From Tunturiibacter gelidiferens (GTDB taxonomy: Bacteria > Acidobacteriota > Terriglobia > Terriglobales > Acidobacteriaceae), in contig NZ_JACHEB010000006.1 in assembly GCF_014201335.1 (NCBI RefSeq), forward strand, positions 1 to 64,000: DNA of 64,000 nt. The letters run 5' to 3'. Numbering within the stretch: position 1 is the stretch's first letter; each line of letters begins with the position of its first letter. Below, one piece after another: positions 1-64,000 of the stretch. The notes under the pieces were generated by a model, which had not been told where the DNA came from, did not search any database, and saw only the letters and a program-made list of their open reading frames with translations. Made by a program: the position numbers and the translations under genes.

Positions 1-262
1 GCTTTGGGGAAGGTGGAGCGCAACATTGCGTCGGCATACTGAGTGGTGTTACCGGCTGCGAAAGCGAACTTGGAGAAGATGGGGGAGCGGAGGACAGGCG
101 CTACGTCAGAGGCTGCGTCCATGACGAAAGGCTTCCTGCCAAGTTCTTCACGTCGAAGGAGAGCGCGATGGGAATGAGCACGGTAGGAATGGTGGTGATC
201 CTTTCCTGAACTGGATCGCGGCCCCGCAACGCAAGGCCGGATTGGCAATAGGTGTGTGTCGT
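1..262 (-). pseudogene. Partial, frameshifted gene at the left edge
   Basis: Two minus-strand frames seem to be pieces of one protein. Frame A is open from 262 to a TAG at 101-103 and contains ERITTIPTVLIPIALSFDVK. Frame B runs from about 160 off the left edge and contains GRKPFVMDAASDVAPVLR followed by AAGNTTQYADAMLRSTFP. The two join sensibly with one indel near 135-155. Upstream, frame A is closed by a TAG at 263-265 and there is no start codon with a ribosome site, so the N-terminus is missing too. From memory this resembles a family of uncharacterised acidobacterial surface proteins; that is only an impression. Nothing else is visible between 263 and 379. Confidence 0.4.
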
Positions 263-379
263 CTACAGGGACGTCGCTGGATTTCTTTCGCAAAGAGTGG
301 TCGGACGCAGGAGAACTTGCGCTCCCATGGCCAAGCAGATAAAGCGGTTGTTAACTGACTAAACTCATCTCATTTTGTT

Positions 380-1255
380 TCATGAGAGCCATCCGAAATC
401 CGAAAGGTCGGCGATAGGTTCAGTGAACGAACAGGAGCCGAAGCCAATAGCGAAGTTCTCTCGCGCTTCTCTGATTTGTTTCGTGGATAGTTCCTGATCG
501 CGCCATGCAAGAGCGTGACTGCTCCAGCGAAAGGCGGTAGGATCGTGTTCCTTCAACACTGCCAAAACCTCCTCTTCTGTTGCTCCGTAATAGGCGATGA
601 CCGCCGCGACGAAGACATTGATGAAACCGTTCATCAGAGCGAATGCGCTCCCCGGTTCATACGTAAGCTGTTGAACGGAACGCAAAGGATGATGCAGTCC
701 AGCCGTTGCCTTGAAGGGGACCTTTGCTTCGGCGCAGGCGACGAGAAACTCCGCGACCTGCTCGGCGGAGGGGATGGCATCGGCAGTAACTCCTCCAGTG
801 CGAATCTTTGCGCGCGCGTTCCCTTCCTTCAGTGCAGGAATAATTTGCCTACAATTCTTCAGCGGAAATTCAACGTAGAGAGTTGTATTTGGGGTTGCGT
901 CTGAGAGCAGCTTATGCACTTCAACCAGATCTGCAGCCTTGGACTCGAGGACGTCAACAACTGCGACCCTCTGATCGAGCGCATATATCAGGCGAGCATC
1001 TTGCTGCGCATTGCCCGTGCTGAGTGCGCCCAGGAGCCATGGTGTCAGCTCCTCGTCGCTGCCAACTTCCATCATTGCCGCGGTGAATTCTGGCAGCCTC
1101 GCAACCGGGACGATCAAGCGTCCCAGAGCCCATGCATTTTTACCAGAGCGGTAATTGGCATAGTTCCGAATCGACGTTAGCATATCGAGGCCTGCGGGAG
1201 GAAAAAGTCCCGCGTAATCTATCAATCTGTTCAGGAATGGTTCAATTGCAGTCAT
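380..1255 (-). CDS. Conserved protein of unknown function, 291 aa
   Basis: I do not recognise a domain. The protein is soluble-looking, with no signal peptide or membrane segment. It opens with MTAIEPFLNRLIDYAGLFPP and carries acidic/alanine-rich helices alternating with hydrophobic strands, compatible with an alpha/beta barrel-like fold (inference). The ATG at 1253-1255 overlaps the TGA of an upstream broken gene as ATGA, so it was probably translated by coupling from that gene. It is one of only two genes still open in the first 7.2 kb, where everything else is decayed. The frame is clean throughout, so it may still be functional or may have lost its promoter together with its upstream partner. 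Confidence 0.6.
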   Translation of the reverse strand: MTAIEPFLNRLIDYAGLFPPAGLDMLTSIRNYANYRSGKNAWALGRLIVPVARLPEFTAAMMEVGSDEELTPWLLGALSTGNAQQDARLIYALDQRVAVVDVLESKAADLVEVHKLLSDATPNTTLYVEFPLKNCRQIIPALKEGNARAKIRTGGVTADAIPSAEQVAEFLVACAEAKVPFKATAGLHHPLRSVQQLTYEPGSAFALMNGFINVFVAAVIAYYGATEEEVLAVLKEHDPTAFRWSSHALAWRDQELSTKQIREARENFAIGFGSCSFTEPIADLSDFGWLS

Positions 1256-1603
1256 TTGCTTTTTCTCTTCTCTACCTTCGTCGTCGGCGTTCCGAATTCA
1301 TCCTTCCATATGCGATGCCAGTCTACCTCCTGAAAGGTCGGGTCGTTGGCAACTTGCCGAAAAGTTTCGCCGGGGCGGGCCGCGTGTCCATATTCGCGCC
1401 AAGTTCGCCTAAGTGCGACCGGAGGGCTGTCGCTATCGTCGGAAGACCAGCGACCCTGGTCGTCAAGCGAAGTTGCCGAAAACTCCGTTTTCCATGTACC
1501 AGGGCGCCTCGTTCGGATCGCCAGCCGGCTGTATCATTTCCGACTTGCTGATAGGCACCTGAACCTCTGAAATCGCCTTGTTCGATGCCTCAATGAATGA
1601 CAT
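1252..1603 (-). pseudogene. Frameshifted remnant upstream of the 291-aa gene
   Basis: One frame reads from an ATG at 1603 (MSFIEASNKAISEVQ) to NEAPWYMENGVFGNFA and stops at 1463. The next frame takes over at the same place with SLDDQGRWSSDDSDSPPVAL, then TWREYGHAARPGETFRQVA and VDWHRIWKDEFGTP, and ends at a TGA at 1252-1254 that overlaps the start of the next gene. A single-base indel near 1465-1475 joins the two into one C-terminus. The family was not recognised. The ATGA overlap with the following gene says that the two once formed an operon. The N-terminal extent is uncertain; the same frame stays open up to 1837, but that part does not look like normal protein. Confidence 0.5.
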
Positions 1604-1854
1604 TGCGTGTTGTCGTGAGGCGGGCCTGTGTAGTTGCTTGGCGCACCAGGTTGAAAGATGCGGCTGACGTAGATTTGTATTTTGCCGTAGACCAGATACC
1701 CTGTCCGCTTCTGGACAGGCAATTTTCACAAATGGACACTTCAAGAGCCTCTTCTCATGTAGACATTCAACAGACACCTTTGTACTTCTGTGGACATCCA
1801 ACATGGCCATCTGAGTACTGTTGATGGATGCGGTCATTTAGGAGGACCTTATTC

Positions 1855-2803
1855 ATGAAAGCCTTTTCTATGCTGTCCAGTGGATTCGTCTCGCGGTCGA
1901 AGAGATCGTATCTCTTTCTTGTTTGCCTCGCGGCATGCTGTGCGAGCGGCTTGCGACTCGATGCGCAGATCCTGACACGGGAAGATCTGCAAAGAGAGAC
2001 GTCAGCGTATGAAGCAGCTTCCGGCAGCGTGAAACCCCCGCAGATGCCGGCAGTCGAGGCAGGGCGGATATGGTTACGCCTCGGCATCCTGTACCAGGAC
2101 GCAGGCAGGTTTGGTCAATCCAAGATGGCCTATGAGCACGCAATGAGACTGCTCACTGTAGTGCCGATCTCCAGACCGGACCTCGCTGATGGCATTGATC
2201 GCTTGGAACGCTCTACATGGAGACCGGGAATCTAAAGGGGACCTAATATACGGGAAGCGGTCGGGTTGGAGTCGGAGTTGCCGAAGAGTTGGTATCACCT
2301 CGCTACGCTTTATCTTCGAGAACATGAGGCGGAGAGATCGCGATTGTTAGCGGCCCGGGCTTTCGACGCGTTTTCGAAGGAGAGGAACACTACTCCTGAA
2401 GACAAGATCGGCGCTCTGCTGGTTCTGTCCGGCTCTCTGTGCCAGTTGCATCGATACTCTGAAGCCATCTCGTATCTGCGGTCCGGACTAGCTATCGAAC
2501 GAATCTTACGGTGCCGAACAGCTGCCAACCGGACTCAACTCATTTCTGCTGGGCTATGCGTACTGGAAGAATGGCGACGCGGTAGCGGCAAATAGCCTTA
2601 TGAAGCGTGGATTAGAGATTCTGGGCAAGACGTTGGGATGGCATCCCACTCACCTAACTGTGCTCATACACTACGCGCACTTTCTTCGAGAGGCGCATGA
2701 TCAACGAGCTGCCCACGATGTAGAGAAGGAAATCAAGCAGAGGCGTGCTCATTTGAGCATGGAGCCAAACGGCCAGACGATCGATATCGCTGCGCTCCTT
2801 TGA
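1855..2803 (+). pseudogene. Broken secreted TPR-repeat protein
   Basis: A strong AGGAGG lies nine bases before the ATG at 1855, and the product starts with a signal peptide (YLFLVCLAACCASGLRLDAQ). The reading then passes through three frames. The first ends at 2235 after LADGIDRLE. A second contains GTLYMETGNLKG. A third, from about 2245, contains VGLESELPKSWYHLATLYLR and an SAISYLRSGLAIE-like helix. From about 2500 another frame gives ESYGAEQLPTGLNSFLLGYA, then YWKNGDAVAANSLMKRGLEI, and ends at 2803. Together these are tetratricopeptide-type helical hairpins of a protein of about 310 residues. At least three indels (near 2200, 2240 and 2500) separate the pieces, so no full product can be made. 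Confidence 0.75.
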
Positions 2804-2813
2804 AGAAGGGCGG

Positions 2814-5504
2814 CTACTCCGTGTTAAGTGCCCTGCATGGGATCGATGGACACGGCACGCCGTGCGGGCAACAGAGCGGCCAGCACGGCGATCGAGGCGA
2901 GCAGAATCGCCGAGGACAGGAAGATGACGGGATTGCCGGGCTGATCTCAGAGAGGAAATTACGAACCACTCGAGCAGCGAAGAGTGCGCCTAGTCCGCCG
3001 GCGAGAAGACCTACGGCCAGCAGGCGCATCACCTGGCGCATGACGAGGTGAAAGACTTCCATGCGGGTCGCGCCGAGTGCCATTCGGAGACCAATCTCCG
3101 TCGTTCTCCGGGTCACGTTCCATATTGCGAGACCATAGACGCCAATGCCGCTTAACAACAGACCGAGGAATGCGAAGAAGCCTGACATCGCGGACAACAG
3201 CCGCTCGCGCGAGACTGAATCGAGAAAGGTCTGCTTGAATTCGAAATGGGGTGATCTCTGGACTGGACGGGGCCATCTCGTGCAACGTAGCGAGGTAAGC
3301 CGACCTCGCCGCGGCGGCGTTGCGCGCACGAATGATGAAGAAGAGATTGGCTCCGGCGTTGGTCATGCCTGCATTGCCGATAGTAATTGGAAGATAGACG
3401 ATGGGTGGGGGCGATTCGCGCAAGGTGTACTTTGTGTCCTGGACGATGCCGACGATCTGGAAGTCGTGGAAGGGATAGCTGGGAGCTTTCGGGTAACGAA
3501 CGATGTTACGCAGGGTTTTGCCAAGGGCCGAGGAGTTTGGGAAGTAGAGCCGAGCTGCGGCCTGGCTTATGACACAGGAGTTTCGATCGGAGTCTTTATT
3601 TTCCAGGTCACGCCCGGCGAAGATGGGTATGCCTATCGCAGAAAAGTAGTGGGAGGCTATTACGTTCGCCCTCACTTCAGTGGGCTGGGCTTGCCCGGCC
3701 TTCTCTGCAGCCACGAATTCGTCCATCCAGCGATCTCCCATGAGGGGTGAGATTGCAGCGACACTGGCCTGCTCGATGCCCGGAAGCTCCTCCATGCGCG
3801 TGGCCATGCGGTGGTAGAGGCGACGAAGGCGTCACCTTTTTCGGGGATGCGAAGGAAGTCGGTCAGCGCGATGAATACGTTGTCGGTTTTATAGCCTGAG
3901 TCCTCGGTAAGCAGATGAGTCATTGTGGCGCCGAATAACGCAGCGACCACAACCAGGGTGAGCGAGAGGGCCAACTGAAACGGGACGAAAAAACTTCCCA
4001 GCCCGGCCGCACCGAGATGCATCCGCGGATGGGAGTTGCGGAGGTCCGCGTCCATGCTGGTGCGACTTGCGGTCCAGGCGGGAACCATGCCGAAGAGGAA
4101 GGCGCAGAAAACGGCACAGGCGATGGTGACAGAGAGCACGGTCAGGTTGGGCCGCACGGAAATAGCCTGTTCCGCTTCGGCGTTGCCGAGCATATGCAAG
4201 ATCCAGGGGCCACTGAGAGTGGCGAGCCAGATGCCGAGGAGAGCGCCGGGAAGGGCCAGCATGAGGCGCTCAACGAAAAGCTGCCGCATGAGGCGCGGCC
4301 GGCTTGCTCCCAAGGCTCCCCGAATCGCGAACTCCTGCCGGCGGGCGGAGGCGCGGGCGAGAAAGAGGCCGGAGAGATTGGCACAGCAGATGAGCAGAAC
4401 GGCGGCGACCATCAGTTGCAGGAGTAAAAGCGGTTCCGTGTAATGGGAACGAAGCCTGCTCCAGCCAGTACTCGCGGGCCTGACTTCGAGACAGGCTCTC
4501 TCCATCTGAGGGATATGCCGCATGACTGGCGGTAGAGTTGCATTTAGGATGGCAGGAAAGAGAGCGCTGATCTCTGCTTCGGCCTGTGCGCGGGTGACGC
4601 CGGGGTTGAGACGGGCGAAGGTATCGAGTCACAGGCGGCCGCCGTCGCGCTTAGTGTCCTTGCCATAGAGAATGGTCTGGAATTCAAGCGGCAGATAGAT
4701 GTCGGGATGCTCGGCGACGATGACTCCCTCGAATCCAGGCGGGGTTACGCCGACGATGGTGGCACTGTGGTCGGTCACGGTGATGTGCCTTCCAACCACG
4801 GAAGGACTGGCCTGATAGCGTTCGACCCAGATGCGATGGCTGATTACCGCGGCCAAGCCCGTCGGGTCCGCCACCCGGCTGGTCTCGGCGGGAGTAAGCA
4901 GGCGGCCCAGCGCCGGTTTTACGCCCAGAGACTCAAAAGCATTGCCGCTTACGATTGCGCCGTGTAAGTCGCAGTTGATGCCTCCATCTCTGAAGGGAAA
5001 GTCGTAGACGCACCAGGCGAAAATGCCATGAAAGGAGCGCGAATGGCTCTCGATGAATTCGATGATCGGGAGGTTGAGAGGCGCATTCCGGCCGTTCCTT
5101 TCGGCTCTCATACTGACGGTCAGCCGCACCAACTCTCCGGGGTCTGGGACAGGCAGCGTCTTCAGCAACAGGGCATGCGTCAAGGTGAAGACTGCTGTAT
5201 TTGATCCAATACCCAAGGAGAAGGTAAGGATGGTAATCAGAGCGAAGCCGGGAGAGTGCCTGATCTGACGAGCTCCAAAGCGCATATCCTGAATCAGCGC
5301 ATCGACGAACGGGAGTCCTCGTTGCCGGCGATAGCTTTCCTTAGTCTGGGCTACACCGCCAAATGAAGAGTACGGCCCGCCTCGCATCTTGTGGCGACAT
5401 ACAAATTCGAGGTGCGCAAGCAATTCTTCGTCAACCTCATCGTCGAGCTTCCTCTCGCCGAAGAAAGCAACGCAGCGGCTCCACAAAGTTTGCAGCCAGT
5501 CCAT
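2814..5504 (-). pseudogene. Decayed ADOP-family ABC permease (MacB/FtsX type)
   Basis: The start is the ATG at 5504 (MDWLQTLWSRC) with GGAG upstream, 11 bases after the padR stop. The N-terminal piece has the ADOP helical region and the first membrane segment (PGFALITILTFSLGIGSNTA), then the periplasmic MacB_PCD domain. A TGA at 4629-4631 replaces what should be Trp (GRL-stop-LDTFARLNPGVTRAQAE), and the same frame then goes on through the FtsX segments to about 3830. Further frame changes occur near 3820, 3245, 2935 and 2830, the last just before the expected C-terminus (SIDPMQ / ALNTE). Pieces such as GLRMALGATRMEVFHLVMRQ identify the family. With one nonsense change and about four indels the gene is dead, although its regulator next door is intact. 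Confidence 0.85.
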
Positions 5505-5515
5505 AGAGAGGACTC

Positions 5516-5854
5516 CTAACGAGGCGTCGTAAGGAAGCGGGCCATCGTAGCAGCGATCCGTTCCCAACTTTCAATCTCTCTTTCGATCTGCTTCTTGCCT
5601 GATCGGCTTAGGGAGTAATACTTGGCACGACGGTTGTTCTCTGAGGTTCCCCATTCGGCCGTAATCCAGCGCTTCTGCTGCAGACGAAGAAGTGCTGGAT
5701 AGATGGTCCCCTGATTCAAATCGAGAGTGTCATCGCTTACCTGCTCTATCCGACGCGCTATGCCATAGCCATGCAATGGGCCCATGGACTCCAGTGTCTT
5801 CAGCACCATCAGATCTAGCGTGCCTTGTAGAACATCAGATTTGCGCTCGCCCAT
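5516..5854 (-). CDS. PadR-family transcriptional regulator
   Basis: This 112-residue winged-helix regulator has the standard PadR opening (DVLQGTLDLMVLKTLESMG), the HGYGIARRIEQ helix, the NQGTIYPALLRLQQKRWI recognition helix and wing, and a C-terminal dimerisation helix. Proteins of this size in Acidobacteriota usually sit directly before an ADOP permease and repress it; here the permease start lies 11 bases downstream in the same operon. Two inverted repeats just upstream (5863-5879 and 5900-5912) are good candidates for its operator and point to autoregulation. It is oddly intact beside a dead target gene. Confidence 0.9.
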   Translation of the reverse strand: MGERKSDVLQGTLDLMVLKTLESMGPLHGYGIARRIEQVSDDTLDLNQGTIYPALLRLQQKRWITAEWGTSENNRRAKYYSLSRSGKKQIEREIESWERIAATMARFLTTPR

Positions 5855-5862
5855 CTACTCCC

Positions 5863-5879
5863 CTGTTGGTTCTCAACAG
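5863..5879. promoter_or_regulatory. Candidate PadR operator 1
   Basis: The sequence CTGTTGGTTCTCAACAG is a perfect 6-bp inverted repeat around a 5-bp centre. It lies 9 bases upstream of the padR start codon, where a bound repressor would block transcription or initiation. Function is inferred from symmetry and position. Confidence 0.5.
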
Positions 5880-5899
5880 ATAGTTTGTGCTCATTTCCA

Positions 5900-5912
5900 G
5901 TTGAATGTCAAC
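5900..5912. promoter_or_regulatory. Candidate PadR operator 2
   Basis: GTTGA-ATG-TCAAC is a perfect inverted repeat, 20 bases beyond operator 1. Its half-site core (GTTG/CAAC) matches that of the first palindrome, so the two may bind two PadR dimers. Function is inferred. Confidence 0.4.
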
Positions 5913-6244
5913 AGGGCACCCCTCGATTGTCTCAAGAATGTGGTTCGCCTTCGCGGAAACTAGGAACTCATTACGCATCGTCAAGGACGAGCAAACCGGA
6001 AGTTGTTCCGCAGTTCATACAAAGTCCGGTTTTCAGCAACTTCGATCTTTTTGTTTCCGAAAACTCCGTTTACAACAGCGACGCGGCTGAGGGCAACAAA
6101 TCGTCTAGTGATCGTGGCCGAAATCCGCCAGTATGAGCAGACACTCACACCGCAGAATGATACGTCGCTCTGTATGTGGCTGGTTGATTTCCGTGGTCGT
6201 GAGGTCAATTGTCCCTAGTACTGACGTGGTTCGATCGAATGTAC

Positions 6245-6490
6245 TTCCCATCTATAGGGAAGAGAATCGGCAGTTCGCCAGTTCTGGAAAGAGCGTTTGA
6301 CCCAAGTTGCATCATCCCGGTAAGTTCGATGTTGGAGTGGAAGAAAACTACAACAGGCCCGAAGCCGAAGTATCGACTCTCAGTGAAAGGCCGTCATGTC
6401 CTTGGGATGGCTGGACTGTGGGGGCCGCGGAAGAACCCGAAGACGGGCCAGTGGGAAGATATTTGCGATCATCACTGACGCTCCCAACAC
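6245..6490 (+). pseudogene. Remnant of an SRAP/YedK (DUF159) protein
   Basis: The stretch CIIPVSSMLEWKK, then GPKPKYRLSVKGRHVLGMAG and LWGPRKNPKTGQWED matches the middle of SOS-response-associated peptidases, which crosslink to abasic sites in single-stranded DNA. After GQWED a frame change leads to FAIITDAPNT, the next expected strand of the family. The N-terminal catalytic Cys region is not recognisable upstream and the C-terminal catalytic His region is absent, because at about 6490 the sequence switches into an unrelated gene. It is a fragment, not a product. Confidence 0.7.
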
Positions 6491-6492
6491 AC

Positions 6493-6960
6493 AGAGAGGC
6501 GCCAACGTGGTTGTTGATGTATCGAACTCTCCCTCGTTCGAGGAAACAGCAGCCCTGAATTTCTTCCTACTGCCAGTTCCACCCTGCTTCACAACGAACG
6601 AGCGGCAGGAGTTCGGCATCACGTCGCTTTGGTCCAACAAAGGGCATCGGATGCGGAGAAAACTATTCGGGGAATATTCCCGTACCAAGCTCTTCCAGGA
6701 AGAGCTGATCAAAGAACCCTCGTTTCCGCTTTCGATCGTCCACGCGACCCAGGTCTTTGATTATTTCGAAAATATCGCGGATGCTTCGCGCACGGCACGA
6801 TCGTTCGATTGGCATCCGTCCTCATCCAGCCTATGGCGGCGGAAGATGTTGCCGCAGCGGTCGGACAAATCGCGATGGGCGCTCCAGTGAATGGAATCAT
6901 TGAAGTGGCAGGGCCCGAGCAGTTCCGCCTCAATGAATTCGTTCTTCAGGCAAGGCTCGC
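6493..6960 (+). pseudogene. Remnant of an NmrA-like NAD(P)-binding protein
   Basis: Pieces of a short-chain-dehydrogenase-like protein follow one another in different frames: GANVVVDVSNSPSFEETAAL at about 6500-6560; TLLHNERAAGVRHHVALVQQ at about 6580-6640; LIKEPSFPLSIVHATQVFDY at about 6705-6765; and LASVLIQPMAAEDVAAAVGQ followed by APVNGIIEVAGPEQFRLNEF at about 6810-6945. At least three frame changes separate them, and the N-terminal dinucleotide-binding motif is missing since the fragment begins abruptly against the SRAP remnant. From 6960 to 7262 I see no gene, only short open stretches without family resemblance. Confidence 0.75.
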
Positions 6961-7262
6961 AAAGCTCGGCTTCTCTTTCCTAACCCACAGAACAGAAGAA
7001 AGGCTTAGGAAATCAAACTTGAAGAGCGCAAAATTAGTCATTTGCGTGGCGTGGCTGGTTTTTGGCTGACTGAGGGCTCAGGCCGCGAAGGTGACAGAGA
7101 TCATCTCCAAAGATCTCACAAATATGCTAGGCAAGGGTTCGGTGAAAACCTCGGTTGGATGGGCGAAAAGCAAATGTGGCTGGAACCCAATCTTCTGATC
7201 TTGGCTGCCGTTCTGGTTTTGATTGCAACGCAGGCATCTTCAATGAACTGAGCGCCGTAGAC

Positions 7263-8015
7263 TCATTTGTTCGTTGCTTGGTAGCAGAACTGGATACCGA
7301 TCACAGTGAGCCAAAGAGAAAGGGCGAGCCGAAGATTGCGATTGGGAATCTTCGGGGCAGCACTAGTACCGACGATGCCTCCTGCAATTCCGCCGATCGC
7401 AAGACGCAGCAGGAGCGGCCCCGCATAGTGACCGCCAATCATATGAACACCGGTTCCGACCAGGGCAATTGCGAGGCCGAAGGCGAGGTCGGTCCCAACG
7501 ACCCGCGTCGCGCTGAGGTCGGTCATGCCGAGCAGAGCCACGGTGCCTAGCGCGCCCGCGCCGGAAGAAGAGAACCCGACCTCTGCACCGATGGGCAACA
7601 TGGTAGCTCCAATTAGCCGGGAACGGTCTTTGCCCGGACGCGCGATTCCGGCGGACTTGAAGTGGCGAAAAATATGCCATCCAGATGTGAAGAGAATGAT
7701 GGCGCCCAGCACGAAATAAAGGGCAGAGCGAGGGCCGTGAGTCGCAACGTGCTTAAACGCGATGGAGCCGATAATGACGCCCGGCAGTCCGCCGATCAAC
7801 ATAAATCCGAGTACACGGTAATCAATCTGGCGGCGTAGCACTTGGACCGGGACGACAATCAGCTTCACGATGGCCGAGTACGCCAGCGCTGTACTGACTG
7901 CTATTTCGACAGGCACATGTAGAAAGAGGATGAGCAGTGGAGCGGTAATGACACCCGCTCCCACGCCCGTCAGCGCGATGACCACAGCGATGAGAAATCC
8001 GATGACGAAGTCCAT
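7263..8015 (-). CDS. TauE/SafE-family sulfite/sulfonate transporter
   Basis: This 250-residue inner-membrane protein has about seven or eight hydrophobic segments and the two glycine-rich repeats of the TauE/SafE (DUF81) family: the N-terminal IALTGVGAGVITAPLLILFL and the internal VGFSSSGAGALGTVALLGM. The family moves sulfite, sulfoacetate or related anions. It is the last gene of the cysDNH operon, 21 bases after the cysH stop, which suggests it exports excess sulfite made by CysH or handles a sulfur anion. The direction and substrate cannot be read from sequence. Confidence 0.88.
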   Translation of the reverse strand: MDFVIGFLIAVVIALTGVGAGVITAPLLILFLHVPVEIAVSTALAYSAIVKLIVVPVQVLRRQIDYRVLGFMLIGGLPGVIIGSIAFKHVATHGPRSALYFVLGAIILFTSGWHIFRHFKSAGIARPGKDRSRLIGATMLPIGAEVGFSSSGAGALGTVALLGMTDLSATRVVGTDLAFGLAIALVGTGVHMIGGHYAGPLLLRLAIGGIAGGIVGTSAAPKIPNRNLRLALSLWLTVIGIQFCYQATNK

Positions 8016-8036
8016 GAAGCCTGCCTTTCGATACAG

Positions 8037-8726
8037 CTACGGCTGAAGATGGATGCCGCACTCCTGCTTCTGGCCGCCCCACCGTCCGGAACGGGGATCG
8101 TTGGGGTCGGTGGGCAGGCTGGTGCAGGGTTCGCAACCGATGCTCGTATAGCCCTTGTCATAGAGATCAATCAGTGGAATTTCATGGCGGCCTGCGTAGG
8201 CCCAGACATCCTTTGCGGTCCACTCGGCCAACGGACTGATCTTACGAATGGTCTTGCCACTGGGGAGCGCGAAGTGATCTACCTCACAAAGCGACGCGCG
8301 GCTTTTTGCCTGTTCACGACGCAGGCCAGTAAACCACAGCGAATAGCCTTCCAGTGCGCCGAAGAGTGGCTTAACCTTGCGGATGCCGCAACAGCGGCTG
8401 GCGTCCGTTTGGTTGAGGATGCCGAATTGCGACTCCTGCTCTGCCACGGTGATCTCCGGTAGCACGTTGATTAGGTTTAGCTTCCATTCACGCGCCATAC
8501 GGTCGCGATATTCATAGACCTCGACGAAGTGATAACCAGTTTCGAGAAAGACGACGGGCAGATCCGGCAAAAGCTGCCGCGCCATATGCAGTACAACCAT
8601 GTCCTCAGCTTGAAAGCTATTCGTGAGGACGAGGTCGCGGCGATGCTTCGAGATCTCCTCTGCGATCAGCGTTTGTGCGGTAGCGATCCTGTCTTCTGTC
8701 GATGCATACGGCAACTCATTGGCCAT
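8037..8726 (-). CDS. cysH: Assimilatory adenylylsulfate (APS) reductase
   Basis: The 229-residue protein reduces adenylylsulfate to sulfite in the cytoplasm with thioredoxin as electron donor. It shows the PP-loop ATPase-like fold (TNSFQAEDMVVLHM), the CC pair at 112-113, Cys198-x-x-Cys201 (GCEPC) and the C-terminal ECGIH with the active-site Cys. The four-cysteine set binds a [4Fe-4S] cluster and marks APS reductases as opposed to E. coli-type PAPS reductases, which lack it. The start at 8726 is chosen for the GGGAGAG ahead of it; a longer reading upstream lies inside cysN. It overlaps the end of cysN by 11 bases, so translation is probably coupled. Confidence 0.93.
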   Translation of the reverse strand: MANELPYASTEDRIATAQTLIAEEISKHRRDLVLTNSFQAEDMVVLHMARQLLPDLPVVFLETGYHFVEVYEYRDRMAREWKLNLINVLPEITVAEQESQFGILNQTDASRCCGIRKVKPLFGALEGYSLWFTGLRREQAKSRASLCEVDHFALPSGKTIRKISPLAEWTAKDVWAYAGRHEIPLIDLYDKGYTSIGCEPCTSLPTDPNDPRSGRWGGQKQECGIHLQP

Positions 8727-10311
8727 GAAGCTCTCCCTTTGCAGGTTGGTAGGTCTCGGCCTCGATGGGGTGGATACCTGCAGATGCAAGACTCTCCAGC
8801 ACATCCACCGGCAAAGCCCTTTCAAGCAGGACAATCAGCCCCAGCGATAACAAGCTGTGGAGAATCGCCGCATCGTCGATCTGCGTTCTTACCACCTGCG
8901 TGCCTGCTGCTATCAGCCGCTCTTCCACATCGCGCGAAATCACTGTACCGCGCGTATCGAGGAGCAACACCCCGCGCGGCTGCGGCCTGGATGACCCGCT
9001 TGAAAGGCTGCTTCGGATCATCCCCGCGGCCAACGTGGCGTTGGTCTGCGGATGGATCAGGATGAAGCTGCCCGAGGCGCGGTTTTCAGCATAGGCATCG
9101 GAGAAGATCGGCAGCGTCAACTCGATCTCAACGACGCCGATGTCATTCATGCCAAGTGTGCTTACAGCCTCCTCAGCCAGTGTGTGGACATTGGTGCGCT
9201 GCACAACCCGCGTGATGCGAGCACTGCGCATCGACGCGCCGTGCTTCAACAGGTACGGTCGATGTGTCTCCAGTCGCTGGTTGTCGAACCACACGAGCAA
9301 AGCTTTCAGTGAGGTCGCTTGTTGCGGAGCGCGCTGAGGCTCCGACAGAAGATCGCCACGGCTGATGTCGAGCTCGTCTTCGAGGGTTAACGCGATAGAG
9401 AGCGGGGCACGGGCTTCTTCGAGATCGCCATCGAAGGTGGTGATGGAGGCAACGCGGCTACTGCGGCCTGAGGGCAGCACGGTGATAAGGTCGCCCTTGC
9501 GAATGGTGCCTGCGGAGATCTGCCCGGCGAAGCCACGGTAATTTTGGTCGGGGCGGATGACGCGTTGGACGGGCATACGGAAGGGCTGTGTCGCAATATC
9601 GGTCCCTACGGGTACGGACTCGAGATGCTCCAGCAGCGTGGGCCCTTCATACCAGGACATCCGCGTGGAGCGGTCGACGACGTTGTCGCCTTCAAGTGCG
9701 CTGACTGGAATGGTTAGGAGAGCGTGGCTACCGACTTGTTCGACCAGCGTCTGCAACTCGGCTGTGATCTTACGGTAGACATCTTCTGAGAACCCAACAA
9801 GGTCCATCTTGTTGATGGCCGCGACTAAGTGCCGCGTGCCGAGCAGCGAAGCAATGTACGCATGTCGTCGCGACTGTGTGAGGATGCCCTTGCGCGCGTC
9901 GATCAGGATAATGGCGAGGTCTGCGGTAGAGGCGCCGGTCGCCATGTTGCGCGTGTACTGCTCGTGGCCAGGAGTGTCCGCGATGATGAATTTGCGTCGC
10001 TGCGTTGAGAAGTACCGGTATGCCACATCGATGGTGATGCCTTGTTCGCGTTCTGCGCGGAGTCCGTCGGTGAGCAACGCAAAGTCGATCGTCGGTCTCA
10101 GGCTCACCTGCTTGCCGGTGACTGCGCGTACTTGGTCTTCATACACGTTGCGCGAGTCATACAAAAGCCGCCCGATCAGCGTGGACTTTCCGTCGTCCAC
10201 ACTCCCTGCAGTGCTGAAACGCAACAGATCCTTCGCTGCCTCCGCCGCCAGGAACTCGTCGATGGCAAAGCCATTGTCCTCGATCTGCGGGATAGCCTCC
10301 TGCGTCGTCAT
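8716..10311 (-). CDS. cysN: Sulfate adenylyltransferase subunit 1 (GTPase)
   Basis: With CysD this 531-residue GTPase makes APS from sulfate and ATP. EF-Tu-like motifs are the P-loop GSVDDGKST (36-44), DTPGHEQYT (112-120) and NKMD (167-170), followed by two beta-barrel domains to about residue 425. A CysN alone normally ends near 470, and CysNC fusions carry about 170 more residues of APS kinase. Here only about 85 extra residues follow (447-531). They resemble an APS kinase with the P-loop replaced (LLLDTRGTVISRDVEERL) and the middle deleted, keeping a strand like LGLIVLLERALP. A dead kinase remnant fits an organism that reduces APS directly with the neighbouring CysH. Confidence 0.93.
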   Translation of the reverse strand: MTTQEAIPQIEDNGFAIDEFLAAEAAKDLLRFSTAGSVDDGKSTLIGRLLYDSRNVYEDQVRAVTGKQVSLRPTIDFALLTDGLRAEREQGITIDVAYRYFSTQRRKFIIADTPGHEQYTRNMATGASTADLAIILIDARKGILTQSRRHAYIASLLGTRHLVAAINKMDLVGFSEDVYRKITAELQTLVEQVGSHALLTIPVSALEGDNVVDRSTRMSWYEGPTLLEHLESVPVGTDIATQPFRMPVQRVIRPDQNYRGFAGQISAGTIRKGDLITVLPSGRSSRVASITTFDGDLEEARAPLSIALTLEDELDISRGDLLSEPQRAPQQATSLKALLVWFDNQRLETHRPYLLKHGASMRSARITRVVQRTNVHTLAEEAVSTLGMNDIGVVEIELTLPIFSDAYAENRASGSFILIHPQTNATLAAGMIRSSLSSGSSRPQPRGVLLLDTRGTVISRDVEERLIAAGTQVVRTQIDDAAILHSLLSLGLIVLLERALPVDVLESLASAGIHPIEAETYQPAKGELHGQ

Positions 10312-11277
10312 CTAGAAATAGCCCTCGCGTTTCTTGATCTCCATCGATCCATCCGTATCATGGTCTATGACGCGATTTGCACGTTCTGACGATCGGAACG
10401 ACACCAGCTCGGCGATGATCTTTGGAATGGTATCGGCGTCGGAGCGAATGGCTCCCGTACACGGGCTGCAGCCAAGTGACCGCAGCCGTGACCGCACCCA
10501 TTGTTCTTCGCCAGGCAGGCTATTCAAGAAGCTCTGCTCCACTGGAATCAGGCTGTTGCCGCGCACGATCATGCGCCGCTCCTTAGCGAAATACAGTGGC
10601 ACAATTGGTATCTCTTCCAGCAGGATGTAATGCCAGATGTCGAGCTCCGTCCAGTTTGACAGCGGAAAGACCCGGATGCTCTCACCCGGTGAGATCCGAG
10701 CGTTGTAGAGGTTCCACACCTCTGGACGTTGGTTCTTGGGATCCCACTGCCCGGCGCGATCTCGGAATGAAAATATCCGCTCCTTGGCGCGTGACTTTTC
10801 TTCGTCGCGGCGAGCCCCGCCGAAGGCTGCATCAAAACCATAGTGACGCAGGCCATCAAGCAAAGCTGTCGTTTTAAGCAATCCGCAACAGCGTTGCGTG
10901 CCCAGTGCGACGGGGTTGGCTCCGTCAGCTAACGCCTGCTCGTTGCGCCAGACACGCAGGTCGAGGCTAAGCTCGCGTGCGATCGAATCGCGAAACGCAA
11001 TCATTTCGCGGAACTTATAGCCGGTGTCCACATGGAGAAGAGGGAACGGGATTGGCCCTGGAAAGAACGCTTTCTGCGCCAATCGCAGCATGACGGCAGA
11101 ATCTTTACCGATGGAATACAGCATCACTGGCTTCTGAAACTCGGCGGCAACCTCGCGGAAGATGTGAATGCTCTCGGCCTCGAGCAACTTAAGATGACTC
11201 AAGCCAATCGCGGGGGTAAGAGTTTCAACCCGTTGAGCTGGTGTCGCGGGATATGCGGGATGGATAGGGGCAAGCAT
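10312..11277 (-). CDS. cysD: Sulfate adenylyltransferase subunit 2
   Basis: This is the catalytic subunit of ATP sulfurylase, a PP-loop protein that adenylates sulfate. The SIGKDS PP-motif lies at 55-60 and the family block [18 protein letters not shown] follows further on. The ATG at 11277 ([17 protein letters not shown]) gives 321 residues, close to the family's usual 300. A longer open reading to 11433 exists but would add 52 residues without family likeness. The stop TAG is followed at once by the ATG of cysN. It is the first gene of the operon; the 250 bases upstream hold a TTGACA (minus strand, 11506-11511) and a CCGCAA/TTGCGG hairpin (11421-11438). Confidence 0.94.
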
Positions 11278-11505
11278 GCCAGGAAAATGCCTTTGAAAGG
11301 TTGTTTGAACTGAAAGAGAAAACCCACATAACCGGAACGGTGCGTGGGCGTTTGCGTCGAAGAGTTGTGCGATGGTTAAAAGTCTATCGACAACACTCAC
11401 ACCCACGGAGACACGCCATACCGCAACAAGCATTGCGGCGCATACAACAGGCAGTCAGGATCGCGTGAGCGTTCATTGTCTTAGCGTGGACGACTGCGGG
11501 TCATT

Positions 11506-11511
11506 TGTCAA
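11506..11511 (-). promoter_or_regulatory. Possible -35 box for the cysD operon
   Basis: TTGACA is present on the minus strand about 230 bases before cysD. No good -10 box is found at 16-18 bases, so this is only a candidate. Confidence 0.2.
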
Positions 11512-11532
11512 GGCAAAGCGCCCCAACACTAC

Positions 11533-11561
11533 TTGACACGAATTTCCCCTACCGCTACCTT
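11533..11561 (+). promoter_or_regulatory. Candidate promoter of the TonB-receptor leader
   Basis: A perfect TTGACA (11533-11538) is followed after 17 bases by TACCTT (11556-11561), a weak -10. Transcription from here would start near 11568 and give a leader of some 350 bases before the receptor start at 11924. Confidence 0.45.
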
Positions 11562-11567
11562 CAGGTC

Positions 11568-11745
11568 AGTGATGAAGCTCTCCGCTCATATCGCCTGTTG
11601 TCTCCGTCGCATCTGTTGCGACATGACCTGTGCGTCGTGAGAGCTCTCCTGTGACCCTTCTACCCTGATCGAAAGATAGAGCGAAGCAATAACTGGATAG
11701 TCCCAAGACCACGCAAAGGCGCATTGCTTGCGTGGGTTTTTTGAC
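11568..11745 (+). ncRNA. Structured leader, candidate cis-regulatory RNA
   Basis: Between the promoter candidate and the receptor gene the RNA can fold. AGCTCTC (11576-11582) pairs with GAGAGCT (11639-11645) and encloses a perfect hairpin GTCGCA-tctgt-TGCGAC (11606-11622). Downstream lies an intrinsic terminator (11709-11743). A closed stem followed by a terminator ahead of the coding region is the layout of transcriptional attenuators and riboswitches. No known riboswitch consensus (SAM-I, cobalamin, TPP, c-di-GMP) was recognised. The ligand, if any, is unknown; the divergent sulfate operon makes a sulfur compound a reasonable guess. Confidence 0.4.
11709..11743 (+). terminator. Intrinsic terminator in the receptor leader
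   Basis: CCACGCAA (11709-11716) and TTGCGTGG (11728-11735) form a perfect 8-bp stem with an 11-base loop, followed by GTTTTTTG. It sits about 180 bases before the receptor start, so it would stop leader transcription unless antiterminated. Confidence 0.75.
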
Positions 11746-11923
11746 CTTTGAACTCAGACGAAAACATGCCCATCGAACACAATCCGCGAAGCCTCGGCAC
11801 TATGACCTCAACAGCCATGCGCTGTTGTTGACGTCTATTTGTCGCACTGCACTCTTCCCTAGCAACCAAATATCTCGACGCTCCAGCATCGAGCATTCCG
11901 CTTTGCTTCTCCGGAGGATCACC

Positions 11924-14900
11924 TTGTCTCGACTGTCTAATGCAATTCTATCTTCAGTTCTTGCGCTAACCCCAATCGCGATCAACGCCCAGGTCGTCGG
12001 TGGCTCTATCGGCGGTATCGTCACCGACCCCTCCGGCGCAAACGTTAACGGCGCTCAGGTCGTCATCCACAACACTGACAATGGTGCGGAGCGCGCACTA
12101 ACGACCGGCACGGACGGCCGCTACATCGCACCTTCACTGCCCGCGGGTCTCTACAATTTGCTCATCAAGGCGAAAGGCTTCGGCCCTCAGCAGCGCTCAG
12201 GCGTTGCGCTCACGGTAGGCCAGGTGAACGAGGTTGATGTAGCGTTCTCAGTTGGAACTGTGACACAAACTGTGGATGTGGAAGACACACCACGGGCGGT
12301 CAACATCTCGACGCAACAGACCTCCGGCCTGGTCGACTCGCGTCAAGTGAAAGAGCTTCCGCTTAACGGCCGCAGCTACGATCAACTCCTCACGCTCAAT
12401 CCAGGTACCGTGAACTACACGAACCAGCGCTCCGGTGGCGTGGGCACGTCGAATTCGTCGGTCGGCAGTATGTTCTCCGTCTCCGGCAGGCGTCCCCAGG
12501 ACAATCTCTTTCTCCTCAACGGCATCGAATACACCGGAGCTTCGCTCATCAACACCACCCCCGGCGGTACGTCGGGACAACTCCTTGGCATCGACGGAAT
12601 ACGCGAGTTCAACGTCGTCAGCGACACCTACTCCGCCGAGTACGGCAAGCGCGATGGCGCACAAATCTCGATCGTCACCAGCGGCGGGACGAACCGACTC
12701 CACGGTTCGATCTTCGAGTTCGCGCGCAACAGCTTCTTCGACGCCCGAAATTATTTCGATGGAAACCACATTCCAGAATTCCAGCGTAATAACTTCGGTG
12801 CCGCGCTTGGCGGTCCGATTCGAAAAGACAAGCTTTTTCTCTTCGCAAACTACGAAGGCTACCGGCAGAACCTTGGTGAATCCATTGTCGCGCTGGTACC
12901 GGATTCAGCCTCTCGTGCCAAGGCTGTTGCCAGCGTCAAACCGCTGCTGAACCTGTGGCCCGTTGCGAATGGCCCGGAGATCACGACGAACGGGGTCGCC
13001 AGCGGCATCGCTACTTACACCGGTACGGCACCGCAACATATACGTGAGGACTTCGGCACCACTCGCCTGGACTATACCCTGAGCCAGAAGGACAACCTCT
13101 CTGCCATCTACACGGTCGACGATTCCTATGCCAATTCGCCCAATTCCAATCCATACTCTTATGTGGACGAGAGTTTGCGCGAGCAAGTGTTCAGCGCACA
13201 GGAACAACATGTTTTCTCACGCGGAGTGAACGTCGCCCGGGTCGGCTTCTCGCGCTCGACCTTCTATTTCTACGGATATGTTCCCGCCGAAGTGCAGGCG
13301 CTCACTCCGAGTGTGCGTCCGGGAGTGCCTACCTATGCCGTTGTCATCGCCGGCTCCACGGCCTCTAACGGGGCTTCCTCTATCACGGGTGCAGGAGCGA
13401 ACGTCGGCTCCAACAACGCGATCACCCGCAACCTCTTCACCGTCGATGACCACGTGTATTACACGATCGGCAAACACACTATTCAGGGCGGCGTCTGGCT
13501 GCAGCGCCTGCAGTCCAACGACAACCTCGCGCAGGACCAATACGGACAAGCCTCCTTCGCCTCGCTCAGCACATTCCTTGCGGGCTCGGTCAAAACCTTT
13601 ACCTATGCGCCCGAAACGACGGAACTCGGTTGGCGAACGCTTTTCGTCAATGGCTTCCTGGAGGACACATGGCGCATTTCGCCACGCTTTGAAGCCCGCA
13701 TCGGCTTTCGTAGCGAGTCTTCGACCGGCTGGAGCGAGTCGCAGTCCCGAGCTAGCATCTACACATTTGTGAACAATGTGATCAGCACCAATCCCACCAG
13801 CGGCCTTTCCAATGCACTGACCAATAACCGGGCGCTCTTCCTGCCGGAGCCGCGCGTCGGATTCGCATGGAACATCTTCGGCGACGGCCGAACCAGTATT
13901 ACAGGCGGTGTGGGTTTTCATCACTCTCTGCTCGACGCTTTGGACTATCGTCTCGATCAGGCTGCGCCCTACAACACCGTCTACTCCTACAGCAGCACAA
14001 CGGTTGCCAAACCGACCAGCGGTGCCGGGCTTGTCTCTCCTTCTACCGTCGACACGGGAATCTCGACGCCTGCGCTCCTCGCTTACGATCTAAAGATCGA
14101 GCAACAGTTATCCCCGTTCACATCGATCTCCGTCGGTTATGTAGGCTCACACAGCTATCACCAGATCCTCAATGGGGACCTGAACGCGCCTGCCTATGTT
14201 GTGCTTCCCAACAGTCGGATCTTTTATCCAGCCGCTGGGACGCCTGCCTCACCGGCAGCTCCAGTCAAGGCAAACCCAGCTGTAGCCAACACCACGTCCT
14301 GGTGGTCGGGCGGCTCCGGCAACTACAACGCGCTGGTCGTGGATGTGCGTCACAACTTTGCCCATGGCCTTCAAATCCGTGGGAACTACACTTGGGCGAA
14401 GAACCTCGACGACGGCTCGGCGTGGAACACCTCGGTCTCCTCAAACACGCCTGCATTTGTCTCTGTCCCGGCGCTCCCGCAACTGGACTACGGTCCTGCT
14501 GCTACCGACATCCGCAACGCCGCGGCCATCAATGCGACCTATGAACTTCCCTTTGGCAATGGAAAAGCCTTTTTTAGCAACTCAGGTACGCTCACTCGAC
14601 GCGTTGTCTCCGGCTGGTCCATAGCCTCCATCGCAAACATCCTCAGCGGTTTTCCCTTCTCCCCGCAGCTCGGGTACAACCCAACTGGTTCTGGCGATAC
14701 GCGCAATCCCGTGCGGCCCGACATAAACCCGAACTTCAGCGTCCCACTCTACATCCACGGAACCACAGCTCAGCGCGCAGCGCTATATTTCAACCCCAAT
14801 GCTTTCTCCGCGCCGGCTGCGGGGTTCGTGGGCGATGTGCGCCGCGACTCGCTGACTGGTCCCGGCTTTGCCAACTGGGACTTTTCCCTGCTGAAGTCCA

Positions 14901-15124
14901 CTCAAATCAAGGAGGGCACGCAGCTTCAGTTCCGCGCGGAGTTCTTCAACATTCTCAATCACACCAACCTTCAGCTGCCCAATGAAGTTGTCTACTCATC
15001 CGGACCGACGCAGGGGACTATTGCCAATCAAAACGCTGCTGCCACCTTCGGCTCGCCAGGAGTCATCTCAGCAACAGCCAACACAAGCCGACAGATTCAA
15101 TTGGGAGCGAAGATACTATTTTGA
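11924..15124 (+). CDS. Oar-like TonB-dependent outer-membrane receptor
   Basis: This 1066-residue receptor imports an unknown large substrate across the outer membrane using TonB energy. The start is a TTG at 11924, seven bases after CCGGAGG; it begins a clear signal peptide (AILSSVLALTPIAINAQ), whereas the open frame further upstream has no such features. After the signal comes a carboxypeptidase-regulatory-like beta domain (GGIVTDPSGANVNGAQVVI, about 27-110). The plug follows (LPLNGRSYDQLL, about 150), then a long barrel ending in the aromatic signature QLGAKILF. It diverges from the cysDNH operon and has its own leader with a terminator. Such receptors are expanded in soil Acidobacteriota; sugars or peptides are likely substrates. 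Confidence 0.88.
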   Translation: MSRLSNAILSSVLALTPIAINAQVVGGSIGGIVTDPSGANVNGAQVVIHNTDNGAERALTTGTDGRYIAPSLPAGLYNLLIKAKGFGPQQRSGVALTVGQVNEVDVAFSVGTVTQTVDVEDTPRAVNISTQQTSGLVDSRQVKELPLNGRSYDQLLTLNPGTVNYTNQRSGGVGTSNSSVGSMFSVSGRRPQDNLFLLNGIEYTGASLINTTPGGTSGQLLGIDGIREFNVVSDTYSAEYGKRDGAQISIVTSGGTNRLHGSIFEFARNSFFDARNYFDGNHIPEFQRNNFGAALGGPIRKDKLFLFANYEGYRQNLGESIVALVPDSASRAKAVASVKPLLNLWPVANGPEITTNGVASGIATYTGTAPQHIREDFGTTRLDYTLSQKDNLSAIYTVDDSYANSPNSNPYSYVDESLREQVFSAQEQHVFSRGVNVARVGFSRSTFYFYGYVPAEVQALTPSVRPGVPTYAVVIAGSTASNGASSITGAGANVGSNNAITRNLFTVDDHVYYTIGKHTIQGGVWLQRLQSNDNLAQDQYGQASFASLSTFLAGSVKTFTYAPETTELGWRTLFVNGFLEDTWRISPRFEARIGFRSESSTGWSESQSRASIYTFVNNVISTNPTSGLSNALTNNRALFLPEPRVGFAWNIFGDGRTSITGGVGFHHSLLDALDYRLDQAAPYNTVYSYSSTTVAKPTSGAGLVSPSTVDTGISTPALLAYDLKIEQQLSPFTSISVGYVGSHSYHQILNGDLNAPAYVVLPNSRIFYPAAGTPASPAAPVKANPAVANTTSWWSGGSGNYNALVVDVRHNFAHGLQIRGNYTWAKNLDDGSAWNTSVSSNTPAFVSVPALPQLDYGPAATDIRNAAAINATYELPFGNGKAFFSNSGTLTRRVVSGWSIASIANILSGFPFSPQLGYNPTGSGDTRNPVRPDINPNFSVPLYIHGTTAQRAALYFNPNAFSAPAAGFVGDVRRDSLTGPGFANWDFSLLKSTQIKEGTQLQFRAEFFNILNHTNLQLPNEVVYSSGPTQGTIANQNAAATFGSPGVISATANTSRQIQLGAKILF

Positions 15125-15467
15125 TCGAATACTGAGGCCAAATTCTCAACGGAACCTTCAGCGGAAGACTGCAAGTATCAGTCCGACGGTATAGGGGGAG
15201 AAATGCTGGCAAATGGCCGGCTTGTCGGACAAGCGACGTACCGGAGTCCCCAGAAACGGGATATCCGGAAACTATGAATTGCCATAAGGAAACAGCAGGT
15301 TCCACGGAGCAGGATAAGAGCCGTCCTAGTATGGTCGTCGAAGTGACAGATTTTTGTTGTTCTCTGGATTTTCTGTGAACCGCATTTGTTGGGACTAAAC
15401 TGCCCTACGGGCAATTGTTTAGGTGCCTACACTGAGTCTGCGGAGCAGCTCGCATCAACCGCCGTGA
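15125..15467. other. Intergenic region without a recognisable gene
   Basis: This stretch lies between the end of the receptor and the convergent CadD gene. It holds a weak GCCC-tac-GGGC hairpin near 15400-15412 followed by a T-rich stretch. No protein family was recognised in any frame. Confidence 0.4.
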
Positions 15468-16043
15468 TCAGAACAGGAGGATGTGAACTCCGAGAGCGAT
15501 GAATACGAAGGGGACCAGGATGGTGCCGGCGCGGTTCACCGCGTTCAGGATAATTGGGTGGTTCCCAAGCCACTTCCCAATCATGCACCACAGGGCGACA
15601 AGAAACGCGTACGAGGTCAGGATCCAGCAAAGGTATTGGCGATTTACGCTGAAGAAAGGAATATAAACCGCTACGTTATCTGCCCCGTTAGACAGTGTGA
15701 CCAGGGCTATCGAAATGAGGCTTTGTCGATCCCCTTGTGTTCCTTTCGTTCCGGGCGGTCTAAAGAGCAAGACGAGGTGCTTTAGCCCTAATGCCAGAGG
15801 GACCAAACCTAATGCGCGAGTCCACTGATGAGGAATTACCAGTGTCGCGAGAAGCCCTGAACAGCTCAGAAGGATAATCGCCAGAAAACCTAGATATTGG
15901 CCTGCCACGATGTTCCGCGTCGGGACGCGACGGGCGAAAAAAAATGTGAGGAGCACGATGTCATCGATGTTGGTCGCCGCAAATGTGGTGACGCTGGCGG
16001 TAACGACTGCTGCAATGGCGTTCACTCTTTCCGAGGCTAGCAT
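15468..16043 (-). CDS. CadD-like cadmium/cation resistance transporter
   Basis: This 191-residue protein has five or six membrane segments and the family's opening [19 protein letters not shown], with acidic residues inside the first segment. The second half repeats the pattern with [15 protein letters not shown]. The family (LysE superfamily) exports cadmium or other small cations. It is a single gene transcribed away from the glutamate decarboxylase gene; no metal-responsive regulator lies beside it. The substrate is a family-level assignment. Confidence 0.85.
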
Positions 16044-16248
16044 ACGAATCGGATTGCTCTGGAGAGAGCCAGGGAACTTCGGACAGGTGCTAACAACATC
16101 GAGGCTTGCGACTGATAAATTAGGGTCGCTACGCCAAACTTCGAAGATCGCACGGCAGGATTGGTTTGCGTTCGGTCAGTCACTCCCTCCTCTATCTTGT
16201 TCACCAGCGCATAGACACTTCGACTTTCAGAAAGACGGGAGAAAAATT

Positions 16249-17658
16249 ATGGCACTGCACAATACGGAAGAACTCCAAGCTGCCCCAACCAGTCAGATCG
16301 AGTCCCATGTTCTGGACCACGAGACCCAGACCTACGTATTCCCCGAAGTGAAGCAGAACCCGCAAACCGTCTACCAGACCATCCACGATCAACTCATCCT
16401 CGACGGCAACTCCCAGCAAAATCTTGCTACCTTCTGCACGACCTGGATCGAACCGGAAGTGAAGCAGCTGATGGACGAGTCCGCCGATAAGAACATGATC
16501 GATAAGGATGAATATCCGCAGACCGCGGCTATCGAAGAGCGCTGCGTTCACATGCTCGCCGATCTCTGGAACTCTCCGGAAGCCGCGAGCACCATCGGCT
16601 GCTCCACTACCGGCTCAAGCGAGGCGGCCATGCTCGGTGGACTTGCCCTCAAGTGGAAGTGGCGCAAACGCCGGCGCGCCGAGGGACAATCAGCCGATGC
16701 CCCGAACCTTGTCATGGGGCCTGTTCAGGTCTGCTGGCACAAATTCTGCCGCTACTTCGACGTCGAAATCCGCGAAGTTCCCATGGAAGGCGATCGTCTC
16801 CTGCTTACTCCCGAGGAAATTCTGAAACGCTGCGACGAAAACACCATCGGCGTTGTCGTCACACTTGGCGTTACGTTCACCCTTCAGTACGAGCCGGTCC
16901 ACGAGATCAGCGTAGCTCTCGACAAGTTGCATGCCGAGACCGGACTAGACGTACCTATCCATGTCGACGGAGCCAGCGGCGCTTTCCTGGCGCCCTTTAT
17001 CCAGCCCGATCTTCTCTGGGACTTCCGCCTGCCCCGCGTGAAATCCATCAATGCCTCTGGTCACAAATTTGGTCTCGCGCCGCTAGGCGTGGGCTGGGCG
17101 CTCTGGCGCGAGAAGGGCGATCTGCCCTCAGAACTGATCTTCGACGTAAACTACCTCGGCGGCAACATGCCAACCTTCGCGCTCAACTTCTCGCGGCCAG
17201 GCGGCGAGATCATCTGCCAGTACTACAATTTCCTACGCCTGGGCAAAGAGGGCTATCGTGAGATCCAGACTGAATGCTCTGCATTAGGCCGCTATCTTGC
17301 GGACAAGATCGCTGAATTTGGCCCTTTCAGGATTATTTACGATGGTGAAGGCGGAATCCCCGGACTCTGCTGGGAGTTGAAGGATCCATCCTCTTCAAAC
17401 TTCACCCTCTACGATTTCGCTGATCGTTTGCGTGAGCGAGGCTGGCTGGTTCCTGCCTACTCCATGCCGCCCAACCGCGAAGATCTGGTGATTCAGCGCA
17501 TCCTGATCCGTCACGGCTTCACGCTGGAGATGGCTGGGGAACTTCTCATTCAGATGCGGGGCGTCCTGGACGAATTCGCCCATCATCCACCAGGAGAACT
17601 GCTGACCGTTTCGCTCGCAAGCGCTGAATCGAGCGCGCATGATCACTCGGGCCGCTAG
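16249..17658 (+). CDS. gadB: Glutamate decarboxylase
   Basis: This PLP enzyme converts glutamate to GABA and consumes a proton. With the ATG at 16249 (after GGGAGA) it is 469 residues, almost the same as E. coli GadB (466); the open frame upstream to 15910 lies over the promoter and the cadD start. The PLP lysine is K273 in [18 protein letters not shown], and the [13 protein letters not shown] block at 238-250 and the [19 protein letters not shown] block are typical. No glutamate/GABA antiporter gene (gadC) lies beside it, so a role in acid resistance would need a transporter elsewhere. Confidence 0.95.
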
Positions 17659-17703
17659 TGTCTGGGAGAATGGGTTTTGGGAAGATGCCCGGTGCCGCCC
17701 AGG

Positions 17704-17737
17704 AAGCTTCGATCGCTAGCCGACTCGATCGAAGCTT
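17704..17737. terminator. Perfect 12-bp hairpin between convergent genes
   Basis: AAGCTTCGATCG (17704-17715) and CGATCGAAGCTT (17726-17737) are exact inverted copies around a 10-base loop. It lies between gadB and the convergent secreted-protein gene, so it could terminate both, though it lacks a long T run. Confidence 0.6.
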
Positions 17738-17764
17738 TGGGTGGAGTGGAGACGGTTAAGGCGA

Positions 17765-18613
17765 CTAGTAGGGGCGGTAGTAGCCGTAGGGGGCTGGGTA
17801 GTAGCCGTAAGGTGGTGGAGCCGGCGGGTAGCCATAGATCACGGGACGGGGCTGCACGACGACGGGAGCAGGCTGTTGGATGTAGGTTGGGGCGGGCGCC
17901 TGGGCCTGGACTACGACCACCGAGGGGTTCTGTTGGGGGTAGGACGGTGGGGGCGCGTAGGACTGCTGGACCGGCTGAGGGTAGGATCGTTCGACCGGTG
18001 CGGGCTGCTGCTGGACGGCGGGGGTGGGGTCCGCGTAGTTGAATCGGGAGATCATCTCGGGCTGGTGTTGGACCTCGGACTTGGTGGGAATGCCTACGTC
18101 GTCGAGGAGTTTGACGGTGAGACGGGTCTCGGGCTTGAGGACGGGATAGGGGCCGCGGCGCGGGAGGTTGATGAGGTCGATGGGCCAGAGGACGGGGATG
18201 AGCCATTCGACGGTGTCGCGGGTTGCGTGTCCGGTTCCGAGGATTCTTCCGTTACTGTCGACTGGATTCTTGCCAGAGTTTGCGATGACGCGGGTCGAGA
18301 TGGGAATGACGGTGTCGTTACCGACTACGATGCGATCAAATCTGAGTTCCATCCAGCCTTTGCCGACAAAGTGGCCGGGATCTTTGTAGTCCTCGAAGTG
18401 GCCGACGAGGTAGCTGCCGTAGGGGAAGACGGAACGGCCGTACATTTCTGTGCGGCTGAGCTGGCAGAGGACGGCGTCGCCAAGGTGCAGGGTTTTGGAA
18501 GAGATTTTGTCGGAGACCATGCATTGCATGGATGATCCGGCTGGAATGAGCTGCTCCGCACCAGCGAAAGAGATGGGCAGAATAAGCAGCAACGAGGCAA
18601 GTATGCGCTTCAT
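17765..18613 (-). CDS. Secreted protein with a Pro/Tyr-rich C-terminal tail
   Basis: The 282-residue product has a signal peptide (MKRILASLLLILPISFAGA). A globular part of about 160 residues follows (LIPAGSSMQCMVSDKISSKT, then GSYLVGHFEDYKDPGHFVGK), apparently mostly beta strands. The last 100 residues are low complexity: Gln/Pro-rich, then repeated Tyr-Gly-Tyr-Pro-Pro motifs ending in APYGYYRPY. The globular part is reminiscent of proteins with TrbI/VirB10-like beta barrels, but that is a weak impression. Function unknown. It stands alone, convergent with gadB. Confidence 0.7.
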   Translation of the reverse strand: MKRILASLLLILPISFAGAEQLIPAGSSMQCMVSDKISSKTLHLGDAVLCQLSRTEMYGRSVFPYGSYLVGHFEDYKDPGHFVGKGWMELRFDRIVVGNDTVIPISTRVIANSGKNPVDSNGRILGTGHATRDTVEWLIPVLWPIDLINLPRRGPYPVLKPETRLTVKLLDDVGIPTKSEVQHQPEMISRFNYADPTPAVQQQPAPVERSYPQPVQQSYAPPPSYPQQNPSVVVVQAQAPAPTYIQQPAPVVVQPRPVIYGYPPAPPPYGYYPAPYGYYRPY

Positions 18614-18814
18614 GGGGGCCTCCTCATCACACGGAGTTGCTTCCGTGTGCCTTACATCTTCGGTTCGCGGGATCGCGGGGGTTGATCTTAGACGTGCGAG
18701 AAATGTAGAGCGAGTTTTGTTGCCGAAGATATTAGCTTAATTTGCGGCGGATGCTACTTAAATTTTGCACACAGATAGAGGCTGGATGGGGGCATCGGCG
18801 CTAGTGAAGTGGGA

Positions 18815-19960
18815 TCAGTTCTTCGATTCTGCGATGGGATAGCCCTGCCACAGGTACTCGAGAGCTTCGGGCAGGGTTTGTTGTTTTACGGCATGGTCTA
18901 CGTGACCGGCGTCTTTGGCAAAGACAAATTGATATTGATATCCCTTGGCCGCTAGCACTTTGGCCATGAGTTCGTTGGCCAGAACCCAGTCGTGCATGTC
19001 GTCGCGCATGATGTTGGGGTTGAAGAGATCACGGTCGCCTACCTCCATCCAGATTCTGATGGGTTTGACTGTGCTGGCCGGGATAAGGTGTTCGTGGAAC
19101 TCCCATGCGCCGTGGGGGGTGTCTGGGCTGTAGGGCCACTGCTGGTTGATGTAGGTGCCGGAGTAGGTGAGGACGCGGTGATAGAGCTCGGGGTGATACC
19201 AAGCCATAATGAGGGCGCATGAGCCTCCGGAGCTGCCGCCCATGGTTGCGCGTCCGTCGGGATCTTTGGTGAGTTTGACGTGATATTGCTTTTCGACTAG
19301 AGGGAGCACTTCGGTCTCGACGAACTCGGCGTAGCGGCCTGACATGGTGTCGTATTCGAGGCCGCGTTCGCTGCCTTGAGCATCGCCGCTGCCGTTGCCG
19401 ATGGAGATCGCAATCATGACGGGAATGCGGTGTTGCGCGATGAGGTTATCGAGGGCTGTGAAGAGGGTGATGTCCGGTCCGTCGGCCCCGATGATAAAGG
19501 GCGCGGCGGTGCCGGGTACATATTGCTTTGGGAGGTAGACCGCTACTTTTCGAATGTGAAGCGCGGGGTGGCTGGTGGTGACGATAAGTTTGGCTGGGTC
19601 TTTGGGGTCGGGAGTGCCGAAGGTGCCGGGGTCGCGTGCGATGCCGGGGTAGAGCTTGCTGTCGGTGGAGCTCATGGTGAACTCGTAGATGTTTCCTTGC
19701 GGGACGGCCGGCCGGGGAGAGGTCTCGGGCGCGGGGTTGTGGGTCGGGCCGAGGATGAAGTTACCGTCCGCATGGGGCGAGGGTATGGTGCCGTCGGGCA
19801 ACTCTGTTGCTGCCACGTATCCGCTGGTGTGAGGGTCGCGGGTTGGTGGGGTTGGGCGCTGGGCGATTGTCGCGGTGATGTCGATTGTCAGGAGGAGCGC
19901 GAGTGCCGTTGTCTGGAAGATGATGCGACGAGTGGGGTTGTTCCGAAGATGGGTCTTCAA
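18815..19960 (-). CDS. Secreted esterase of the Fes/esterase-D family
   Basis: The 381-residue alpha/beta hydrolase carries a signal peptide and the nucleophile elbow GGSSGG (241-246) with Ser244 the likely nucleophile. A late Asp in EVGDRDLFNP and a His in AGHVDHAVK could complete the triad. The layout matches the enterochelin-esterase-like family used on siderophores, feruloyl esters or similar. The start is a TTG at 19960 with GAGG six bases upstream; no ATG occurs before residue 95. It follows the M20 peptidase by 31 bases on the same strand and may be the third gene of a truA-peptidase-esterase unit. Confidence 0.85.
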   Translation of the reverse strand: MKTHLRNNPTRRIIFQTTALALLLTIDITATIAQRPTPPTRDPHTSGYVAATELPDGTIPSPHADGNFILGPTHNPAPETSPRPAVPQGNIYEFTMSSTDSKLYPGIARDPGTFGTPDPKDPAKLIVTTSHPALHIRKVAVYLPKQYVPGTAAPFIIGADGPDITLFTALDNLIAQHRIPVMIAISIGNGSGDAQGSERGLEYDTMSGRYAEFVETEVLPLVEKQYHVKLTKDPDGRATMGGSSGGSCALIMAWYHPELYHRVLTYSGTYINQQWPYSPDTPHGAWEFHEHLIPASTVKPIRIWMEVGDRDLFNPNIMRDDMHDWVLANELMAKVLAAKGYQYQFVFAKDAGHVDHAVKQQTLPEALEYLWQGYPIAESKN

Positions 19961-19991
19961 GTTGGTCCTCGCGTACGGATACCTGGGTGAG

Positions 19992-21359
19992 CTAAGAAGT
20001 CGGGTCGGCGGTGGTTTGGAGGGTGTCGAGCAAGGTGAGGAGAATTCGGCGGAGGGCAGCTTCGCGGCCGGTGGGGTCGTACCACTCCTGCAGGGTGTGG
20101 ATACCGCCGCCGGTGCCGCCGCTGCCCAGGGCGAGAGCGGGGACTCCGCGGTAGAGGGGGATGTTGGCGTCGGTGGAGCCGAGGCGGAGTTCGGTGCGGA
20201 GGGTTAGGTGGCGGTCGACGGCGCGAAGGGTGTGGAGGATCGGGGCGTCGTCGGGAAGGGAGGCGGCGGGACGGTTTCCTATGGTCTCGATGTGGAGTTT
20301 TAGTGGTGAGTTGGTGGTGGAATGTGTGGTGACGATGTCGTCGAAGATCTGGTGGACTTCGGTGGCGGCGGAGATGAGCTGGGTTGCGTCGGTGGAGCGG
20401 AGGTCGAGGAGTGCGGAGGCGGACTCGGGAATGGAGTTGATGGAGGTGCCGCCGGAGATGTGGCCGACGTTGAGGGTGAGGAGAGGGTCGGTGGGGAGGT
20501 TCAGGTTGGAGATTTGGGCGAGGGCGCGGCTTAGGAGGAGGATGGGGTTGGGGGTTCCGGCGTCGGACCAGGAGTGGCCGCCGGGGCCGGTGATGGTGAC
20601 GCGGAAGCGCAGGCTGCCGAGGGCTCGGGTGACGGCGGCGCAGGTGCCTCCACCTTCGAGGATGAGGGCGGTGGCGATGCGGGTGCGGTAGGGGCCGCGT
20701 TCGAAGAGATGACGCATGCCCCGGAGGTCGCCCTCGCCTTCTTCGCCTACGTTCGCGGCGAAGAGAATGGGGATGGGGGGGGCGATGTTGGCGTGGCGAA
20801 GGGCGGCGGCGATGGCGAGGAGTGCGGTGAGGCCGGCGGCGTTGTCGCAGATGCCGGGGGCGAAGATGCGGGGGGAGTCGGTGGTTTCGACGGGGTCGAT
20901 GGGGGTGTCGGCGGGGAAGACGGTGTCGAGGTGGGCGGAGAGGAGGATGCAGGGAGGGGCTTGGCCGAGTTGGCTGTCTGGTGAGGCAATGGCGGGTTGA
21001 TCTAAATGCGGGGGTCTCTCCACTGCGCGGCGGACGGTGAGACTGTCCGTCGCTTCGGTCGAGATGACTTTATTTATATTTATTGGGGGTGAAGCGAAGG
21101 TTGCATCGGGTTGGAGTTCGGCGAGGGCGTTGCCAGCGCCGTCGAGGTGGATGTTGGTTAGGCCGAGGTCGTGGAAGCGATCGAGAAACCAGGCGGCGCG
21201 GGCGGATTCGCCGAAGGGTGGGGCGGGAATGCGGACCAGTTCGAGTTGCCATTGGCGGAGCTGGGGCTGGTGGAGGTGCAGCCAGTGAAAGGCGCGGTGG
21301 ACTGCGGTGAGAGCGGCGAGGCGGGCTATGCGACGCTGGGCGGAGGCTGTGGCTGACAT
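19992..21359 (-). CDS. M20-family metallopeptidase with an inserted repeat
   Basis: The 455-residue protein has the dinuclear zinc-peptidase motifs: SAHLDTVF with His143 and Asp145, GICDNAAG with bridging Asp172, EEGEGD with Glu206-Glu207, and a late His in GGGIHTLQEWYD. The dimerisation domain carries GPGGHSW. It probably cleaves a tripeptide or acylated amino acid (PepT-like); the substrate is not determinable. Residues about 92-124 (ININKVISTEATDSLTVRRA and following) interrupt the fold before the first metal motif and are encoded by a repeat shared with truA (see 21003-21068). Its ATG overlaps the truA stop by one base (TGATG). Confidence 0.88.
   Translation of the reverse strand: MSATASAQRRIARLAALTAVHRAFHWLHLHQPQLRQWQLELVRIPAPPFGESARAAWFLDRFHDLGLTNIHLDGAGNALAELQPDATFASPPININKVISTEATDSLTVRRAVERPPHLDQPAIASPDSQLGQAPPCILLSAHLDTVFPADTPIDPVETTDSPRIFAPGICDNAAGLTALLAIAAALRHANIAPPIPILFAANVGEEGEGDLRGMRHLFERGPYRTRIATALILEGGGTCAAVTRALGSLRFRVTITGPGGHSWSDAGTPNPILLLSRALAQISNLNLPTDPLLTLNVGHISGGTSINSIPESASALLDLRSTDATQLISAATEVHQIFDDIVTTHSTTNSPLKLHIETIGNRPAASLPDDAPILHTLRAVDRHLTLRTELRLGSTDANIPLYRGVPALALGSGGTGGGIHTLQEWYDPTGREAALRRILLTLLDTLQTTADPTS
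21003..21068 (-). repeat. Intragenic repeat, copy A (inside the M20 peptidase)
   Basis: On the minus strand the unit reads GTCATCTCGACCGAAG (21053-21068), then a variable hairpin with CGGAC/GTCCG arms, then AGTGGAGAGACCCCCGCATT. It is read in frame as VISTEATDSLTVRRAVERPP. The 5' core differs from copy B in one base. Confidence 0.75.
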
Positions 21360-22306
21360 CAGTACTCGACCTCGACGAGGAAGAGTCCGCGGGCTGGGGC
21401 GGTGGGGCCGGCGGCGGAGCGGTTGCGAGCGGCGAGGATTTTAGAGATGGCGTCGGGATGGAGGCGGTTGGCGGCTGCTTCGACGAAGGTGCCGATGAGG
21501 TTGCGGACCATGTGGTGGAGGAAGCCGGAGCCGGTGACGCGGTAGATGAGGATGTCTTCCTGCTGGTGCCAGGCGGAGTGGAAGATGGTGCGGGTGTTGT
21601 CGGTGGGGATGGGAGGTAGGAAAGCGGGTTTCTTCACTTCGTCGGCAAGTTCGCCGACTTCGGTCGAAATGACAATATTACTAACACTGGAAAGGTCGTT
21701 CGTAACGACATTCTTCGTGACGATGTCTTCGGCAGCGGGTTTGTGCGTACTGTTTGCTTCTGCCGGTGCAGTTTCCTGCTGCGATCTGGTTCGGGTGGTG
21801 AGGTCGGGATCGACGGCGGCGAAGGAGGTGAAGTCGTGCGTGCCGAGGATGTGGGCGGCGGCTTGTTGCAGGGGGGCGATTTCGAGAGGGAAGCGGTAGG
21901 CCCAGACGTAGGGAGCAAGCATCGGGGGGCAGATACGGTCTTCGGGATGGGATTCGCAGGGGAGGATGCGGTACTCGTAGGTTTTGCGGCGGGCGCTGTG
22001 GCGGGCGTGGAAGTCTTCGGGGACGGGTTCGACGGAGAGGATGCGGATGCTGGGGGGAAGGGCGCGGTTGAGGGCGCGGTGGAGGTTGGCGGCAGGGATG
22101 GGTGCGATGAGGGAGAAGGTGGCGACCTGCGCGAGGGCGTGGACTCCGGTGTCGGTGCGGCCGGAGCCCTGCGGGAGTACGGTTTCGCCTGTGATGCGAT
22201 GGATCGCCTGAGCAAGTGTGCCCTGAACGGTGGGGAGGGCGGGTTGAATCTGCCAGCCGTTGTAGGGGCTTCCGTCGTAGGTGAGGATGGTCTTCCAGTG
22301 AGGCAT
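21359..22306 (-). CDS. truA: tRNA pseudouridine(38-40) synthase
   Basis: TruA isomerises uridines 38-40 of the tRNA anticodon arm. The catalytic Asp52 lies in GRTDTGVHA, with TYDGSPYNGWQIQ at the N-terminus, EDFHARHSARRKTYEYRI at 97-114 and GSGFLHHMVRNLIGTFVE at 259-276. At 315 residues it is about 50 longer than E. coli TruA. The excess sits between SFAAVDPDLTTRTRS and NTRTIFHSAW, a loop away from the active site, and includes the VISTEVGELADEVKKPAF repeat (residues 212-229). The stop shares one base with the start of the peptidase gene. Confidence 0.93.
   Translation of the reverse strand: MPHWKTILTYDGSPYNGWQIQPALPTVQGTLAQAIHRITGETVLPQGSGRTDTGVHALAQVATFSLIAPIPAANLHRALNRALPPSIRILSVEPVPEDFHARHSARRKTYEYRILPCESHPEDRICPPMLAPYVWAYRFPLEIAPLQQAAAHILGTHDFTSFAAVDPDLTTRTRSQQETAPAEANSTHKPAAEDIVTKNVVTNDLSSVSNIVISTEVGELADEVKKPAFLPPIPTDNTRTIFHSAWHQQEDILIYRVTGSGFLHHMVRNLIGTFVEAAANRLHPDAISKILAARNRSAAGPTAPARGLFLVEVEY
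21621..21673 (-). repeat. Intragenic repeat, copy B (inside truA)
   Basis: On the minus strand the unit reads GTCATTTCGACCGAAG (21658-21673), then a hairpin with TCGGC/GCCGA arms, then AAGTGAAGAAACCCGCTTT. It is read in frame as VISTEVGELADEVKKPAF. The 5' and 3' cores match copy A, while the hairpin between them differs in sequence and length. Confidence 0.75.
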
Positions 22307-22469
22307 GGGCTGCTTTGGACGGTATCACGGATGGTGGGGCGAAGATGCGGTTTAACGGTTATCCAAGTGGGTTGGATTAGGGCGATGAATGATTTGATGA
22401 TCGGGGCGAGTGGTTGTCAGACGCGTGATCTTTTTGCTTTGAATGAGGATGGTGGAGCTGCAACGGCAC

Positions 22470-22569
22470 GTGCAACAGTAGATCTCTTCCGGGAATGACA
22501 ACAAGAAAGGCAACAGCAAGTGCACAGCAGATCCCCTATGGGACGACAGCTGGATAGGCAAAGGCAAAC
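22470..22569 (+). repeat. Two diverged tandem copies of a 50-bp unit
   Basis: Unit 1 (22470-22519) starts GTGCAACAGTAGATCTCTTC and unit 2 (22520-22569) starts GTGCACAGCAGATCCCCTAT. Both go on with a GGGA..GACA block and end in AAGGCAA-type sequence. They align along the whole 50 bases with single-base gaps. No coding role is visible; the style is of a dispersed intergenic repeat. Confidence 0.6.
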
Positions 22570-22979
22570 AAAAGCGAGTAGGAAATCCTGAGTCCGGATG
22601 CTCATAAACTGGGGGTAAGGGTAGGGGGTTGATATACTTGGCGCATCGTATCCGAAATGAACATTTGCCGCAGATGTTGGGAACGAAGCGAGCGATGGGT
22701 GCGTATCTGTGCTCAGCCCAAGCAGCGCTTTTGAACAGCGATGCCGGGTCAGCAGGATTTTTCCAGGTAGGTTCACGGATCCGTTGTCTTTAAGAGTCGT
22801 TGGGAAGGTGCTGCGCGTCTGAGTGAGAACTGAAAAATCTGAGTAAGACTGCAAAATCTGGTTGCGAGACTGACCCTCGCGTTTTGGTGCGGGGTTGGGA
22901 AGGCTGTGAGTCCGGTGAAGGCGCCGGGCATTGCCGGTAAAACATCGAGAGGTTTCAGGAAAGAGTTGGAGAGCGAATC
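22570..22979. other. Leader region of the TolC-family gene
   Basis: No gene is seen here. A short imperfect tandem repeat of CTGAGTgAGAaCTGaAAAAT type occupies about 22819-22857. A TTGATA at about 22633 could be part of a promoter, but no convincing -10 box is spaced correctly. Confidence 0.35.
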
Positions 22980-25091
22980 GTGAGATCAAAGAATATGCAG
23001 GGGGCGGCGAGCATTTCGTTGCTGCTGATGAGTCTGTGCACACAGCCGGGATGGTCCCAGCAGACGCAGAGTAGTCCGACGGCACCAGCAGCCCCGCAGG
23101 CGGTAGTGAATGACACGACGGGAACGCCTGGGTTGCCGCAGGCTCCGCAGCCGAAGCCGACCGAGCCGCTGTTTATGCGCCCTACGAGCGTCGACTACAC
23201 GAAGCCGAAGAGCCATATCTGGAATCCGATTGCTCCCTATACGCCGATTAATGTTCCTACCTTCTCGATGGGGAACACGACACTGGGTAGTTTGCTAAAG
23301 GACGGGAAGATTTATCTGAGCCTGGCGGATGCAGTGACGCTGACGCTGGAGAATAACTACGATATCGGGATCTCGCGAATCAATCTGGATATCGCGGATA
23401 CGGACCTGCTGCGTGCGAAGGCGGGATCGTCGCTTCGCGGTGTTTCGACGGGCCTGTTGACGAATACGATTGGCGGAACAACTACTACGATTACGACGGG
23501 CGGCGGACCGGGCGCGACGTCGGCGGGTGTGGGCGGTGGCGGTACGGGTGTGGGTGGAATCGTTGTGAGCACCAACGGCGGTGGACCTGTGCCGGAGAAT
23601 CTGGATCCAGTTCTGACGGGGCAGTTGGAGTATGAGGCGTCGACACAGCCGCAGCTGAATACACTGTTCAGCGGTGGATTGTCGGTGTTGACGACGGATA
23701 CGGCGACGTACAACTTCAATTATTCACAGGGATTTTTGACTGGCACGCAGTTGACGGTTGGCTTCAACAATACTCGCGTAACGACGGACAATCCTTTTAG
23801 CAACTTCAGCCCTTCGTTGACGACGAGCTTTCGCGCGACGGCTACGCAGCACCTGTTGCAGGGGTTTGGCTGGGGCGTGAATGGACGGTTTATTGTGCAG
23901 GCCAAGAATGACCGGCGGATTACTGACTCGGCATTCCGGCAGCAGGTGCTCTATACGATCAACCAGGTAGAGAACATCTACTGGGCACTGGTGAGTGCGT
24001 ACGAAGATGAGCAGGCGAAGGAACGTCAGTTGGCGCAGTCGTCGCAGCTGACCTCGGACAACCGGAAGCAGTTGGAGATTGGCACACTGGCGCCGCTGGA
24101 TGTGGTTAACTCCGACAGCGCGGTGGCAAGCGACAAACAGGCGCTGGTGGCTTCGAAGACTAACCTGGAGTATCAACAGTTGTTGATGAAGCAGGCGATT
24201 GTGCGAAACCTGAACGATCCGGCACTGTCGCTGGCGCCGGTGATTCCGACCGACCGTGTGGCCCTGGACAGACTGCCGGAAGAAGACCTCCAGGTTGAGG
24301 ACTTGGTGAAGGTTGCTTATGCCAACAACCCGCAGATTGAGCAGGCGGTGTTGAACATGAAGAACAACGAGATCACGATCAAGGCGTTCAAGAACGGATT
24401 GTTGCCGATTGTCGATGCGTATGCTTTTTATGGAGGCAGCGCGCTGGGTGGTGCTCAGAATCCAAATGCGATCAATTTCAATACGAATGCGCCTTATGCT
24501 CCGGGAACATTTCCTTCGGTTGGTTACGGTGATGTCTTCCAGAATACGTTCAACAACAATGCTCCAGATAAGGGTGTTGGCGTGAACATGACGATTCCGA
24601 TACGGAACCGGACGGCGCAGGCAGACCAGGCGCGGTCGCAGATGGAGTATCGCCAGTCGCAGATGCGGTTGCAGCAGCTCTACACGTTGATTCGCATTCA
24701 GGTGACGAACCAGCAGTATGCGTTGACCAATGACCGGGCGCAGGTGCAGGCGGCACAGGCGGCAAGAGACTTTGCGGCTCAGAGCCTGGATGCTGAGGAG
24801 AAGAAGTACAGGTTAGGAGCATCAACGACTGCGAATGTGTTGCAGCAGGCGAGGAACCTGGCCACAGCGGAGAACAACTCAATCTCCGCAACTGCGGCGT
24901 ATGCTCGAGACCGGGCGCAGCTGTTTCAGCTTCTTGCCAATACGCTGGATCGGTATGCGATCAATATCGAGTCGGTAGCACAGGCAACAGGCGGCGGAGC
25001 GGGGATGCAGAATCCTGTGATTCCGGGGCTTACGGCTCCAAAGGCTCCTGAGGCGCCGAAACCGATTGATGTGGCTCCCCCACAGCAGTAG
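22980..25091 (+). CDS. TolC-family outer-membrane efflux protein
   Basis: The 703-residue protein begins at a GTG (22980) eight bases after GGAGAG and has a signal peptide (ASISLLLMSLCTQPGWSQQ). Two outer-membrane-efflux repeats are present: one after LSLADAVTLTLENNYDIGIS (about 115) and one after EEDLQVEDLVKVAYANNPQI. Long heptad-rich helices (QMEYRQSQMRLQQLYTLIRI) form the periplasmic tunnel. It is longer than E. coli TolC (493); the extra length includes a Gly/Thr-rich insert at about 155-205 and a Pro-rich tail. No periplasmic adaptor or inner-membrane pump lies next to it, so its partner is unknown. Confidence 0.88.
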   Translation: MRSKNMQGAASISLLLMSLCTQPGWSQQTQSSPTAPAAPQAVVNDTTGTPGLPQAPQPKPTEPLFMRPTSVDYTKPKSHIWNPIAPYTPINVPTFSMGNTTLGSLLKDGKIYLSLADAVTLTLENNYDIGISRINLDIADTDLLRAKAGSSLRGVSTGLLTNTIGGTTTTITTGGGPGATSAGVGGGGTGVGGIVVSTNGGGPVPENLDPVLTGQLEYEASTQPQLNTLFSGGLSVLTTDTATYNFNYSQGFLTGTQLTVGFNNTRVTTDNPFSNFSPSLTTSFRATATQHLLQGFGWGVNGRFIVQAKNDRRITDSAFRQQVLYTINQVENIYWALVSAYEDEQAKERQLAQSSQLTSDNRKQLEIGTLAPLDVVNSDSAVASDKQALVASKTNLEYQQLLMKQAIVRNLNDPALSLAPVIPTDRVALDRLPEEDLQVEDLVKVAYANNPQIEQAVLNMKNNEITIKAFKNGLLPIVDAYAFYGGSALGGAQNPNAINFNTNAPYAPGTFPSVGYGDVFQNTFNNNAPDKGVGVNMTIPIRNRTAQADQARSQMEYRQSQMRLQQLYTLIRIQVTNQQYALTNDRAQVQAAQAARDFAAQSLDAEEKKYRLGASTTANVLQQARNLATAENNSISATAAYARDRAQLFQLLANTLDRYAINIESVAQATGGGAGMQNPVIPGLTAPKAPEAPKPIDVAPPQQ

Positions 25092-25114
25092 TGGGCGGCG
25101 CACGGTTGAGGAGA

Positions 25115-25147
25115 GGGTTCGGGCTGCGGCTCGGGCCCTTTCGCTTT
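25115..25147 (+). terminator. Terminator after the TolC-family gene
   Basis: GGGTTCG (25115-25121) pairs with CGGGCCC (25132-25138) with two G-U pairs, followed by TTTCGCTTTT. It lies 24 bases after the stop codon. Confidence 0.55.
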
Positions 25148-25213
25148 TCATGAGACGGTTATGGTGAGTTGCGGTGCGCACTCTCGAAATAAAGTTTGGA
25201 TTATCGGGGAAAG

Positions 25214-25645
25214 CTACAGGCGCCGGAATCTTCTGCGTGCTATTGCTGCGAGGCTCAGGATGCCGATGCCGAGTAGCATGAGACTGGATGGCTCGGGAAT
25301 TGCCATGGGAGTGAGGCGGAAGGAGCCAATGGTGACTGGGGTGATATCGACAGAAGCGTGCGTGTCGAAGGCGCCTATGTAGTAGCCGTCGTTATCATAG
25401 ACCTGAGTGGGGCTGATTCCGACCGAGCTGTCGAGATAGAGAAGGGCTTCATCAGTGAGATCGATGGCAGACGGGATGCGTGGATATGGTTTGCCAGTGA
25501 GCGTTCCGCTTGTGTCGAAGGTGGCTCCCCGGGTGGTGGGGGTGGCTGCGGCGATGATGATGAAGTTGTAGGTGTCGGCGCGGCCCGCAACGTTTGATGC
25601 CGTCAGGGTGGAGGAGAGCATCAACAGACCGATCTTTATACGCAT
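25214..25645 (-). CDS. PEP-CTERM sorted secreted protein
   Basis: The 143-residue product has an N-terminal signal peptide (KIGLLMLSSTLTASNVAGRA), a beta-rich body and the C-terminal sorting signal: Pro-Glu-Pro (IPEPSSLMLLG), a hydrophobic helix and a basic end (ARRRFRRL). In this system an exosortase cleaves at PEP and the protein moves to the cell surface or matrix. No exosortase or EPS gene is in the window. The body shows no recognised domain. It is convergent with the TolC-family gene and stands alone. Confidence 0.85.
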   Translation of the reverse strand: MRIKIGLLMLSSTLTASNVAGRADTYNFIIIAAATPTTRGATFDTSGTLTGKPYPRIPSAIDLTDEALLYLDSSVGISPTQVYDNDGYYIGAFDTHASVDITPVTIGSFRLTPMAIPEPSSLMLLGIGILSLAAIARRRFRRL

Positions 25646-25824
25646 TCATGGCCCCAGTGACCCAAACTACCGTTTACCGTAGGATGCGGTTGTTATCGCG
25701 GCCAAAGCAGATTGGCTAAGTTTCGTTTTTAGTTCGGTCAACAAATATTCGCGAGAGAGCAAATCGGTGCTGATAACACGTGCGCAGAGAAGATGGTTGA
25801 GGAGGCGTTCGCGACCTTGAGCGA

Positions 25825-25843
25825 TGCACCGGAACTCGGTGCA
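25825..25843. promoter_or_regulatory. Perfect inverted repeat upstream of the YyaL-type gene
   Basis: TGCACC-ggaactc-GGTGCA lies 66 bases before the start at 25910. It could be an operator; nothing else supports this. The rest of 25646-25909 holds no gene. Confidence 0.3.
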
Positions 25844-25909
25844 CGATGGGTCGGCTGATCGGTATCTCGATTCATATCGAACTTCAAGATTCGACTAGAC
25901 TAATGTTCT

Positions 25910-28072
25910 ATGGGTCATGAGAATTCTGAAGAGATCAGTGTGCACTTGAATGCGTTGGCCAAGGCGGCTTCGGCGTATCTGCGGTCTGCGATGCATCAGC
26001 CGGTGGAGTGGCAGGAGTGGGGCGAGGACGCGTTTGAGAAGGCTAAGGCTGCGGATAAACCGATTCTGCTGGATATTGGCGCGGTGTGGTGCCACTGGTG
26101 TCATGTGATGGATCGCGAGTCGTACGAGAGTGCGGCTACGGCAAAAATTATCAACGATCACTTTATTGCGGTGAAGGTGGATCGAGATGAGCGGCCCGAT
26201 GTGGATACCCGGTATCAGGCGGCAGTGTCTGCGATTAGTGGGCAAGGTGGGTGGCCGTTGACTGCGTTTTTGACTCCTGAGGGGAAGCCCTACTTTGGAG
26301 GGACGTATTTTCCTCCGGCGGATCAGCATGGACGGCCCGGATTTCAGCGAGTACTGCTGACGATGGCGGAGGCGTTTCAGAATCGGCGCGATGAAGTGAA
26401 TGAATCGGCCGGAAGTGTGATGGCGGCGATTGAACATAACGAATCGTTCATGGGGAGGAGTGGGAACCCGGGGCCGGAGTTGGTGGCGAAGCTGGTGGCG
26501 TCGACGTTGAAGCAGTTCGATTCGCGGTCGGGCGGGTTTGGATCGCAGCCGAAGTTTCCGCATTCGGGGGCGATCGATCTTTTGTTGGATGTGGCGTCGA
26601 GGGTGTCGACGGTTGGGGCGGAGGATGGGAGTGAAGCCGCAAAGACGGCGGCGATGGTGACGCTGCAGAAGATGTCGCGGGGTGGGATCTATGACCATCT
26701 GGCGGGGGGATTTCATCGTTACTCGGTGGATGAGCTGTGGGTGGTGCCGCACTTCGAGAAGATGTCGTATGACAATAGCGAGCTGCTGAAGAACTATGTT
26801 CACGCGTTTCAGACGTTTGTGGAGCCTGAGGCGGCGCGGGTGGCGCGCGAGATGATTCGCTGGATCGATGAGTGGCTGAGCGACCGCGAGCGGGGTGGAT
26901 TTTATGCTTCGCAGGATGCGGACTACTCGCTGGAAGATGATGGCGACTACTTTACCTGGACTCGCGATGAGGCTGTCGCAGTGCTGACCGATGACGAGAT
27001 GGCGGTTGCGAGCGCGTATTACGACATCGGTGAGATAGGCGATATGCATCACAACCCTGCGAAGAATGTTTTGCATGTGCGGGGCACGCTGGAGGGTGTG
27101 GCGAAGGCGAATGCGATTACGCTCGAGGTGGCGAAGGAACGGCTGGATGCGGCGAAGGCGAAGTTGTATGCGGCTCGGCTGAAGCGGCCTACGCCGTATG
27201 TGGATAAGACGATCTATGTGGGCTGGAATGGGATGATGATCTCGGCCTATGTGGAGGCGGGACGAGTGCTGGATATGCCTGAGGTGCGGGCGTTCGCGCT
27301 GAAGTCGCTGGATCGCGTGCTGGCGGAGGCCTGGGATGCGAAGGCTGGATTGGCACATGTGGTTGCGTATGGAGAGCAGGGTGGAAACGGCGCGCGGGTG
27401 GCAGGGGTGCTCGATGACTACGTGTTTCTTGGGCATGCGGCGCTGGATGCGTGGGAGCTGACCGGGGAGTTGCGATACTACACGGCGGCTGAAGCGATTA
27501 TGGAGAGCGCGCTGATGAAGTTTTATGATCCGGTTGGGTGCGCGTTCTTCGATACAGAGAGTGCCGCGGAGGGTGAGACGAGGCTGGGGGCGCTGGTGAC
27601 GCGCAGGAAGCCGTTGCAGGACTCGCCTACACCTGCGGGGAATCCTGTGGGAGCGGCGCTGCTGTTGCGGTTGGAGGCGCTGAATGGGCGGGCAGATTAT
27701 GCAGTGAAGGCGCTTGAGACGCTGGAGACTTTTGCTGGCGTTGTGGAGCACTTTGGGTTGTATGCAGCGAGCTATGGGTTGGCGCTGCAGCGGATGGTGC
27801 TGCGGGCAGTAGAGGTGTGTGTGATTGGGGACGATGCTGCGGCGAGACGCCTTGAGGCCGTGGCGTTGGCGCGATATGCGGTGAATAAGAGTGTGATTCG
27901 TTTGCGGAAGGATCAGCTGGGAGCTTTGCCTCCTTCGTTGGCGGAGACGCTGCCACATCTGCCTGGGTTGGGTGGTGATGGGAGCTTTGCTGTGGTTTGT
28001 ACGGCGAAGGGATGTCAGCCGCCGGTGTCTGGGGTGGATGAGTTAATAGAGGCTATGAATAAGGCTTTGTGA
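25910..28072 (+). CDS. YyaL-type thioredoxin-domain protein (DUF255)
   Basis: The 720-residue protein has an N-terminal thioredoxin-like domain (about 15-175) with the family's C61-H-W-C64 in GAVWCHWCHVMDRESYE. An (alpha/alpha)6 barrel similar to N-acylglucosamine 2-epimerase and glycosidases follows (GGFGSQPKFPHSGAIDLLLD, then GGIYDHLAGGFHRYSVDELW, PHFEKMSYDN and QDADYS). This fixed pairing is found from bacteria to animals (SPATA20), and its biochemical role is not established. Length is normal for the family (about 680-750). A single gene, closed downstream by strong hairpins. Confidence 0.92.
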   Translation: MGHENSEEISVHLNALAKAASAYLRSAMHQPVEWQEWGEDAFEKAKAADKPILLDIGAVWCHWCHVMDRESYESAATAKIINDHFIAVKVDRDERPDVDTRYQAAVSAISGQGGWPLTAFLTPEGKPYFGGTYFPPADQHGRPGFQRVLLTMAEAFQNRRDEVNESAGSVMAAIEHNESFMGRSGNPGPELVAKLVASTLKQFDSRSGGFGSQPKFPHSGAIDLLLDVASRVSTVGAEDGSEAAKTAAMVTLQKMSRGGIYDHLAGGFHRYSVDELWVVPHFEKMSYDNSELLKNYVHAFQTFVEPEAARVAREMIRWIDEWLSDRERGGFYASQDADYSLEDDGDYFTWTRDEAVAVLTDDEMAVASAYYDIGEIGDMHHNPAKNVLHVRGTLEGVAKANAITLEVAKERLDAAKAKLYAARLKRPTPYVDKTIYVGWNGMMISAYVEAGRVLDMPEVRAFALKSLDRVLAEAWDAKAGLAHVVAYGEQGGNGARVAGVLDDYVFLGHAALDAWELTGELRYYTAAEAIMESALMKFYDPVGCAFFDTESAAEGETRLGALVTRRKPLQDSPTPAGNPVGAALLLRLEALNGRADYAVKALETLETFAGVVEHFGLYAASYGLALQRMVLRAVEVCVIGDDAAARRLEAVALARYAVNKSVIRLRKDQLGALPPSLAETLPHLPGLGGDGSFAVVCTAKGCQPPVSGVDELIEAMNKAL

Positions 28073-28076
28073 GTTG

Positions 28077-28116
28077 TCTCTCCGATATCACTGCTTCGCT
28101 TGTGATCTCGGAGAGA
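28077..28116. terminator. Long hairpin after the YyaL-type gene
   Basis: TCTCTCCGA (28077-28085) pairs with TCGGAGAGA (28108-28116). Inside it ATCAC (28087-28091) pairs with GTGAT (28102-28106) after one mismatch. It begins four bases after the stop codon and lacks a T run, so it may be a repeat palindrome as much as a terminator. Confidence 0.5.
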
Positions 28117-28130
28117 TGTCCTGCCGGACG

Positions 28131-28149
28131 GGCCCACTGCGCGTGGGGC
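28131..28149. repeat. GC-rich hairpin in the same spacer
   Basis: CCCAC-tgcgc-GTGGG (28133-28147) is a perfect hairpin. With the previous one it fills the spacer between convergent genes and looks like an intergenic palindromic element. Confidence 0.4.
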
Positions 28150-28207
28150 GGTCACTTCTTGACTTGTGTACCTTGTTTGGTTTAACCGCTGCTCCCGTTA
28201 GTCGCCA

Positions 28208-31200
28208 TCAGAAGGTGAATTTCGCTGCGCCTTGCAGGATGCGTGGCGGGGCTGCGCTGATGGCGTCGCCAAAGGTTGAGCTGCCGATGTCGCCGTCGAC
28301 CGATGACGGGCCGCTGAACTGAGTGTGGTTGAAGACGTTGAAGGCTTCGACGCGGATAAGCAGCGCCTTCGATTCGGTGATGGCTGTTCTTTTGCCGATC
28401 GCCATATCGAAGTTGTCGGTGCCCGGACCGTAGAAGAAGCGCCGTTTTGAGGTACCTGGGGTTCCGAGCGCGTTCATGCTGAAGGTGGTTGTGTCGAAGT
28501 AGCTTTTGCCGTTGCGGGGATTGTGGTTGAGCTTGAGGCCGGAACCGTTGTAGTCGGGCTCGTCGATGCTGCTGTTGTTGATGCCGTTTGGATTGGTTCC
28601 GATCAGCGAGTTGTCACCGTTGTTGATGACGGTGATGGGGAAGCCAGTGGCGAAGTGAGTGATGCCGGAGAGAGACCAGCCATTGGTGAGCCGATTGGGA
28701 TGAAGGAACTGATCAAAGGGGAGTTGATATTCGTAGCTGATGACGAAGTTGTGCTTCACATCGAAGGATGAGATTGCGTAGCTGAGGGAGGGGTTGAAGG
28801 GATTGACCTCTTCGCCGAGGTTCGAGGACTGGTCGAGTGATTTGGCGTAGGTATAGGCGACGGAGAACTCGAGACGGCCGCTGGTGTGGCGGGCGCTGAG
28901 TTCGAGTGCGTTGTAGTTGGCGTGGCCCAGGGTGGATTGGAGGGCGTTGCTGCCAAAGTTTGAGCCGAGGGGGCCTCGGGTTCCGTTGACCTGGCCGCCG
29001 CCGATGGGGAAGTAGACGGTGTCTTCACCTCCAGGGCCGCAGGTGAGAGTGCCAGGTTGGACCTGGTTGGGTTGGCTGAGGCTAAGGCAGAGCGCAGGGT
29101 TGCCGGGGTTGGGTTCGATGAGGACGAGCTGGCGATGGCTGGAGGTGCCGAGGTAGCTTGCGCTGAAGACGGTGTTGGGGCCAAGCTGGCGTTCGATCGA
29201 GAGGACCCACTCTTCGGTGTAGGGAATCTTGTTGTGGATGTCGTAGCCGGGGATACCTTCGATGGGTTCGAAGGTGCTCCAGTCGATGTTGGGGTCGGGG
29301 TTGCTGCGCGAGGAGTTGAGCGGCGCGAAGGTGTAGGGGAAGGGCTGGCCATTGCTCTGGCCGTCGGCCGCGTTGACGAACGGAGTAGCGAAGAGTGGCG
29401 CCTGGGGGCTCGTGTAGGTGGTGCCGTAGGGAGCGTTGGCTGCAAGCACGCCGATGGAGAGCGCGGGGATCGCGGTATAGAAGTTGCCGTAGCTGGCGCG
29501 GATGCTGGTGGATCCGGGTGCGCCGAGGATTTTTTGAAGGAAGCTCGAATCAGATTGGGGAGACCATGCTAGACCTACGCGTGGGGCGAAGTTGCGATTG
29601 CTGATGGGAGCGAGGGTATCGGGGATTCCGGGGTCGCCGGGATAGAGGATTCCTGGAGGCGCTCCGGGAAAGACGGTGGATTGCGCGCCGGCGACGAAGG
29701 TGGAGATCTGGTTGTAGCGCTCGCTCCATGGTGTGACGCGGTCCCAGCGAAGGCCGTAGTTGAGGGTGAGGTTGGGAAGGACGTGGAAGCTGTCCTGCGC
29801 GAAGAGGCCGGCGTATTTGTTGCGGGCGTAGAAGGGATTGAGCTGGCTCTGGTTGTACTGGCTGGGGACGCCGATGAGGAAGTCTGCGAAGTCGACGCCG
29901 GTTTCGGTGCCGGTGAAGACGAAGTTGCCGTTGAACTGCGCGATGGGTGCGCCGTTGACCTGATCGGCGTGGAACTCGCCGCCGAACTTGAGGGTGTGTC
30001 GACCAATGACCTTCGAGAAGACGTCGGCGGCTTGGTAGGTGTTGTTCGCCTGAATGAGCTGGTTAGCCGCGGCGCCGGTGGAGTAGCCGTTGAAGTTTAG
30101 GTTCATGACGCTCTGGCCTTTGGGGTCGAGCGGGACGATGCTGGTGCTGCCGTCTTCGTTGACGAAGCCCTGCGAGGCGAGACTTACGTTGCGACCGCCG
30201 ATGGGTTGGCCGAGGTTGGTGAGGTTGCGCATGAAGCTGAGGTGGAATTCGTTGATCGAGGAGGCGCTGAAGGTCTTGGTGTCTCCGAGAGAGAAGAGTT
30301 GGGCGCGACCTGTGGTGAGGGCATCGAAGCCGGGAACGCTGGCGCCGCTTTGCGCGACGGGGTAGGGGTTGTCGAGATTGAAGTCGTCGATGAAGTAGTA
30401 GGCGGAGATGAGTCCGATGCGGGTGTTGACGTCGAATCGTGCTCCGGCTTTGTCATCACGCACGGTCTGGTTGAAGGATGAGGTTGCGAAGGTACCGGAG
30501 GCGTTGTTTGGTGCGGGAATGTATTGGAGGAGCTTCTGCGCGGGCGTGGACCAGGCGCGCTGCGGGATGACGGCGTTGGGGAAGACGCACTGCACGGAGC
30601 TGGTGCAGCCGGGGACGTAGTAGAGCTCGCCTGCGGTTACGCCGTAGCCAAGTTTTTGAGTGAGGAGGTTTGCAAAATATGGTCCGCCCACAGCCAGGTT
30701 CAACATGTTTCCGCCGGGGCCGTTGGTGAAGTCTGACAGATTGCCGGTGCGGTCGGCGGTGGAGGGTATGCTGATGTTTCCTGTGTCGACGCCCTGGGTC
30801 TGGCGTGTGCCTTGATAGTCGATGAAGAAGAAGGCTTTGTCTTTGTGGACTGGGCCGCCGAAGGTTCCCCCGAACTGGTTTTGGCGGAAGGCGCCTCGAG
30901 CGGGAGAGAAGTAGTTGCGGGCATCGAGGTCGGTGTTGCGGAGGAACTCGAAGGCACTGCCGTGGAAGGCGTTGGTGCCGGACTTGGTGATGACGCTGAT
31001 CTGGCCGCCGCTGAATTCTCCGTACTCGGCGTCGAAGTTGCTGGTGATGATGCGGAACTCGGCGATGGCATCGAGGTTGGGGACGATGGCGGTGCCGCCG
31101 TTGACATCTTCTTCGACGTCGCTGCCGTTGACGCTGAAGTAGTTTGAGAACTCGTTTTGTCCGTTGACGGAGACGGTACCGGGGTTGAGAGTGCCGGAGG

Positions 31201-31765
31201 GGTTGAGGATGGTGGCGCCTACGTCCTGAACGGTGCTGGAGGTGATGGAGGTGGCGGGAGCGACGCCGGCCTGGAGGGAGAGAAGGTCGGTGTAGCTGCG
31301 GCCGTTGAGCGGGACCGCAGTCATCTGGCGGCCGGTGATGACCTCGCCCATCTGCGTACTGATGGCTTCGACGTGGAGAGTGTCGTCGGTGACGCTGACG
31401 GTTTCTTTGACGCTGCCTAGCTCGAAGGCGACGTCGATGGTGAGAGCTGCGTCGGTGTCGAGGACGATGTCTTTGCGCTGATAGCTGCGGAAGCCGGGGG
31501 ACTGGGCTTCAAGTTCGTAATGGCCGACGGGGAGGACGGGGAGTGTGTAATAGCCTTTGCTGTTGGCGGTGGCGTGATAGGAGAGACCTGTGCTCGTCTC
31601 GTGGATGGTGATCTCGGCTTTTGGAACTACTCTTCCTGAGGGATCCTTTGCGGTGCCGGAGATGCTTCCTGCGACGCTGGCCCAAGCGATAGAGGAACAG
31701 ATAACGGCAACGATGCAGAAAGCTTTGCTGATACGGAAGACGACACGGCCAAAGTTGTTCAACAT
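28208..31765 (-). CDS. Oar-like TonB-dependent outer-membrane receptor
   Basis: This 1185-residue receptor has a signal peptide (RISKAFCIVAVICSSIAWA), a carboxypeptidase-regulatory-like domain (GSISGTAKDPSGRVVPKAEI), a plug with VPLNGRSYTDLLSLQAGVAP, and a long barrel ending in GAAKFTF. The start at 31765 (MLNNFGRVVF) is chosen because GGAG lies just ahead and the signal peptide follows directly; the open frame goes on to 31948 without likeness. It is a paralogue of the receptor at 11924 (shared RNYF, SGTN.FHGS.FEF and FQLPF-type blocks), probably with a different substrate. No binding-protein or enzyme gene is adjacent. Confidence 0.88.
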   Translation of the reverse strand: MLNNFGRVVFRISKAFCIVAVICSSIAWASVAGSISGTAKDPSGRVVPKAEITIHETSTGLSYHATANSKGYYTLPVLPVGHYELEAQSPGFRSYQRKDIVLDTDAALTIDVAFELGSVKETVSVTDDTLHVEAISTQMGEVITGRQMTAVPLNGRSYTDLLSLQAGVAPATSITSSTVQDVGATILNPSGTLNPGTVSVNGQNEFSNYFSVNGSDVEEDVNGGTAIVPNLDAIAEFRIITSNFDAEYGEFSGGQISVITKSGTNAFHGSAFEFLRNTDLDARNYFSPARGAFRQNQFGGTFGGPVHKDKAFFFIDYQGTRQTQGVDTGNISIPSTADRTGNLSDFTNGPGGNMLNLAVGGPYFANLLTQKLGYGVTAGELYYVPGCTSSVQCVFPNAVIPQRAWSTPAQKLLQYIPAPNNASGTFATSSFNQTVRDDKAGARFDVNTRIGLISAYYFIDDFNLDNPYPVAQSGASVPGFDALTTGRAQLFSLGDTKTFSASSINEFHLSFMRNLTNLGQPIGGRNVSLASQGFVNEDGSTSIVPLDPKGQSVMNLNFNGYSTGAAANQLIQANNTYQAADVFSKVIGRHTLKFGGEFHADQVNGAPIAQFNGNFVFTGTETGVDFADFLIGVPSQYNQSQLNPFYARNKYAGLFAQDSFHVLPNLTLNYGLRWDRVTPWSERYNQISTFVAGAQSTVFPGAPPGILYPGDPGIPDTLAPISNRNFAPRVGLAWSPQSDSSFLQKILGAPGSTSIRASYGNFYTAIPALSIGVLAANAPYGTTYTSPQAPLFATPFVNAADGQSNGQPFPYTFAPLNSSRSNPDPNIDWSTFEPIEGIPGYDIHNKIPYTEEWVLSIERQLGPNTVFSASYLGTSSHRQLVLIEPNPGNPALCLSLSQPNQVQPGTLTCGPGGEDTVYFPIGGGQVNGTRGPLGSNFGSNALQSTLGHANYNALELSARHTSGRLEFSVAYTYAKSLDQSSNLGEEVNPFNPSLSYAISSFDVKHNFVISYEYQLPFDQFLHPNRLTNGWSLSGITHFATGFPITVINNGDNSLIGTNPNGINNSSIDEPDYNGSGLKLNHNPRNGKSYFDTTTFSMNALGTPGTSKRRFFYGPGTDNFDMAIGKRTAITESKALLIRVEAFNVFNHTQFSGPSSVDGDIGSSTFGDAISAAPPRILQGAAKFTF

Positions 31766-32308
31766 ACTTCTCCTGATCTTTCTAAGAGCGCAATGCGCGA
31801 ATGCGTCTACTTGATGGTGATGAGTAGGTTGACTGTGGCCTGGATCGCAGTTGGATGTCGGTGAGATATTTCTTGCAGCGTTCATTGACCGGCTTCGAAA
31901 GAAGTGCAAGTTTCGTCCTTTGGCGGGGCGGGGAGAGCCGCTCGCCATCGTGACGGATAAATCTCTACGGACAAAGGCGTCCTATAGCGGAGGGAGCCTG
32001 CAGCCTAGTCGGCTGTGATTTTCGGATTCTCGCGGCCTCCGCCAAGAGTGGCCGTGAGGGTCTATTTTGTGCGTTTCAGCCCTTCTACCAATCTGAGGTT
32101 CAATCGGCCAATGCCTTTTGAATTACGACTGCTACAGTCCGCAATCAGGTATGGCCGAAATATACGACAGAAACAGTCCTAGATACAAGCGCGGTTTGTC
32201 AGGGATTTGTAAATTGATTGTGACAGACCGATTTTTTCGACGTCGCACAGCCAGGTGATGCACGTGTGGATCGTAGTGGCTCTGTGGTTGTCTGAGGTAG
32301 TGATAACT
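31766..32308. other. Long spacer upstream of the second TonB receptor
   Basis: It holds 543 bases between two minus-strand genes. No protein family, RNA gene or convincing promoter was recognised. The length suggests a long leader or a lost gene. Confidence 0.35.
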
Positions 32309-33238
32309 TCAGCCGACCAATGGCTGTTGAGCGGGCGAAGCCGTCGGATTGGGGGCGCGGAGAATAAGCATGTTGGCGGGGTCGTTGCCGAGAGGGATGC
32401 CGTCTTTTTCGAAGGCCAGGATAAGGCGGCGGCGCAGCTCGCGGAGGACGCCATCGCGCTGATTGGCGCGGACGCGGATCTGGACGGGGTAGGTGACGGC
32501 GCGGCCTTCGATCTTGTCGACGCCGAGGATGACTGGGTCGGCGATGGCGATGTCTTTGAAGGCGGAGTCGTGGCGGACATCGTTGGCGACTTTACCGAGG
32601 ATGGCGATGACTTTGTCGGGATTGGCGCTGGCGTCGACCGAGACCTGGAGGGTGGCGACGGCGTAGTCGCGGGAGAGGTTGGAGACGGTGGCGATCTGGC
32701 TGTTGGGGATGATGTAGAGGGTGCCGTCCCCGTCGCGGAGTGTGGTGCGGCGGAGGGAGAGGTCCTCGACTGTGCCTTTTAGACCTGCGAGTAGGACGAC
32801 CTCGCCGACGTTGTACTGGTCTTCAACGAGGATGAAGATTCCATTGAGCATGTCTTTGAAGATCGACTGAGCGCCCAGGCCGATGCCCACGCCAACGATG
32901 CCTGCGGAGGCGAGGATGGGCTGGTAGGGGATGTCGAAGATATTGAGAATCTGGAGAAAAGCGATGAACCCTAGGACGCCGATAGAGGTGGCGCGAAGGA
33001 TGGAGGCCATGGTTCGGAGCTGTGCGGCACGATGGAAGTTGGCCACCTGATGGTCCGCACGTGAGCGCATCTTTTTGACGAAGAAGAGAACGACGCGCTG
33101 AAGGACGAAGATGACCAGAAGAACGACGACGATCTTGGGTAGTTTGTACTGGAGAAAGAGAAGGATGTCGTTGTGCCAGTCGCGTTCGATCGTCTGGACG
33201 ATGCGCTCGTCTTGCGGGGCCATGGCCAGAAGGAGCAT
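32309..33238 (-). CDS. MscS-type mechanosensitive channel
   Basis: The 309-residue protein has three N-terminal membrane segments. The pore helix region is ILASAGIVGVGIGLGAQSIF, followed by the beta domain (VEDQYNVGEVVLLAGLKGTV, then RDGDGTLYIIPNSQI) and the C-terminal alpha/beta cage. Length is close to E. coli MscS (286). It opens under membrane tension to release solutes on osmotic downshock. The last 15 residues (NPTASPAQQPLVG) are a flexible tail. It is divergent from the small gene at 33340. Confidence 0.93.
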   Translation of the reverse strand: MLLLAMAPQDERIVQTIERDWHNDILLFLQYKLPKIVVVLLVIFVLQRVVLFFVKKMRSRADHQVANFHRAAQLRTMASILRATSIGVLGFIAFLQILNIFDIPYQPILASAGIVGVGIGLGAQSIFKDMLNGIFILVEDQYNVGEVVLLAGLKGTVEDLSLRRTTLRDGDGTLYIIPNSQIATVSNLSRDYAVATLQVSVDASANPDKVIAILGKVANDVRHDSAFKDIAIADPVILGVDKIEGRAVTYPVQIRVRANQRDGVLRELRRRLILAFEKDGIPLGNDPANMLILRAPNPTASPAQQPLVG

Positions 33239-33339
33239 GATTACGGCGTCTCGCTTTCGGGAAGAATACTGAGAACAGAATGCGTCAGCTGTTTGTAAGA
33301 TGCAATTTAGGCAGGGACCGAGACGTGATGGGGGATGCT

Positions 33340-33696
33340 ATGAGAATGCTTCGATTGTCTGTGGTTGGAGCGGTTTTGACGGCGATGGCTTCAGGAAACG
33401 TGAGTGGGGGACAGCTTCAGCAGATACAAAGCCAGCATTATCCTGGTCAGGCGCACCAGCCGACCGACCTTGATCCAACCACCGACCCGCACCGGTTGGA
33501 ACAACAGGAAGAGGCCCGGAGCACGGAGCGACAGAAGCGGTTGGTGGCGGATACAGATAAGCTTCTGGCCCTGGCGACGGATCTGAAACAGCAGGTGGAT
33601 AAGACAAATAAAAATATTCTGTCAGTGGATGTAATCAAGAAGGCAGATGAGATCGAGAAGCTGGCCCATAGCGTCAAGGAACGGATGAAGGGTTAG
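33340..33696 (+). CDS. Small secreted coiled-coil protein, unknown
   Basis: From the ATG at 33340 (after GGGGGA) the product is 118 residues: a signal peptide (MLRLSVVGAVLTAMASGNVS), a Pro/His/Gln-rich stretch, then a charged helix (RSTERQKRLVADTDKLLALA, then QQVDKTNKNILSVDVIKKAD) ending in EKLAHSVKERMKG. In-frame upstream ATGs at 33280 and 33328 are possible but spoil the signal peptide. The helix suggests a coiled coil in the periplasm. The family was not recognised by name. It is convergent with the subtilase gene. Confidence 0.65.
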   Translation: MRMLRLSVVGAVLTAMASGNVSGGQLQQIQSQHYPGQAHQPTDLDPTTDPHRLEQQEEARSTERQKRLVADTDKLLALATDLKQQVDKTNKNILSVDVIKKADEIEKLAHSVKERMKG

Positions 33697-33741
33697 ATGT
33701 AAATGTTGTCACTGTAGCGGTTTGTTGAGTTAGACGACGGA

Positions 33742-35433
33742 TTATTGAGGGCTGAGCTGAGTGAGAGCCGCCGCGGCGTCGATCAGCGGGATAGAGAGGC
33801 CGGGGAGGGGGACGGCTGAGTTTCGCATGGCCGTGACGACTGTTGCTGCGCTCCAGTCTGGGTGAGCGGCGCGGAGCAGGGCGGCGACTCCGGCAGCGAG
33901 CGGGGCGGAGGCACTCGTACCCATGGCCTGGACGTAGGGAGTATGGCCGAGATTGAAGCAGCCATAGCTGTGGGTGGAGTCGGCGGGGAGGCCGTCGGCT
34001 GTGTTGGTGAGGCCTGAGCTGCAGGCGCCTTGAATCCATCCGCTGACGCCGGTGTCTGGGCCGTCGGGGTAGCTGCCGCCGGGTGCCGCGAGGGCGTTGA
34101 GAGGGGCTCCGTAGTTGCTGTAGTAGGCAAGCGCAACCGGGCCTGGCGTGCAGGTGGCGCCGGGGGTGGTGTTCTGGGCGCAGGCGGGGTTGGTGGAGGC
34201 AGCGATGGCCAAGACGCCTCGTGATTGGGCGGGAAGCTCGATATAGCGAGGATTGGAGAGGTCGATACCATCGTTGCCCCCGGAGGCGACGAGGACGACG
34301 TTGGCTTGGGCGGCGGCGTAGGTGATCTGGTTGAAGGCGGCGAGGAGGCCGGCTCCGTCGCCGGTGGTGAGATCGGCGACAGCGCCGACGGAGAGGGAGA
34401 TAACGTCGGCGCGGTTGGCGATGGCGTCTTCGATGCCCTGCATTACCCAGCTGAGGAGGCCGCTTGCCTCGCCCGCTTCGCACTGGTCGTTGGGATTGGT
34501 GTCGCCGGTGATGGAGGCGGGCATGCGTTGGAGCGCTTTGATGTTGAGTATGGTCGCCTGAGGTGCGACGCCGATGATTTTGCCGGTTCCGGGACCGATG
34601 GCTCCGGCGGCGAGCGAGGCGGTCCATGTGCCGTGGCCTTGCTGGTCCTGGGGGCTGCCGTCGTCGCAGGCGCTGGGGTAGGCGGTCTGGTCCACTTCGG
34701 TGAGGTTGAGACCGAGGTTAGGGGCCAGGTCGGGATGGGATTGATCGACTCCGCTGTCAATGACGGCGATGCGGATCCCTTTGCCCATGGTGGTGTCCCA
34801 GGGACCGTGGGCGGGAGCGCCGGGGGTGTTGTTTCCGTAGCCGCCTACCTGCTGGACTGCCCAGCCCTGTGGGGTGGAGGTGTAGTAGGTATCGTAGGAC
34901 GGCGGTGGGGGAGGGGGTGGTGGCGGAAGAATGATTGGAGCGGTGGAGACGATGGGGCCGTGGGTGGGGAGTCTACCGATGACCGGAGAGGTTGGGGTAA
35001 GAGGTTGTGCTCCGCTCTTGATGTCGGCGGCTTTGATCGCGACGGGTTTGAGGCGTAGACGAAGTGCGGAGATGATCCGGTCGTGGAGGACGTAGCTTAC
35101 GTTGGGTTGGGCGGAGAGGACGCGGAGAGTGGTGGCGTCGTCCTGAGACGGGGGAGACTGTACGGCGGCGATGCCGAGGTGTTCGTTGCGCTGGGTGAGG
35201 CGAGCGTTAGCGGAGAGGAGGTGGGCCTCAGCGTCGGCCGGGATGGTTGCGTTGCGATAGAGGACGATGTAGCGGTGAGGAGCGACGCTGGTGGTGTCGA
35301 TTTGCGCGGCGGCGAGTAGGGGAAGAAGTGGGAGAAAGAAAGCGGCCAGGCGAAAGACGCTTCGGCATAGCGGGCGCGTGTTGACCGTTCGGGGACTCGG
35401 TTTTGTGAGAGCGAATTTGATGAGAACGGACAT
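33742..35433 (-). CDS. Secreted subtilisin-like serine protease (S8)
   Basis: The 563-residue protein has a signal peptide and then a propeptide of the inhibitor-I9 type (RYIVLYRNATIPADAEAHL). A poly-proline linker occupies about 170-178. In the catalytic domain Asp226 lies in VIDSGVD, His267 in GHGTWTAS, the oxyanion Asn387 in ASGGNDG and Ser507 in GTSASAPL. All catalytic residues are present. It is probably exported and self-processed. Several Cys pairs (CAQN..CTPG, CSSG..CFNL) suggest disulfides outside the cytoplasm. Single gene. Confidence 0.92.
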   Translation of the reverse strand: MSVLIKFALTKPSPRTVNTRPLCRSVFRLAAFFLPLLPLLAAAQIDTTSVAPHRYIVLYRNATIPADAEAHLLSANARLTQRNEHLGIAAVQSPPSQDDATTLRVLSAQPNVSYVLHDRIISALRLRLKPVAIKAADIKSGAQPLTPTSPVIGRLPTHGPIVSTAPIILPPPPPPPPPSYDTYYTSTPQGWAVQQVGGYGNNTPGAPAHGPWDTTMGKGIRIAVIDSGVDQSHPDLAPNLGLNLTEVDQTAYPSACDDGSPQDQQGHGTWTASLAAGAIGPGTGKIIGVAPQATILNIKALQRMPASITGDTNPNDQCEAGEASGLLSWVMQGIEDAIANRADVISLSVGAVADLTTGDGAGLLAAFNQITYAAAQANVVLVASGGNDGIDLSNPRYIELPAQSRGVLAIAASTNPACAQNTTPGATCTPGPVALAYYSNYGAPLNALAAPGGSYPDGPDTGVSGWIQGACSSGLTNTADGLPADSTHSYGCFNLGHTPYVQAMGTSASAPLAAGVAALLRAAHPDWSAATVVTAMRNSAVPLPGLSIPLIDAAAALTQLSPQ

Positions 35434-35568
35434 GCTGCACCTCGTTGTTGCGCTGAGTTATGCATCGGCGCCGCAAGAATTTGCATTAGTGCCAGTACAG
35501 TTGTGTGCTATTACTTTGGTCTGTCACTTGAGCGAAATCTGACTGATCCTGCTCGATTAACGGATACA

Positions 35569-35598
35569 TTGACCCTGTTTGATCGCACGTGCTCTAAT
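35569..35598 (+). promoter_or_regulatory. Candidate promoter of hppA
   Basis: TTGACC (35569-35574), an 18-base spacer and TCTAAT (35593-35598) lie 51 bases before the hppA start, with AAGGAGA just before the ATG. Confidence 0.5.
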
Positions 35599-35649
35599 TG
35601 CCGCCTTTGTGAAGCTAGTTGAAAGTTTGTGTTCTAAGGAGACCTTTGC

Positions 35650-37956
35650 ATGCTTGGAGTAAGTTTTTTGGCGATGGCCGTTCAGCAGGTTCCCTATGCC
35701 CCTGCGGTTGTCGACGGTAGCGATGGACGAGTCTATCTGTGGATTGCTCTGGGAGTTGGGGTGCTGGCATTGGTTGCGGCACTGATGCTGGCGCGGGCGG
35801 TGATCGCATCGGATACGGGGACACCGGAGATGCGGGCGATCTCGGATGCGATTCGCGAAGGGGCAGAGGCGTTTTTGCGACGGCAGTATAAGACAATTGG
35901 AGCGATTGCCCTGGTGCTGGCGGTGGTGGTGTTTGTGGGGTATAAGCTTTCGCCGAGGACCTCGCCCTATGCGCTAAAGACGGTGGTGAGCTTCCTGGTG
36001 GGGGCGGTGTGCTCGGGGTTGGCGGGCTTTACTGGGATGTATTGCTCGATTCGGGCGAACATACGGACAGCTTCGGCGGCTCGGACTAGTTTGAATAAAG
36101 CGCTGCAGATGGCGTTGCGCGGCGGGGCGGTGACGGGGCTGGTGGTAGTGGCGCTTTCATTGCTGGGTGTGGGCGTGTTGTTCCTGTTCTTCGGGGGATT
36201 GGAGCATCCGCAGGCGGTGCCGTATCAGCTGGTGGGCTTTGGGTTTGGAGCTTCGCTGGTGGCGCTGTTCGCACAGCTTGGCGGAGGAATTTATACGAAG
36301 GCCGCAGACGTTGGTGCGGACCTGGTGGGGAAGGTGGAGGCGGGAATTCCGGAGGACGATCCGCGGAACCCGGCTGTGATCGCTGATTTGGTGGGAGACA
36401 ATGTCGGCGACTGCGCGGGTCGTGGCGCGGACTTGTTTGAGTCGACGGCAGCGGAGAATGTGGGCGCGATGATTCTGGGCGCGGCACTGTATCCGGTGTT
36501 TGGCGTGAAGGGGATTCTGTTTCCGCTGATCGTGCACGCGATCAATTTGATTGCGAGTATTGTCGGCGTGTTTGTGGTGAGCACACGTGAGGACGAAGAC
36601 CCGATGCACGCGTTGAACAAGGGGTTTTATGTGACTTCCGCGCTGGCGCTTGCTGGGTTTGCAGGTGCGGTTTATACGATGCTGAATGGGCCGCAGGTAC
36701 AACCTATCTGGTTGCTCGGCTGCGGCGTGATTGGGCTGGTGACGGCATTTCTGTTTGTCTGGATTACGGAGTACTACACGGAGGCGATCTATCGCCCGGT
36801 TAAGTCGATCGTCGAGGCTTCGGTGACGGGGCCAGCGACGAACATCATCAGCGGACTGGCTGTGGGGATGGAGACGCCGGCGATGCCGGTGGTGGTGATC
36901 TCGGCGGCGTTGTTGCTGAGCTACTACTTCGGCGTGCAAGGGTTGGCCGGTGTGGCGGGGATCAGCGATTACGCGAAGGGGATCTACGGGACGGCGATTG
37001 CCACGATGGGAATGCTGAGTTGCGCGGCATACATTCTGGCGATGGATACGTTTGGACCGATTACGGATAATGCCGGCGGAATTATCGAGATGTCGAATCA
37101 GCCGCATGAGATTCGCGACAGGACGGACAAGCTGGACTCGGCGGGGAATACGACGAAGGCGTTGACGAAGGGATATGCGATCGGGTCGGCTTCGCTGGCC
37201 GCGTTTCTTCTGTTTTCGGCTTACCTAGAGGAGATTAAAACAATTGTAACCGATAAGGTTGCACTTGCTGGTGGGTACATGCCGCCGGGCTGGAGCTTTA
37301 CGAATATCAATCTTGCTCAAGTGCCGGTGTTTGTGGGCGCGCTGCTGGGTGCGATGTTGACCTATCTGTTCAGCTCGCTGGCGATCAAGGCTGTGGGACG
37401 GACGGCGCAGATGGTAGTGAAAGATGTGCGTGATCAGTTCAAAGAGAATCCGGGGATCATGCTGGGATCTTCGAAGCCGGACTATGCACGTTGCGTGAAC
37501 ATCGTGACTGGTGCGGCGTTGAAGGAGATGGTGGTACCGGGGTTGCTGGCGGTGGGGCTGCCAGTTGCGGTGGGGCTGATCTTTCGGCACTTGAGTTCGA
37601 GCTACCAGGCTAACTCTGCGTTGTATGCGCCGGGAGCGATTCTGCCAGTGCCGGCGATCGGCGGCGTTCCGGTGAATCTGGCGGGAGCTGAGGCTGTGGC
37701 TGGGTTGTTGATGGTCGGAACAATTTCTGGCGTTTTGCTGGCGATGCTGATGAACAATGGGGGCGGCGCGTGGGACAACGCGAAGAAGTTTATCGAGACA
37801 GGGCAGTATGGGGGAAAGAAGTCGGAGGCGCATAAGGCGGCCGTGGTTGGTGATACCGTGGGCGATCCTTTCAAGGACACAGCGGGGCCGAGCCTGCATG
37901 TGCTGATCAAGTTGCTGGCTACGATTACGCTGGTGCTTGCTCCGTTGTTTGTTTAG
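35650..37956 (+). CDS. hppA: K+-independent H+-translocating pyrophosphatase
   Basis: The 768-residue membrane enzyme hydrolyses pyrophosphate and pumps protons. It has about 16 membrane segments and the substrate site DVGADLVGKVEAGIPEDDPR at 220-239 followed by NPAVIADLVGDNVGDCAGRG. The second acidic cluster is DTVGDPFKDTAGPSLH near the end. In the subtype position near 502 the sequence reads AGNTTKALTKGYAIGSA. Lysine there in place of alanine marks K+-independent enzymes, which are mostly H+ pumps. It is a single gene with its own promoter and terminator, plausible for saving energy under acid or low-energy stress. Confidence 0.95.
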   Translation: MLGVSFLAMAVQQVPYAPAVVDGSDGRVYLWIALGVGVLALVAALMLARAVIASDTGTPEMRAISDAIREGAEAFLRRQYKTIGAIALVLAVVVFVGYKLSPRTSPYALKTVVSFLVGAVCSGLAGFTGMYCSIRANIRTASAARTSLNKALQMALRGGAVTGLVVVALSLLGVGVLFLFFGGLEHPQAVPYQLVGFGFGASLVALFAQLGGGIYTKAADVGADLVGKVEAGIPEDDPRNPAVIADLVGDNVGDCAGRGADLFESTAAENVGAMILGAALYPVFGVKGILFPLIVHAINLIASIVGVFVVSTREDEDPMHALNKGFYVTSALALAGFAGAVYTMLNGPQVQPIWLLGCGVIGLVTAFLFVWITEYYTEAIYRPVKSIVEASVTGPATNIISGLAVGMETPAMPVVVISAALLLSYYFGVQGLAGVAGISDYAKGIYGTAIATMGMLSCAAYILAMDTFGPITDNAGGIIEMSNQPHEIRDRTDKLDSAGNTTKALTKGYAIGSASLAAFLLFSAYLEEIKTIVTDKVALAGGYMPPGWSFTNINLAQVPVFVGALLGAMLTYLFSSLAIKAVGRTAQMVVKDVRDQFKENPGIMLGSSKPDYARCVNIVTGAALKEMVVPGLLAVGLPVAVGLIFRHLSSSYQANSALYAPGAILPVPAIGGVPVNLAGAEAVAGLLMVGTISGVLLAMLMNNGGGAWDNAKKFIETGQYGGKKSEAHKAAVVGDTVGDPFKDTAGPSLHVLIKLLATITLVLAPLFV

Positions 37957-37973
37957 CTGCGGTGAGGTTGGAG

Positions 37974-38003
37974 ACGGGTGGCGTTTTGGGTTGCCCGTTT
38001 TTC
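37974..38003 (+). terminator. Terminator after hppA
   Basis: ACGGG (37974-37978) and CCCGT (37994-37998) close a loop with further partial pairing, followed by TTTTTC. Confidence 0.55.
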
Positions 38004-38141
38004 TGTGATTTTTTCTTATACCTGAGAGGTTGAAAACGCTCGGGGAGCAGAGCCAGGGATGGCGGCTTCCCGGTACAATCTTGTCTGCAGCTGTGTTGCG
38101 CTGCGGCTTTTGAAGATGGTTTCAACGTAAAGGATGGGCGT

Positions 38142-40328
38142 ATGGCAAGACAGTCTGGATCCAGTGTGCAGGAGAGCAAAAAGACGACAGCAAGCGTGGC
38201 GGAGAGTTCGCTGACGCGCGAGCAGTTGGTGGAGTTCTATCGACTGATGTATCTGTCGCGGCGCACTGATGATCGCGAGATTGTTTTGAAGCGGCAACAG
38301 AAGATTTTCTTTCAGATCTCCTGTGCGGGGCATGAGGCATTGCTGGTTGCTGCTGGCATGGCGTTGAAGCCTGGATATGACTGGTTTTTTCCGTACTATC
38401 GGGATCGGGCGATTTGCCTGACGCTGGGCAACACGGTGGAGGAGCAATTGCTGCAGGCGGTGGGTGCGGCAGACGACATAGCGAGTGGTGGCCGGCAGAT
38501 GCCTTCGCACTGGTCGAGCAGAAAGTTGAATATCGTTTCGCCGTCTTCGTCGACGGCTACACAGTGTCTGCATGCGGTTGGATGTGCGGAGGCGGGGAGA
38601 TTTTTCACGAAGCATCCCGAGGCTGCGAAGGAGCATGACGGCGACTATCGCGAATTCAAGGACGTGAAGTTTCATGGCGATGAGGTGGTTTATGTCTCGA
38701 TCGGCGAGGGGTCGACGAGCCAGGGTGAGTTCTGGGAGTCGTTGAATTCGGCTTCGAATGGGAAGCTGCCGGTGTTGTATGTGGTCGAAGACAACGGGTA
38801 CGCAATTTCGACACCTGTGGAGGTGAATACGCCGGGGGGAAACATCTCGAAGCTGGTGGCAAACTTTCCTAATTTTCACTTTGCGGAGATTGATGGGACC
38901 GATCCGATTGCAAGTTATCAGGCGATGGTGGAGGCAGTGGCTTATTGCCGGTCGGGTAAGGGGCCTGCGCTGGTGCATGGGCATGTGATTCGGCCGTATT
39001 CGCATTCGCTGAGCGATGATGAGAGGTTGTACCGGTCGGTGGAGGAGCTGGACGCGGATGCAGCGCGGGACCCGATCTCGCGGATGCAGATGTGGCTGCT
39101 GCGCGAAGGGATTCTGGATGCGGATGGGATCAACAAGCTGGAGCGGCAGGTGGATGAAGAGGTGCAGCGGGCGGCCGATCGTGCGGTGATGGCGACGCTG
39201 CCGACTGTGGCTTCGATTACGAAACATGTTTACTCCGAGCATTTGAGTTCGCAGGATGCGCGGTTCGCGACGGAGCCAATGCCGACTGCGGATGCGACAG
39301 AGCGGACGATGGCGGATCTGATCAACTGCTGCCTAAAGGACGAGATGCGGCGGGATGAGCGGGTGGTGGTGTTCGGCGAAGATGTGGCCGATGCAACGCG
39401 CGATGGAGCGTTGCGGGCGGGGAAGATCAAGGGCAAGGGTGGTGTGTTCAAGCTGACGGCGGGGCTCCAGACGGAGTTTGGCAGTGATCGCTGCTGGAAC
39501 TCGCCGCTGGCCGAGGCGAATATTACCGGCCGCGCGATTGGAATGGCGGTGCGCGGGATGAAGCCGGTGGTGGAGATTCAGTTCTTCGACTACATCTGGC
39601 CGGCGATGCACCAGATGCGCAATGAGCTTTCGCTGATGCGGTGGCGTTCGAATGGAGATTTCAGTTGCCCACTAGTGATGCGCGTGCCTATTGGTGGTTA
39701 TCTGACGGGTGGATCGATCTATCATTCGCAGTCTGGTGAGAGCATCTTTACGCATACGCCGGGAGTGCGGGTGGTGATGCCGTCGAATGCTCTGGATGCG
39801 ATCGGACTGTTGCGGACGGCGATCCGTTGCGACGATCCGGTGTTGTTTCTTGAGCACAAGCGGCTGTATCGCGAGACATTTGGGCGGGCGGCTTATCCGG
39901 GGCCGGAGTACTGCATTCCGTTTGGAAAGGCAAAGATCGTACGTCCAGGCAAGGACTTGACTGTACTGACGTACGGTGCGGTTGTCCCACGGGCGCTGCA
40001 GGCGGCGCAGAAGCTGCATCGCGACAAGGGTGTGGATGTCGAGTTGATCGACCTGCGGAGTCTGACTCCTTACGACTGGGAGGCGATTGCGGAGAGCGTG
40101 AAGAAGACCAATCGCGTGATTGTTGCCCATGAGGATATGTTGAGCTGGGGGTATGGCGCAGAGCTCGCGGCGCGGATCGGGGATGAGCTGTTTCATGATC
40201 TCGATGCTCCGGTAAGGCGCGTGGCAGCGATGGATACATTTGTTGCGTATCAGCCGTTGCTGGAGGATGCGATTTTGCCGCAGCCGGAGGACTTGTATCG
40301 GGCGATGGCGGAGTTGGCAGCGTTTTAA
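38142..40328 (+). CDS. Fused E1 alpha-beta of a branched-chain 2-oxoacid dehydrogenase
   Basis: The 728-residue thiamine-diphosphate enzyme decarboxylates 2-oxo acids, most likely from Val/Leu/Ile, and passes the acyl group to lipoyl-E2. The alpha half (about 25-380) has [15 protein letters not shown], the ThDP motif [12 protein letters not shown]...VEDNGYAI at about 185-215 and the phospho-loop-like [10 protein letters not shown]. The beta half (about 395-728) starts with [15 protein letters not shown] and has [13 protein letters not shown], then [20 protein letters not shown]. The two subunits are fused in one chain. No E2 or E3 gene is adjacent. Pyruvate dehydrogenase activity cannot be excluded, but the sequence is closer to the 2-oxoisovalerate type. 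Confidence 0.88.
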
Positions 40329-40466
40329 CGTCCCTCATGTGGATACGAATGCGACCGTTTGAGATTTTTCGCAACTGCTCGGTGGGGTTAGTGTCTTTGA
40401 TTGCAGACGTCAATCTGTGACTGGCTGCGCCGCGTGATTTCGGCTGGGGCACTGTGAGGAGCTGTG

Positions 40467-42686
40467 ATGCGATCTGGACGGAGATCTGCCGGAGTATTTT
40501 TCGGTTGCGTACGGGTTTTAGTTTCGGGCTTGTTGTGCGTGTCGATGGTGGAGCAGCCGGTGGTGGCGGCTGCGGCTTCGAAGAAAGCGGTGGTGCCCTC
40601 GGTGCCGCAGATTCAGGCAGAGCAGCGGGTGCTGCACGCGCTAAATCGATTCACTTTCGGACCCAGGCCGGGAGATGTAGCGGCGGTGCAAGCAGTTGGG
40701 GTGAAGGCATGGTTTGAGCGGCAGTTGAATCCGTCGAGTATCGATGATTCGGCGCTAGAGGCGCGGCTGGAGATGTTTCCCGCGATGCAGATGGAGCAGG
40801 CAGAGTTGATGCAGCGGTATCCGAGCCCCGCTGTGCTGCGGCAGATGATTGCAAAGGATGAGCGGCTGCCGAGCGATCCTGTAGAACATGCGATCTATGC
40901 GGATCAGATTGCGTTTTATAAGGCGGCAAAAGCGAAGAAAGAGGCTGAGCAGGCTGCGGCTAAGAACGATGGCGGTGAAGGCGGGATGGCTGTGGCGAGT
41001 GATGGCTCGATGGCCAAGGGTGCGGAGGAGATGAAGAGCAACGCGGCGTTGCCAGGGGATGGGGTGGATCCTGCCACACCAGCGGTGGCGACGCATGAGG
41101 AGCAGTTTTATTCGGGGTTGGATGCGGTGAAGGTGATCAACCTGCCTCCGGATCAGAGGATGCAGCGGATTCTGGCGATGCCCCCGGATGAGTTGGTGCG
41201 GTTTCGCAAGAGTTTGAGCAAGGCCGAACTGTTGGCTGCGACACAGGGGCTGTCGCCGATGCAGCGCGAGACGCTGGCTGCGCTGCAGGGTTCGCCACGA
41301 ATGGTTGGGGCGGAGTTGCTTGAGACGCGAATGATTCGGGATATCTATAGCGAGCGGCAGCTGGAGGCGGTGATGACCGACTTCTGGCTGAATCACTTCA
41401 ACGTGTATATCAAGAAGAATCAGACTGAGCCGTTTCTGTTGCCCGCCTATGAGCGGGATGTGATTCGTCCGCATGCGCTGGGTAAGTTTGAGGATTTGTT
41501 GGTGGCGACGGCGAAGAGTCCGGCGATTCTGATGTATCTGGATAATTGGCAGAGCATTGGGCCGGATTCACAGGCGGCGAAGAATGGCGGCCGGTTTGCG
41601 ATGGTTGCAAAGAATCCGCAGGTGAAACAGGCGCTGAAGGATCGAGGGTTGAATGAGAACTACGCAAGGGAGTTGATGGAGCTACATACATTGGGGGTGC
41701 AGTGCGAGGTGAGCGCGGATCGCCCGGTGAGCATGCTGGATAAGACGTGTGGGCGCGGGTATACGCAGCAAGATGTGACGCAGGTGGCTGAGGTGCTGAC
41801 GGGGTGGACGATTGATCAGCCGAATCGGAGTGGGACGTACCGGTTTGAGGAGCGGCGGCATGAACCGGGTTCGAAGACGGTGCTGGGGAAGAAGATTGGG
41901 GAGAGCGGTGAGGCTGAGGGGCTGGAGGTGCTGCATCTCCTGGCGACCAGTCCGGCCACGGCGCAGTTTATTTCGACGAAGCTGGCGGTGCGGTTTGTGA
42001 GCGATACGCCTCCGCAGGCGTTGATGGATCGGATGGCGAAGGCTTATCTCACTAGTGGAGGAGATATCAAGACGGTGCTGCGGACTATGTTCGATTCGCC
42101 GGAGTTCTGGTCGCCGGAGGTGTACAGGGCGAAGGTGAAGACACCGGAGGAGTTTGTGGTGTCGTCTGTGCGTGCGAGCGGGGCGGAGGTGACTACGGCT
42201 ATTCCGCTGTTCCAGGCGCTGGAGAAGCTCGGGATGCCGTTGTATGGGATGCAGACGCCGAATGGGTATAGCTGGATGGCGGAGCCATGGGTGAACTCGG
42301 GGGATCTGGTGAACCGGATGAACTTTGCGGTGTCGTTGAGCAATGATCGCGTTGCTGGAGTAGAGACGGATTGGGCACGGTTGCTTAGGGAGCCGAGTTC
42401 TTTATCTGCTGGAGGCTCTGCTGCTGAGAAAGAGAGAAAGCTGGAAGCTGTGTTGCTTGGCCAGGCAGTGAGCAATCGCACGAGGGAGACGGTGCTGGCG
42501 CAGTTTCAGGATCAGACGACGCAGCAGCAGGCTGAGAAGAGTTTTGGCATAAGGGCGAATGAGCAGGAGCCGATGGCGCAGGTGTTGAATGTAAGTTCGC
42601 CGAAGCGGGTACGGCCGCCGTTTGATCGGGAAGCTGCGGGGATTGCCGGTTTGTTGCTGGGTTCGCCGGAGTTTCAGCGGCGTTAG
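40467..42686 (+). CDS. DUF1800 secreted protein
   Basis: The 739-residue protein has a signal peptide (FGCVRVLVSGLLCVSMVEQP...AAA) and the DUF1800 landmarks: LHALNRFTFGPRPGDVAAVQ, MTDFWLNHFNVYIKKNQTEP, NENYARELMELHTLGV, YTQQDVTQVAEVLTGW and PEEFVVSSVRA. GAGGAG lies five bases before the ATG at 40467; a GTG directly before it is less well spaced. DUF1800 genes are almost always paired with a DUF1501 gene, as here 130 bases downstream. Their joint role is not established; they are exported and thought to act in the envelope. A low-complexity insert (Ala/Glu/Gly, about 150-190) is unusual. Confidence 0.88.
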   Translation: MRSGRRSAGVFFGCVRVLVSGLLCVSMVEQPVVAAAASKKAVVPSVPQIQAEQRVLHALNRFTFGPRPGDVAAVQAVGVKAWFERQLNPSSIDDSALEARLEMFPAMQMEQAELMQRYPSPAVLRQMIAKDERLPSDPVEHAIYADQIAFYKAAKAKKEAEQAAAKNDGGEGGMAVASDGSMAKGAEEMKSNAALPGDGVDPATPAVATHEEQFYSGLDAVKVINLPPDQRMQRILAMPPDELVRFRKSLSKAELLAATQGLSPMQRETLAALQGSPRMVGAELLETRMIRDIYSERQLEAVMTDFWLNHFNVYIKKNQTEPFLLPAYERDVIRPHALGKFEDLLVATAKSPAILMYLDNWQSIGPDSQAAKNGGRFAMVAKNPQVKQALKDRGLNENYARELMELHTLGVQCEVSADRPVSMLDKTCGRGYTQQDVTQVAEVLTGWTIDQPNRSGTYRFEERRHEPGSKTVLGKKIGESGEAEGLEVLHLLATSPATAQFISTKLAVRFVSDTPPQALMDRMAKAYLTSGGDIKTVLRTMFDSPEFWSPEVYRAKVKTPEEFVVSSVRASGAEVTTAIPLFQALEKLGMPLYGMQTPNGYSWMAEPWVNSGDLVNRMNFAVSLSNDRVAGVETDWARLLREPSSLSAGGSAAEKERKLEAVLLGQAVSNRTRETVLAQFQDQTTQQQAEKSFGIRANEQEPMAQVLNVSSPKRVRPPFDREAAGIAGLLLGSPEFQRR

Positions 42687-42816
42687 CGAGTTGGAGGCTG
42701 GTTCTCGCTCAGCATTTTGGCGAGTGAATTGAATTGTTCCGATTTGGCAACTTCTCGGACGAGGATGCGTTTGTAACTACAGACGACGGGAAGAGCTTGG
42801 CGGAGAAGGGGCTAAG

Positions 42817-44139
42817 ATGGCGAACATGAAGAATATGGTGGATCAGAGCGACTGGGGATGCGATCTTCATGGGCGGGACGCAGTGAGACGTGGAGTGACG
42901 CGGCGTGGGTTTATGAAGGGTGGGGCGCTTGCGCTGATTGGGACTTCGACGATTCCTGCGTTTTTGTCGCGGAGCGTTCTGGCCGAGGTGACGACGGCGG
43001 CGGCGAATAGGAAGAAGCTTGTGGTTCTGTTTCAACGGGGCGCGGTGGATGGGTTGAACGTCGTGGTGCCGTACAAGGAGAAGAACTACTATGCGATGCG
43101 GCCTTCGATCGCGATTCAGGAGAAGGATGTTCTGGATTTGAATGGATTTTTTGGTCTGCATCCAGCGATGACTGCGTTCAAGCCTCTGTACGAGCAAGGG
43201 CATCTTGCGATTGTGCAGGCGGCGGGATCGCCTGATACTACACGGTCGCACTTCGATGCGCAGGATTATATGGAGAGCGGGACGCCTGGGGTGAAGGCTA
43301 CCCCGGATGGATGGTTGAATCGCGCGTTGCAGACGGAGGCTTTGACGAGCAAGCCCTCGGCGTTTCGCGCGGTGGCGCTGGGGACCCAAGTGCCGAGGAC
43401 GCTGCAGGGAAAGATTCCGGCGATTGCGGTGAATAATCTGGCGGATTTCTCTGTCGCTGGAAAGGGACCGCAGACCTCGCCGATCAGCAACGCGTTTCAG
43501 GCGATGTACGACGAGAGCTCAGATGCTGTGCTGCACGGGACCGGACAGGAGACCTTTGAGGCTGTGAAGATGCTGAAGTCGGCGGATCCGTCGAGGTATC
43601 GGCCAGCGGCTGGGGTGGTTTACCCGAATACTCCGTTTGGAAATAGTTTGAAACAGGTAGCGCAGTTGATGAAGGCAAACCTCGGAGTGGAGGCTGCGTT
43701 CTCCGATATCGGCGGGTGGGACACGCATCAGAACCAGGGGAATGTGAATGGGCAGCTGGCGAATCGTCTGAAGGAGTTTTCCGAGACGATTGGTGCGTTC
43801 TGGAAGGATATGGGAGACGACGCTGAGAATGTGACGCTGGTGACGATGTCGGAGTTTGGTAGGACCGCGCGGCAGAATGGAACCGGTGGTACCGACCATG
43901 GGCATGCGAACGTGATGTTTGTGCTGGGCGGCAGGGTGAAGGGCGGCAAGGTTTATGGGAAGTGGCCCGGGCTTGCGGAGGAGCAATTGAACGAAGGAAG
44001 GGATCTGGCTGTGACGACGGACTTCCGGCGTGTGATGGGTGAGGCGGCGTACAAAACTCTTGGCACGAAGAATCTTGAGTTGGTGTTTCCGGGAGCGCAG
44101 GTTCGACCGGACGAATTTTTGAATTTTTCGCAGGTGTGA
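42817..44139 (+). CDS. DUF1501 Tat-exported protein
   Basis: The 440-residue protein carries a twin-arginine signal (VTRRGFMKGGALALIGTSTI) and the sulfatase/alkaline-phosphatase-like DUF1501 fold, with LVVLFQRGAVDGLNVVVPYK, LHPAMTAFKPLYEQGHLAIV, GGWDTHQNQG and TMSEFGRTARQNGTGGTDHG. The His and Asp residues in GGWDTHQ and GTDHGHAN are in positions suited to metal binding. It is the usual partner of the DUF1800 protein just upstream and is probably co-transcribed. The substrate is unknown. Confidence 0.9.
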   Translation: MANMKNMVDQSDWGCDLHGRDAVRRGVTRRGFMKGGALALIGTSTIPAFLSRSVLAEVTTAAANRKKLVVLFQRGAVDGLNVVVPYKEKNYYAMRPSIAIQEKDVLDLNGFFGLHPAMTAFKPLYEQGHLAIVQAAGSPDTTRSHFDAQDYMESGTPGVKATPDGWLNRALQTEALTSKPSAFRAVALGTQVPRTLQGKIPAIAVNNLADFSVAGKGPQTSPISNAFQAMYDESSDAVLHGTGQETFEAVKMLKSADPSRYRPAAGVVYPNTPFGNSLKQVAQLMKANLGVEAAFSDIGGWDTHQNQGNVNGQLANRLKEFSETIGAFWKDMGDDAENVTLVTMSEFGRTARQNGTGGTDHGHANVMFVLGGRVKGGKVYGKWPGLAEEQLNEGRDLAVTTDFRRVMGEAAYKTLGTKNLELVFPGAQVRPDEFLNFSQV

Positions 44140-44351
44140 GGGAGTGAGAGGTGGTGAATGTATCCGGCGCGTCACTCTTCTGTTTATGGAATGTAAAAAT
44201 GAACGAGATACAAAATAGTGGAAAAAAGACGGCAACTTTTCTTTAGATACTGCGTCTTATTGGGTGTACCACATAAACAGTCGGGCTTGCAGTTCCCACA
44301 GTTCCGGCTTCCAATATCCGCAACAAAAGAACTCCCCCACCACAAATGTAA

Positions 44352-44390
44352 GGCTCCCAGAACACCGGGAGCCTTCTCTCCTTTTGGACG
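44352..44390. terminator. Hairpin terminator between convergent genes
   Basis: GGCTCCC (44352-44358) and GGGAGCC (44367-44373) form a 7-bp stem followed by TTCTCTCCTTTT on the plus strand. It lies between the DUF1501 gene and the convergent doxX. The other bases of 44140-44351 hold no gene that I can support. Confidence 0.65.
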
Positions 44391-44405
44391 CTTGTCAGGT
44401 ATTGA

Positions 44406-44804
44406 TCAGGCGAATCCGATCTTGCGATCGAGGGCCATCGCTCCGGCGCCGTAAAAGAAGAGCATGATGGCCAGGACGGCGAGGGCGAGGATGTAGCCGT
44501 AGAAATCGAAGTCGTGATGGATGCCGACGGTGGCGAAGGCTACCAGCATATTTACTCCAACCAGGAACGCAATCAAGCGGGTGAATAGGCCCAGGATTAG
44601 GAAGATGCCGCCGATGAATTCGGTGTAGGCGGAGACGTATCCGAGCCAATAAGGCAGGCCGAGAATGGTGACGTAGTGAGCGTAGTGGTGCAGCGCGCTA
44701 ATTGGGTGAACCTTCTCATACCCGTAGATCGTCATGGAGACGCCGAGAATCAGACGCATAAGAAGCGCGCCGATAGGTTGCAGGCTATTAAGCCATTTGG
44801 TCAT
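44406..44804 (-). CDS. DoxX-family membrane protein
   Basis: The 132-residue protein has four membrane helices and the DoxX pattern (LMRLILGVSMTIYGYEKV, then YTEFIGGIFLILGLFTRLIA, then LALAVLAIMLFFYGAGAMAL). Members are linked to quinone-dependent redox processes or membrane redox stress in other bacteria; the role here is unknown. It is 52 bases downstream of the hydrolase-fold gene on the same strand and may be co-transcribed with it. Confidence 0.88.
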   Translation of the reverse strand: MTKWLNSLQPIGALLMRLILGVSMTIYGYEKVHPISALHHYAHYVTILGLPYWLGYVSAYTEFIGGIFLILGLFTRLIAFLVGVNMLVAFATVGIHHDFDFYGYILALAVLAIMLFFYGAGAMALDRKIGFA

Positions 44805-44856
44805 AAAAAATCCTTTTGAAAAGGGTACCGCGGAGGAGTGGAGGGCGAGGTGGATC

Positions 44857-45789
44857 TTAGCGAATGGGTGCCGCGGAAGGTACGAGTTGGGAAGCGGGTG
44901 CCGGAGGGAGATATTGGTCGAGAAAGCGGGTGAGGCTTTGGTTGTAGAGAGGGTCAGAGGAGATGGAGAGTTCCACGGTGAGTTTGGGATCGGCGGCTGT
45001 GCGATAACTTTGGTCGGCGGCAGAGGTGCGGGCGAGGAGAAGCTTTGGGGTTTTGAGGGTGGCGAGGGGCGTGGCGAGGGGGAAGTTTTCGTGGAAGAGA
45101 AGGCTTAGTGGTATGAGGCGGGAGCGGGGGTCGCGTTGGGCTGCTTTGAGGAGGTCGGCGTGGGGGGTGTCGAGGACTAAGGCGGGAATTTTAGAGTGAT
45201 CGACGGCGAGTTGAGTGGCGAGAGAGGCTCCGACGCCAGTTCCGTAGGGGATGATTTGTTGCTCGGGGATGGCGCGGGAGTTGGTGAGATACTGCCAGGC
45301 GGAATCAACGTCGCGGGTCATATTTTTCTGGCTGGGGCGGGTTGGAGCGCTTTGGCCGTAGCCGCGGTAGTCAAAGGCGAAGACGTTGAGGCCAATGTTG
45401 TGGAGGCTGGAGAGAGTGGGAATGGAGTCGGCGAGGGCGCCGTCTCCGCTGGGGAGGAAGAGGATGGTGGTGTCGGCGTAGCGGGCGCGGGGAGAGGCGG
45501 GAATCCACCATCCGGTGAGCTGAGGAGTTGCGGATTCGTCAGGGCCGAAATGGATGAGTTGGTAGGGTATGCCTGCAATGAAGGCCGGCGCGGCTGAGGT
45601 GCGGTTGGGGTGCAGGACGAGCTGCCATTGGCCTTGATAGAAAAGCAGGCAGAAGGTTAGATAGCCGCAGAAGAGAGCCACGACGATGGTGATGGCGATC
45701 GCTTTCACGAGCCAGAGCGGGCTGACGACTTCGGGTGGAGCATTGGTTGGCGGGGTGTGCCTGCTTGGCTTCGGAGTGGGGCGGGGCAT
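44857..45789 (-). CDS. Membrane-anchored alpha/beta-hydrolase-fold protein lacking the Ser nucleophile
   Basis: The 310-residue protein has one N-terminal membrane helix (AIAITIVVALFCGYLTFCLL) and an alpha/beta-hydrolase domain like the BEM46/ABHD13 group (LVLHPNR, GWWIPASP, FLPSGDG and FAFDYRGYGQS). The nucleophile elbow should read GxSxG but reads YGTGVGASLA, with Gly in place of Ser. The late catalytic His is also not visible (usual GGHxD; here ISSDPLYNQSLTRFLD). It is therefore probably not an ordinary hydrolase. A neighbouring Ser in GAS might substitute, but that is speculative. Confidence 0.82.
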   Translation of the reverse strand: MPRPTPKPSRHTPPTNAPPEVVSPLWLVKAIAITIVVALFCGYLTFCLLFYQGQWQLVLHPNRTSAAPAFIAGIPYQLIHFGPDESATPQLTGWWIPASPRARYADTTILFLPSGDGALADSIPTLSSLHNIGLNVFAFDYRGYGQSAPTRPSQKNMTRDVDSAWQYLTNSRAIPEQQIIPYGTGVGASLATQLAVDHSKIPALVLDTPHADLLKAAQRDPRSRLIPLSLLFHENFPLATPLATLKTPKLLLARTSAADQSYRTAADPKLTVELSISSDPLYNQSLTRFLDQYLPPAPASQLVPSAAPIR

Positions 45790-45887
45790 GAGTCGGGCTT
45801 CTGTATCGACTTTAGCATTCGCGTTTGAAGTGGTGAGTCGTTTGGGTGGGAGTCAACCTCTAAGATGGAGATAGCGGAGGATTTCGA

Positions 45888-46199
45888 GTGGCGCAGTGGG
45901 TGAGGCTATGTGGACTGGCGGAGGCTCCGCCGGTGGGGCGAGTGATGGAGGCAGAGGTAGAGGGTGTCGCGATTTGCCTGGCGAATTTGAATGGGGAGTT
46001 GTCGGCGCTGGATAACGTGTGTCCGCATCGGCAGGGGCCGCTGGGACAGGGTTGGATTGAGGGTGAGGCGGTGGTTTGTCCGTGGCATTCTTGGGCGTTC
46101 AATGTGAAGACGGGGCTGGCCGAGTTTCCGGCGCATGAACGAGTGGAGCTGTTTCCGCTGCGGCTGGAGGGTGGGGATGTTCTAGTGGATATCGAATAG
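45888..46199 (+). CDS. Rieske [2Fe-2S] protein (NirD/ferredoxin type)
   Basis: The 103-residue protein starts at a GTG (45888) seven bases after GGAGG. Both Rieske cluster motifs are present: CPHRQG and CPWHSWAF, each with Cys and His ligands. It lacks a membrane helix or Tat signal, so it is a soluble electron carrier or a small subunit like NirD. No reductase or oxygenase partner is adjacent. Length is typical for Rieske ferredoxins. Confidence 0.92.
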   Translation: MAQWVRLCGLAEAPPVGRVMEAEVEGVAICLANLNGELSALDNVCPHRQGPLGQGWIEGEAVVCPWHSWAFNVKTGLAEFPAHERVELFPLRLEGGDVLVDIE

Positions 46200-46337
46200 C
46201 GGCCCGTTTGGGGAATCAAGGTCGGAACATCGACTTGATTGAGGAAAACTTTGTATGTCAGGCGAGAGAGAACGGGTTACGCTGCCTTTTAGAGACACGC
46301 CATTCGAAAGGGTGGCTCATCGAGAGGGAGTTCTTCC

Positions 46338-46460
46338 ATGAAGTTGCGTTCGTTGTTTCTTGCTGTCGTTGCTTTTGTCGTTCTTGCCGGTGCTGTAGTA
46401 CCTGCTAACGCTTCCACCTATCATCATCACCGTCATCACCATCATCATCACCACAGCTAG
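46338..46460 (+). CDS. Secreted polyhistidine peptide, 40 aa
   Basis: A short open frame with AGGGAG seven bases before its ATG encodes a signal peptide (MKLRSLFLAVVAFVVLAGAV, ending VPANA) followed by STYHHHRHHHHHHHS and TAG. After cleavage at ANA/STY the mature peptide would be 15 residues with 10 histidines. A good intrinsic terminator begins 22 bases after the stop. Signal sequence, ribosome site and terminator together make a real gene likely in spite of the length. Histidine-rich peptides bind Ni, Zn, Cu or Co, so periplasmic metal buffering or sensing is the simplest guess; it is inference only. No metal transporter is next to it. Confidence 0.75.
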   Translation: MKLRSLFLAVVAFVVLAGAVVPANASTYHHHRHHHHHHHS

Positions 46461-46482
46461 AGTTTGCATAGAATGTGAAAGA

Positions 46483-46508
46483 GCTCGGCCATTGTGCCGG
46501 GCTTTTTT
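46483..46508 (+). terminator. Terminator after the polyhistidine gene
   Basis: GCTCGGC (46483-46489), a 6-base loop and GCCGGGC (46496-46502) are followed directly by six T. It separates the peptide gene from carA. Confidence 0.8.
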
Positions 46509-46595
46509 GCGTGCGAAGTGATTTGCCCTGCGATGAGCGCTTTGCACTGTAAATACTGATAGAATCTATTAAATCCACTCCAGACAGGAGAGGCA

Positions 46596-47735
46596 ATGCA
46601 GGCAATACTGGCGCTAGAAGATGGGCGCATTTTTCGGGGTAAGAGTTTTGGCGCGCGAGTGGAACGCTCGGGCGAGGTGGTCTTCAATACATCACTAACC
46701 GGCTATCAGGAGATCTTCACCGATCCCTCTTATGCGGGTCAGATCGTGGTTTTGACAAATCCACATATTGGGAACTATGGGACGACGCCTAGCGATGCGG
46801 AGTCGAAGAAGCCGTTTATTGAAGGCCTGGTGACGCGTGAGTTTTCGCCGATGAGCTCGAACTGGCGTTCGACGCAGGTGGCGGATGAGTATCTGGAGCG
46901 CTATGGGGTTCCGGTGATTGCTGAGATTGATACGCGAGCTGTGGTGCGGCATCTTCGCGCCAATGGTGTGATGCGCGGGGTGATCGCGTCGGGCGAGAAT
47001 CTTGACGTGGATGCGCTGGTGGCGAAGGCGCGGTCGATCAAGAAGATGGAAGGCACCGACCTTGCGAGTATTGTGAGCACGAAGGTTGCTTATGAGTGGG
47101 ACGCGAATGAGCCGAAGAATCAGACGGGCGATACGCTGCTGACGCCTGCGGTTGAGGGCGATGCGAAGCAGATGCACGTGGTCGCGTATGACTTCGGGAT
47201 CAAGGAAAATATTCTTCGGATGCTGACGAGAGAGAACTGCCGCGTGACGGTGGTTCCGGCGAAGACCTCGGCTGCGGATGTGATGGCGATGGAGCCGGAT
47301 GGAGTGTTCTTTTCAAATGGACCGGGGGATCCGGAGCCGTTGGAGTATGCGCAGGAGAATATTCGCGAGTTGCAGGGAAAGACGCCGATGTTCGGGATTT
47401 GCCTGGGGCATCAGCTGTTCGGACTGGCGCTGGGCGGGAAGACTTATAAGTTGAAGTTCGGTCACCACGGCGGAAATCACCCGATCATGAATCATCAGAC
47501 GGGTAAGGTTGAGATCACCGCGCAGAATCATAACTTCAATGTGGATCCTGATTCGCTTCCGGATGACGTTGAGAAGACGCATACGAACTTGAATGATCAG
47601 ACGCTGGCAGGTTTGAAGCACAAGACCGACCCGATGTTCAGTGTGCAATATCACCCGGAGGCGAGTCCCGGCCCGCATGACTCGCATTATCTCTTCAAGG
47701 ATTTTCGGAAGATGATGGAAGAGTTCAAAAAATAG
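46596..47735 (+). CDS. carA: Carbamoyl-phosphate synthase small subunit
   Basis: The 379-residue glutaminase subunit delivers ammonia to CarB for arginine and pyrimidine synthesis. The N-terminal domain has ALEDGRIFRGKSFGA and FNTSLTGYQEIFTDPSYAGQ. The class-I amidotransferase domain has the nucleophile in FGICLGHQLFGLALGGKT and the His-Glu pair in VQYHPEASPGPHD. Length is normal. It is followed by carB after 73 bases, with a terminator-like hairpin in between. GGAGAG lies before the ATG. Confidence 0.97.
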   Translation: MQAILALEDGRIFRGKSFGARVERSGEVVFNTSLTGYQEIFTDPSYAGQIVVLTNPHIGNYGTTPSDAESKKPFIEGLVTREFSPMSSNWRSTQVADEYLERYGVPVIAEIDTRAVVRHLRANGVMRGVIASGENLDVDALVAKARSIKKMEGTDLASIVSTKVAYEWDANEPKNQTGDTLLTPAVEGDAKQMHVVAYDFGIKENILRMLTRENCRVTVVPAKTSAADVMAMEPDGVFFSNGPGDPEPLEYAQENIRELQGKTPMFGICLGHQLFGLALGGKTYKLKFGHHGGNHPIMNHQTGKVEITAQNHNFNVDPDSLPDDVEKTHTNLNDQTLAGLKHKTDPMFSVQYHPEASPGPHDSHYLFKDFRKMMEEFKK

Positions 47736-47745
47736 AGATTAAATA

Positions 47746-47770
47746 GCGCGGCTTTGGTCGCGCATTTTTT
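47746..47770 (+). terminator. Terminator-like hairpin between carA and carB
   Basis: GCGCG (47746-47750) and CGCGC (47759-47763) close an 8-base loop and are followed by ATTTTTT. It could terminate part of the carA transcripts or serve as an attenuator for carB. Confidence 0.6.
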
Positions 47771-47808
47771 CGGCACAAAGAGATTGAGTTAGAGGAAGAA
47801 GAGAAGCC

Positions 47809-50800
47809 ATGCCGCGTAGGAATGACATTGCGAAGATTTTGGTGATCGGCTCGGGGCCGATTGTGATTGGGCAGTCTGCGGAGTTCGACTACTCCGGAAC
47901 GCAGGCTTGTAAGGCGCTGAAGGCCGAAGGGTATGAGGTGGTGCTGGTGAACTCGAACCCGGCGTCGATCATGACCGATCCTGAGGTTGCGGATAGGACG
48001 TACATTGAGCCATTGACTACCGCATATCTCGAAGAGATTCTTCGCATTGAGAAGGAGATGCTCAATCCGGATGGGTTGGGCGTGAACGGTAAGTTCGCGC
48101 TGCTACCCACGGTGGGTGGACAGACTGCGCTGAATCTTGCTGTGGATCTGGCGGATTCGGGTGTGCTGGATAAGCTGGGGATCGAATTGATTGGGGCAAA
48201 GCTGGAGGCGATCAAGAAGGCGGAGGATCGGCTGCTCTTCAAAGACGCGATGACGAAGATCGGGTTGGATATGCCGCGGTCTGCGCTGATCAATAATCTT
48301 CGCGATGGGTTGGAGTTTGCGGCGAAGATTGGATTTCCTGTTGTGATTCGGCCCTCGTTTACGCTGGGTGGTTCGGGCGGCGGAATTGCTTACAACCGCG
48401 AGGAGTTGATGGAGATTCTTTCGCGAGGGCTCGATCTTTCTCCGGTGCATGAGTGTTTGCTGGAAGAGAGTGTGCTCGGTTGGAAGGAGTATGAGCTGGA
48501 GGTGGTGCGAGATCTAAAGGATAACGTCATCATCATCTGCTCGATTGAGAACTTTGACCCGATGGGTGTGCATACGGGCGACTCGATTACGGTGGCGCCT
48601 GCGCAGACGTTGACCGATCGCGAGTACCAGGTGATGCGGGATGCGGCGATTCGTGTGATTCGCGAGATTGGTGTGGAGACGGGCGGGAGCAATGTGCAGT
48701 TTGCGGTGAATCCGCTGAACGGGCGCATGACCGTGATCGAAATGAATCCAAGGGTGTCGCGGTCGTCGGCGCTGGCGAGTAAAGCTACGGGATTTCCGAT
48801 TGCGAAGATCGCGGCTCGGCTGGCGGTGGGCTACACGCTGGATGAGATTCAGAACGACATCACGAAGGCCACGCCAGCTTGCTTTGAGCCGACGATTGAT
48901 TATGTTGTCGTGAAGATTCCGAAGTGGCAGTTTGAGAAATTTCCTGGTGCGGATGAGGTTCTGGGACCGCAGATGAAGTCGGTCGGCGAGGTGATGGCGA
49001 TCGGCAGGACCTTCAAGGAAGCGATGATGAAGGCGGTGCGGTCGCTGGAGACGGGCAAGAAAGCTACGGCCGATGACATTGAGCCGCGCCGATTGACGCA
49101 GCGGCTGGTGACTCCACATCCGGAACGGCTGAATTATGTTCGGTACGCGTTTGAGCGAGGGATGACGGTGCGTGAGGTTGCGCACATGACTTCCATGGAT
49201 CCGTGGTTCTTGTACCAGATCAAGCAGATTACGGACGAGATCAAGGCTGTCGGCGGCGTGCCGATGGCTGAGGTGACAGCGGCGCAGTTGCGTGCGGCGA
49301 AGCGGATGGGGATCTCGGATGAACGGCTGGCGGCGAGTTGGGGGTTGACCGGCGCGGAGGGTACAGCGGCCGTGCGGGCGTTGCGGAAGAAGCTGAATGT
49401 GATGCCCGTGTACAAGATGGTGGATACGTGCGCGGCGGAGTTCGAGAGCCAGACGCCTTATCTTTATAGCTGCTATGACGAAGAAGACGAAATGCCGCCG
49501 ACCAACAAGAAGAAGATTCTGATTTTGGGTAGCGGGCCGAACCGGATCGGGCAGGGAATTGAGTTCGACTACTGCTGCTGCCATGCGGCATTTGCGCTGC
49601 GCGAAGATGGATACGAGACGATCATGGTGAACTGCAATCCGGAGACGGTGTCGACCGACTATGACACGAGCGATCGATTGTACTTTGAGCCGCTGACGCT
49701 GGAGGACGTGCTTGGGGTGTATGAGCATGAGGCTTCTTCAGGCGCTGAGATCGGAATGATTGTGCAGTTTGGCGGACAGACTCCGCTGAACTTGTCGCTG
49801 CCGTTGAAGAAGGCGGGCGTGCCGATTATTGGGACGTCTCCGGAGTCGATCGATCTCGCAGAGGATCGCAAGCGCTTTGGGAAGTTAATTGAGGAGTTGA
49901 AGATTCCGCAGCCTGAAGGCGCGATGGCGACGAGCGTCGACGAGGCGGTGGCTGGCGCGAATCGGGTTGGATATCCGGTCCTGGTGCGGCCTTCCTACGT
50001 GCTCGGCGGCCGCGCGATGGTCATTGCTTATGATAACGAAGCGATTGTGCGGTACATGTCGACTGCGATTGAGTACTCGCAGGAGCGGCCAGTGCTGATC
50101 GACCACTTTCTGGAAGACGCGGTCGAGTGCGATGTAGATGCGCTTTGCGATGGAGATGATGTGGTGATCGCCGGGATCATGCAGCACATCGAAGAGGCCG
50201 GAATTCACTCTGGGGACTCGTCCTGCGTGCTACCGGCGGTTGATTTGAGTGATGATGTGTTGCGCACGATTCGTGAGTACACACGCAAACTGGCGATGGC
50301 GTTGAGTGTGCGGGGACTGGTGAATATTCAATTTGCAATTCAGCGGGGAACCGTCTACGTCATAGAGGTGAATCCTCGGGCTTCGCGCACCGTGCCTTAT
50401 GTTTCGAAGGCGACAGGCATCCCGCTGGCGAAGGTTGCTTCGCGGATCATGGTGGGGCGGAAACTGAAGGAGTTGCTGCCGGAGCAGGTCGCGAGTGGGA
50501 AAGAGCTGGAGACAGGCTCTCACTACTTTGTGAAGTCGCCGGTGTTTCCGTGGGGTAAGTTTCCGGGAGTCGACACTGTTCTTGGGCCTGAGATGAAGTC
50601 TACCGGTGAGGTGATGGGGGTCGCTGACAACTTTGGCGAGGCGTTTGCGAAGGCACAGATTGCCGCCGGGCAGGTGCTTCCGCTGCAGGGAACGGTGTTC
50701 CTGAGCGTAAACGATCATGACAAGGAAGGCGCGGTTTCGCTGGCGCGCGAGTTTGTGGAGATGGGATTCCACCTGGTGGCGACGCATGGGACGGCGATTG

Positions 50801-51123
50801 TGCTCGAGCAGGCGGGCCTGCAGCCGGAGCGCGTCTACAAGGTGAAGGAAGGCCGCCCGAACGTGGTCGATCTGATCAAGGGAGACCGGATTCAGCTGAT
50901 CGTGAACACGCCGCATGGGCAGGATACTTTCTTTGACGAGAAGGCAATTCGGCGGGCTGCCGTGATGGCGAGGATTCCTACGATTACAACGCTGGCTGCT
51001 GCGCGGGCGGCGGCTGATGGGATCTCCGCACTGCAGGAAGGTACTTTGAGTGTCGTTGCGCTACAGACGCTTCATGCGAACAGGATTGCGGGTGAGGTCA
51101 GGGCGGCTGCGACGGTGGAGTAG
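47809..51123 (+). CDS. carB: Carbamoyl-phosphate synthase large subunit
   Basis: The 1104-residue synthetase makes carbamoyl phosphate from bicarbonate, ammonia and two ATP. The two homologous halves start with [20 protein letters not shown] and [20 protein letters not shown]. Each has an ATP-grasp domain ([20 protein letters not shown] and [20 protein letters not shown]), the oligomerisation domain lies between them, and an MGS-like allosteric domain closes the protein ([20 protein letters not shown]). Length is normal (E. coli 1073). An AAGAAGAGAAG ribosome site precedes the ATG. Confidence 0.97.
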
Positions 51124-51149
51124 GAGCGGGGCGCGAAACTAGTAGGGAG

Positions 51150-51635
51150 CTAGTAGGGGTCGTGGGCTAGCCTTGCGCCGATGGCGTAGCCGATCGTGGA
51201 AAGAGGGAGCCAGGTGCCGATTAGGAGGCCGTCCCCGCCCATGAGGCCGCTGCCGTGACGAAAGGTGAAGAAGGTGCGCCAGAGTTTGTCGACCGCTCCG
51301 CAGTTTTCGCAGAGGCCCTTGCCGGTGGGCAGATCTAGCACCCAGACGCAGACGATGGAAAATATGACCAAGCCTGAGATCCAGGTATAGGGGGCGATGT
51401 CGTTTCGCTGTACGCGGGCTATGATAGCGCCGCCTAGCATCGGGATGACGGCGGCCAGAAATGTCGTGAGTACCTTGGGCGTCGTTGAATCGGGATCTGG
51501 GTGATTGAGAGAGACGGCTACGATAACGCCCACGAGCAACACAATGGCGATGAGGGTGTGGGTGAGAAACCAAAAGGCTTCGCGGCCAAGGTCACCGAGA
51601 GATTTGCCCTGCGAGATGTCTCGTCCGTTCGTCAT
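51150..51635 (-). CDS. Membrane protein of unknown function, 161 aa
   Basis: From the ATG at 51635 the protein has four hydrophobic segments (FLTHTLIAIVLLVGVIVAVS, TFLAAVIPMLGGAIIARV, WISGLVIFSIVCVWVLDL and LLIGTWLPLSTIGYAIGARL), with a Cys-x-x-Cys (LCENCGAVD) in the last loop. A TTG three codons earlier is also open. No family was recognised. It is convergent with carB and divergent from the DapA-like gene. Confidence 0.65.
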   Translation of the reverse strand: MTNGRDISQGKSLGDLGREAFWFLTHTLIAIVLLVGVIVAVSLNHPDPDSTTPKVLTTFLAAVIPMLGGAIIARVQRNDIAPYTWISGLVIFSIVCVWVLDLPTGKGLCENCGAVDKLWRTFFTFRHGSGLMGGDGLLIGTWLPLSTIGYAIGARLAHDPY

Positions 51636-51757
51636 GGATACCAAAAGCTAGATTACTTCAATGGATGTTGTGGTGAGACGGCCTATTGTTACGTCTTTCG
51701 GGTGATGTGATTGGTGACTCAAGCGCTGGTTGAGCGATTCGCTTTTAGAATAGAGGG

Positions 51758-52822
51758 ATGCTTCTCGATGGGCTTCAACTACCGCTGACTACACCGTTTT
51801 ATCCGGACGGGCGCCTCAATCTACACAAGCTGGAACATAATGTGGCTCGTTACTCGAAGACGCCGGTGGCTGGACTGGTCGCGTTGGGTGTGACGGGAGA
51901 GCCAACGCTGCTGTCGGAGGAAGAGACGCGGCATGTATTGCGGAGTTGCGCTGTGGCGGCTGCAGCGGAGAAGGTGCTGATTGCCGGCGTGTCACGCGAT
52001 AGCGTGGTGGGGACGCTGGAACTGGCGGAGTCGGCCGCTGAGTTTGGGTACGACGTGATGCTGGTGAAGCGGCCGTCGATACTTCGAGATAACGGTCGAG
52101 GGGAGCAAAGGAAGGAGCTGCTTGCTTACTTTCAGGCGGTGGCTGATCGGTCGGCGCTGCCGGTGCTGTTATATAGCTCGGCTGCAGAAGATGGCGCGGT
52201 GCTGTCAGCGGAGGTTGTGATTGAGCTTGCGGGGCATTCAAAGATTATCGGGATGGTTGAGGGTGCAGGGGACCGCGAACGGATGGAGAGGATCAAAAGA
52301 GAAACCGCGAATTTTAAGCATGATGCAACTGTGACCTCCGTATTCGCTGCCGTCACTGGAAGGATGGTGAACCGCAGTGAAGACGCAGAGGCAAAGGATT
52401 TGATTTTGGCGACTGCGTTGACGGATGGTGGAGCTGCTGTGGCCACGCCATCGAAGACGATAGCGAAGACACGAATGAAGGTGGTGGGATTTCAAATATT
52501 GGCCGGCACGACGGATGGCATGCTGGAATCGTTGCGAGGCGGCGGAGTGGGGGCGATGCCTGCGTTTGCCGCGGCTGCTCCCCAGGCCTGTTATGAGGTG
52601 CTGGCGGCGTGGAAGGATGGAGATGAGGGGTTGGCGCGGGAGAAGCAAGTGCGGCTGCGGGATGTGGCGGCAAGGATTGAGCGACAGATGGGGGTCGCGG
52701 GAATCAAATTTGGGGGTGATTTGAATGGGTACTACGGAGGGATGCCGCGCCTGCCGTTGTTGCCGCTTAGTGGGGACGAACGAGGTGAGATTGAGGCTTT
52801 GATGCAGGGGATGCGGAATTGA
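51758..52822 (+). CDS. DapA-fold aldolase-like protein lacking the Schiff-base Lys
   Basis: The 354-residue protein has the dihydrodipicolinate synthase/N-acetylneuraminate lyase barrel: LQLPLTTPFYPDGRL, GLVALGVTGEPTLLSEEE (the GTTGE-like phosphate/carboxylate loop) and LPVLLYSSAAEDG. At the strand that should carry the catalytic lysine (GIKEASGD in the family) it reads IIGMVEGAGD, with Val where Lys is needed. The C-terminal part is about 50 residues longer than usual. It probably does not do Schiff-base aldolase chemistry, and the true function is unknown. It is not near lysine or sialic acid genes. Confidence 0.82.
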   Translation: MLLDGLQLPLTTPFYPDGRLNLHKLEHNVARYSKTPVAGLVALGVTGEPTLLSEEETRHVLRSCAVAAAAEKVLIAGVSRDSVVGTLELAESAAEFGYDVMLVKRPSILRDNGRGEQRKELLAYFQAVADRSALPVLLYSSAAEDGAVLSAEVVIELAGHSKIIGMVEGAGDRERMERIKRETANFKHDATVTSVFAAVTGRMVNRSEDAEAKDLILATALTDGGAAVATPSKTIAKTRMKVVGFQILAGTTDGMLESLRGGGVGAMPAFAAAAPQACYEVLAAWKDGDEGLAREKQVRLRDVAARIERQMGVAGIKFGGDLNGYYGGMPRLPLLPLSGDERGEIEALMQGMRN

Positions 52823-52825
52823 GGC

Positions 52826-53809
52826 TTAGTGTTTTGGGGTGACGGGGATTCCCATGCCGCTGAGTTTGCTGCGGGCCTGCATGGCTTCCGGGGAGTTGGG
52901 AAAGCGCTGGATGAGGGTGCGGAGTTCGCGGGTGCCGGCTTCGTTTTCTTTTAAGCTGAAGAGCGCCATGCCCTTGTGGAGATGGGAGACGGGGACCTTG
53001 TTGCTGTCTGGGTACTGCTCGAGGACTGCGTCGTAGGCCTTGATGGCTGCGGGGTATCGGCCATCCTTGAACTCGATCTCGGCCTGGTAATAGAAAGAGT
53101 TTCCAGAGAGCGGATTGTCGGGATAGTACTTGACGACATCGCCAAACTCAGACGATGCGAGAGGGTATTTGGCGGCCATGTAGTCGCCAAGTGCGGTCTT
53201 GTAAAGCTCGTCGGCGGGGGGGACTGCGGGGCCAGGGGCTTCGGCTGCCTGTGGAACGCCGGCTGAGGGTTTGCCCTTTCTCACGACGGGAGCTGCGGTT
53301 GTCGGAGGTGGTGCTGTGGTCGGAGAAGTGGGGGGGAGTGTGGCGGAGCTAGTCGGCTGCGGCATGCCAGCACTCATGGACTGCTGTTGACTCTGAACGT
53401 CCTGCATCAGTTTCTGGAGGGTCGCAATGCGGGCCTTGATCTCGTCGACCGAGTCGTTGAGAGACTGGATCTGACCGGAGACCTGGTCGACCTTTCCGCC
53501 TTGCGCTTCCTGCTGGGTCTGGAGTTGCTTGCGCATTGCGTCGACGTTTGCTCCCATCTTGTTGATGGAGTCGGCGCTCTGTTGGATGAGGTCCTTCATG
53601 GCGCCCATGCGCTCGTCGTTCGATTGTTGAAGACGGGCTACGGCATCCTGCAGGGCCTGGATCTGGGTCTGCAGCTGCACCATGTCTTTGCTGACGGCGA
53701 AGACGGGTGGCGCCGAGGAGAAGGTGACAGCTACGAAGAGAGCGGCAGACGCGAGACGGAGTCTCGATATGACGAATTTGCGGTGAAGAGTTTGCTCGGG
53801 TTTGATCAT
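52826..53809 (-). CDS. ybgF: Tol-Pal system protein YbgF/CpoB
   Basis: The 327-residue periplasmic protein has a signal peptide and an N-terminal coiled coil (MVQLQTQIQALQDAVARLQQ, continued by a second helix of heptads to about 140). A Pro/Thr/Ala-rich linker follows, then three TPR units (YKTALGDYMAAKYPLASSEF, YYQAEIEFKDGRYPAAIKAY and KGMALFSLKENEAGTRELRT). This is the CpoB architecture that couples outer-membrane constriction to cell-wall synthesis in E. coli. It is the last gene of the tol operon, 144 bases after pal. Confidence 0.92.
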   Translation of the reverse strand: MIKPEQTLHRKFVISRLRLASAALFVAVTFSSAPPVFAVSKDMVQLQTQIQALQDAVARLQQSNDERMGAMKDLIQQSADSINKMGANVDAMRKQLQTQQEAQGGKVDQVSGQIQSLNDSVDEIKARIATLQKLMQDVQSQQQSMSAGMPQPTSSATLPPTSPTTAPPPTTAAPVVRKGKPSAGVPQAAEAPGPAVPPADELYKTALGDYMAAKYPLASSEFGDVVKYYPDNPLSGNSFYYQAEIEFKDGRYPAAIKAYDAVLEQYPDSNKVPVSHLHKGMALFSLKENEAGTRELRTLIQRFPNSPEAMQARSKLSGMGIPVTPKH

Positions 53810-53896
53810 GGTAGAGCGCTCGGCTTTCTGTCTTCCGTCGAACCCCCCGCGCTGGATTGCGCGAGGACTAAAGAGTTGGGGTCAGGTTAGCAGAAA

Positions 53897-53922
53897 CCCC
53901 TGTCCTTGAATCAGGACAGGGG
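53897..53922 (-). terminator. Strong hairpin between pal and ybgF
   Basis: CCCCTGTCCT (53897-53906) and AGGACAGGGG (53913-53922) form a perfect 10-bp stem with a 6-base loop. On the minus strand TTTCTG follows. It may end most pal transcripts and lower ybgF expression. Confidence 0.65.
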
Positions 53923-53953
53923 AAGGGTGATCTCGGGTTGTGTTTCGGTTGGG

Positions 53954-54721
53954 TTAGCGGTCGAGGGAGAACTGGGCGCGGCGGTTTTGTTGCCAGCAGC
54001 TTTCGTTGTCCTCGGTGCAGAACTGTTTTTCTTTGCCATAGCTGATGACGCGCAGACGGCTGGCTTGAACGCCGGCTGAGACCAGTGCGGTGCGAGCGGC
54101 ATTGGCGCGGTTTTCACCGAGGGCCAAGTTGTACTCGGCCGAACCACGATCGTCGCAGTAACCGCCGATGACGACTCGAATGGCGGGATGAGCGGTGAGA
54201 TAGGCGGCTGCTTTGGATGCGGCGGCGGTTGCGTCGGGGCGCAGATCGTAGCTGTCGTAGTCGAAGAAGACGTCCTGAACGTTCTCGTGGAAAGCGGCAT
54301 CAGTTCCCATGTCGTTATCTGCGGGTGGCGGTGCAGTTGGGGCGACCGGGACACGCACGGTTACGCGAACACTGGCTTCGGTAGTGCCGCCGTCGCCTTT
54401 GGCCGTGAGATGGAAGTTAGTGGAGGTAGATGGGGCAACGGTCTGGGTGCCGTTGGTATTCACGTCGCCGATGCCGTCGATGGTGACAGAGGTCGCGTTT
54501 TGTGTGCGCCAGTTGAGGATGACGGACTGGCCGAGATCGATGGCAAGCGGGTCAGCGGTAATTGTGGCAGTGGGTGCAGCGGCAGGCAGAGCGGGTGCAG
54601 GACCGAGAGCATTTGGGTCAATGCCGCTGGCTTTCTTATGGCAGCCAGTCACGGCGCCAATGGAAATAAGAGTTGCTGCGATTACCAAGGTCTTGCGAAT
54701 CCCTGCGTGCATTGCGTTCAT
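53954..54721 (-). CDS. pal: Peptidoglycan-associated lipoprotein
   Basis: The 255-residue lipoprotein has a lipobox ending VTGC (Cys27), an immunoglobulin-like or beta domain (about 48-125) that E. coli Pal lacks, and the OmpA-like peptidoglycan-binding domain (VFFDYDSYDLRPDATAAASK, then YCDDRGSAEYNLALGENRAN). It ends in WQQNRRAQFSLDR. It anchors the outer membrane to peptidoglycan and is the TolB partner. AGGAG precedes the ATG. The added N-terminal domain makes it about 80 residues longer than the enterobacterial protein. Confidence 0.93.
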   Translation of the reverse strand: MNAMHAGIRKTLVIAATLISIGAVTGCHKKASGIDPNALGPAPALPAAAPTATITADPLAIDLGQSVILNWRTQNATSVTIDGIGDVNTNGTQTVAPSTSTNFHLTAKGDGGTTEASVRVTVRVPVAPTAPPPADNDMGTDAAFHENVQDVFFDYDSYDLRPDATAAASKAAAYLTAHPAIRVVIGGYCDDRGSAEYNLALGENRANAARTALVSAGVQASRLRVISYGKEKQFCTEDNESCWQQNRRAQFSLDR

Positions 54722-54795
54722 TTGATATCTCCTGCCAACGTTAATGGTTCAAAGATCTAGTTGCCTGCGAAGTGTTTCCGCAGAGACGATAAACT

Positions 54796-56166
54796 TTACT
54801 TCCAACTCCAGTTGGGCATGTCTGCGCCAACGCCGGTGAGTTCGTGTTTTTGTGTGCCGTCGGCCAGCATGGTCATGATCTTCATGTGGGTGGCTTTGCC
54901 GTCGGGTGAGTTCGCATAGACGATGTGACGGCCGTCGGGGGACCATGAGGGGAAGTCGCAGCGGCCGCCATCGTGAGTGAGCTGGATCCAGCGTTTCGTG
55001 GCGATCTCCATGACGTAGATGTCTTGTCCGCCGGGAGCTCCGGGGCCGTATTTACGATCCCAGGCGAAGGTAAGGAACTGTCCGTTGGAAGACCATGAGG
55101 GTGAAGTTGCGTAGCCTCCATCGGTCATACGCTGGACGTTGGAGCCGTCGATGTCCATGACATAGAGCTGAGGGAGATTGGTGCGGCCACTGATCCAGGC
55201 GAGCTGCGAGCCGGTGCGTGGATTGAAGACGGGAGAGACATCTGGGCCGCGAAAGTTGGTGATGCGGCGAGGGGAGTTTCCGCTGGCGTCAGAGATCCAG
55301 ATCTCGGGATCTCCGCTGCGCGAAGAGGAGTAAGCGATGTCCTTACCGTTGGGCGACCATGCGGGAGAGAGGTTGGTTCCGCCCGCAGAGGCAAAGTTGA
55401 CCATGCGATTCAGAACGAGAGAGAACATCCGGATCTGAAAACCGTCGTGGCCAAGCGATGAAAAAGCGAGGCGTGAGTTGTCCGGCGAGATGCGCGGGGA
55501 GATCGAGACGGTACCGAGATGAGTGAGAGGGTGCTGGTTGGCGCCGTCGTAATCCATCTGCCAGATCTCTTTGTTCGCACCTGTGAGCTTGACGTAGTAG
55601 ATCTTCGATTCAGCGATGCCCTGACTGCCTCCGCTGAGGCGGAAGATGATCTCGTCGGCAAAGCGGTGCGCGACCTGGCGCGCAGAATCGTCGCTGGCGT
55701 CTTCGTTGTACTGCTTGGCGAGTACCTGCGGATATTGGAGGTTTTTGGCGTCGAAGAGGAAGCCGTTGCAGATGATCTTGCTGCCCTGAACGCCGAAGTT
55801 CCCGAAGGCGACCATCGCGGCGGAGGTTGGCGCGTCGGCCCACTGTTGGATTTTAATTTCGGCGGGCGCTCCTGGAATGGCTTGCGGCAGGAGACTTTTG
55901 GAGACTATGTCGAAGATGCCAGCGTTGCTGAGGTCTGCGAACAAGGTCGTATCGAAGGTGTGTTTGAAGGCCGCAGTTTGGGGATCAGCGGATGCGGGCT
56001 TGAAGTCGGCGACGGCGATGCGAATGTTAGAAACACCGCTGGACGTCTCGGTCTTGAAGCCTTCTTGCGCATGCAGAGCTGAGGCGCCGGCAAGTAGGAG
56101 GAGAAGAGTTTCAAGACATCCAATGTAAGCGCGCCAAAGGAGGGTCGTTCGTTTCAGTCTATGCAT
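54796..56166 (-). CDS. tolB: Tol-Pal system protein TolB
   Basis: The periplasmic protein (456 residues from the ATG at 56166; a TTG seven codons upstream is also open) has a signal peptide. The N-terminal alpha/beta domain begins at about NIRIAVADFKPASADPQTAA, and a six-bladed propeller of WD40-like/PD40 repeats follows: SPRISPDNSRLAFSSLGHDG, SPAWSPNGKDIAYSSSRSGD, SPVFNPRTGSQLAWISGRTN and FPSWSPDGRHIVYANSPDGK. It lies between tolA and pal as in other genomes. Confidence 0.95.
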   Translation of the reverse strand: MHRLKRTTLLWRAYIGCLETLLLLLAGASALHAQEGFKTETSSGVSNIRIAVADFKPASADPQTAAFKHTFDTTLFADLSNAGIFDIVSKSLLPQAIPGAPAEIKIQQWADAPTSAAMVAFGNFGVQGSKIICNGFLFDAKNLQYPQVLAKQYNEDASDDSARQVAHRFADEIIFRLSGGSQGIAESKIYYVKLTGANKEIWQMDYDGANQHPLTHLGTVSISPRISPDNSRLAFSSLGHDGFQIRMFSLVLNRMVNFASAGGTNLSPAWSPNGKDIAYSSSRSGDPEIWISDASGNSPRRITNFRGPDVSPVFNPRTGSQLAWISGRTNLPQLYVMDIDGSNVQRMTDGGYATSPSWSSNGQFLTFAWDRKYGPGAPGGQDIYVMEIATKRWIQLTHDGGRCDFPSWSPDGRHIVYANSPDGKATHMKIMTMLADGTQKHELTGVGADMPNWSWK

Positions 56167-56262
56167 TCTGTTCCATGTTAGACGCAAAGTCGGCTGTCTG
56201 GGGTGTCTTGTCGCGGATGTGAAGGGGAATCAAAGAAATACTCGGCCAAAACCAGGATATTT

Positions 56263-57060
56263 TCATTGCGGATGCAGGTGGAACGTGTATTCGACGGTGA
56301 TGTGATCGCCTTGCGGTAGCGGACCAAAGCCGTCGACACGCTGGACGGCGCGCATTGCGGAGAGATCGAGCGTAGGAGAGCCGCTGGGGGTTTCGATGCG
56401 CGCGTTCGAGGGGACGCCTTCGCGGTTGATGTCGAAGATGATGGTGGTGCTCTTGCCGATGGAGGTGCGCGGATCGGCCTCTGCGGTGTACCAGTTCTGG
56501 GCGACTTTGCTGTTGACGATGTTGACGTAGTAGGCGAAGCGCTGGCCGAAGGTGCGGTCTTCTACCGAGACGCTGGCGGTGCCGTTTTTCAGCTCCAGGG
56601 TTGATTGCGCGATGCGAACGCCTGCTGTTTCACCGGTGACTGCCTTTGTTGGTGGCGGAGTGACCGGCTGGATGTGTTTGGGCGGCGCGGGTGTGGGCTT
56701 ATCGGCTGTCTTGATCGGTTTGGTGATTTTTTCCGGAATCGCGACTTCGTTGGGTGCCGGCGGAGGTTCGGTTCTTTCTTTCGTGATGACGGGTGCGGGA
56801 CTTGGAGCCTCGGATGTGAGGACGCCTGTATCAAGTGTGCGCTGTGTGGGCGGAAGTGGCAGCGAGGAGACCATGGTGGCCTGGATGGCTCCGGCGTTGG
56901 AGGCGTTCTCGCCCCAGTTGTGGCCACTGGTGTGGAAGAGAAAGGCCCAGCCGAGGATGGCGGCGGCGATGAGACCGTGAAACACGATCGAGCCGACGAA
57001 GTTCGCGCCAAGCTTGTCGTCGTTGTCGCTGTGGCGGTCGAATGTGAGAGTCGTGGCTAT
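56263..57060 (-). CDS. tolA: TolA/TonB-like energy transducer, ATA start
   Basis: The protein has one N-terminal membrane helix (GSIVFHGLIAAAILGWAFLF), a Pro/Lys/Thr-rich linker (TEPPPAPNEVAIPEKITKPI, then KHIQPVTPPPTKAV) and a C-terminal TonB/TolA domain (YYVNIVNSKVAQNWYTAEAD to HITVEYTFHLHPQ). The tolR stop TGA is followed by AGGAGG and five bases later by ATA GCC ACG ACT. No ATG, GTG or TTG is well placed in this frame; the in-frame ATG at 57171 lies 100 bases inside tolR. I take ATA at 57058-57060 as start (265 residues), a rare initiation codon. The role is to transmit proton-motive energy from TolQR to TolB-Pal. Confidence 0.82.
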   Translation of the reverse strand: MATTLTFDRHSDNDDKLGANFVGSIVFHGLIAAAILGWAFLFHTSGHNWGENASNAGAIQATMVSSLPLPPTQRTLDTGVLTSEAPSPAPVITKERTEPPPAPNEVAIPEKITKPIKTADKPTPAPPKHIQPVTPPPTKAVTGETAGVRIAQSTLELKNGTASVSVEDRTFGQRFAYYVNIVNSKVAQNWYTAEADPRTSIGKSTTIIFDINREGVPSNARIETPSGSPTLDLSAMRAVQRVDGFGPLPQGDHITVEYTFHLHPQ

Positions 57061-57070
57061 GTCACCCTCC

Positions 57071-57484
57071 TCACTTTTGGATCGGTTGGGTGACGATGCT
57101 GATGTTGGTGATGCCGGCTTGCTTGACGGCATCCATGACGGAGGCGAAGGCTCCGAAGGGTACGCGCTCATCGGCTCGCAGGTAGATGATTCGCTTGGAG
57201 GGATCGGCTTTGCCGGTGGATCTCAGAAGCGTGGGGAGTTCGTTGACGTTGACGGGCTTGTCCTGCAGGAAGACGTTCTGTTCGCGGTCGATGGTGACGA
57301 CCATGCGCTCTTCGGTTAGTTGATTTACGGAGCGCGTTTTGGGGATCGCGACTTCGACGCCGGACTGCAAGACGGGTGCGGTAAGCATGAAGATCAGCAG
57401 GAGCACGAGAACGACGTCGACCAGCGGAGTGATGTTGATCTCGGCAAGCGCGGTCTGGGTGTGCCCCTTTGTAGAGAAGGCCAT
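57071..57484 (-). CDS. tolR: TolR/ExbD-family biopolymer transport protein
   Basis: The 137-residue inner-membrane protein has one helix with the proton-conducting Asp (NITPLVDVVLVLLLIFMLTA) and a periplasmic ExbD domain (VEVAIPKTRS, LRADERVPFGAFASVMDAV and ISIVTQP). It follows tolQ by two bases, with AGGAGG before the ATG. With TolQ it forms the proton-driven motor. Confidence 0.95.
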   Translation of the reverse strand: MAFSTKGHTQTALAEINITPLVDVVLVLLLIFMLTAPVLQSGVEVAIPKTRSVNQLTEERMVVTIDREQNVFLQDKPVNVNELPTLLRSTGKADPSKRIIYLRADERVPFGAFASVMDAVKQAGITNISIVTQPIQK

Positions 57485-57486
57485 CT

Positions 57487-58275
57487 TTAAAAGGTCCTCC
57501 TGCGCACTTCTTCCGGTTGTTGCTGCTGTTGCGACGGGTTAGGCGGACTCACCATGGCGGCGTTTTCGATGGCGTTGAGAAGTTCGCGGCCGAAGTCGTC
57601 CATGCGGGCGGCGAATTCGCGCAAGCGTGCGGTGAGTTGGTTGTAGCCGACTACGGCCGGGATCGCGACGACGAGGCCAGCCGCGGTGGTGATGAGGGCC
57701 TCTGAGATGCCAGGGGCGACGGCACGGAGGGTCGCAGCGCCTGCAGTGCCGAGGCCGTGGAAGGCATCGATGATACCCATGACGGTGCCGAAGAGGCCGA
57801 TGAACGGAGCGATAGCGGCGATGGTGGCGAGCCAGGTCATGCGGCTCTCCATGGAGGTGAGGGCTTCGCTGGAGGCGGTTTGAGCGGCGCGTTCGAGTGC
57901 GACGGGGTTGCGGGGAAGGCCGCGTCCGCCGTTCTGCCGCTGGTATTCGTCGTGAATCTCAGTGAAGACGGCGACCAGCGGACTGGGTTTGAACTGGTCG
58001 GCTACGGCCGCGATCTCGCTGAGGCGAGTCGATTTACGAAAGGCGCGGAGGAAGCGCTGGCTCTGCGTATGAGCCCTGCTGAAGCTTGACCATTTTGAGA
58101 ACATGATGGCCCAGGACACGATGCTGGCGAGAAGCAGGATGACCAGAACAGCGAAGGCGACGGGGCCGCTGTTGTGAATCATCTCCACGAGAGCGCTGCT
58201 GTTGGCGGCCACGGGGGGCGCGGCAGAGGGGTCTTCCTGGAGGAAGTACATTGCAAGAGCGAGGGTACAAACCAT
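57487..58275 (-). CDS. tolQ: TolQ/ExbB-family motor protein
   Basis: The 262-residue protein has three membrane helices: AFAVLVILLLASIVSWAIMF, the long ATIAAIAPFIGLFGTVMGII and GISEALITTAAGLVVAIPAV. The GTVMGI and TTAAGL signatures are typical of MotA/TolQ/ExbB. A second in-frame ATG eight codons on is a possible start. It is the first gene of the tol operon and divergent from recN. Confidence 0.94.
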   Translation of the reverse strand: MVCTLALAMYFLQEDPSAAPPVAANSSALVEMIHNSGPVAFAVLVILLLASIVSWAIMFSKWSSFSRAHTQSQRFLRAFRKSTRLSEIAAVADQFKPSPLVAVFTEIHDEYQRQNGGRGLPRNPVALERAAQTASSEALTSMESRMTWLATIAAIAPFIGLFGTVMGIIDAFHGLGTAGAATLRAVAPGISEALITTAAGLVVAIPAVVGYNQLTARLREFAARMDDFGRELLNAIENAAMVSPPNPSQQQQQPEEVRRRTF

Positions 58276-58442
58276 AGTTGTTGTCCACCAGAGGTTAGTG
58301 TAAATCGTGGTTGGGGAAAATGAGGCAGGGAATCGGGCCGGGGCATCCGCTGTGGTGCGGCGCTGTGGCCTATTTGGGCGCGTAAGTGATGGTTCGCGGA
58401 GAGGTTTGCTATTCTCGCGATACGTGGTTGCCTGGGGAACTT

Positions 58443-60137
58443 ATGCTGCTGGAGTTGCGCGCGGAAAACTATGCTGTGATCGACCGTGCGGTCGCTACGT
58501 TCGGGACCGGCCTCAATTTGCTGACTGGTGAGACCGGCGCAGGAAAGTCGATTTTGATCGACGCTCTGGCGCTGCTTCTGGGTGGAAAGGCGTCGACGGA
58601 CTTCGTTCGTCATGGAGAAGAGAAGGCGGTGGTTGGTTGCGTCTTTGAGTTGACGCAGGGGGCGGCTTCGATTCTTGAAGCGAATGGGATCGATTCTGAG
58701 TCGGATCATCTGCTGTTGCGGCGCGAGATATTAGCCAACGGCAAAGGGCGGGTATTTGTGAACAATCAGCCGGCAACGGTGGGGGTCTTGCGGCAGCTCG
58801 CGCCTCAGCTTGCGCTGGTTCACTCGCAAGGGGAGACGATGGGCTCGTTCGACCAGACACAGCAGCGGACCCTGCTGGATCGCTTTGGCGGAGTGAATGT
58901 CGACGGTGTGGCGGAGGCTTTTGCTGCCTGGCGAGCAACCACTGACAAGTTAAACGAATTGCAGTCGGCCGAACAGGATCGTCTCAGGATGGCGGATCTT
59001 TGGCGATTTCAGAGTAAGGAGATCGACGACGCCGGGTTGAGTGCAGAGGATGAAGATGCTCAGCTTGAGGCTGAGAAACGGGTGTTGGGGAACGCTGAGA
59101 AGCTGTACACAGCTGCGATGAGCGCGCATGAGCTGTTGTATGAGTCGGAGAGCTCTGCAGAGAGTTCGTTGGGCGCGGCGTTGAAGCATGTAGAGGAGTT
59201 GGCGCGGTACGACGCGCGGTTTCAGGAGCCTGCGCAACAATTAGCCGCGGCAAAGGCGATTGTTGAAGATGTCGATGCTGATGTGCGTGATTTTGCTGAT
59301 AATGTTCACGCTGCGCCGGGACGATTGGAAGAGATTGAAGACCGGTTGGCGGCGCTAGATCGGCTGAAGCGGAAGTATGGGCAGACCTTGAAGGAGGTCA
59401 TCGACTTTGGGGCGGAGGCAGCGCGACAGTTGGCTGAGGTTGAGAATCGTGATGCCCTGCTGGTTGAACTGAAGGCACAGCAGGAGCGGGATGCGCATGC
59501 CTACAAAACTGTGGCGGCGAAGCTTACCGCAGCCCGTACAGAGGCGGCGAAGCGATTGGAAAAACTGGCTGAGGCGCAGATCAATGACCTTGCGATGAGC
59601 ACGCGGTTTCACGTTCGTGTGACGGCTGAGAAGGCTTCGGAGAGCTGGACGGCACATGGGTGGGATCATGTGGAGTGTTTGATTGCGACCAATGCCGGAG
59701 AGCCGATGAAGCCGCTGCATGAGATCGCTTCGGGCGGCGAAATGTCGCGCGTGATGCTGGCTCTGAAGGTGACCGTAGAGGAAGCGGGATCTGGGGGAGC
59801 GGGGCGCAAGAAGAAGCCGGTGCTTCCGCGGACGCTCGTCTTTGACGAGATCGATATCGGTATAGGCGGACGGGCGGCCGAGGCGGTCGGGCGCAAGCTG
59901 AAGACCTTATCCAAGGGCCAGCAGGTGTTGTGCATCACGCATCTACCTCAGATTGCGGCGTTTGGAGATCAGCACTTCCTGATCGAAAAGACTGAGAGAA
60001 AGGGGCGTACACAGACCGAGGTGCGCAGGATGGAGGATTCAGAGAGGACGCAGGAGATTGCGCGAATGTTGAGTGGAGCGAAGTTGACGGAGACGAGCCT
60101 TAAGCACGCGGAGCATCTGCTGCAGAGCAGCCGATAG
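58443..60137 (+). CDS. recN: DNA repair protein RecN
   Basis: The 564-residue SMC-like ATPase acts in double-strand-break repair. The start at 58443 (MLLELRAENYAVIDR, after GGGGAA) fits the family; the open frame to 58386 adds 19 unlike residues. Walker A is GETGAGKS, the ABC signature EIASGGEMSRVMLALK and Walker B LVFDEIDIGIGG, with VLCITHLPQIAAFGDQHFLI after it. Long coiled-coil arms lie at about 150-370. Confidence 0.95.
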   Translation: MLLELRAENYAVIDRAVATFGTGLNLLTGETGAGKSILIDALALLLGGKASTDFVRHGEEKAVVGCVFELTQGAASILEANGIDSESDHLLLRREILANGKGRVFVNNQPATVGVLRQLAPQLALVHSQGETMGSFDQTQQRTLLDRFGGVNVDGVAEAFAAWRATTDKLNELQSAEQDRLRMADLWRFQSKEIDDAGLSAEDEDAQLEAEKRVLGNAEKLYTAAMSAHELLYESESSAESSLGAALKHVEELARYDARFQEPAQQLAAAKAIVEDVDADVRDFADNVHAAPGRLEEIEDRLAALDRLKRKYGQTLKEVIDFGAEAARQLAEVENRDALLVELKAQQERDAHAYKTVAAKLTAARTEAAKRLEKLAEAQINDLAMSTRFHVRVTAEKASESWTAHGWDHVECLIATNAGEPMKPLHEIASGGEMSRVMLALKVTVEEAGSGGAGRKKKPVLPRTLVFDEIDIGIGGRAAEAVGRKLKTLSKGQQVLCITHLPQIAAFGDQHFLIEKTERKGRTQTEVRRMEDSERTQEIARMLSGAKLTETSLKHAEHLLQSSR

Positions 60138-60219
60138 TGTCTTTGCGCACATCCCGAAGACGCAGATCGGCATCCGAACAGGCTAAAACAGGAAGCTTAA
60201 CTTTGGGAGAGTATGAGAC

Positions 60220-60372
60220 ATGCCGAACATCAACAAGTGCGCAATGAAGGACTGTCTCTGTAATGTAGCCGACGGTCAGAAGTATTGTTCTGCCTACTGC
60301 GAAGCCGCGAAGGGTGAGACTAAGCTTCAATGTGACTGTGGCCACCCAGCGTGCGCCGCTCAAAAGCTTTAG
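60220..60372 (+). CDS. Bacterial metallothionein, 50 aa
   Basis: A 50-codon gene with GGGAGA nine bases before its ATG. The product has eight Cys (positions 7, 12, 14, 23, 27, 38, 40, 45) and one His (42). The pattern KCAMKDCLCNV, then KYCSAYCEAAKG, then CDCGHPAC follows the SmtA/BmtA family (CxxxxCxC-NV ... YYCSxxCAxxH ... CGHxxC). Such proteins bind Zn, Cd or Cu through a Zn4Cys9His2-like cluster. It lies between recN and ispH with 82 bases before and 154 after; no SmtB-type regulator is adjacent. Confidence 0.88.
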   Translation: MPNINKCAMKDCLCNVADGQKYCSAYCEAAKGETKLQCDCGHPACAAQKL

Positions 60373-60513
60373 TCCGCCCGGGGGCGGGGGCGTTTCTGGG
60401 ATGCAGAAAGTTACAAAAAGACTCCACTATTTGTTTGAGATTTGTGGCTTTCTGAGCCTGGAATGTTGCACCTAGGATGGTTCAATTCTGTTCCGATACG
60501 GGTTCGAACGCGG

Positions 60514-60519
60514 TATACT
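60514..60519 (+). promoter_or_regulatory. Possible -10 box directly before ispH
   Basis: TATACT ends seven bases before the GTG start of ispH, with a weak TTCCGA 17 bases upstream of it. Transcription would start at or next to the start codon, giving a leaderless mRNA. Confidence 0.35.
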
Positions 60520-60526
60520 GGGAGAC

Positions 60527-61540
60527 GTGACTACAACCACCCTTGACCACGCTGCTGTAGCTGGAAGCGGCACCGAAACGAAAACTAAACGGGTTCTCCT
60601 TCTCAAGCCACGCGGCTTCTGTGCCGGCGTTGTGCGTGCGATCGATATTGTTCAGATTGCGCTGGAGACCTTTGGCGCTCCCATCTATGTTCGCAAAGAG
60701 ATTGTTCATAACAGCTATGTTGTGACCGACCTTGCTAAGAAGGGCGCAATCTTTGTCAACGAGTTGGATGAGGTGCCGGAGGGCGCGCGGGTCATCTACT
60801 CCGCTCATGGAGTTTCACCGGCCGTTCGGGAACGGGCGAAGGAACGCGGCTTGAAGGTCGTTGATGCGACTTGCCCTCTGGTGACAAAGGTTCACGTGGA
60901 AGCGATCAAGTTTGCGAAGCAGGGGTACTCGCTGGTGCTGATCGGTCATCGCGATCATGATGAGATTGAGGGCACTCAAGGTGAGGCGCCCGATGTGACG
61001 CAGGTAGTGTCGACGGTTCAGGAGGTTGCCGATCTGGTTGTGCCGGATCCGAATCGTGTGGCGTATCTGACGCAGACGACTTTGTCGCTCGATGAGGCCA
61101 AGGACATGATTCAGGCGCTCAAGAACAAGTTTCCGAATATCGTGGGACCTCACTCGCAGGATATCTGCTACGCGACGGAGAATCGCCAGGTTGCAGTGAA
61201 GAACGTAGCTCATGGAGCGGATCTCGTGCTGGTCGTCGGATCGACGAATAGCTCGAACTCCAATCGCCTAGTGGAAGTTTCGAAGAACCTGGATACGAAT
61301 TCGTACCTCATCGATACGGCGGATGCTATTCGTCCGGAGTGGCTTGATGGTGTCGATACGGTTGCTGTGACGGCAGGTGCTTCTGCTCCGGAGGTTCTGG
61401 TGAAGGATGTAGTCGAGTATCTCCAATCGATGGGTTATGGCTCGGTTGATGAAGTTGAAGTGATGCCAGAGAACGTGCGATTTGGCCTGCCACCAGAGAT
61501 TGTTCAGGCGATTGCATCTGCTCCTCCGGTAAATCGGTAA
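60527..61540 (+). CDS. ispH: 4-hydroxy-3-methylbut-2-enyl diphosphate reductase
   Basis: The last enzyme of the MEP pathway, an iron-sulfur reductase giving IPP and DMAPP. The 337-residue protein has the three cluster cysteines in PRGFCAGVVRAID, VDATCPLVTKVH and SQDICYATENRQ, the catalytic-site HGV in YSAHGVSPAVRE, and VVGSTNSSNSNRLVEV. It starts at a GTG with about 20 extra residues before the conserved core. The next genes make hopanoids from the isoprenoids. Confidence 0.96.
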   Translation: MTTTTLDHAAVAGSGTETKTKRVLLLKPRGFCAGVVRAIDIVQIALETFGAPIYVRKEIVHNSYVVTDLAKKGAIFVNELDEVPEGARVIYSAHGVSPAVRERAKERGLKVVDATCPLVTKVHVEAIKFAKQGYSLVLIGHRDHDEIEGTQGEAPDVTQVVSTVQEVADLVVPDPNRVAYLTQTTLSLDEAKDMIQALKNKFPNIVGPHSQDICYATENRQVAVKNVAHGADLVLVVGSTNSSNSNRLVEVSKNLDTNSYLIDTADAIRPEWLDGVDTVAVTAGASAPEVLVKDVVEYLQSMGYGSVDEVEVMPENVRFGLPPEIVQAIASAPPVNR

Positions 61541-61572
61541 ATGAGAGTCGTAGAACAGAGAGTCTGTTTTTC

Positions 61573-63597
61573 ATGGGAATAACTGCAAGAAATCCGAAGG
61601 ACGTCGATCAGCCGGAACAGCCTCGCTTTGGCCGGATGGATGTCGGCTTGGAACGTATTACGCAGGGCATCTCGCGAGCGAAGGATTGGTTGTTCGACCA
61701 GCAACACCCCGATGGGTACTGGTGCGGCGAGCTCGAAGCCGACAGCATGCTGGAGTCGGACTACATCTTCATGCATACGCTGCTGGGCACGGGCGAGCCG
61801 GGGCGGATGGAACGCGCGATCAATGAAATCCTGCGCCATCAGAACGAGGATGGAGGCTGGGGTCTGTTTCCGGGCGGCCCGTCCAATATCAGTTATGGGG
61901 TCAAGGCCTATCTTGCGCTGAAGCTGATGGGATGGTCGAAGGATCATCCGGTCTTGGTGAAAGCCCGTGAGTGGGTGCTGGCTCATGGCGGCGTTGTAGA
62001 GTGCAATACGTTTACGAAGATTTACCTGTGCGCGCTTGGGCAGTATGACTATGACGCAGTCCCTGCGATTCCGCCGGAAATTGTTCTCTTTCCCAACTGG
62101 TGCTACTTCAATATCTACGAGATCTCTTCGTGGTCGCGCGGGATTCTTGTTCCGCTGTCGATCATCTATGCGAAGAAGCCGTTCAAGAAGCTCGCTCCCG
62201 AACAGGGAATTGAGGAGCTTTTTGTGGGCGGCCGCAAAAATGCAAACATGCATCTGCGCTGGGATAAGAAGAAGCCGCTGGGTTGGCGGAACTTCTTTCT
62301 TGCTGTGGATCGCGTCATGCATCTGGCGGAACGAGTGCATATACGGCCTTTGCGCAAGGTGGCATTGAAACGCGCAGAAGCGTGGATGCTGGAGCGGTTC
62401 GAGAAGTCTGACGGACTAGGTGCCATTTACCCGGCGATGCTGAATTCGATCGTGGCACTGCGATGCCTAGGACGCTCGGTTGATGATCCTCAGTTGATTC
62501 GTGCGTTGGATGAGTTTGAAAAACTTGGTATCGATTGTCCTGAGGGCACGGAAGACTATTCGACTCCCACGTTCCGCATGCAGCCTTGCTTCCCGCCAGT
62601 GTGGGACACGGCACAGGCCATGTACGCGTTGGGTGAAGCGGGGGTTCGCAAAGATGACCCCCGGATGATTAAGGCTGCTGACTGGATCCTTTCGAAGGAA
62701 GTGCGTCAAAAGGGCGACTGGGCTGAGAAAGTCAAGAACGTTGAACCCGGCGGTTGGTACTTCGAGTTCAACAATGAGTTTTACCCAGATGTCGATGATA
62801 CCGGGCAGGTTCTTCTTGCGCTGAATTGCGTGGATAACCCACGCGAACGGTATCAATACGATGCCTGCCAGCGAGCTCTGAAGTGGATTTGGGCGATGCA
62901 ATGCAAGAACGGCGGATGGGCGAGCTTTGATCGCGACAACACCAAGATGATCTTTCAGTACATCCCGTTTGCGGACCATAACGCGATGCTTGATCCGCCG
63001 ACGGTCGACATTACGGGCCGCATGTTGGAGATGTTGGCACTGTATGGTGTGACGAGAAGCGATCCGCGCGTCGAAAAAGCTATCCAGTTCATCCTGAAAG
63101 AGCAGGAGCCTGACGGGAGCTGGTTTGGACGCTGGGGCGTTAATTATTTGTATGGAACGTTTCTGGTTCTGCGTGGTCTTGAGGCGATGGGCTTCTGGAA
63201 CCACGAGCCAGCCGTGCAGCAGGCAGCTGAGTGGATTCGCATGGTGCAGAATGCAGACGGCGGATGGGGCGAGACCTGCGGTACCTACGACGATCCGAAT
63301 CAGCGTGGTATTGGACCGAGTACGCCATCGCAGACGGCTTGGGCTGTGCTTGGATTGCTGGCAGCCGGGGATACGCGTTCCGACTCGGTTGCGAAGGGTA
63401 TTCGCTGGCTGGTGGATCGTCAGCATGAAGATGGAAGCTGGGATGAACTTGTTCCGGGCCGCAATGGCGAGAGCTACTACACCGGCACAGGATTTCCTCG
63501 TGTGTTCTATCTCGGATACCACCTTTACAAACAGTACTTCCCGCTGCTGGCGCTGACGACTTACGAGCGTGCAATGAAGAGCGGAGCGGCGCATTAG
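61573..63597 (+). CDS. shc: Squalene-hopene cyclase
   Basis: The 674-residue membrane-associated cyclase converts squalene to hopene. The protonating DXDD motif is DVDD in FYPDVDDTGQVLLALN. QW motifs are plentiful (QNEDGGWGLF, CKNGGWASFD, QEPDGSWFGRWGVNYLYG and QNADGGWGETC). The substrate-channel stretch GTGFPRVFYLGYHLY lies near the C-terminus. It begins 32 bases after ispH and 35 bases before hpnH, so the three are probably one operon. Confidence 0.96.
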   Translation: MGITARNPKDVDQPEQPRFGRMDVGLERITQGISRAKDWLFDQQHPDGYWCGELEADSMLESDYIFMHTLLGTGEPGRMERAINEILRHQNEDGGWGLFPGGPSNISYGVKAYLALKLMGWSKDHPVLVKAREWVLAHGGVVECNTFTKIYLCALGQYDYDAVPAIPPEIVLFPNWCYFNIYEISSWSRGILVPLSIIYAKKPFKKLAPEQGIEELFVGGRKNANMHLRWDKKKPLGWRNFFLAVDRVMHLAERVHIRPLRKVALKRAEAWMLERFEKSDGLGAIYPAMLNSIVALRCLGRSVDDPQLIRALDEFEKLGIDCPEGTEDYSTPTFRMQPCFPPVWDTAQAMYALGEAGVRKDDPRMIKAADWILSKEVRQKGDWAEKVKNVEPGGWYFEFNNEFYPDVDDTGQVLLALNCVDNPRERYQYDACQRALKWIWAMQCKNGGWASFDRDNTKMIFQYIPFADHNAMLDPPTVDITGRMLEMLALYGVTRSDPRVEKAIQFILKEQEPDGSWFGRWGVNYLYGTFLVLRGLEAMGFWNHEPAVQQAAEWIRMVQNADGGWGETCGTYDDPNQRGIGPSTPSQTAWAVLGLLAAGDTRSDSVAKGIRWLVDRQHEDGSWDELVPGRNGESYYTGTGFPRVFYLGYHLYKQYFPLLALTTYERAMKSGAAH

Positions 63598-63632
63598 GCC
63601 GCACATTTCGAGAATTTCTGGAGGAGACACCA

Positions 63633-64000
63633 ATGGCAGTGCCAGTCTCGCAAGCCTGGACGGTTGCAACTTATGTTTTGAAGCAGAAGCTGATGGGACG
63701 GAAGAAGTATCCGCTTGTGCTGATGCTGGAGCCGTTGTTTCGCTGCAACCTTGCCTGCGCCGGCTGTGGAAAGATCCAATATCCCGCGCACATCCTGAAG
63801 GCCGAGTTGTCGCCTGAGGAGTGCTTTAAGGCAGTCGAAGAGTGTGGGACTCCGATGGTTGCGATTCCTGGTGGAGAGCCGCTGTTGCACCCGCAGATGC
63901 CGGAGATTGTTGCAGGTCTGGTGGCGCGTAAGAAGTACGTTTATATGTGCACCAATGCTCTGCTGCTAAAGGAAAAGCTGCACCTGTTCAAACCGAGCAA
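63633..64000 (+). CDS. hpnH: Adenosylhopane synthase (radical SAM), N-terminal part
   Basis: Only the first 122 codons lie in the window and no stop is reached. The product starts MAVPVSQAWTVATYVLKQKL and has the radical-SAM cluster motif CNLACAGC and the GGEP motif in AIPGGEPLLHPQ. HpnH attaches a 5'-deoxyadenosyl group to hopene to start C35 hopanoid synthesis. GGAGGAG lies six bases before the ATG. Its position straight after shc supports the call. Confidence 0.93.
   Translation, partial: MAVPVSQAWTVATYVLKQKLMGRKKYPLVLMLEPLFRCNLACAGCGKIQYPAHILKAELSPEECFKAVEECGTPMVAIPGGEPLLHPQMPEIVAGLVARKKYVYMCTNALLLKEKLHLFKPS

Follow-up and report, generated by a model that had tools for sequence, protein, structure and literature searches.

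A family of short His/Arg-rich peptides with predicted signal peptides encoded upstream of carA in Acidobacteriaceae

We describe a gene of 40 codons, situated between genes for a small Rieske protein and the carbamoyl-phosphate synthase small chain (carA) in the acidobacterium Tunturiibacter gelidiferens, which typifies a real family of peptides combining a predicted signal peptide with a short tail dominated by histidine and arginine. From its sequence features we infer that the product may be a Sec-exported His/Arg peptide that acts as a periplasmic metal ligand, i.e., a small buffer or scavenger and not a dedicated store for a nickel enzyme, a reading to which we assign a probability of about 0.5. 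The features that bear on it are coding selection, the signal anatomy, a dedicated terminator, a promoter-like box, a conserved locus and the existence of a two-cysteine version at that same locus. ORFs of about 40 codons are of a size often omitted by annotation. The tested members matched no Pfam or NCBIfam model above its cut-off, and a search of titles and the starts of abstracts in the open-licence PubMed Central literature recovered no paper on this family.

The ORF encodes MKLRSLFLAVVAFVVLAGAVVPANA followed by STYHHHRHHHHHHHS, and its coordinates, frame and translation are exact (Table 1). When the window, that is, the whole 64-kb stretch of DNA analyzed, was scanned for short frames in which a hydrophobic leader is combined with six or more His among the last 18 residues, this ORF was the sole result, and 100 first-order Markov resamples of the same sequence gave no such frame (0/100). 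Among six close relatives, the differences summed over their 15 (non-independent) pairs are synonymous in 98 of 106 cases in the signal codons and in 60 of 78 in the tail codons, with dN ranging from 0 to 0.03 in the signal and from 0 to 0.10 in the tail. The 18 non-synonymous tail differences are confined to residues 27, 28 and 31, and His-to-Arg and Tyr-to-Arg are among the tail substitutions seen in close relatives. Moreover, CAT and CAC are swapped for each other within the His run, which argues against both repeat slippage and a chance ORF. By the codon comparison, selection at the amino-acid level acts on signal and tail alike among these six relatives. The first-pass annotation, made from the letters of the window, had called a 40-codon gene with a ribosome site and had looked to conservation of the signal and His tail through synonymous change for its support; the exact frame, the Shine-Dalgarno-like GAGAGGGAG, the empty resamples and the synonymous excess bear it out on both points.

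The N-terminal part displays the marks of Sec export and signal peptidase I processing, namely a basic N-terminus, a hydrophobic core and an A-x-A motif, from which the putative signal peptide was assigned. In an alignment of 34 sequences drawn from the 47 loci of the family (near copies omitted), the columns conserved in at least 90% of members are Met1, Lys2, Arg4, Pro22, Ala23 and four His columns. The window peptide has 15 residues beyond its A-N-A motif, 10 of them His, and this tail is expected to be unfolded. Across 42 distinct sequences from the 47 loci, three rows having been dropped beforehand as not representing the family at this locus, His makes up 53% and Arg 20% of the predicted mature residues, together 73%, and acidic residues account for 4/662 (0.6%); the cleavage rule, applied automatically, places the cut too early in some members, which inflates A, P and V and lowers the His share. 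The earlier description of the product as a natural polyhistidine tag thus suits the strain group of the window, with its 10 His in 15 residues, and has to give way for the family at large to a His/Arg tail.

Signals on both sides of the ORF are shared across the family. As descriptive counts of motifs that were picked after the alignment had been viewed, TANGCT occurs within 150 nt upstream at 32 of the 47 loci (vs. 114/940 shuffles), lying 55–62 nt before the ATG at 26; TGAGGAAA occurs upstream at 18/47 (vs. 4/940 shuffles), and the two appear together at a set spacing at 16/47 (vs. 0/940). In carA regions that lack the peptide gene, TGAGGAAA is present in 1/14 and the TGAGGAAA-TANGCT pair in 0/14, and upstream of 15 ORFs from the genus g28 (see below) TGAGGAAA is seen in 0/15 and the TANGCT box in 1/15. 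A general sigma-70 scan called no promoter at the peptide gene. We also considered and set aside a regulon marked by the upstream element, its core GAGGAAAACTTT being found, by exact matching, once in the genome. Downstream, a GC-rich hairpin begins 18 nt past the end of the ORF and is followed by a T run, which would place the transcript end at about 46508. With the search limited to 110 nt past the stop, terminators follow 43 of the 47 loci (three of which begin 56–72 nt away and are less typical), as against 38 of 440 single-letter shuffles, for which these 47 segments and 41 others were used. Hence, the earlier proposal of a signal peptide and an own terminator finds its counterpart across the family in the retained A-x-A anatomy and these hairpins. 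A consensus terminator scanner does not list the window hairpin, perhaps counting the T run into the stem; the tail codons and hairpin of the window fold together with a z of −1.65 (12/200 shuffles equally stable), a moderate excess only. Given its shortness and the promoter-like box and terminator that belong to it, the unit would likewise be compatible with another kind of action, in which the peptide serves as a signal or as the ligand of some partner, or a small RNA is the active molecule. We judge this improbable as a whole, and against its RNA variant stand the selection on amino acids amid much synonymous change, the poor alignment of the DNA upstream of the gene among the same relatives and the lack of any Rfam family at its gathering score.

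Table 1. Features of the peptide gene and its immediate surroundings in the window
Feature	Coordinates	Strand	Remarks
Small Rieske [2Fe-2S] protein	45888..46199	+	Upstream neighbor
Upstream element TGAGGAAAACTTT	46240..46252	+	12-base core GAGGAAAACTTT; shared form TGAGGAAA
-10-like box TACGCT (TANGCT)	46278..46283	+	60 nt before ATG
Shine-Dalgarno-like GAGAGGGAG	46322..46330	+	7 nt before ATG; purine-rich sites in many relatives
Small His-rich peptide gene	46338..46460	+	40 codons plus stop; tblastn relatives, codon comparison
Predicted signal peptide MKLRSLFLAVVAFVVLAGAVVPANA, A-x-A motif	46338..46412	+	From anatomy; Ala25 invariant in 34/34 aligned members
Predicted mature peptide STYHHHRHHHHHHHS	46413..46457	+	Cleavage predicted from motif
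Intrinsic terminator of peptide gene	46479..46508	+	Hairpin 46479-46506, then T run
Promoter-like motif TAGAATCTATT before carA	46560..46570	+	Past the terminator
carA, carbamoyl-phosphate synthase small chain	46596..47735	+	Downstream neighbor

The gene neighborhood recurs across the family: carA is near 44 of the 47 loci, starting 128–205 nt after the peptide stop in 41 of these, and a Rieske gene is upstream in 40/47, counts in which a missing neighbor is not a proven absence, given that the flanks of many loci extend for only 1.5 kb. One second copy lies without carA or Rieske within 4 kb, and neither gene is an obligatory neighbor. The neighbors at 42817–45789 of the window code for a DUF1501 protein, a DoxX protein and an alpha/beta hydrolase. 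In the hisL leader, which controls the his operon, a stretch of His codons precedes a terminator. Its arrangement is echoed here by a His codon run that directly precedes the terminator and by the frequent presence of carA at short range downstream, such that the His/Arg codons and the terminator could be imagined to attenuate carA. We tried such a leader as the main reading and rejected it as very improbable. A strict promoter-like motif of its own precedes carA at 35/47 loci, lying past a terminator in 35/35, and 12 of 14 peptide-less genomes have it as well; the segment reaching from the tail codons up to the 5′ arm of the terminator folds no more stably than mononucleotide shuffles, with a mean z of 0.17 and two values below −2 over 39 of the 47 loci (four without a terminator and four without a recognizable arm being omitted). 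The placement of the carA motif beyond the terminator, its occurrence in peptide-less genomes and the missing antiterminator signal together argue against a hisL-like leader. Unlike in hisL, the downstream gene is carA and no his biosynthesis genes follow, the signal peptide is conserved and one copy has no carA nearby. The Rfam matches are all sub-threshold; among them is Thr_leader, which scores 19.8 bits where its gathering score is 55. Separately, the segment 46560–46595 before carA (TAGAATCTATTAAATCCACTCC...) is strongly conserved in the genus, whether or not the peptide gene is present.

Within the genus of the window genome, the peptide gene is present in 45 of 62 genomes by tblastn at E≤2e-4 (49/62 at E≤1, the four weak matches not being counted). 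The 47 loci include a second copy in one genome and a tandem pair in another, and seven of them belong to relatives named Edaphobacter lichenicola, Edaphobacter sp., Granulicella sp. and Acidobacteriaceae bacterium KBS 89. At carA, the peptide gene is duplicated in tandem once in this genus and once in g28. A credible match is missing from 17/62 genomes. In 14 of these 17 the carA region was found, and the 1.5 kb upstream of carA, screened for short His-tailed ORFs, contained none; at five of these peptide-less loci the Rieske gene is still present 143–157 nt before carA. On a quick tree of carA proteins, many of whose inner branches are weak (28/65 drawn open), presence and absence in the genus amount to four changes, with 11 of the 14 absences grouped in a single clade (SH-aLRT 98) that lies within the carriers. 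Since these 11 absences form one clade inside carriers, loss is preferred over late gain, and the clade reads as one probable loss. Absence from close relatives, which the first-pass annotation had named as a sign against the gene, does therefore occur, and most of the absences that could be read at the carA locus take the form of this nested clade. Beyond the genus, every match at E≤1e-12 in a tally over 373 genomes of the family falls within the window genus; the corresponding figure at E≤0.01, 171/373, was left unused as a count, since many of these matches are to signal peptides of long frames. Matches outside the family among 347 genomes of the phylum, at E≤0.001, occur in eight genomes, all in frames of at least 222 codons, and do not represent this peptide. 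Plasmid-borne spread was entertained and dropped: neither the window peptide nor one two-Cys peptide had a plasmid match by BLAST with the low-complexity filter on, a weak test.

Other exported-type His-rich ORFs occur in related genomes. A screen beside tpiA in the window genus matched 52 genomes, of which 30 loci were read; seven ORFs passed, one was dropped as unconvincing, and the remaining 6/30 loci, the window genome not among them, code for a His/Arg/Tyr-rich second peptide with a signal followed by a tail such as AQVVVRVGPHHRHHRHH... In group g71, with neighbors named by eye, three loci bear His-rich signal-peptide ORFs between lepB-like and tpiA-like genes, and at three more, where the neighborhood is partly visible, a His-rich ORF lies beside one gene of the lepB/tpiA-like cluster. 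Likewise, by-eye naming places short His/Lys signal-peptide ORFs next to an opposite-strand mtnA-like gene at four loci of group g69 and poly-His signal-peptide ORFs next to an opposite-strand TldD/PmbA-like gene at two loci of group g70. A further His-tailed ORF, matched at E 3.8e-9 in one g21 genome, does not lie near carA.

In the genus g28, the hydrolase-Rieske-carA locus harbors a distinct version of the peptide. Loci were fetched from 16 genomes, in two of which the matches lie elsewhere; 14/16 yield 15 ORFs at this locus, with a signal and a tail like QHRHRHCWYSHHHRHCRW, and at the 14 loci carA is downstream in 13, the Rieske gene upstream in 12 and the hydrolase present in all 14. These ORFs were picked by locus and not by their cysteines, and in 15/15 the predicted mature part contains precisely two Cys, with the signal and the His/Arg make-up kept. 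Both Cys lie within HR[HV]C in 13/15; one of the other two has HKHC, and the second DRHC and RRHC. The shared locus and anatomy make it likely that the His/Arg and two-Cys forms descended from one gene, although the tails are too short for proof. The His/Cys spacing in the g28 peptides would suit a metal ligand, and the two Cys could equally form a disulfide. Two further two-Cys His-rich g28 peptides occur at sites without carA or Rieske nearby. The closest named model is NF040554 (mini_HHHH, "HHHH-motif protein"; NCBIfam, 45 positions), which likewise describes a short protein with a His-rich tail, and for whose name no paper was found in the open-licence PubMed Central literature. The matches of eight two-Cys g28 peptides cover almost all of the model (six with E-values of 4e-9 to 1e-4, two at 1.7e-8 and 0.005). 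The g28 versions score 17 to 36.7 bits, below its 40-bit cut-off, which is passed in 0/373 genomes of the family and 0/396 drawn from the phylum. For the window peptide no match was listed at E≤10, a setting in which the HMMER filters drop most weak matches, and three other tested members gave none at E≤0.01; at 40 bits, neither the window peptide nor the tested g28 versions belong to NF040554.

A signal peptide joined to a His-dominated tail points to metal coordination in the periplasm. We propose that an independent transcription unit would yield a precursor of about 40 residues, whose Sec signal peptide would be cut at A-x-A to release a His/Arg peptide of roughly 12–19 residues into the periplasm; its His side chains would loosely bind soft divalent metals such as Zn, Cu and perhaps Co or Ni, and the released peptide would act as a small metal buffer or scavenger. 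Export, cleavage, metal binding, the identity of the metal and the physiological role are all predictions from sequence. The 20% Arg and 0.6% acidic residues of the tail speak against such a role, being odd for a cation buffer, and no metal gene occurs among the immediate neighbors (Rieske, alpha/beta hydrolase, carA). We rejected storage of nickel for urease or hydrogenase as a general role: urease is found in 0/52 genomes of the genus, and matches to PF00374 ([NiFe]-hydrogenase), seen in 13/38 carriers and 3/14 non-carriers, are full length in 3/38 and 1/14. In the window genome itself, PF00374 is matched in part (model positions 152–508, 148 bits). Nickel-enzyme storage or delivery is unlikely, and carriage of the peptide gene does not track such enzymes. 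A link to Cu/Zn-SOD proved uninformative, the enzyme being present in 51/52 genomes. An ATCUN Cu/Ni site, which requires His at position 3, was discarded as well; 18/42 members have this residue under the cleavage rule that cuts some too early, with no clear enrichment over a His content of 53%.

The serious rival to the metal reading is a polycation switched by pH. Arg is charged near neutral pH and His would become so below about pH 6, such that the peptide might bind envelope polyanions or, in the manner of histatins, neighboring cells, thereby aiding a bacterium of acid soils in envelope stability, pH buffering or competition. The tail make-up of 73% His plus Arg with hardly any acidic residues and the His-to-Arg and Tyr-to-Arg changes among close relatives favor this idea, and organisms of this kind inhabit acid soils; given such a habitat and tail, the rival stays serious, even if we hold it to be unlikely on balance. 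Sec export by itself stops in the periplasm, no immunity or dedicated export gene is found among the immediate neighbors, and charge alone leaves the two Cys of 15/15 g28 ORFs unexplained. Histatins are host peptides, unlike the present family. Antimicrobial peptides that are rich in His and act in a pH-dependent manner have been described as a class (PMC5198042), and histatin-type members are likewise short, His-rich and cationic.

Turning again to the metal-ligand reading, two known systems come close. Hpn and Hpn-2 of Helicobacter pylori are small, His-rich and metal-binding, and PMC4671568 has them handling nickel in the cytoplasm and feeding urease. The window peptide differs from them in having a predicted signal peptide, and in its genus the enzymes that a store of that type would serve are mostly not found (urease in 0/52 genomes, a full-length hydrogenase match in 3/38 carriers). 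SilE, according to PMC2365173, is a periplasmic metal-binding protein with ten His in 123 residues that belongs to a metal-resistance determinant. Like SilE and PcoE, the window peptide would be periplasmic and metal-binding; unlike SilE, it has about 15 residues and no metal-resistance genes among its immediate neighbors.

These observations indicate that a gene with no more than some 40 codons can be under selection and code for a peptide of the exported type, here in a group of soil bacteria. The peptide is cheap to synthesize, which makes metal binding and pH response both readily testable, and the His/Arg and His/Arg/two-Cys forms at one locus provide natural comparison pairs. More speculatively, and as a proposal that we regard as doubtful at this point, several micro-peptide families of Acidobacteriaceae, at carA, tpiA and other loci, might be disposable, unfolded, pH-gated periplasmic metal ligands that bind near neutral pH and release their metal on acidification. 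If so, these bacteria would possess a means of metal buffering without a folded protein.
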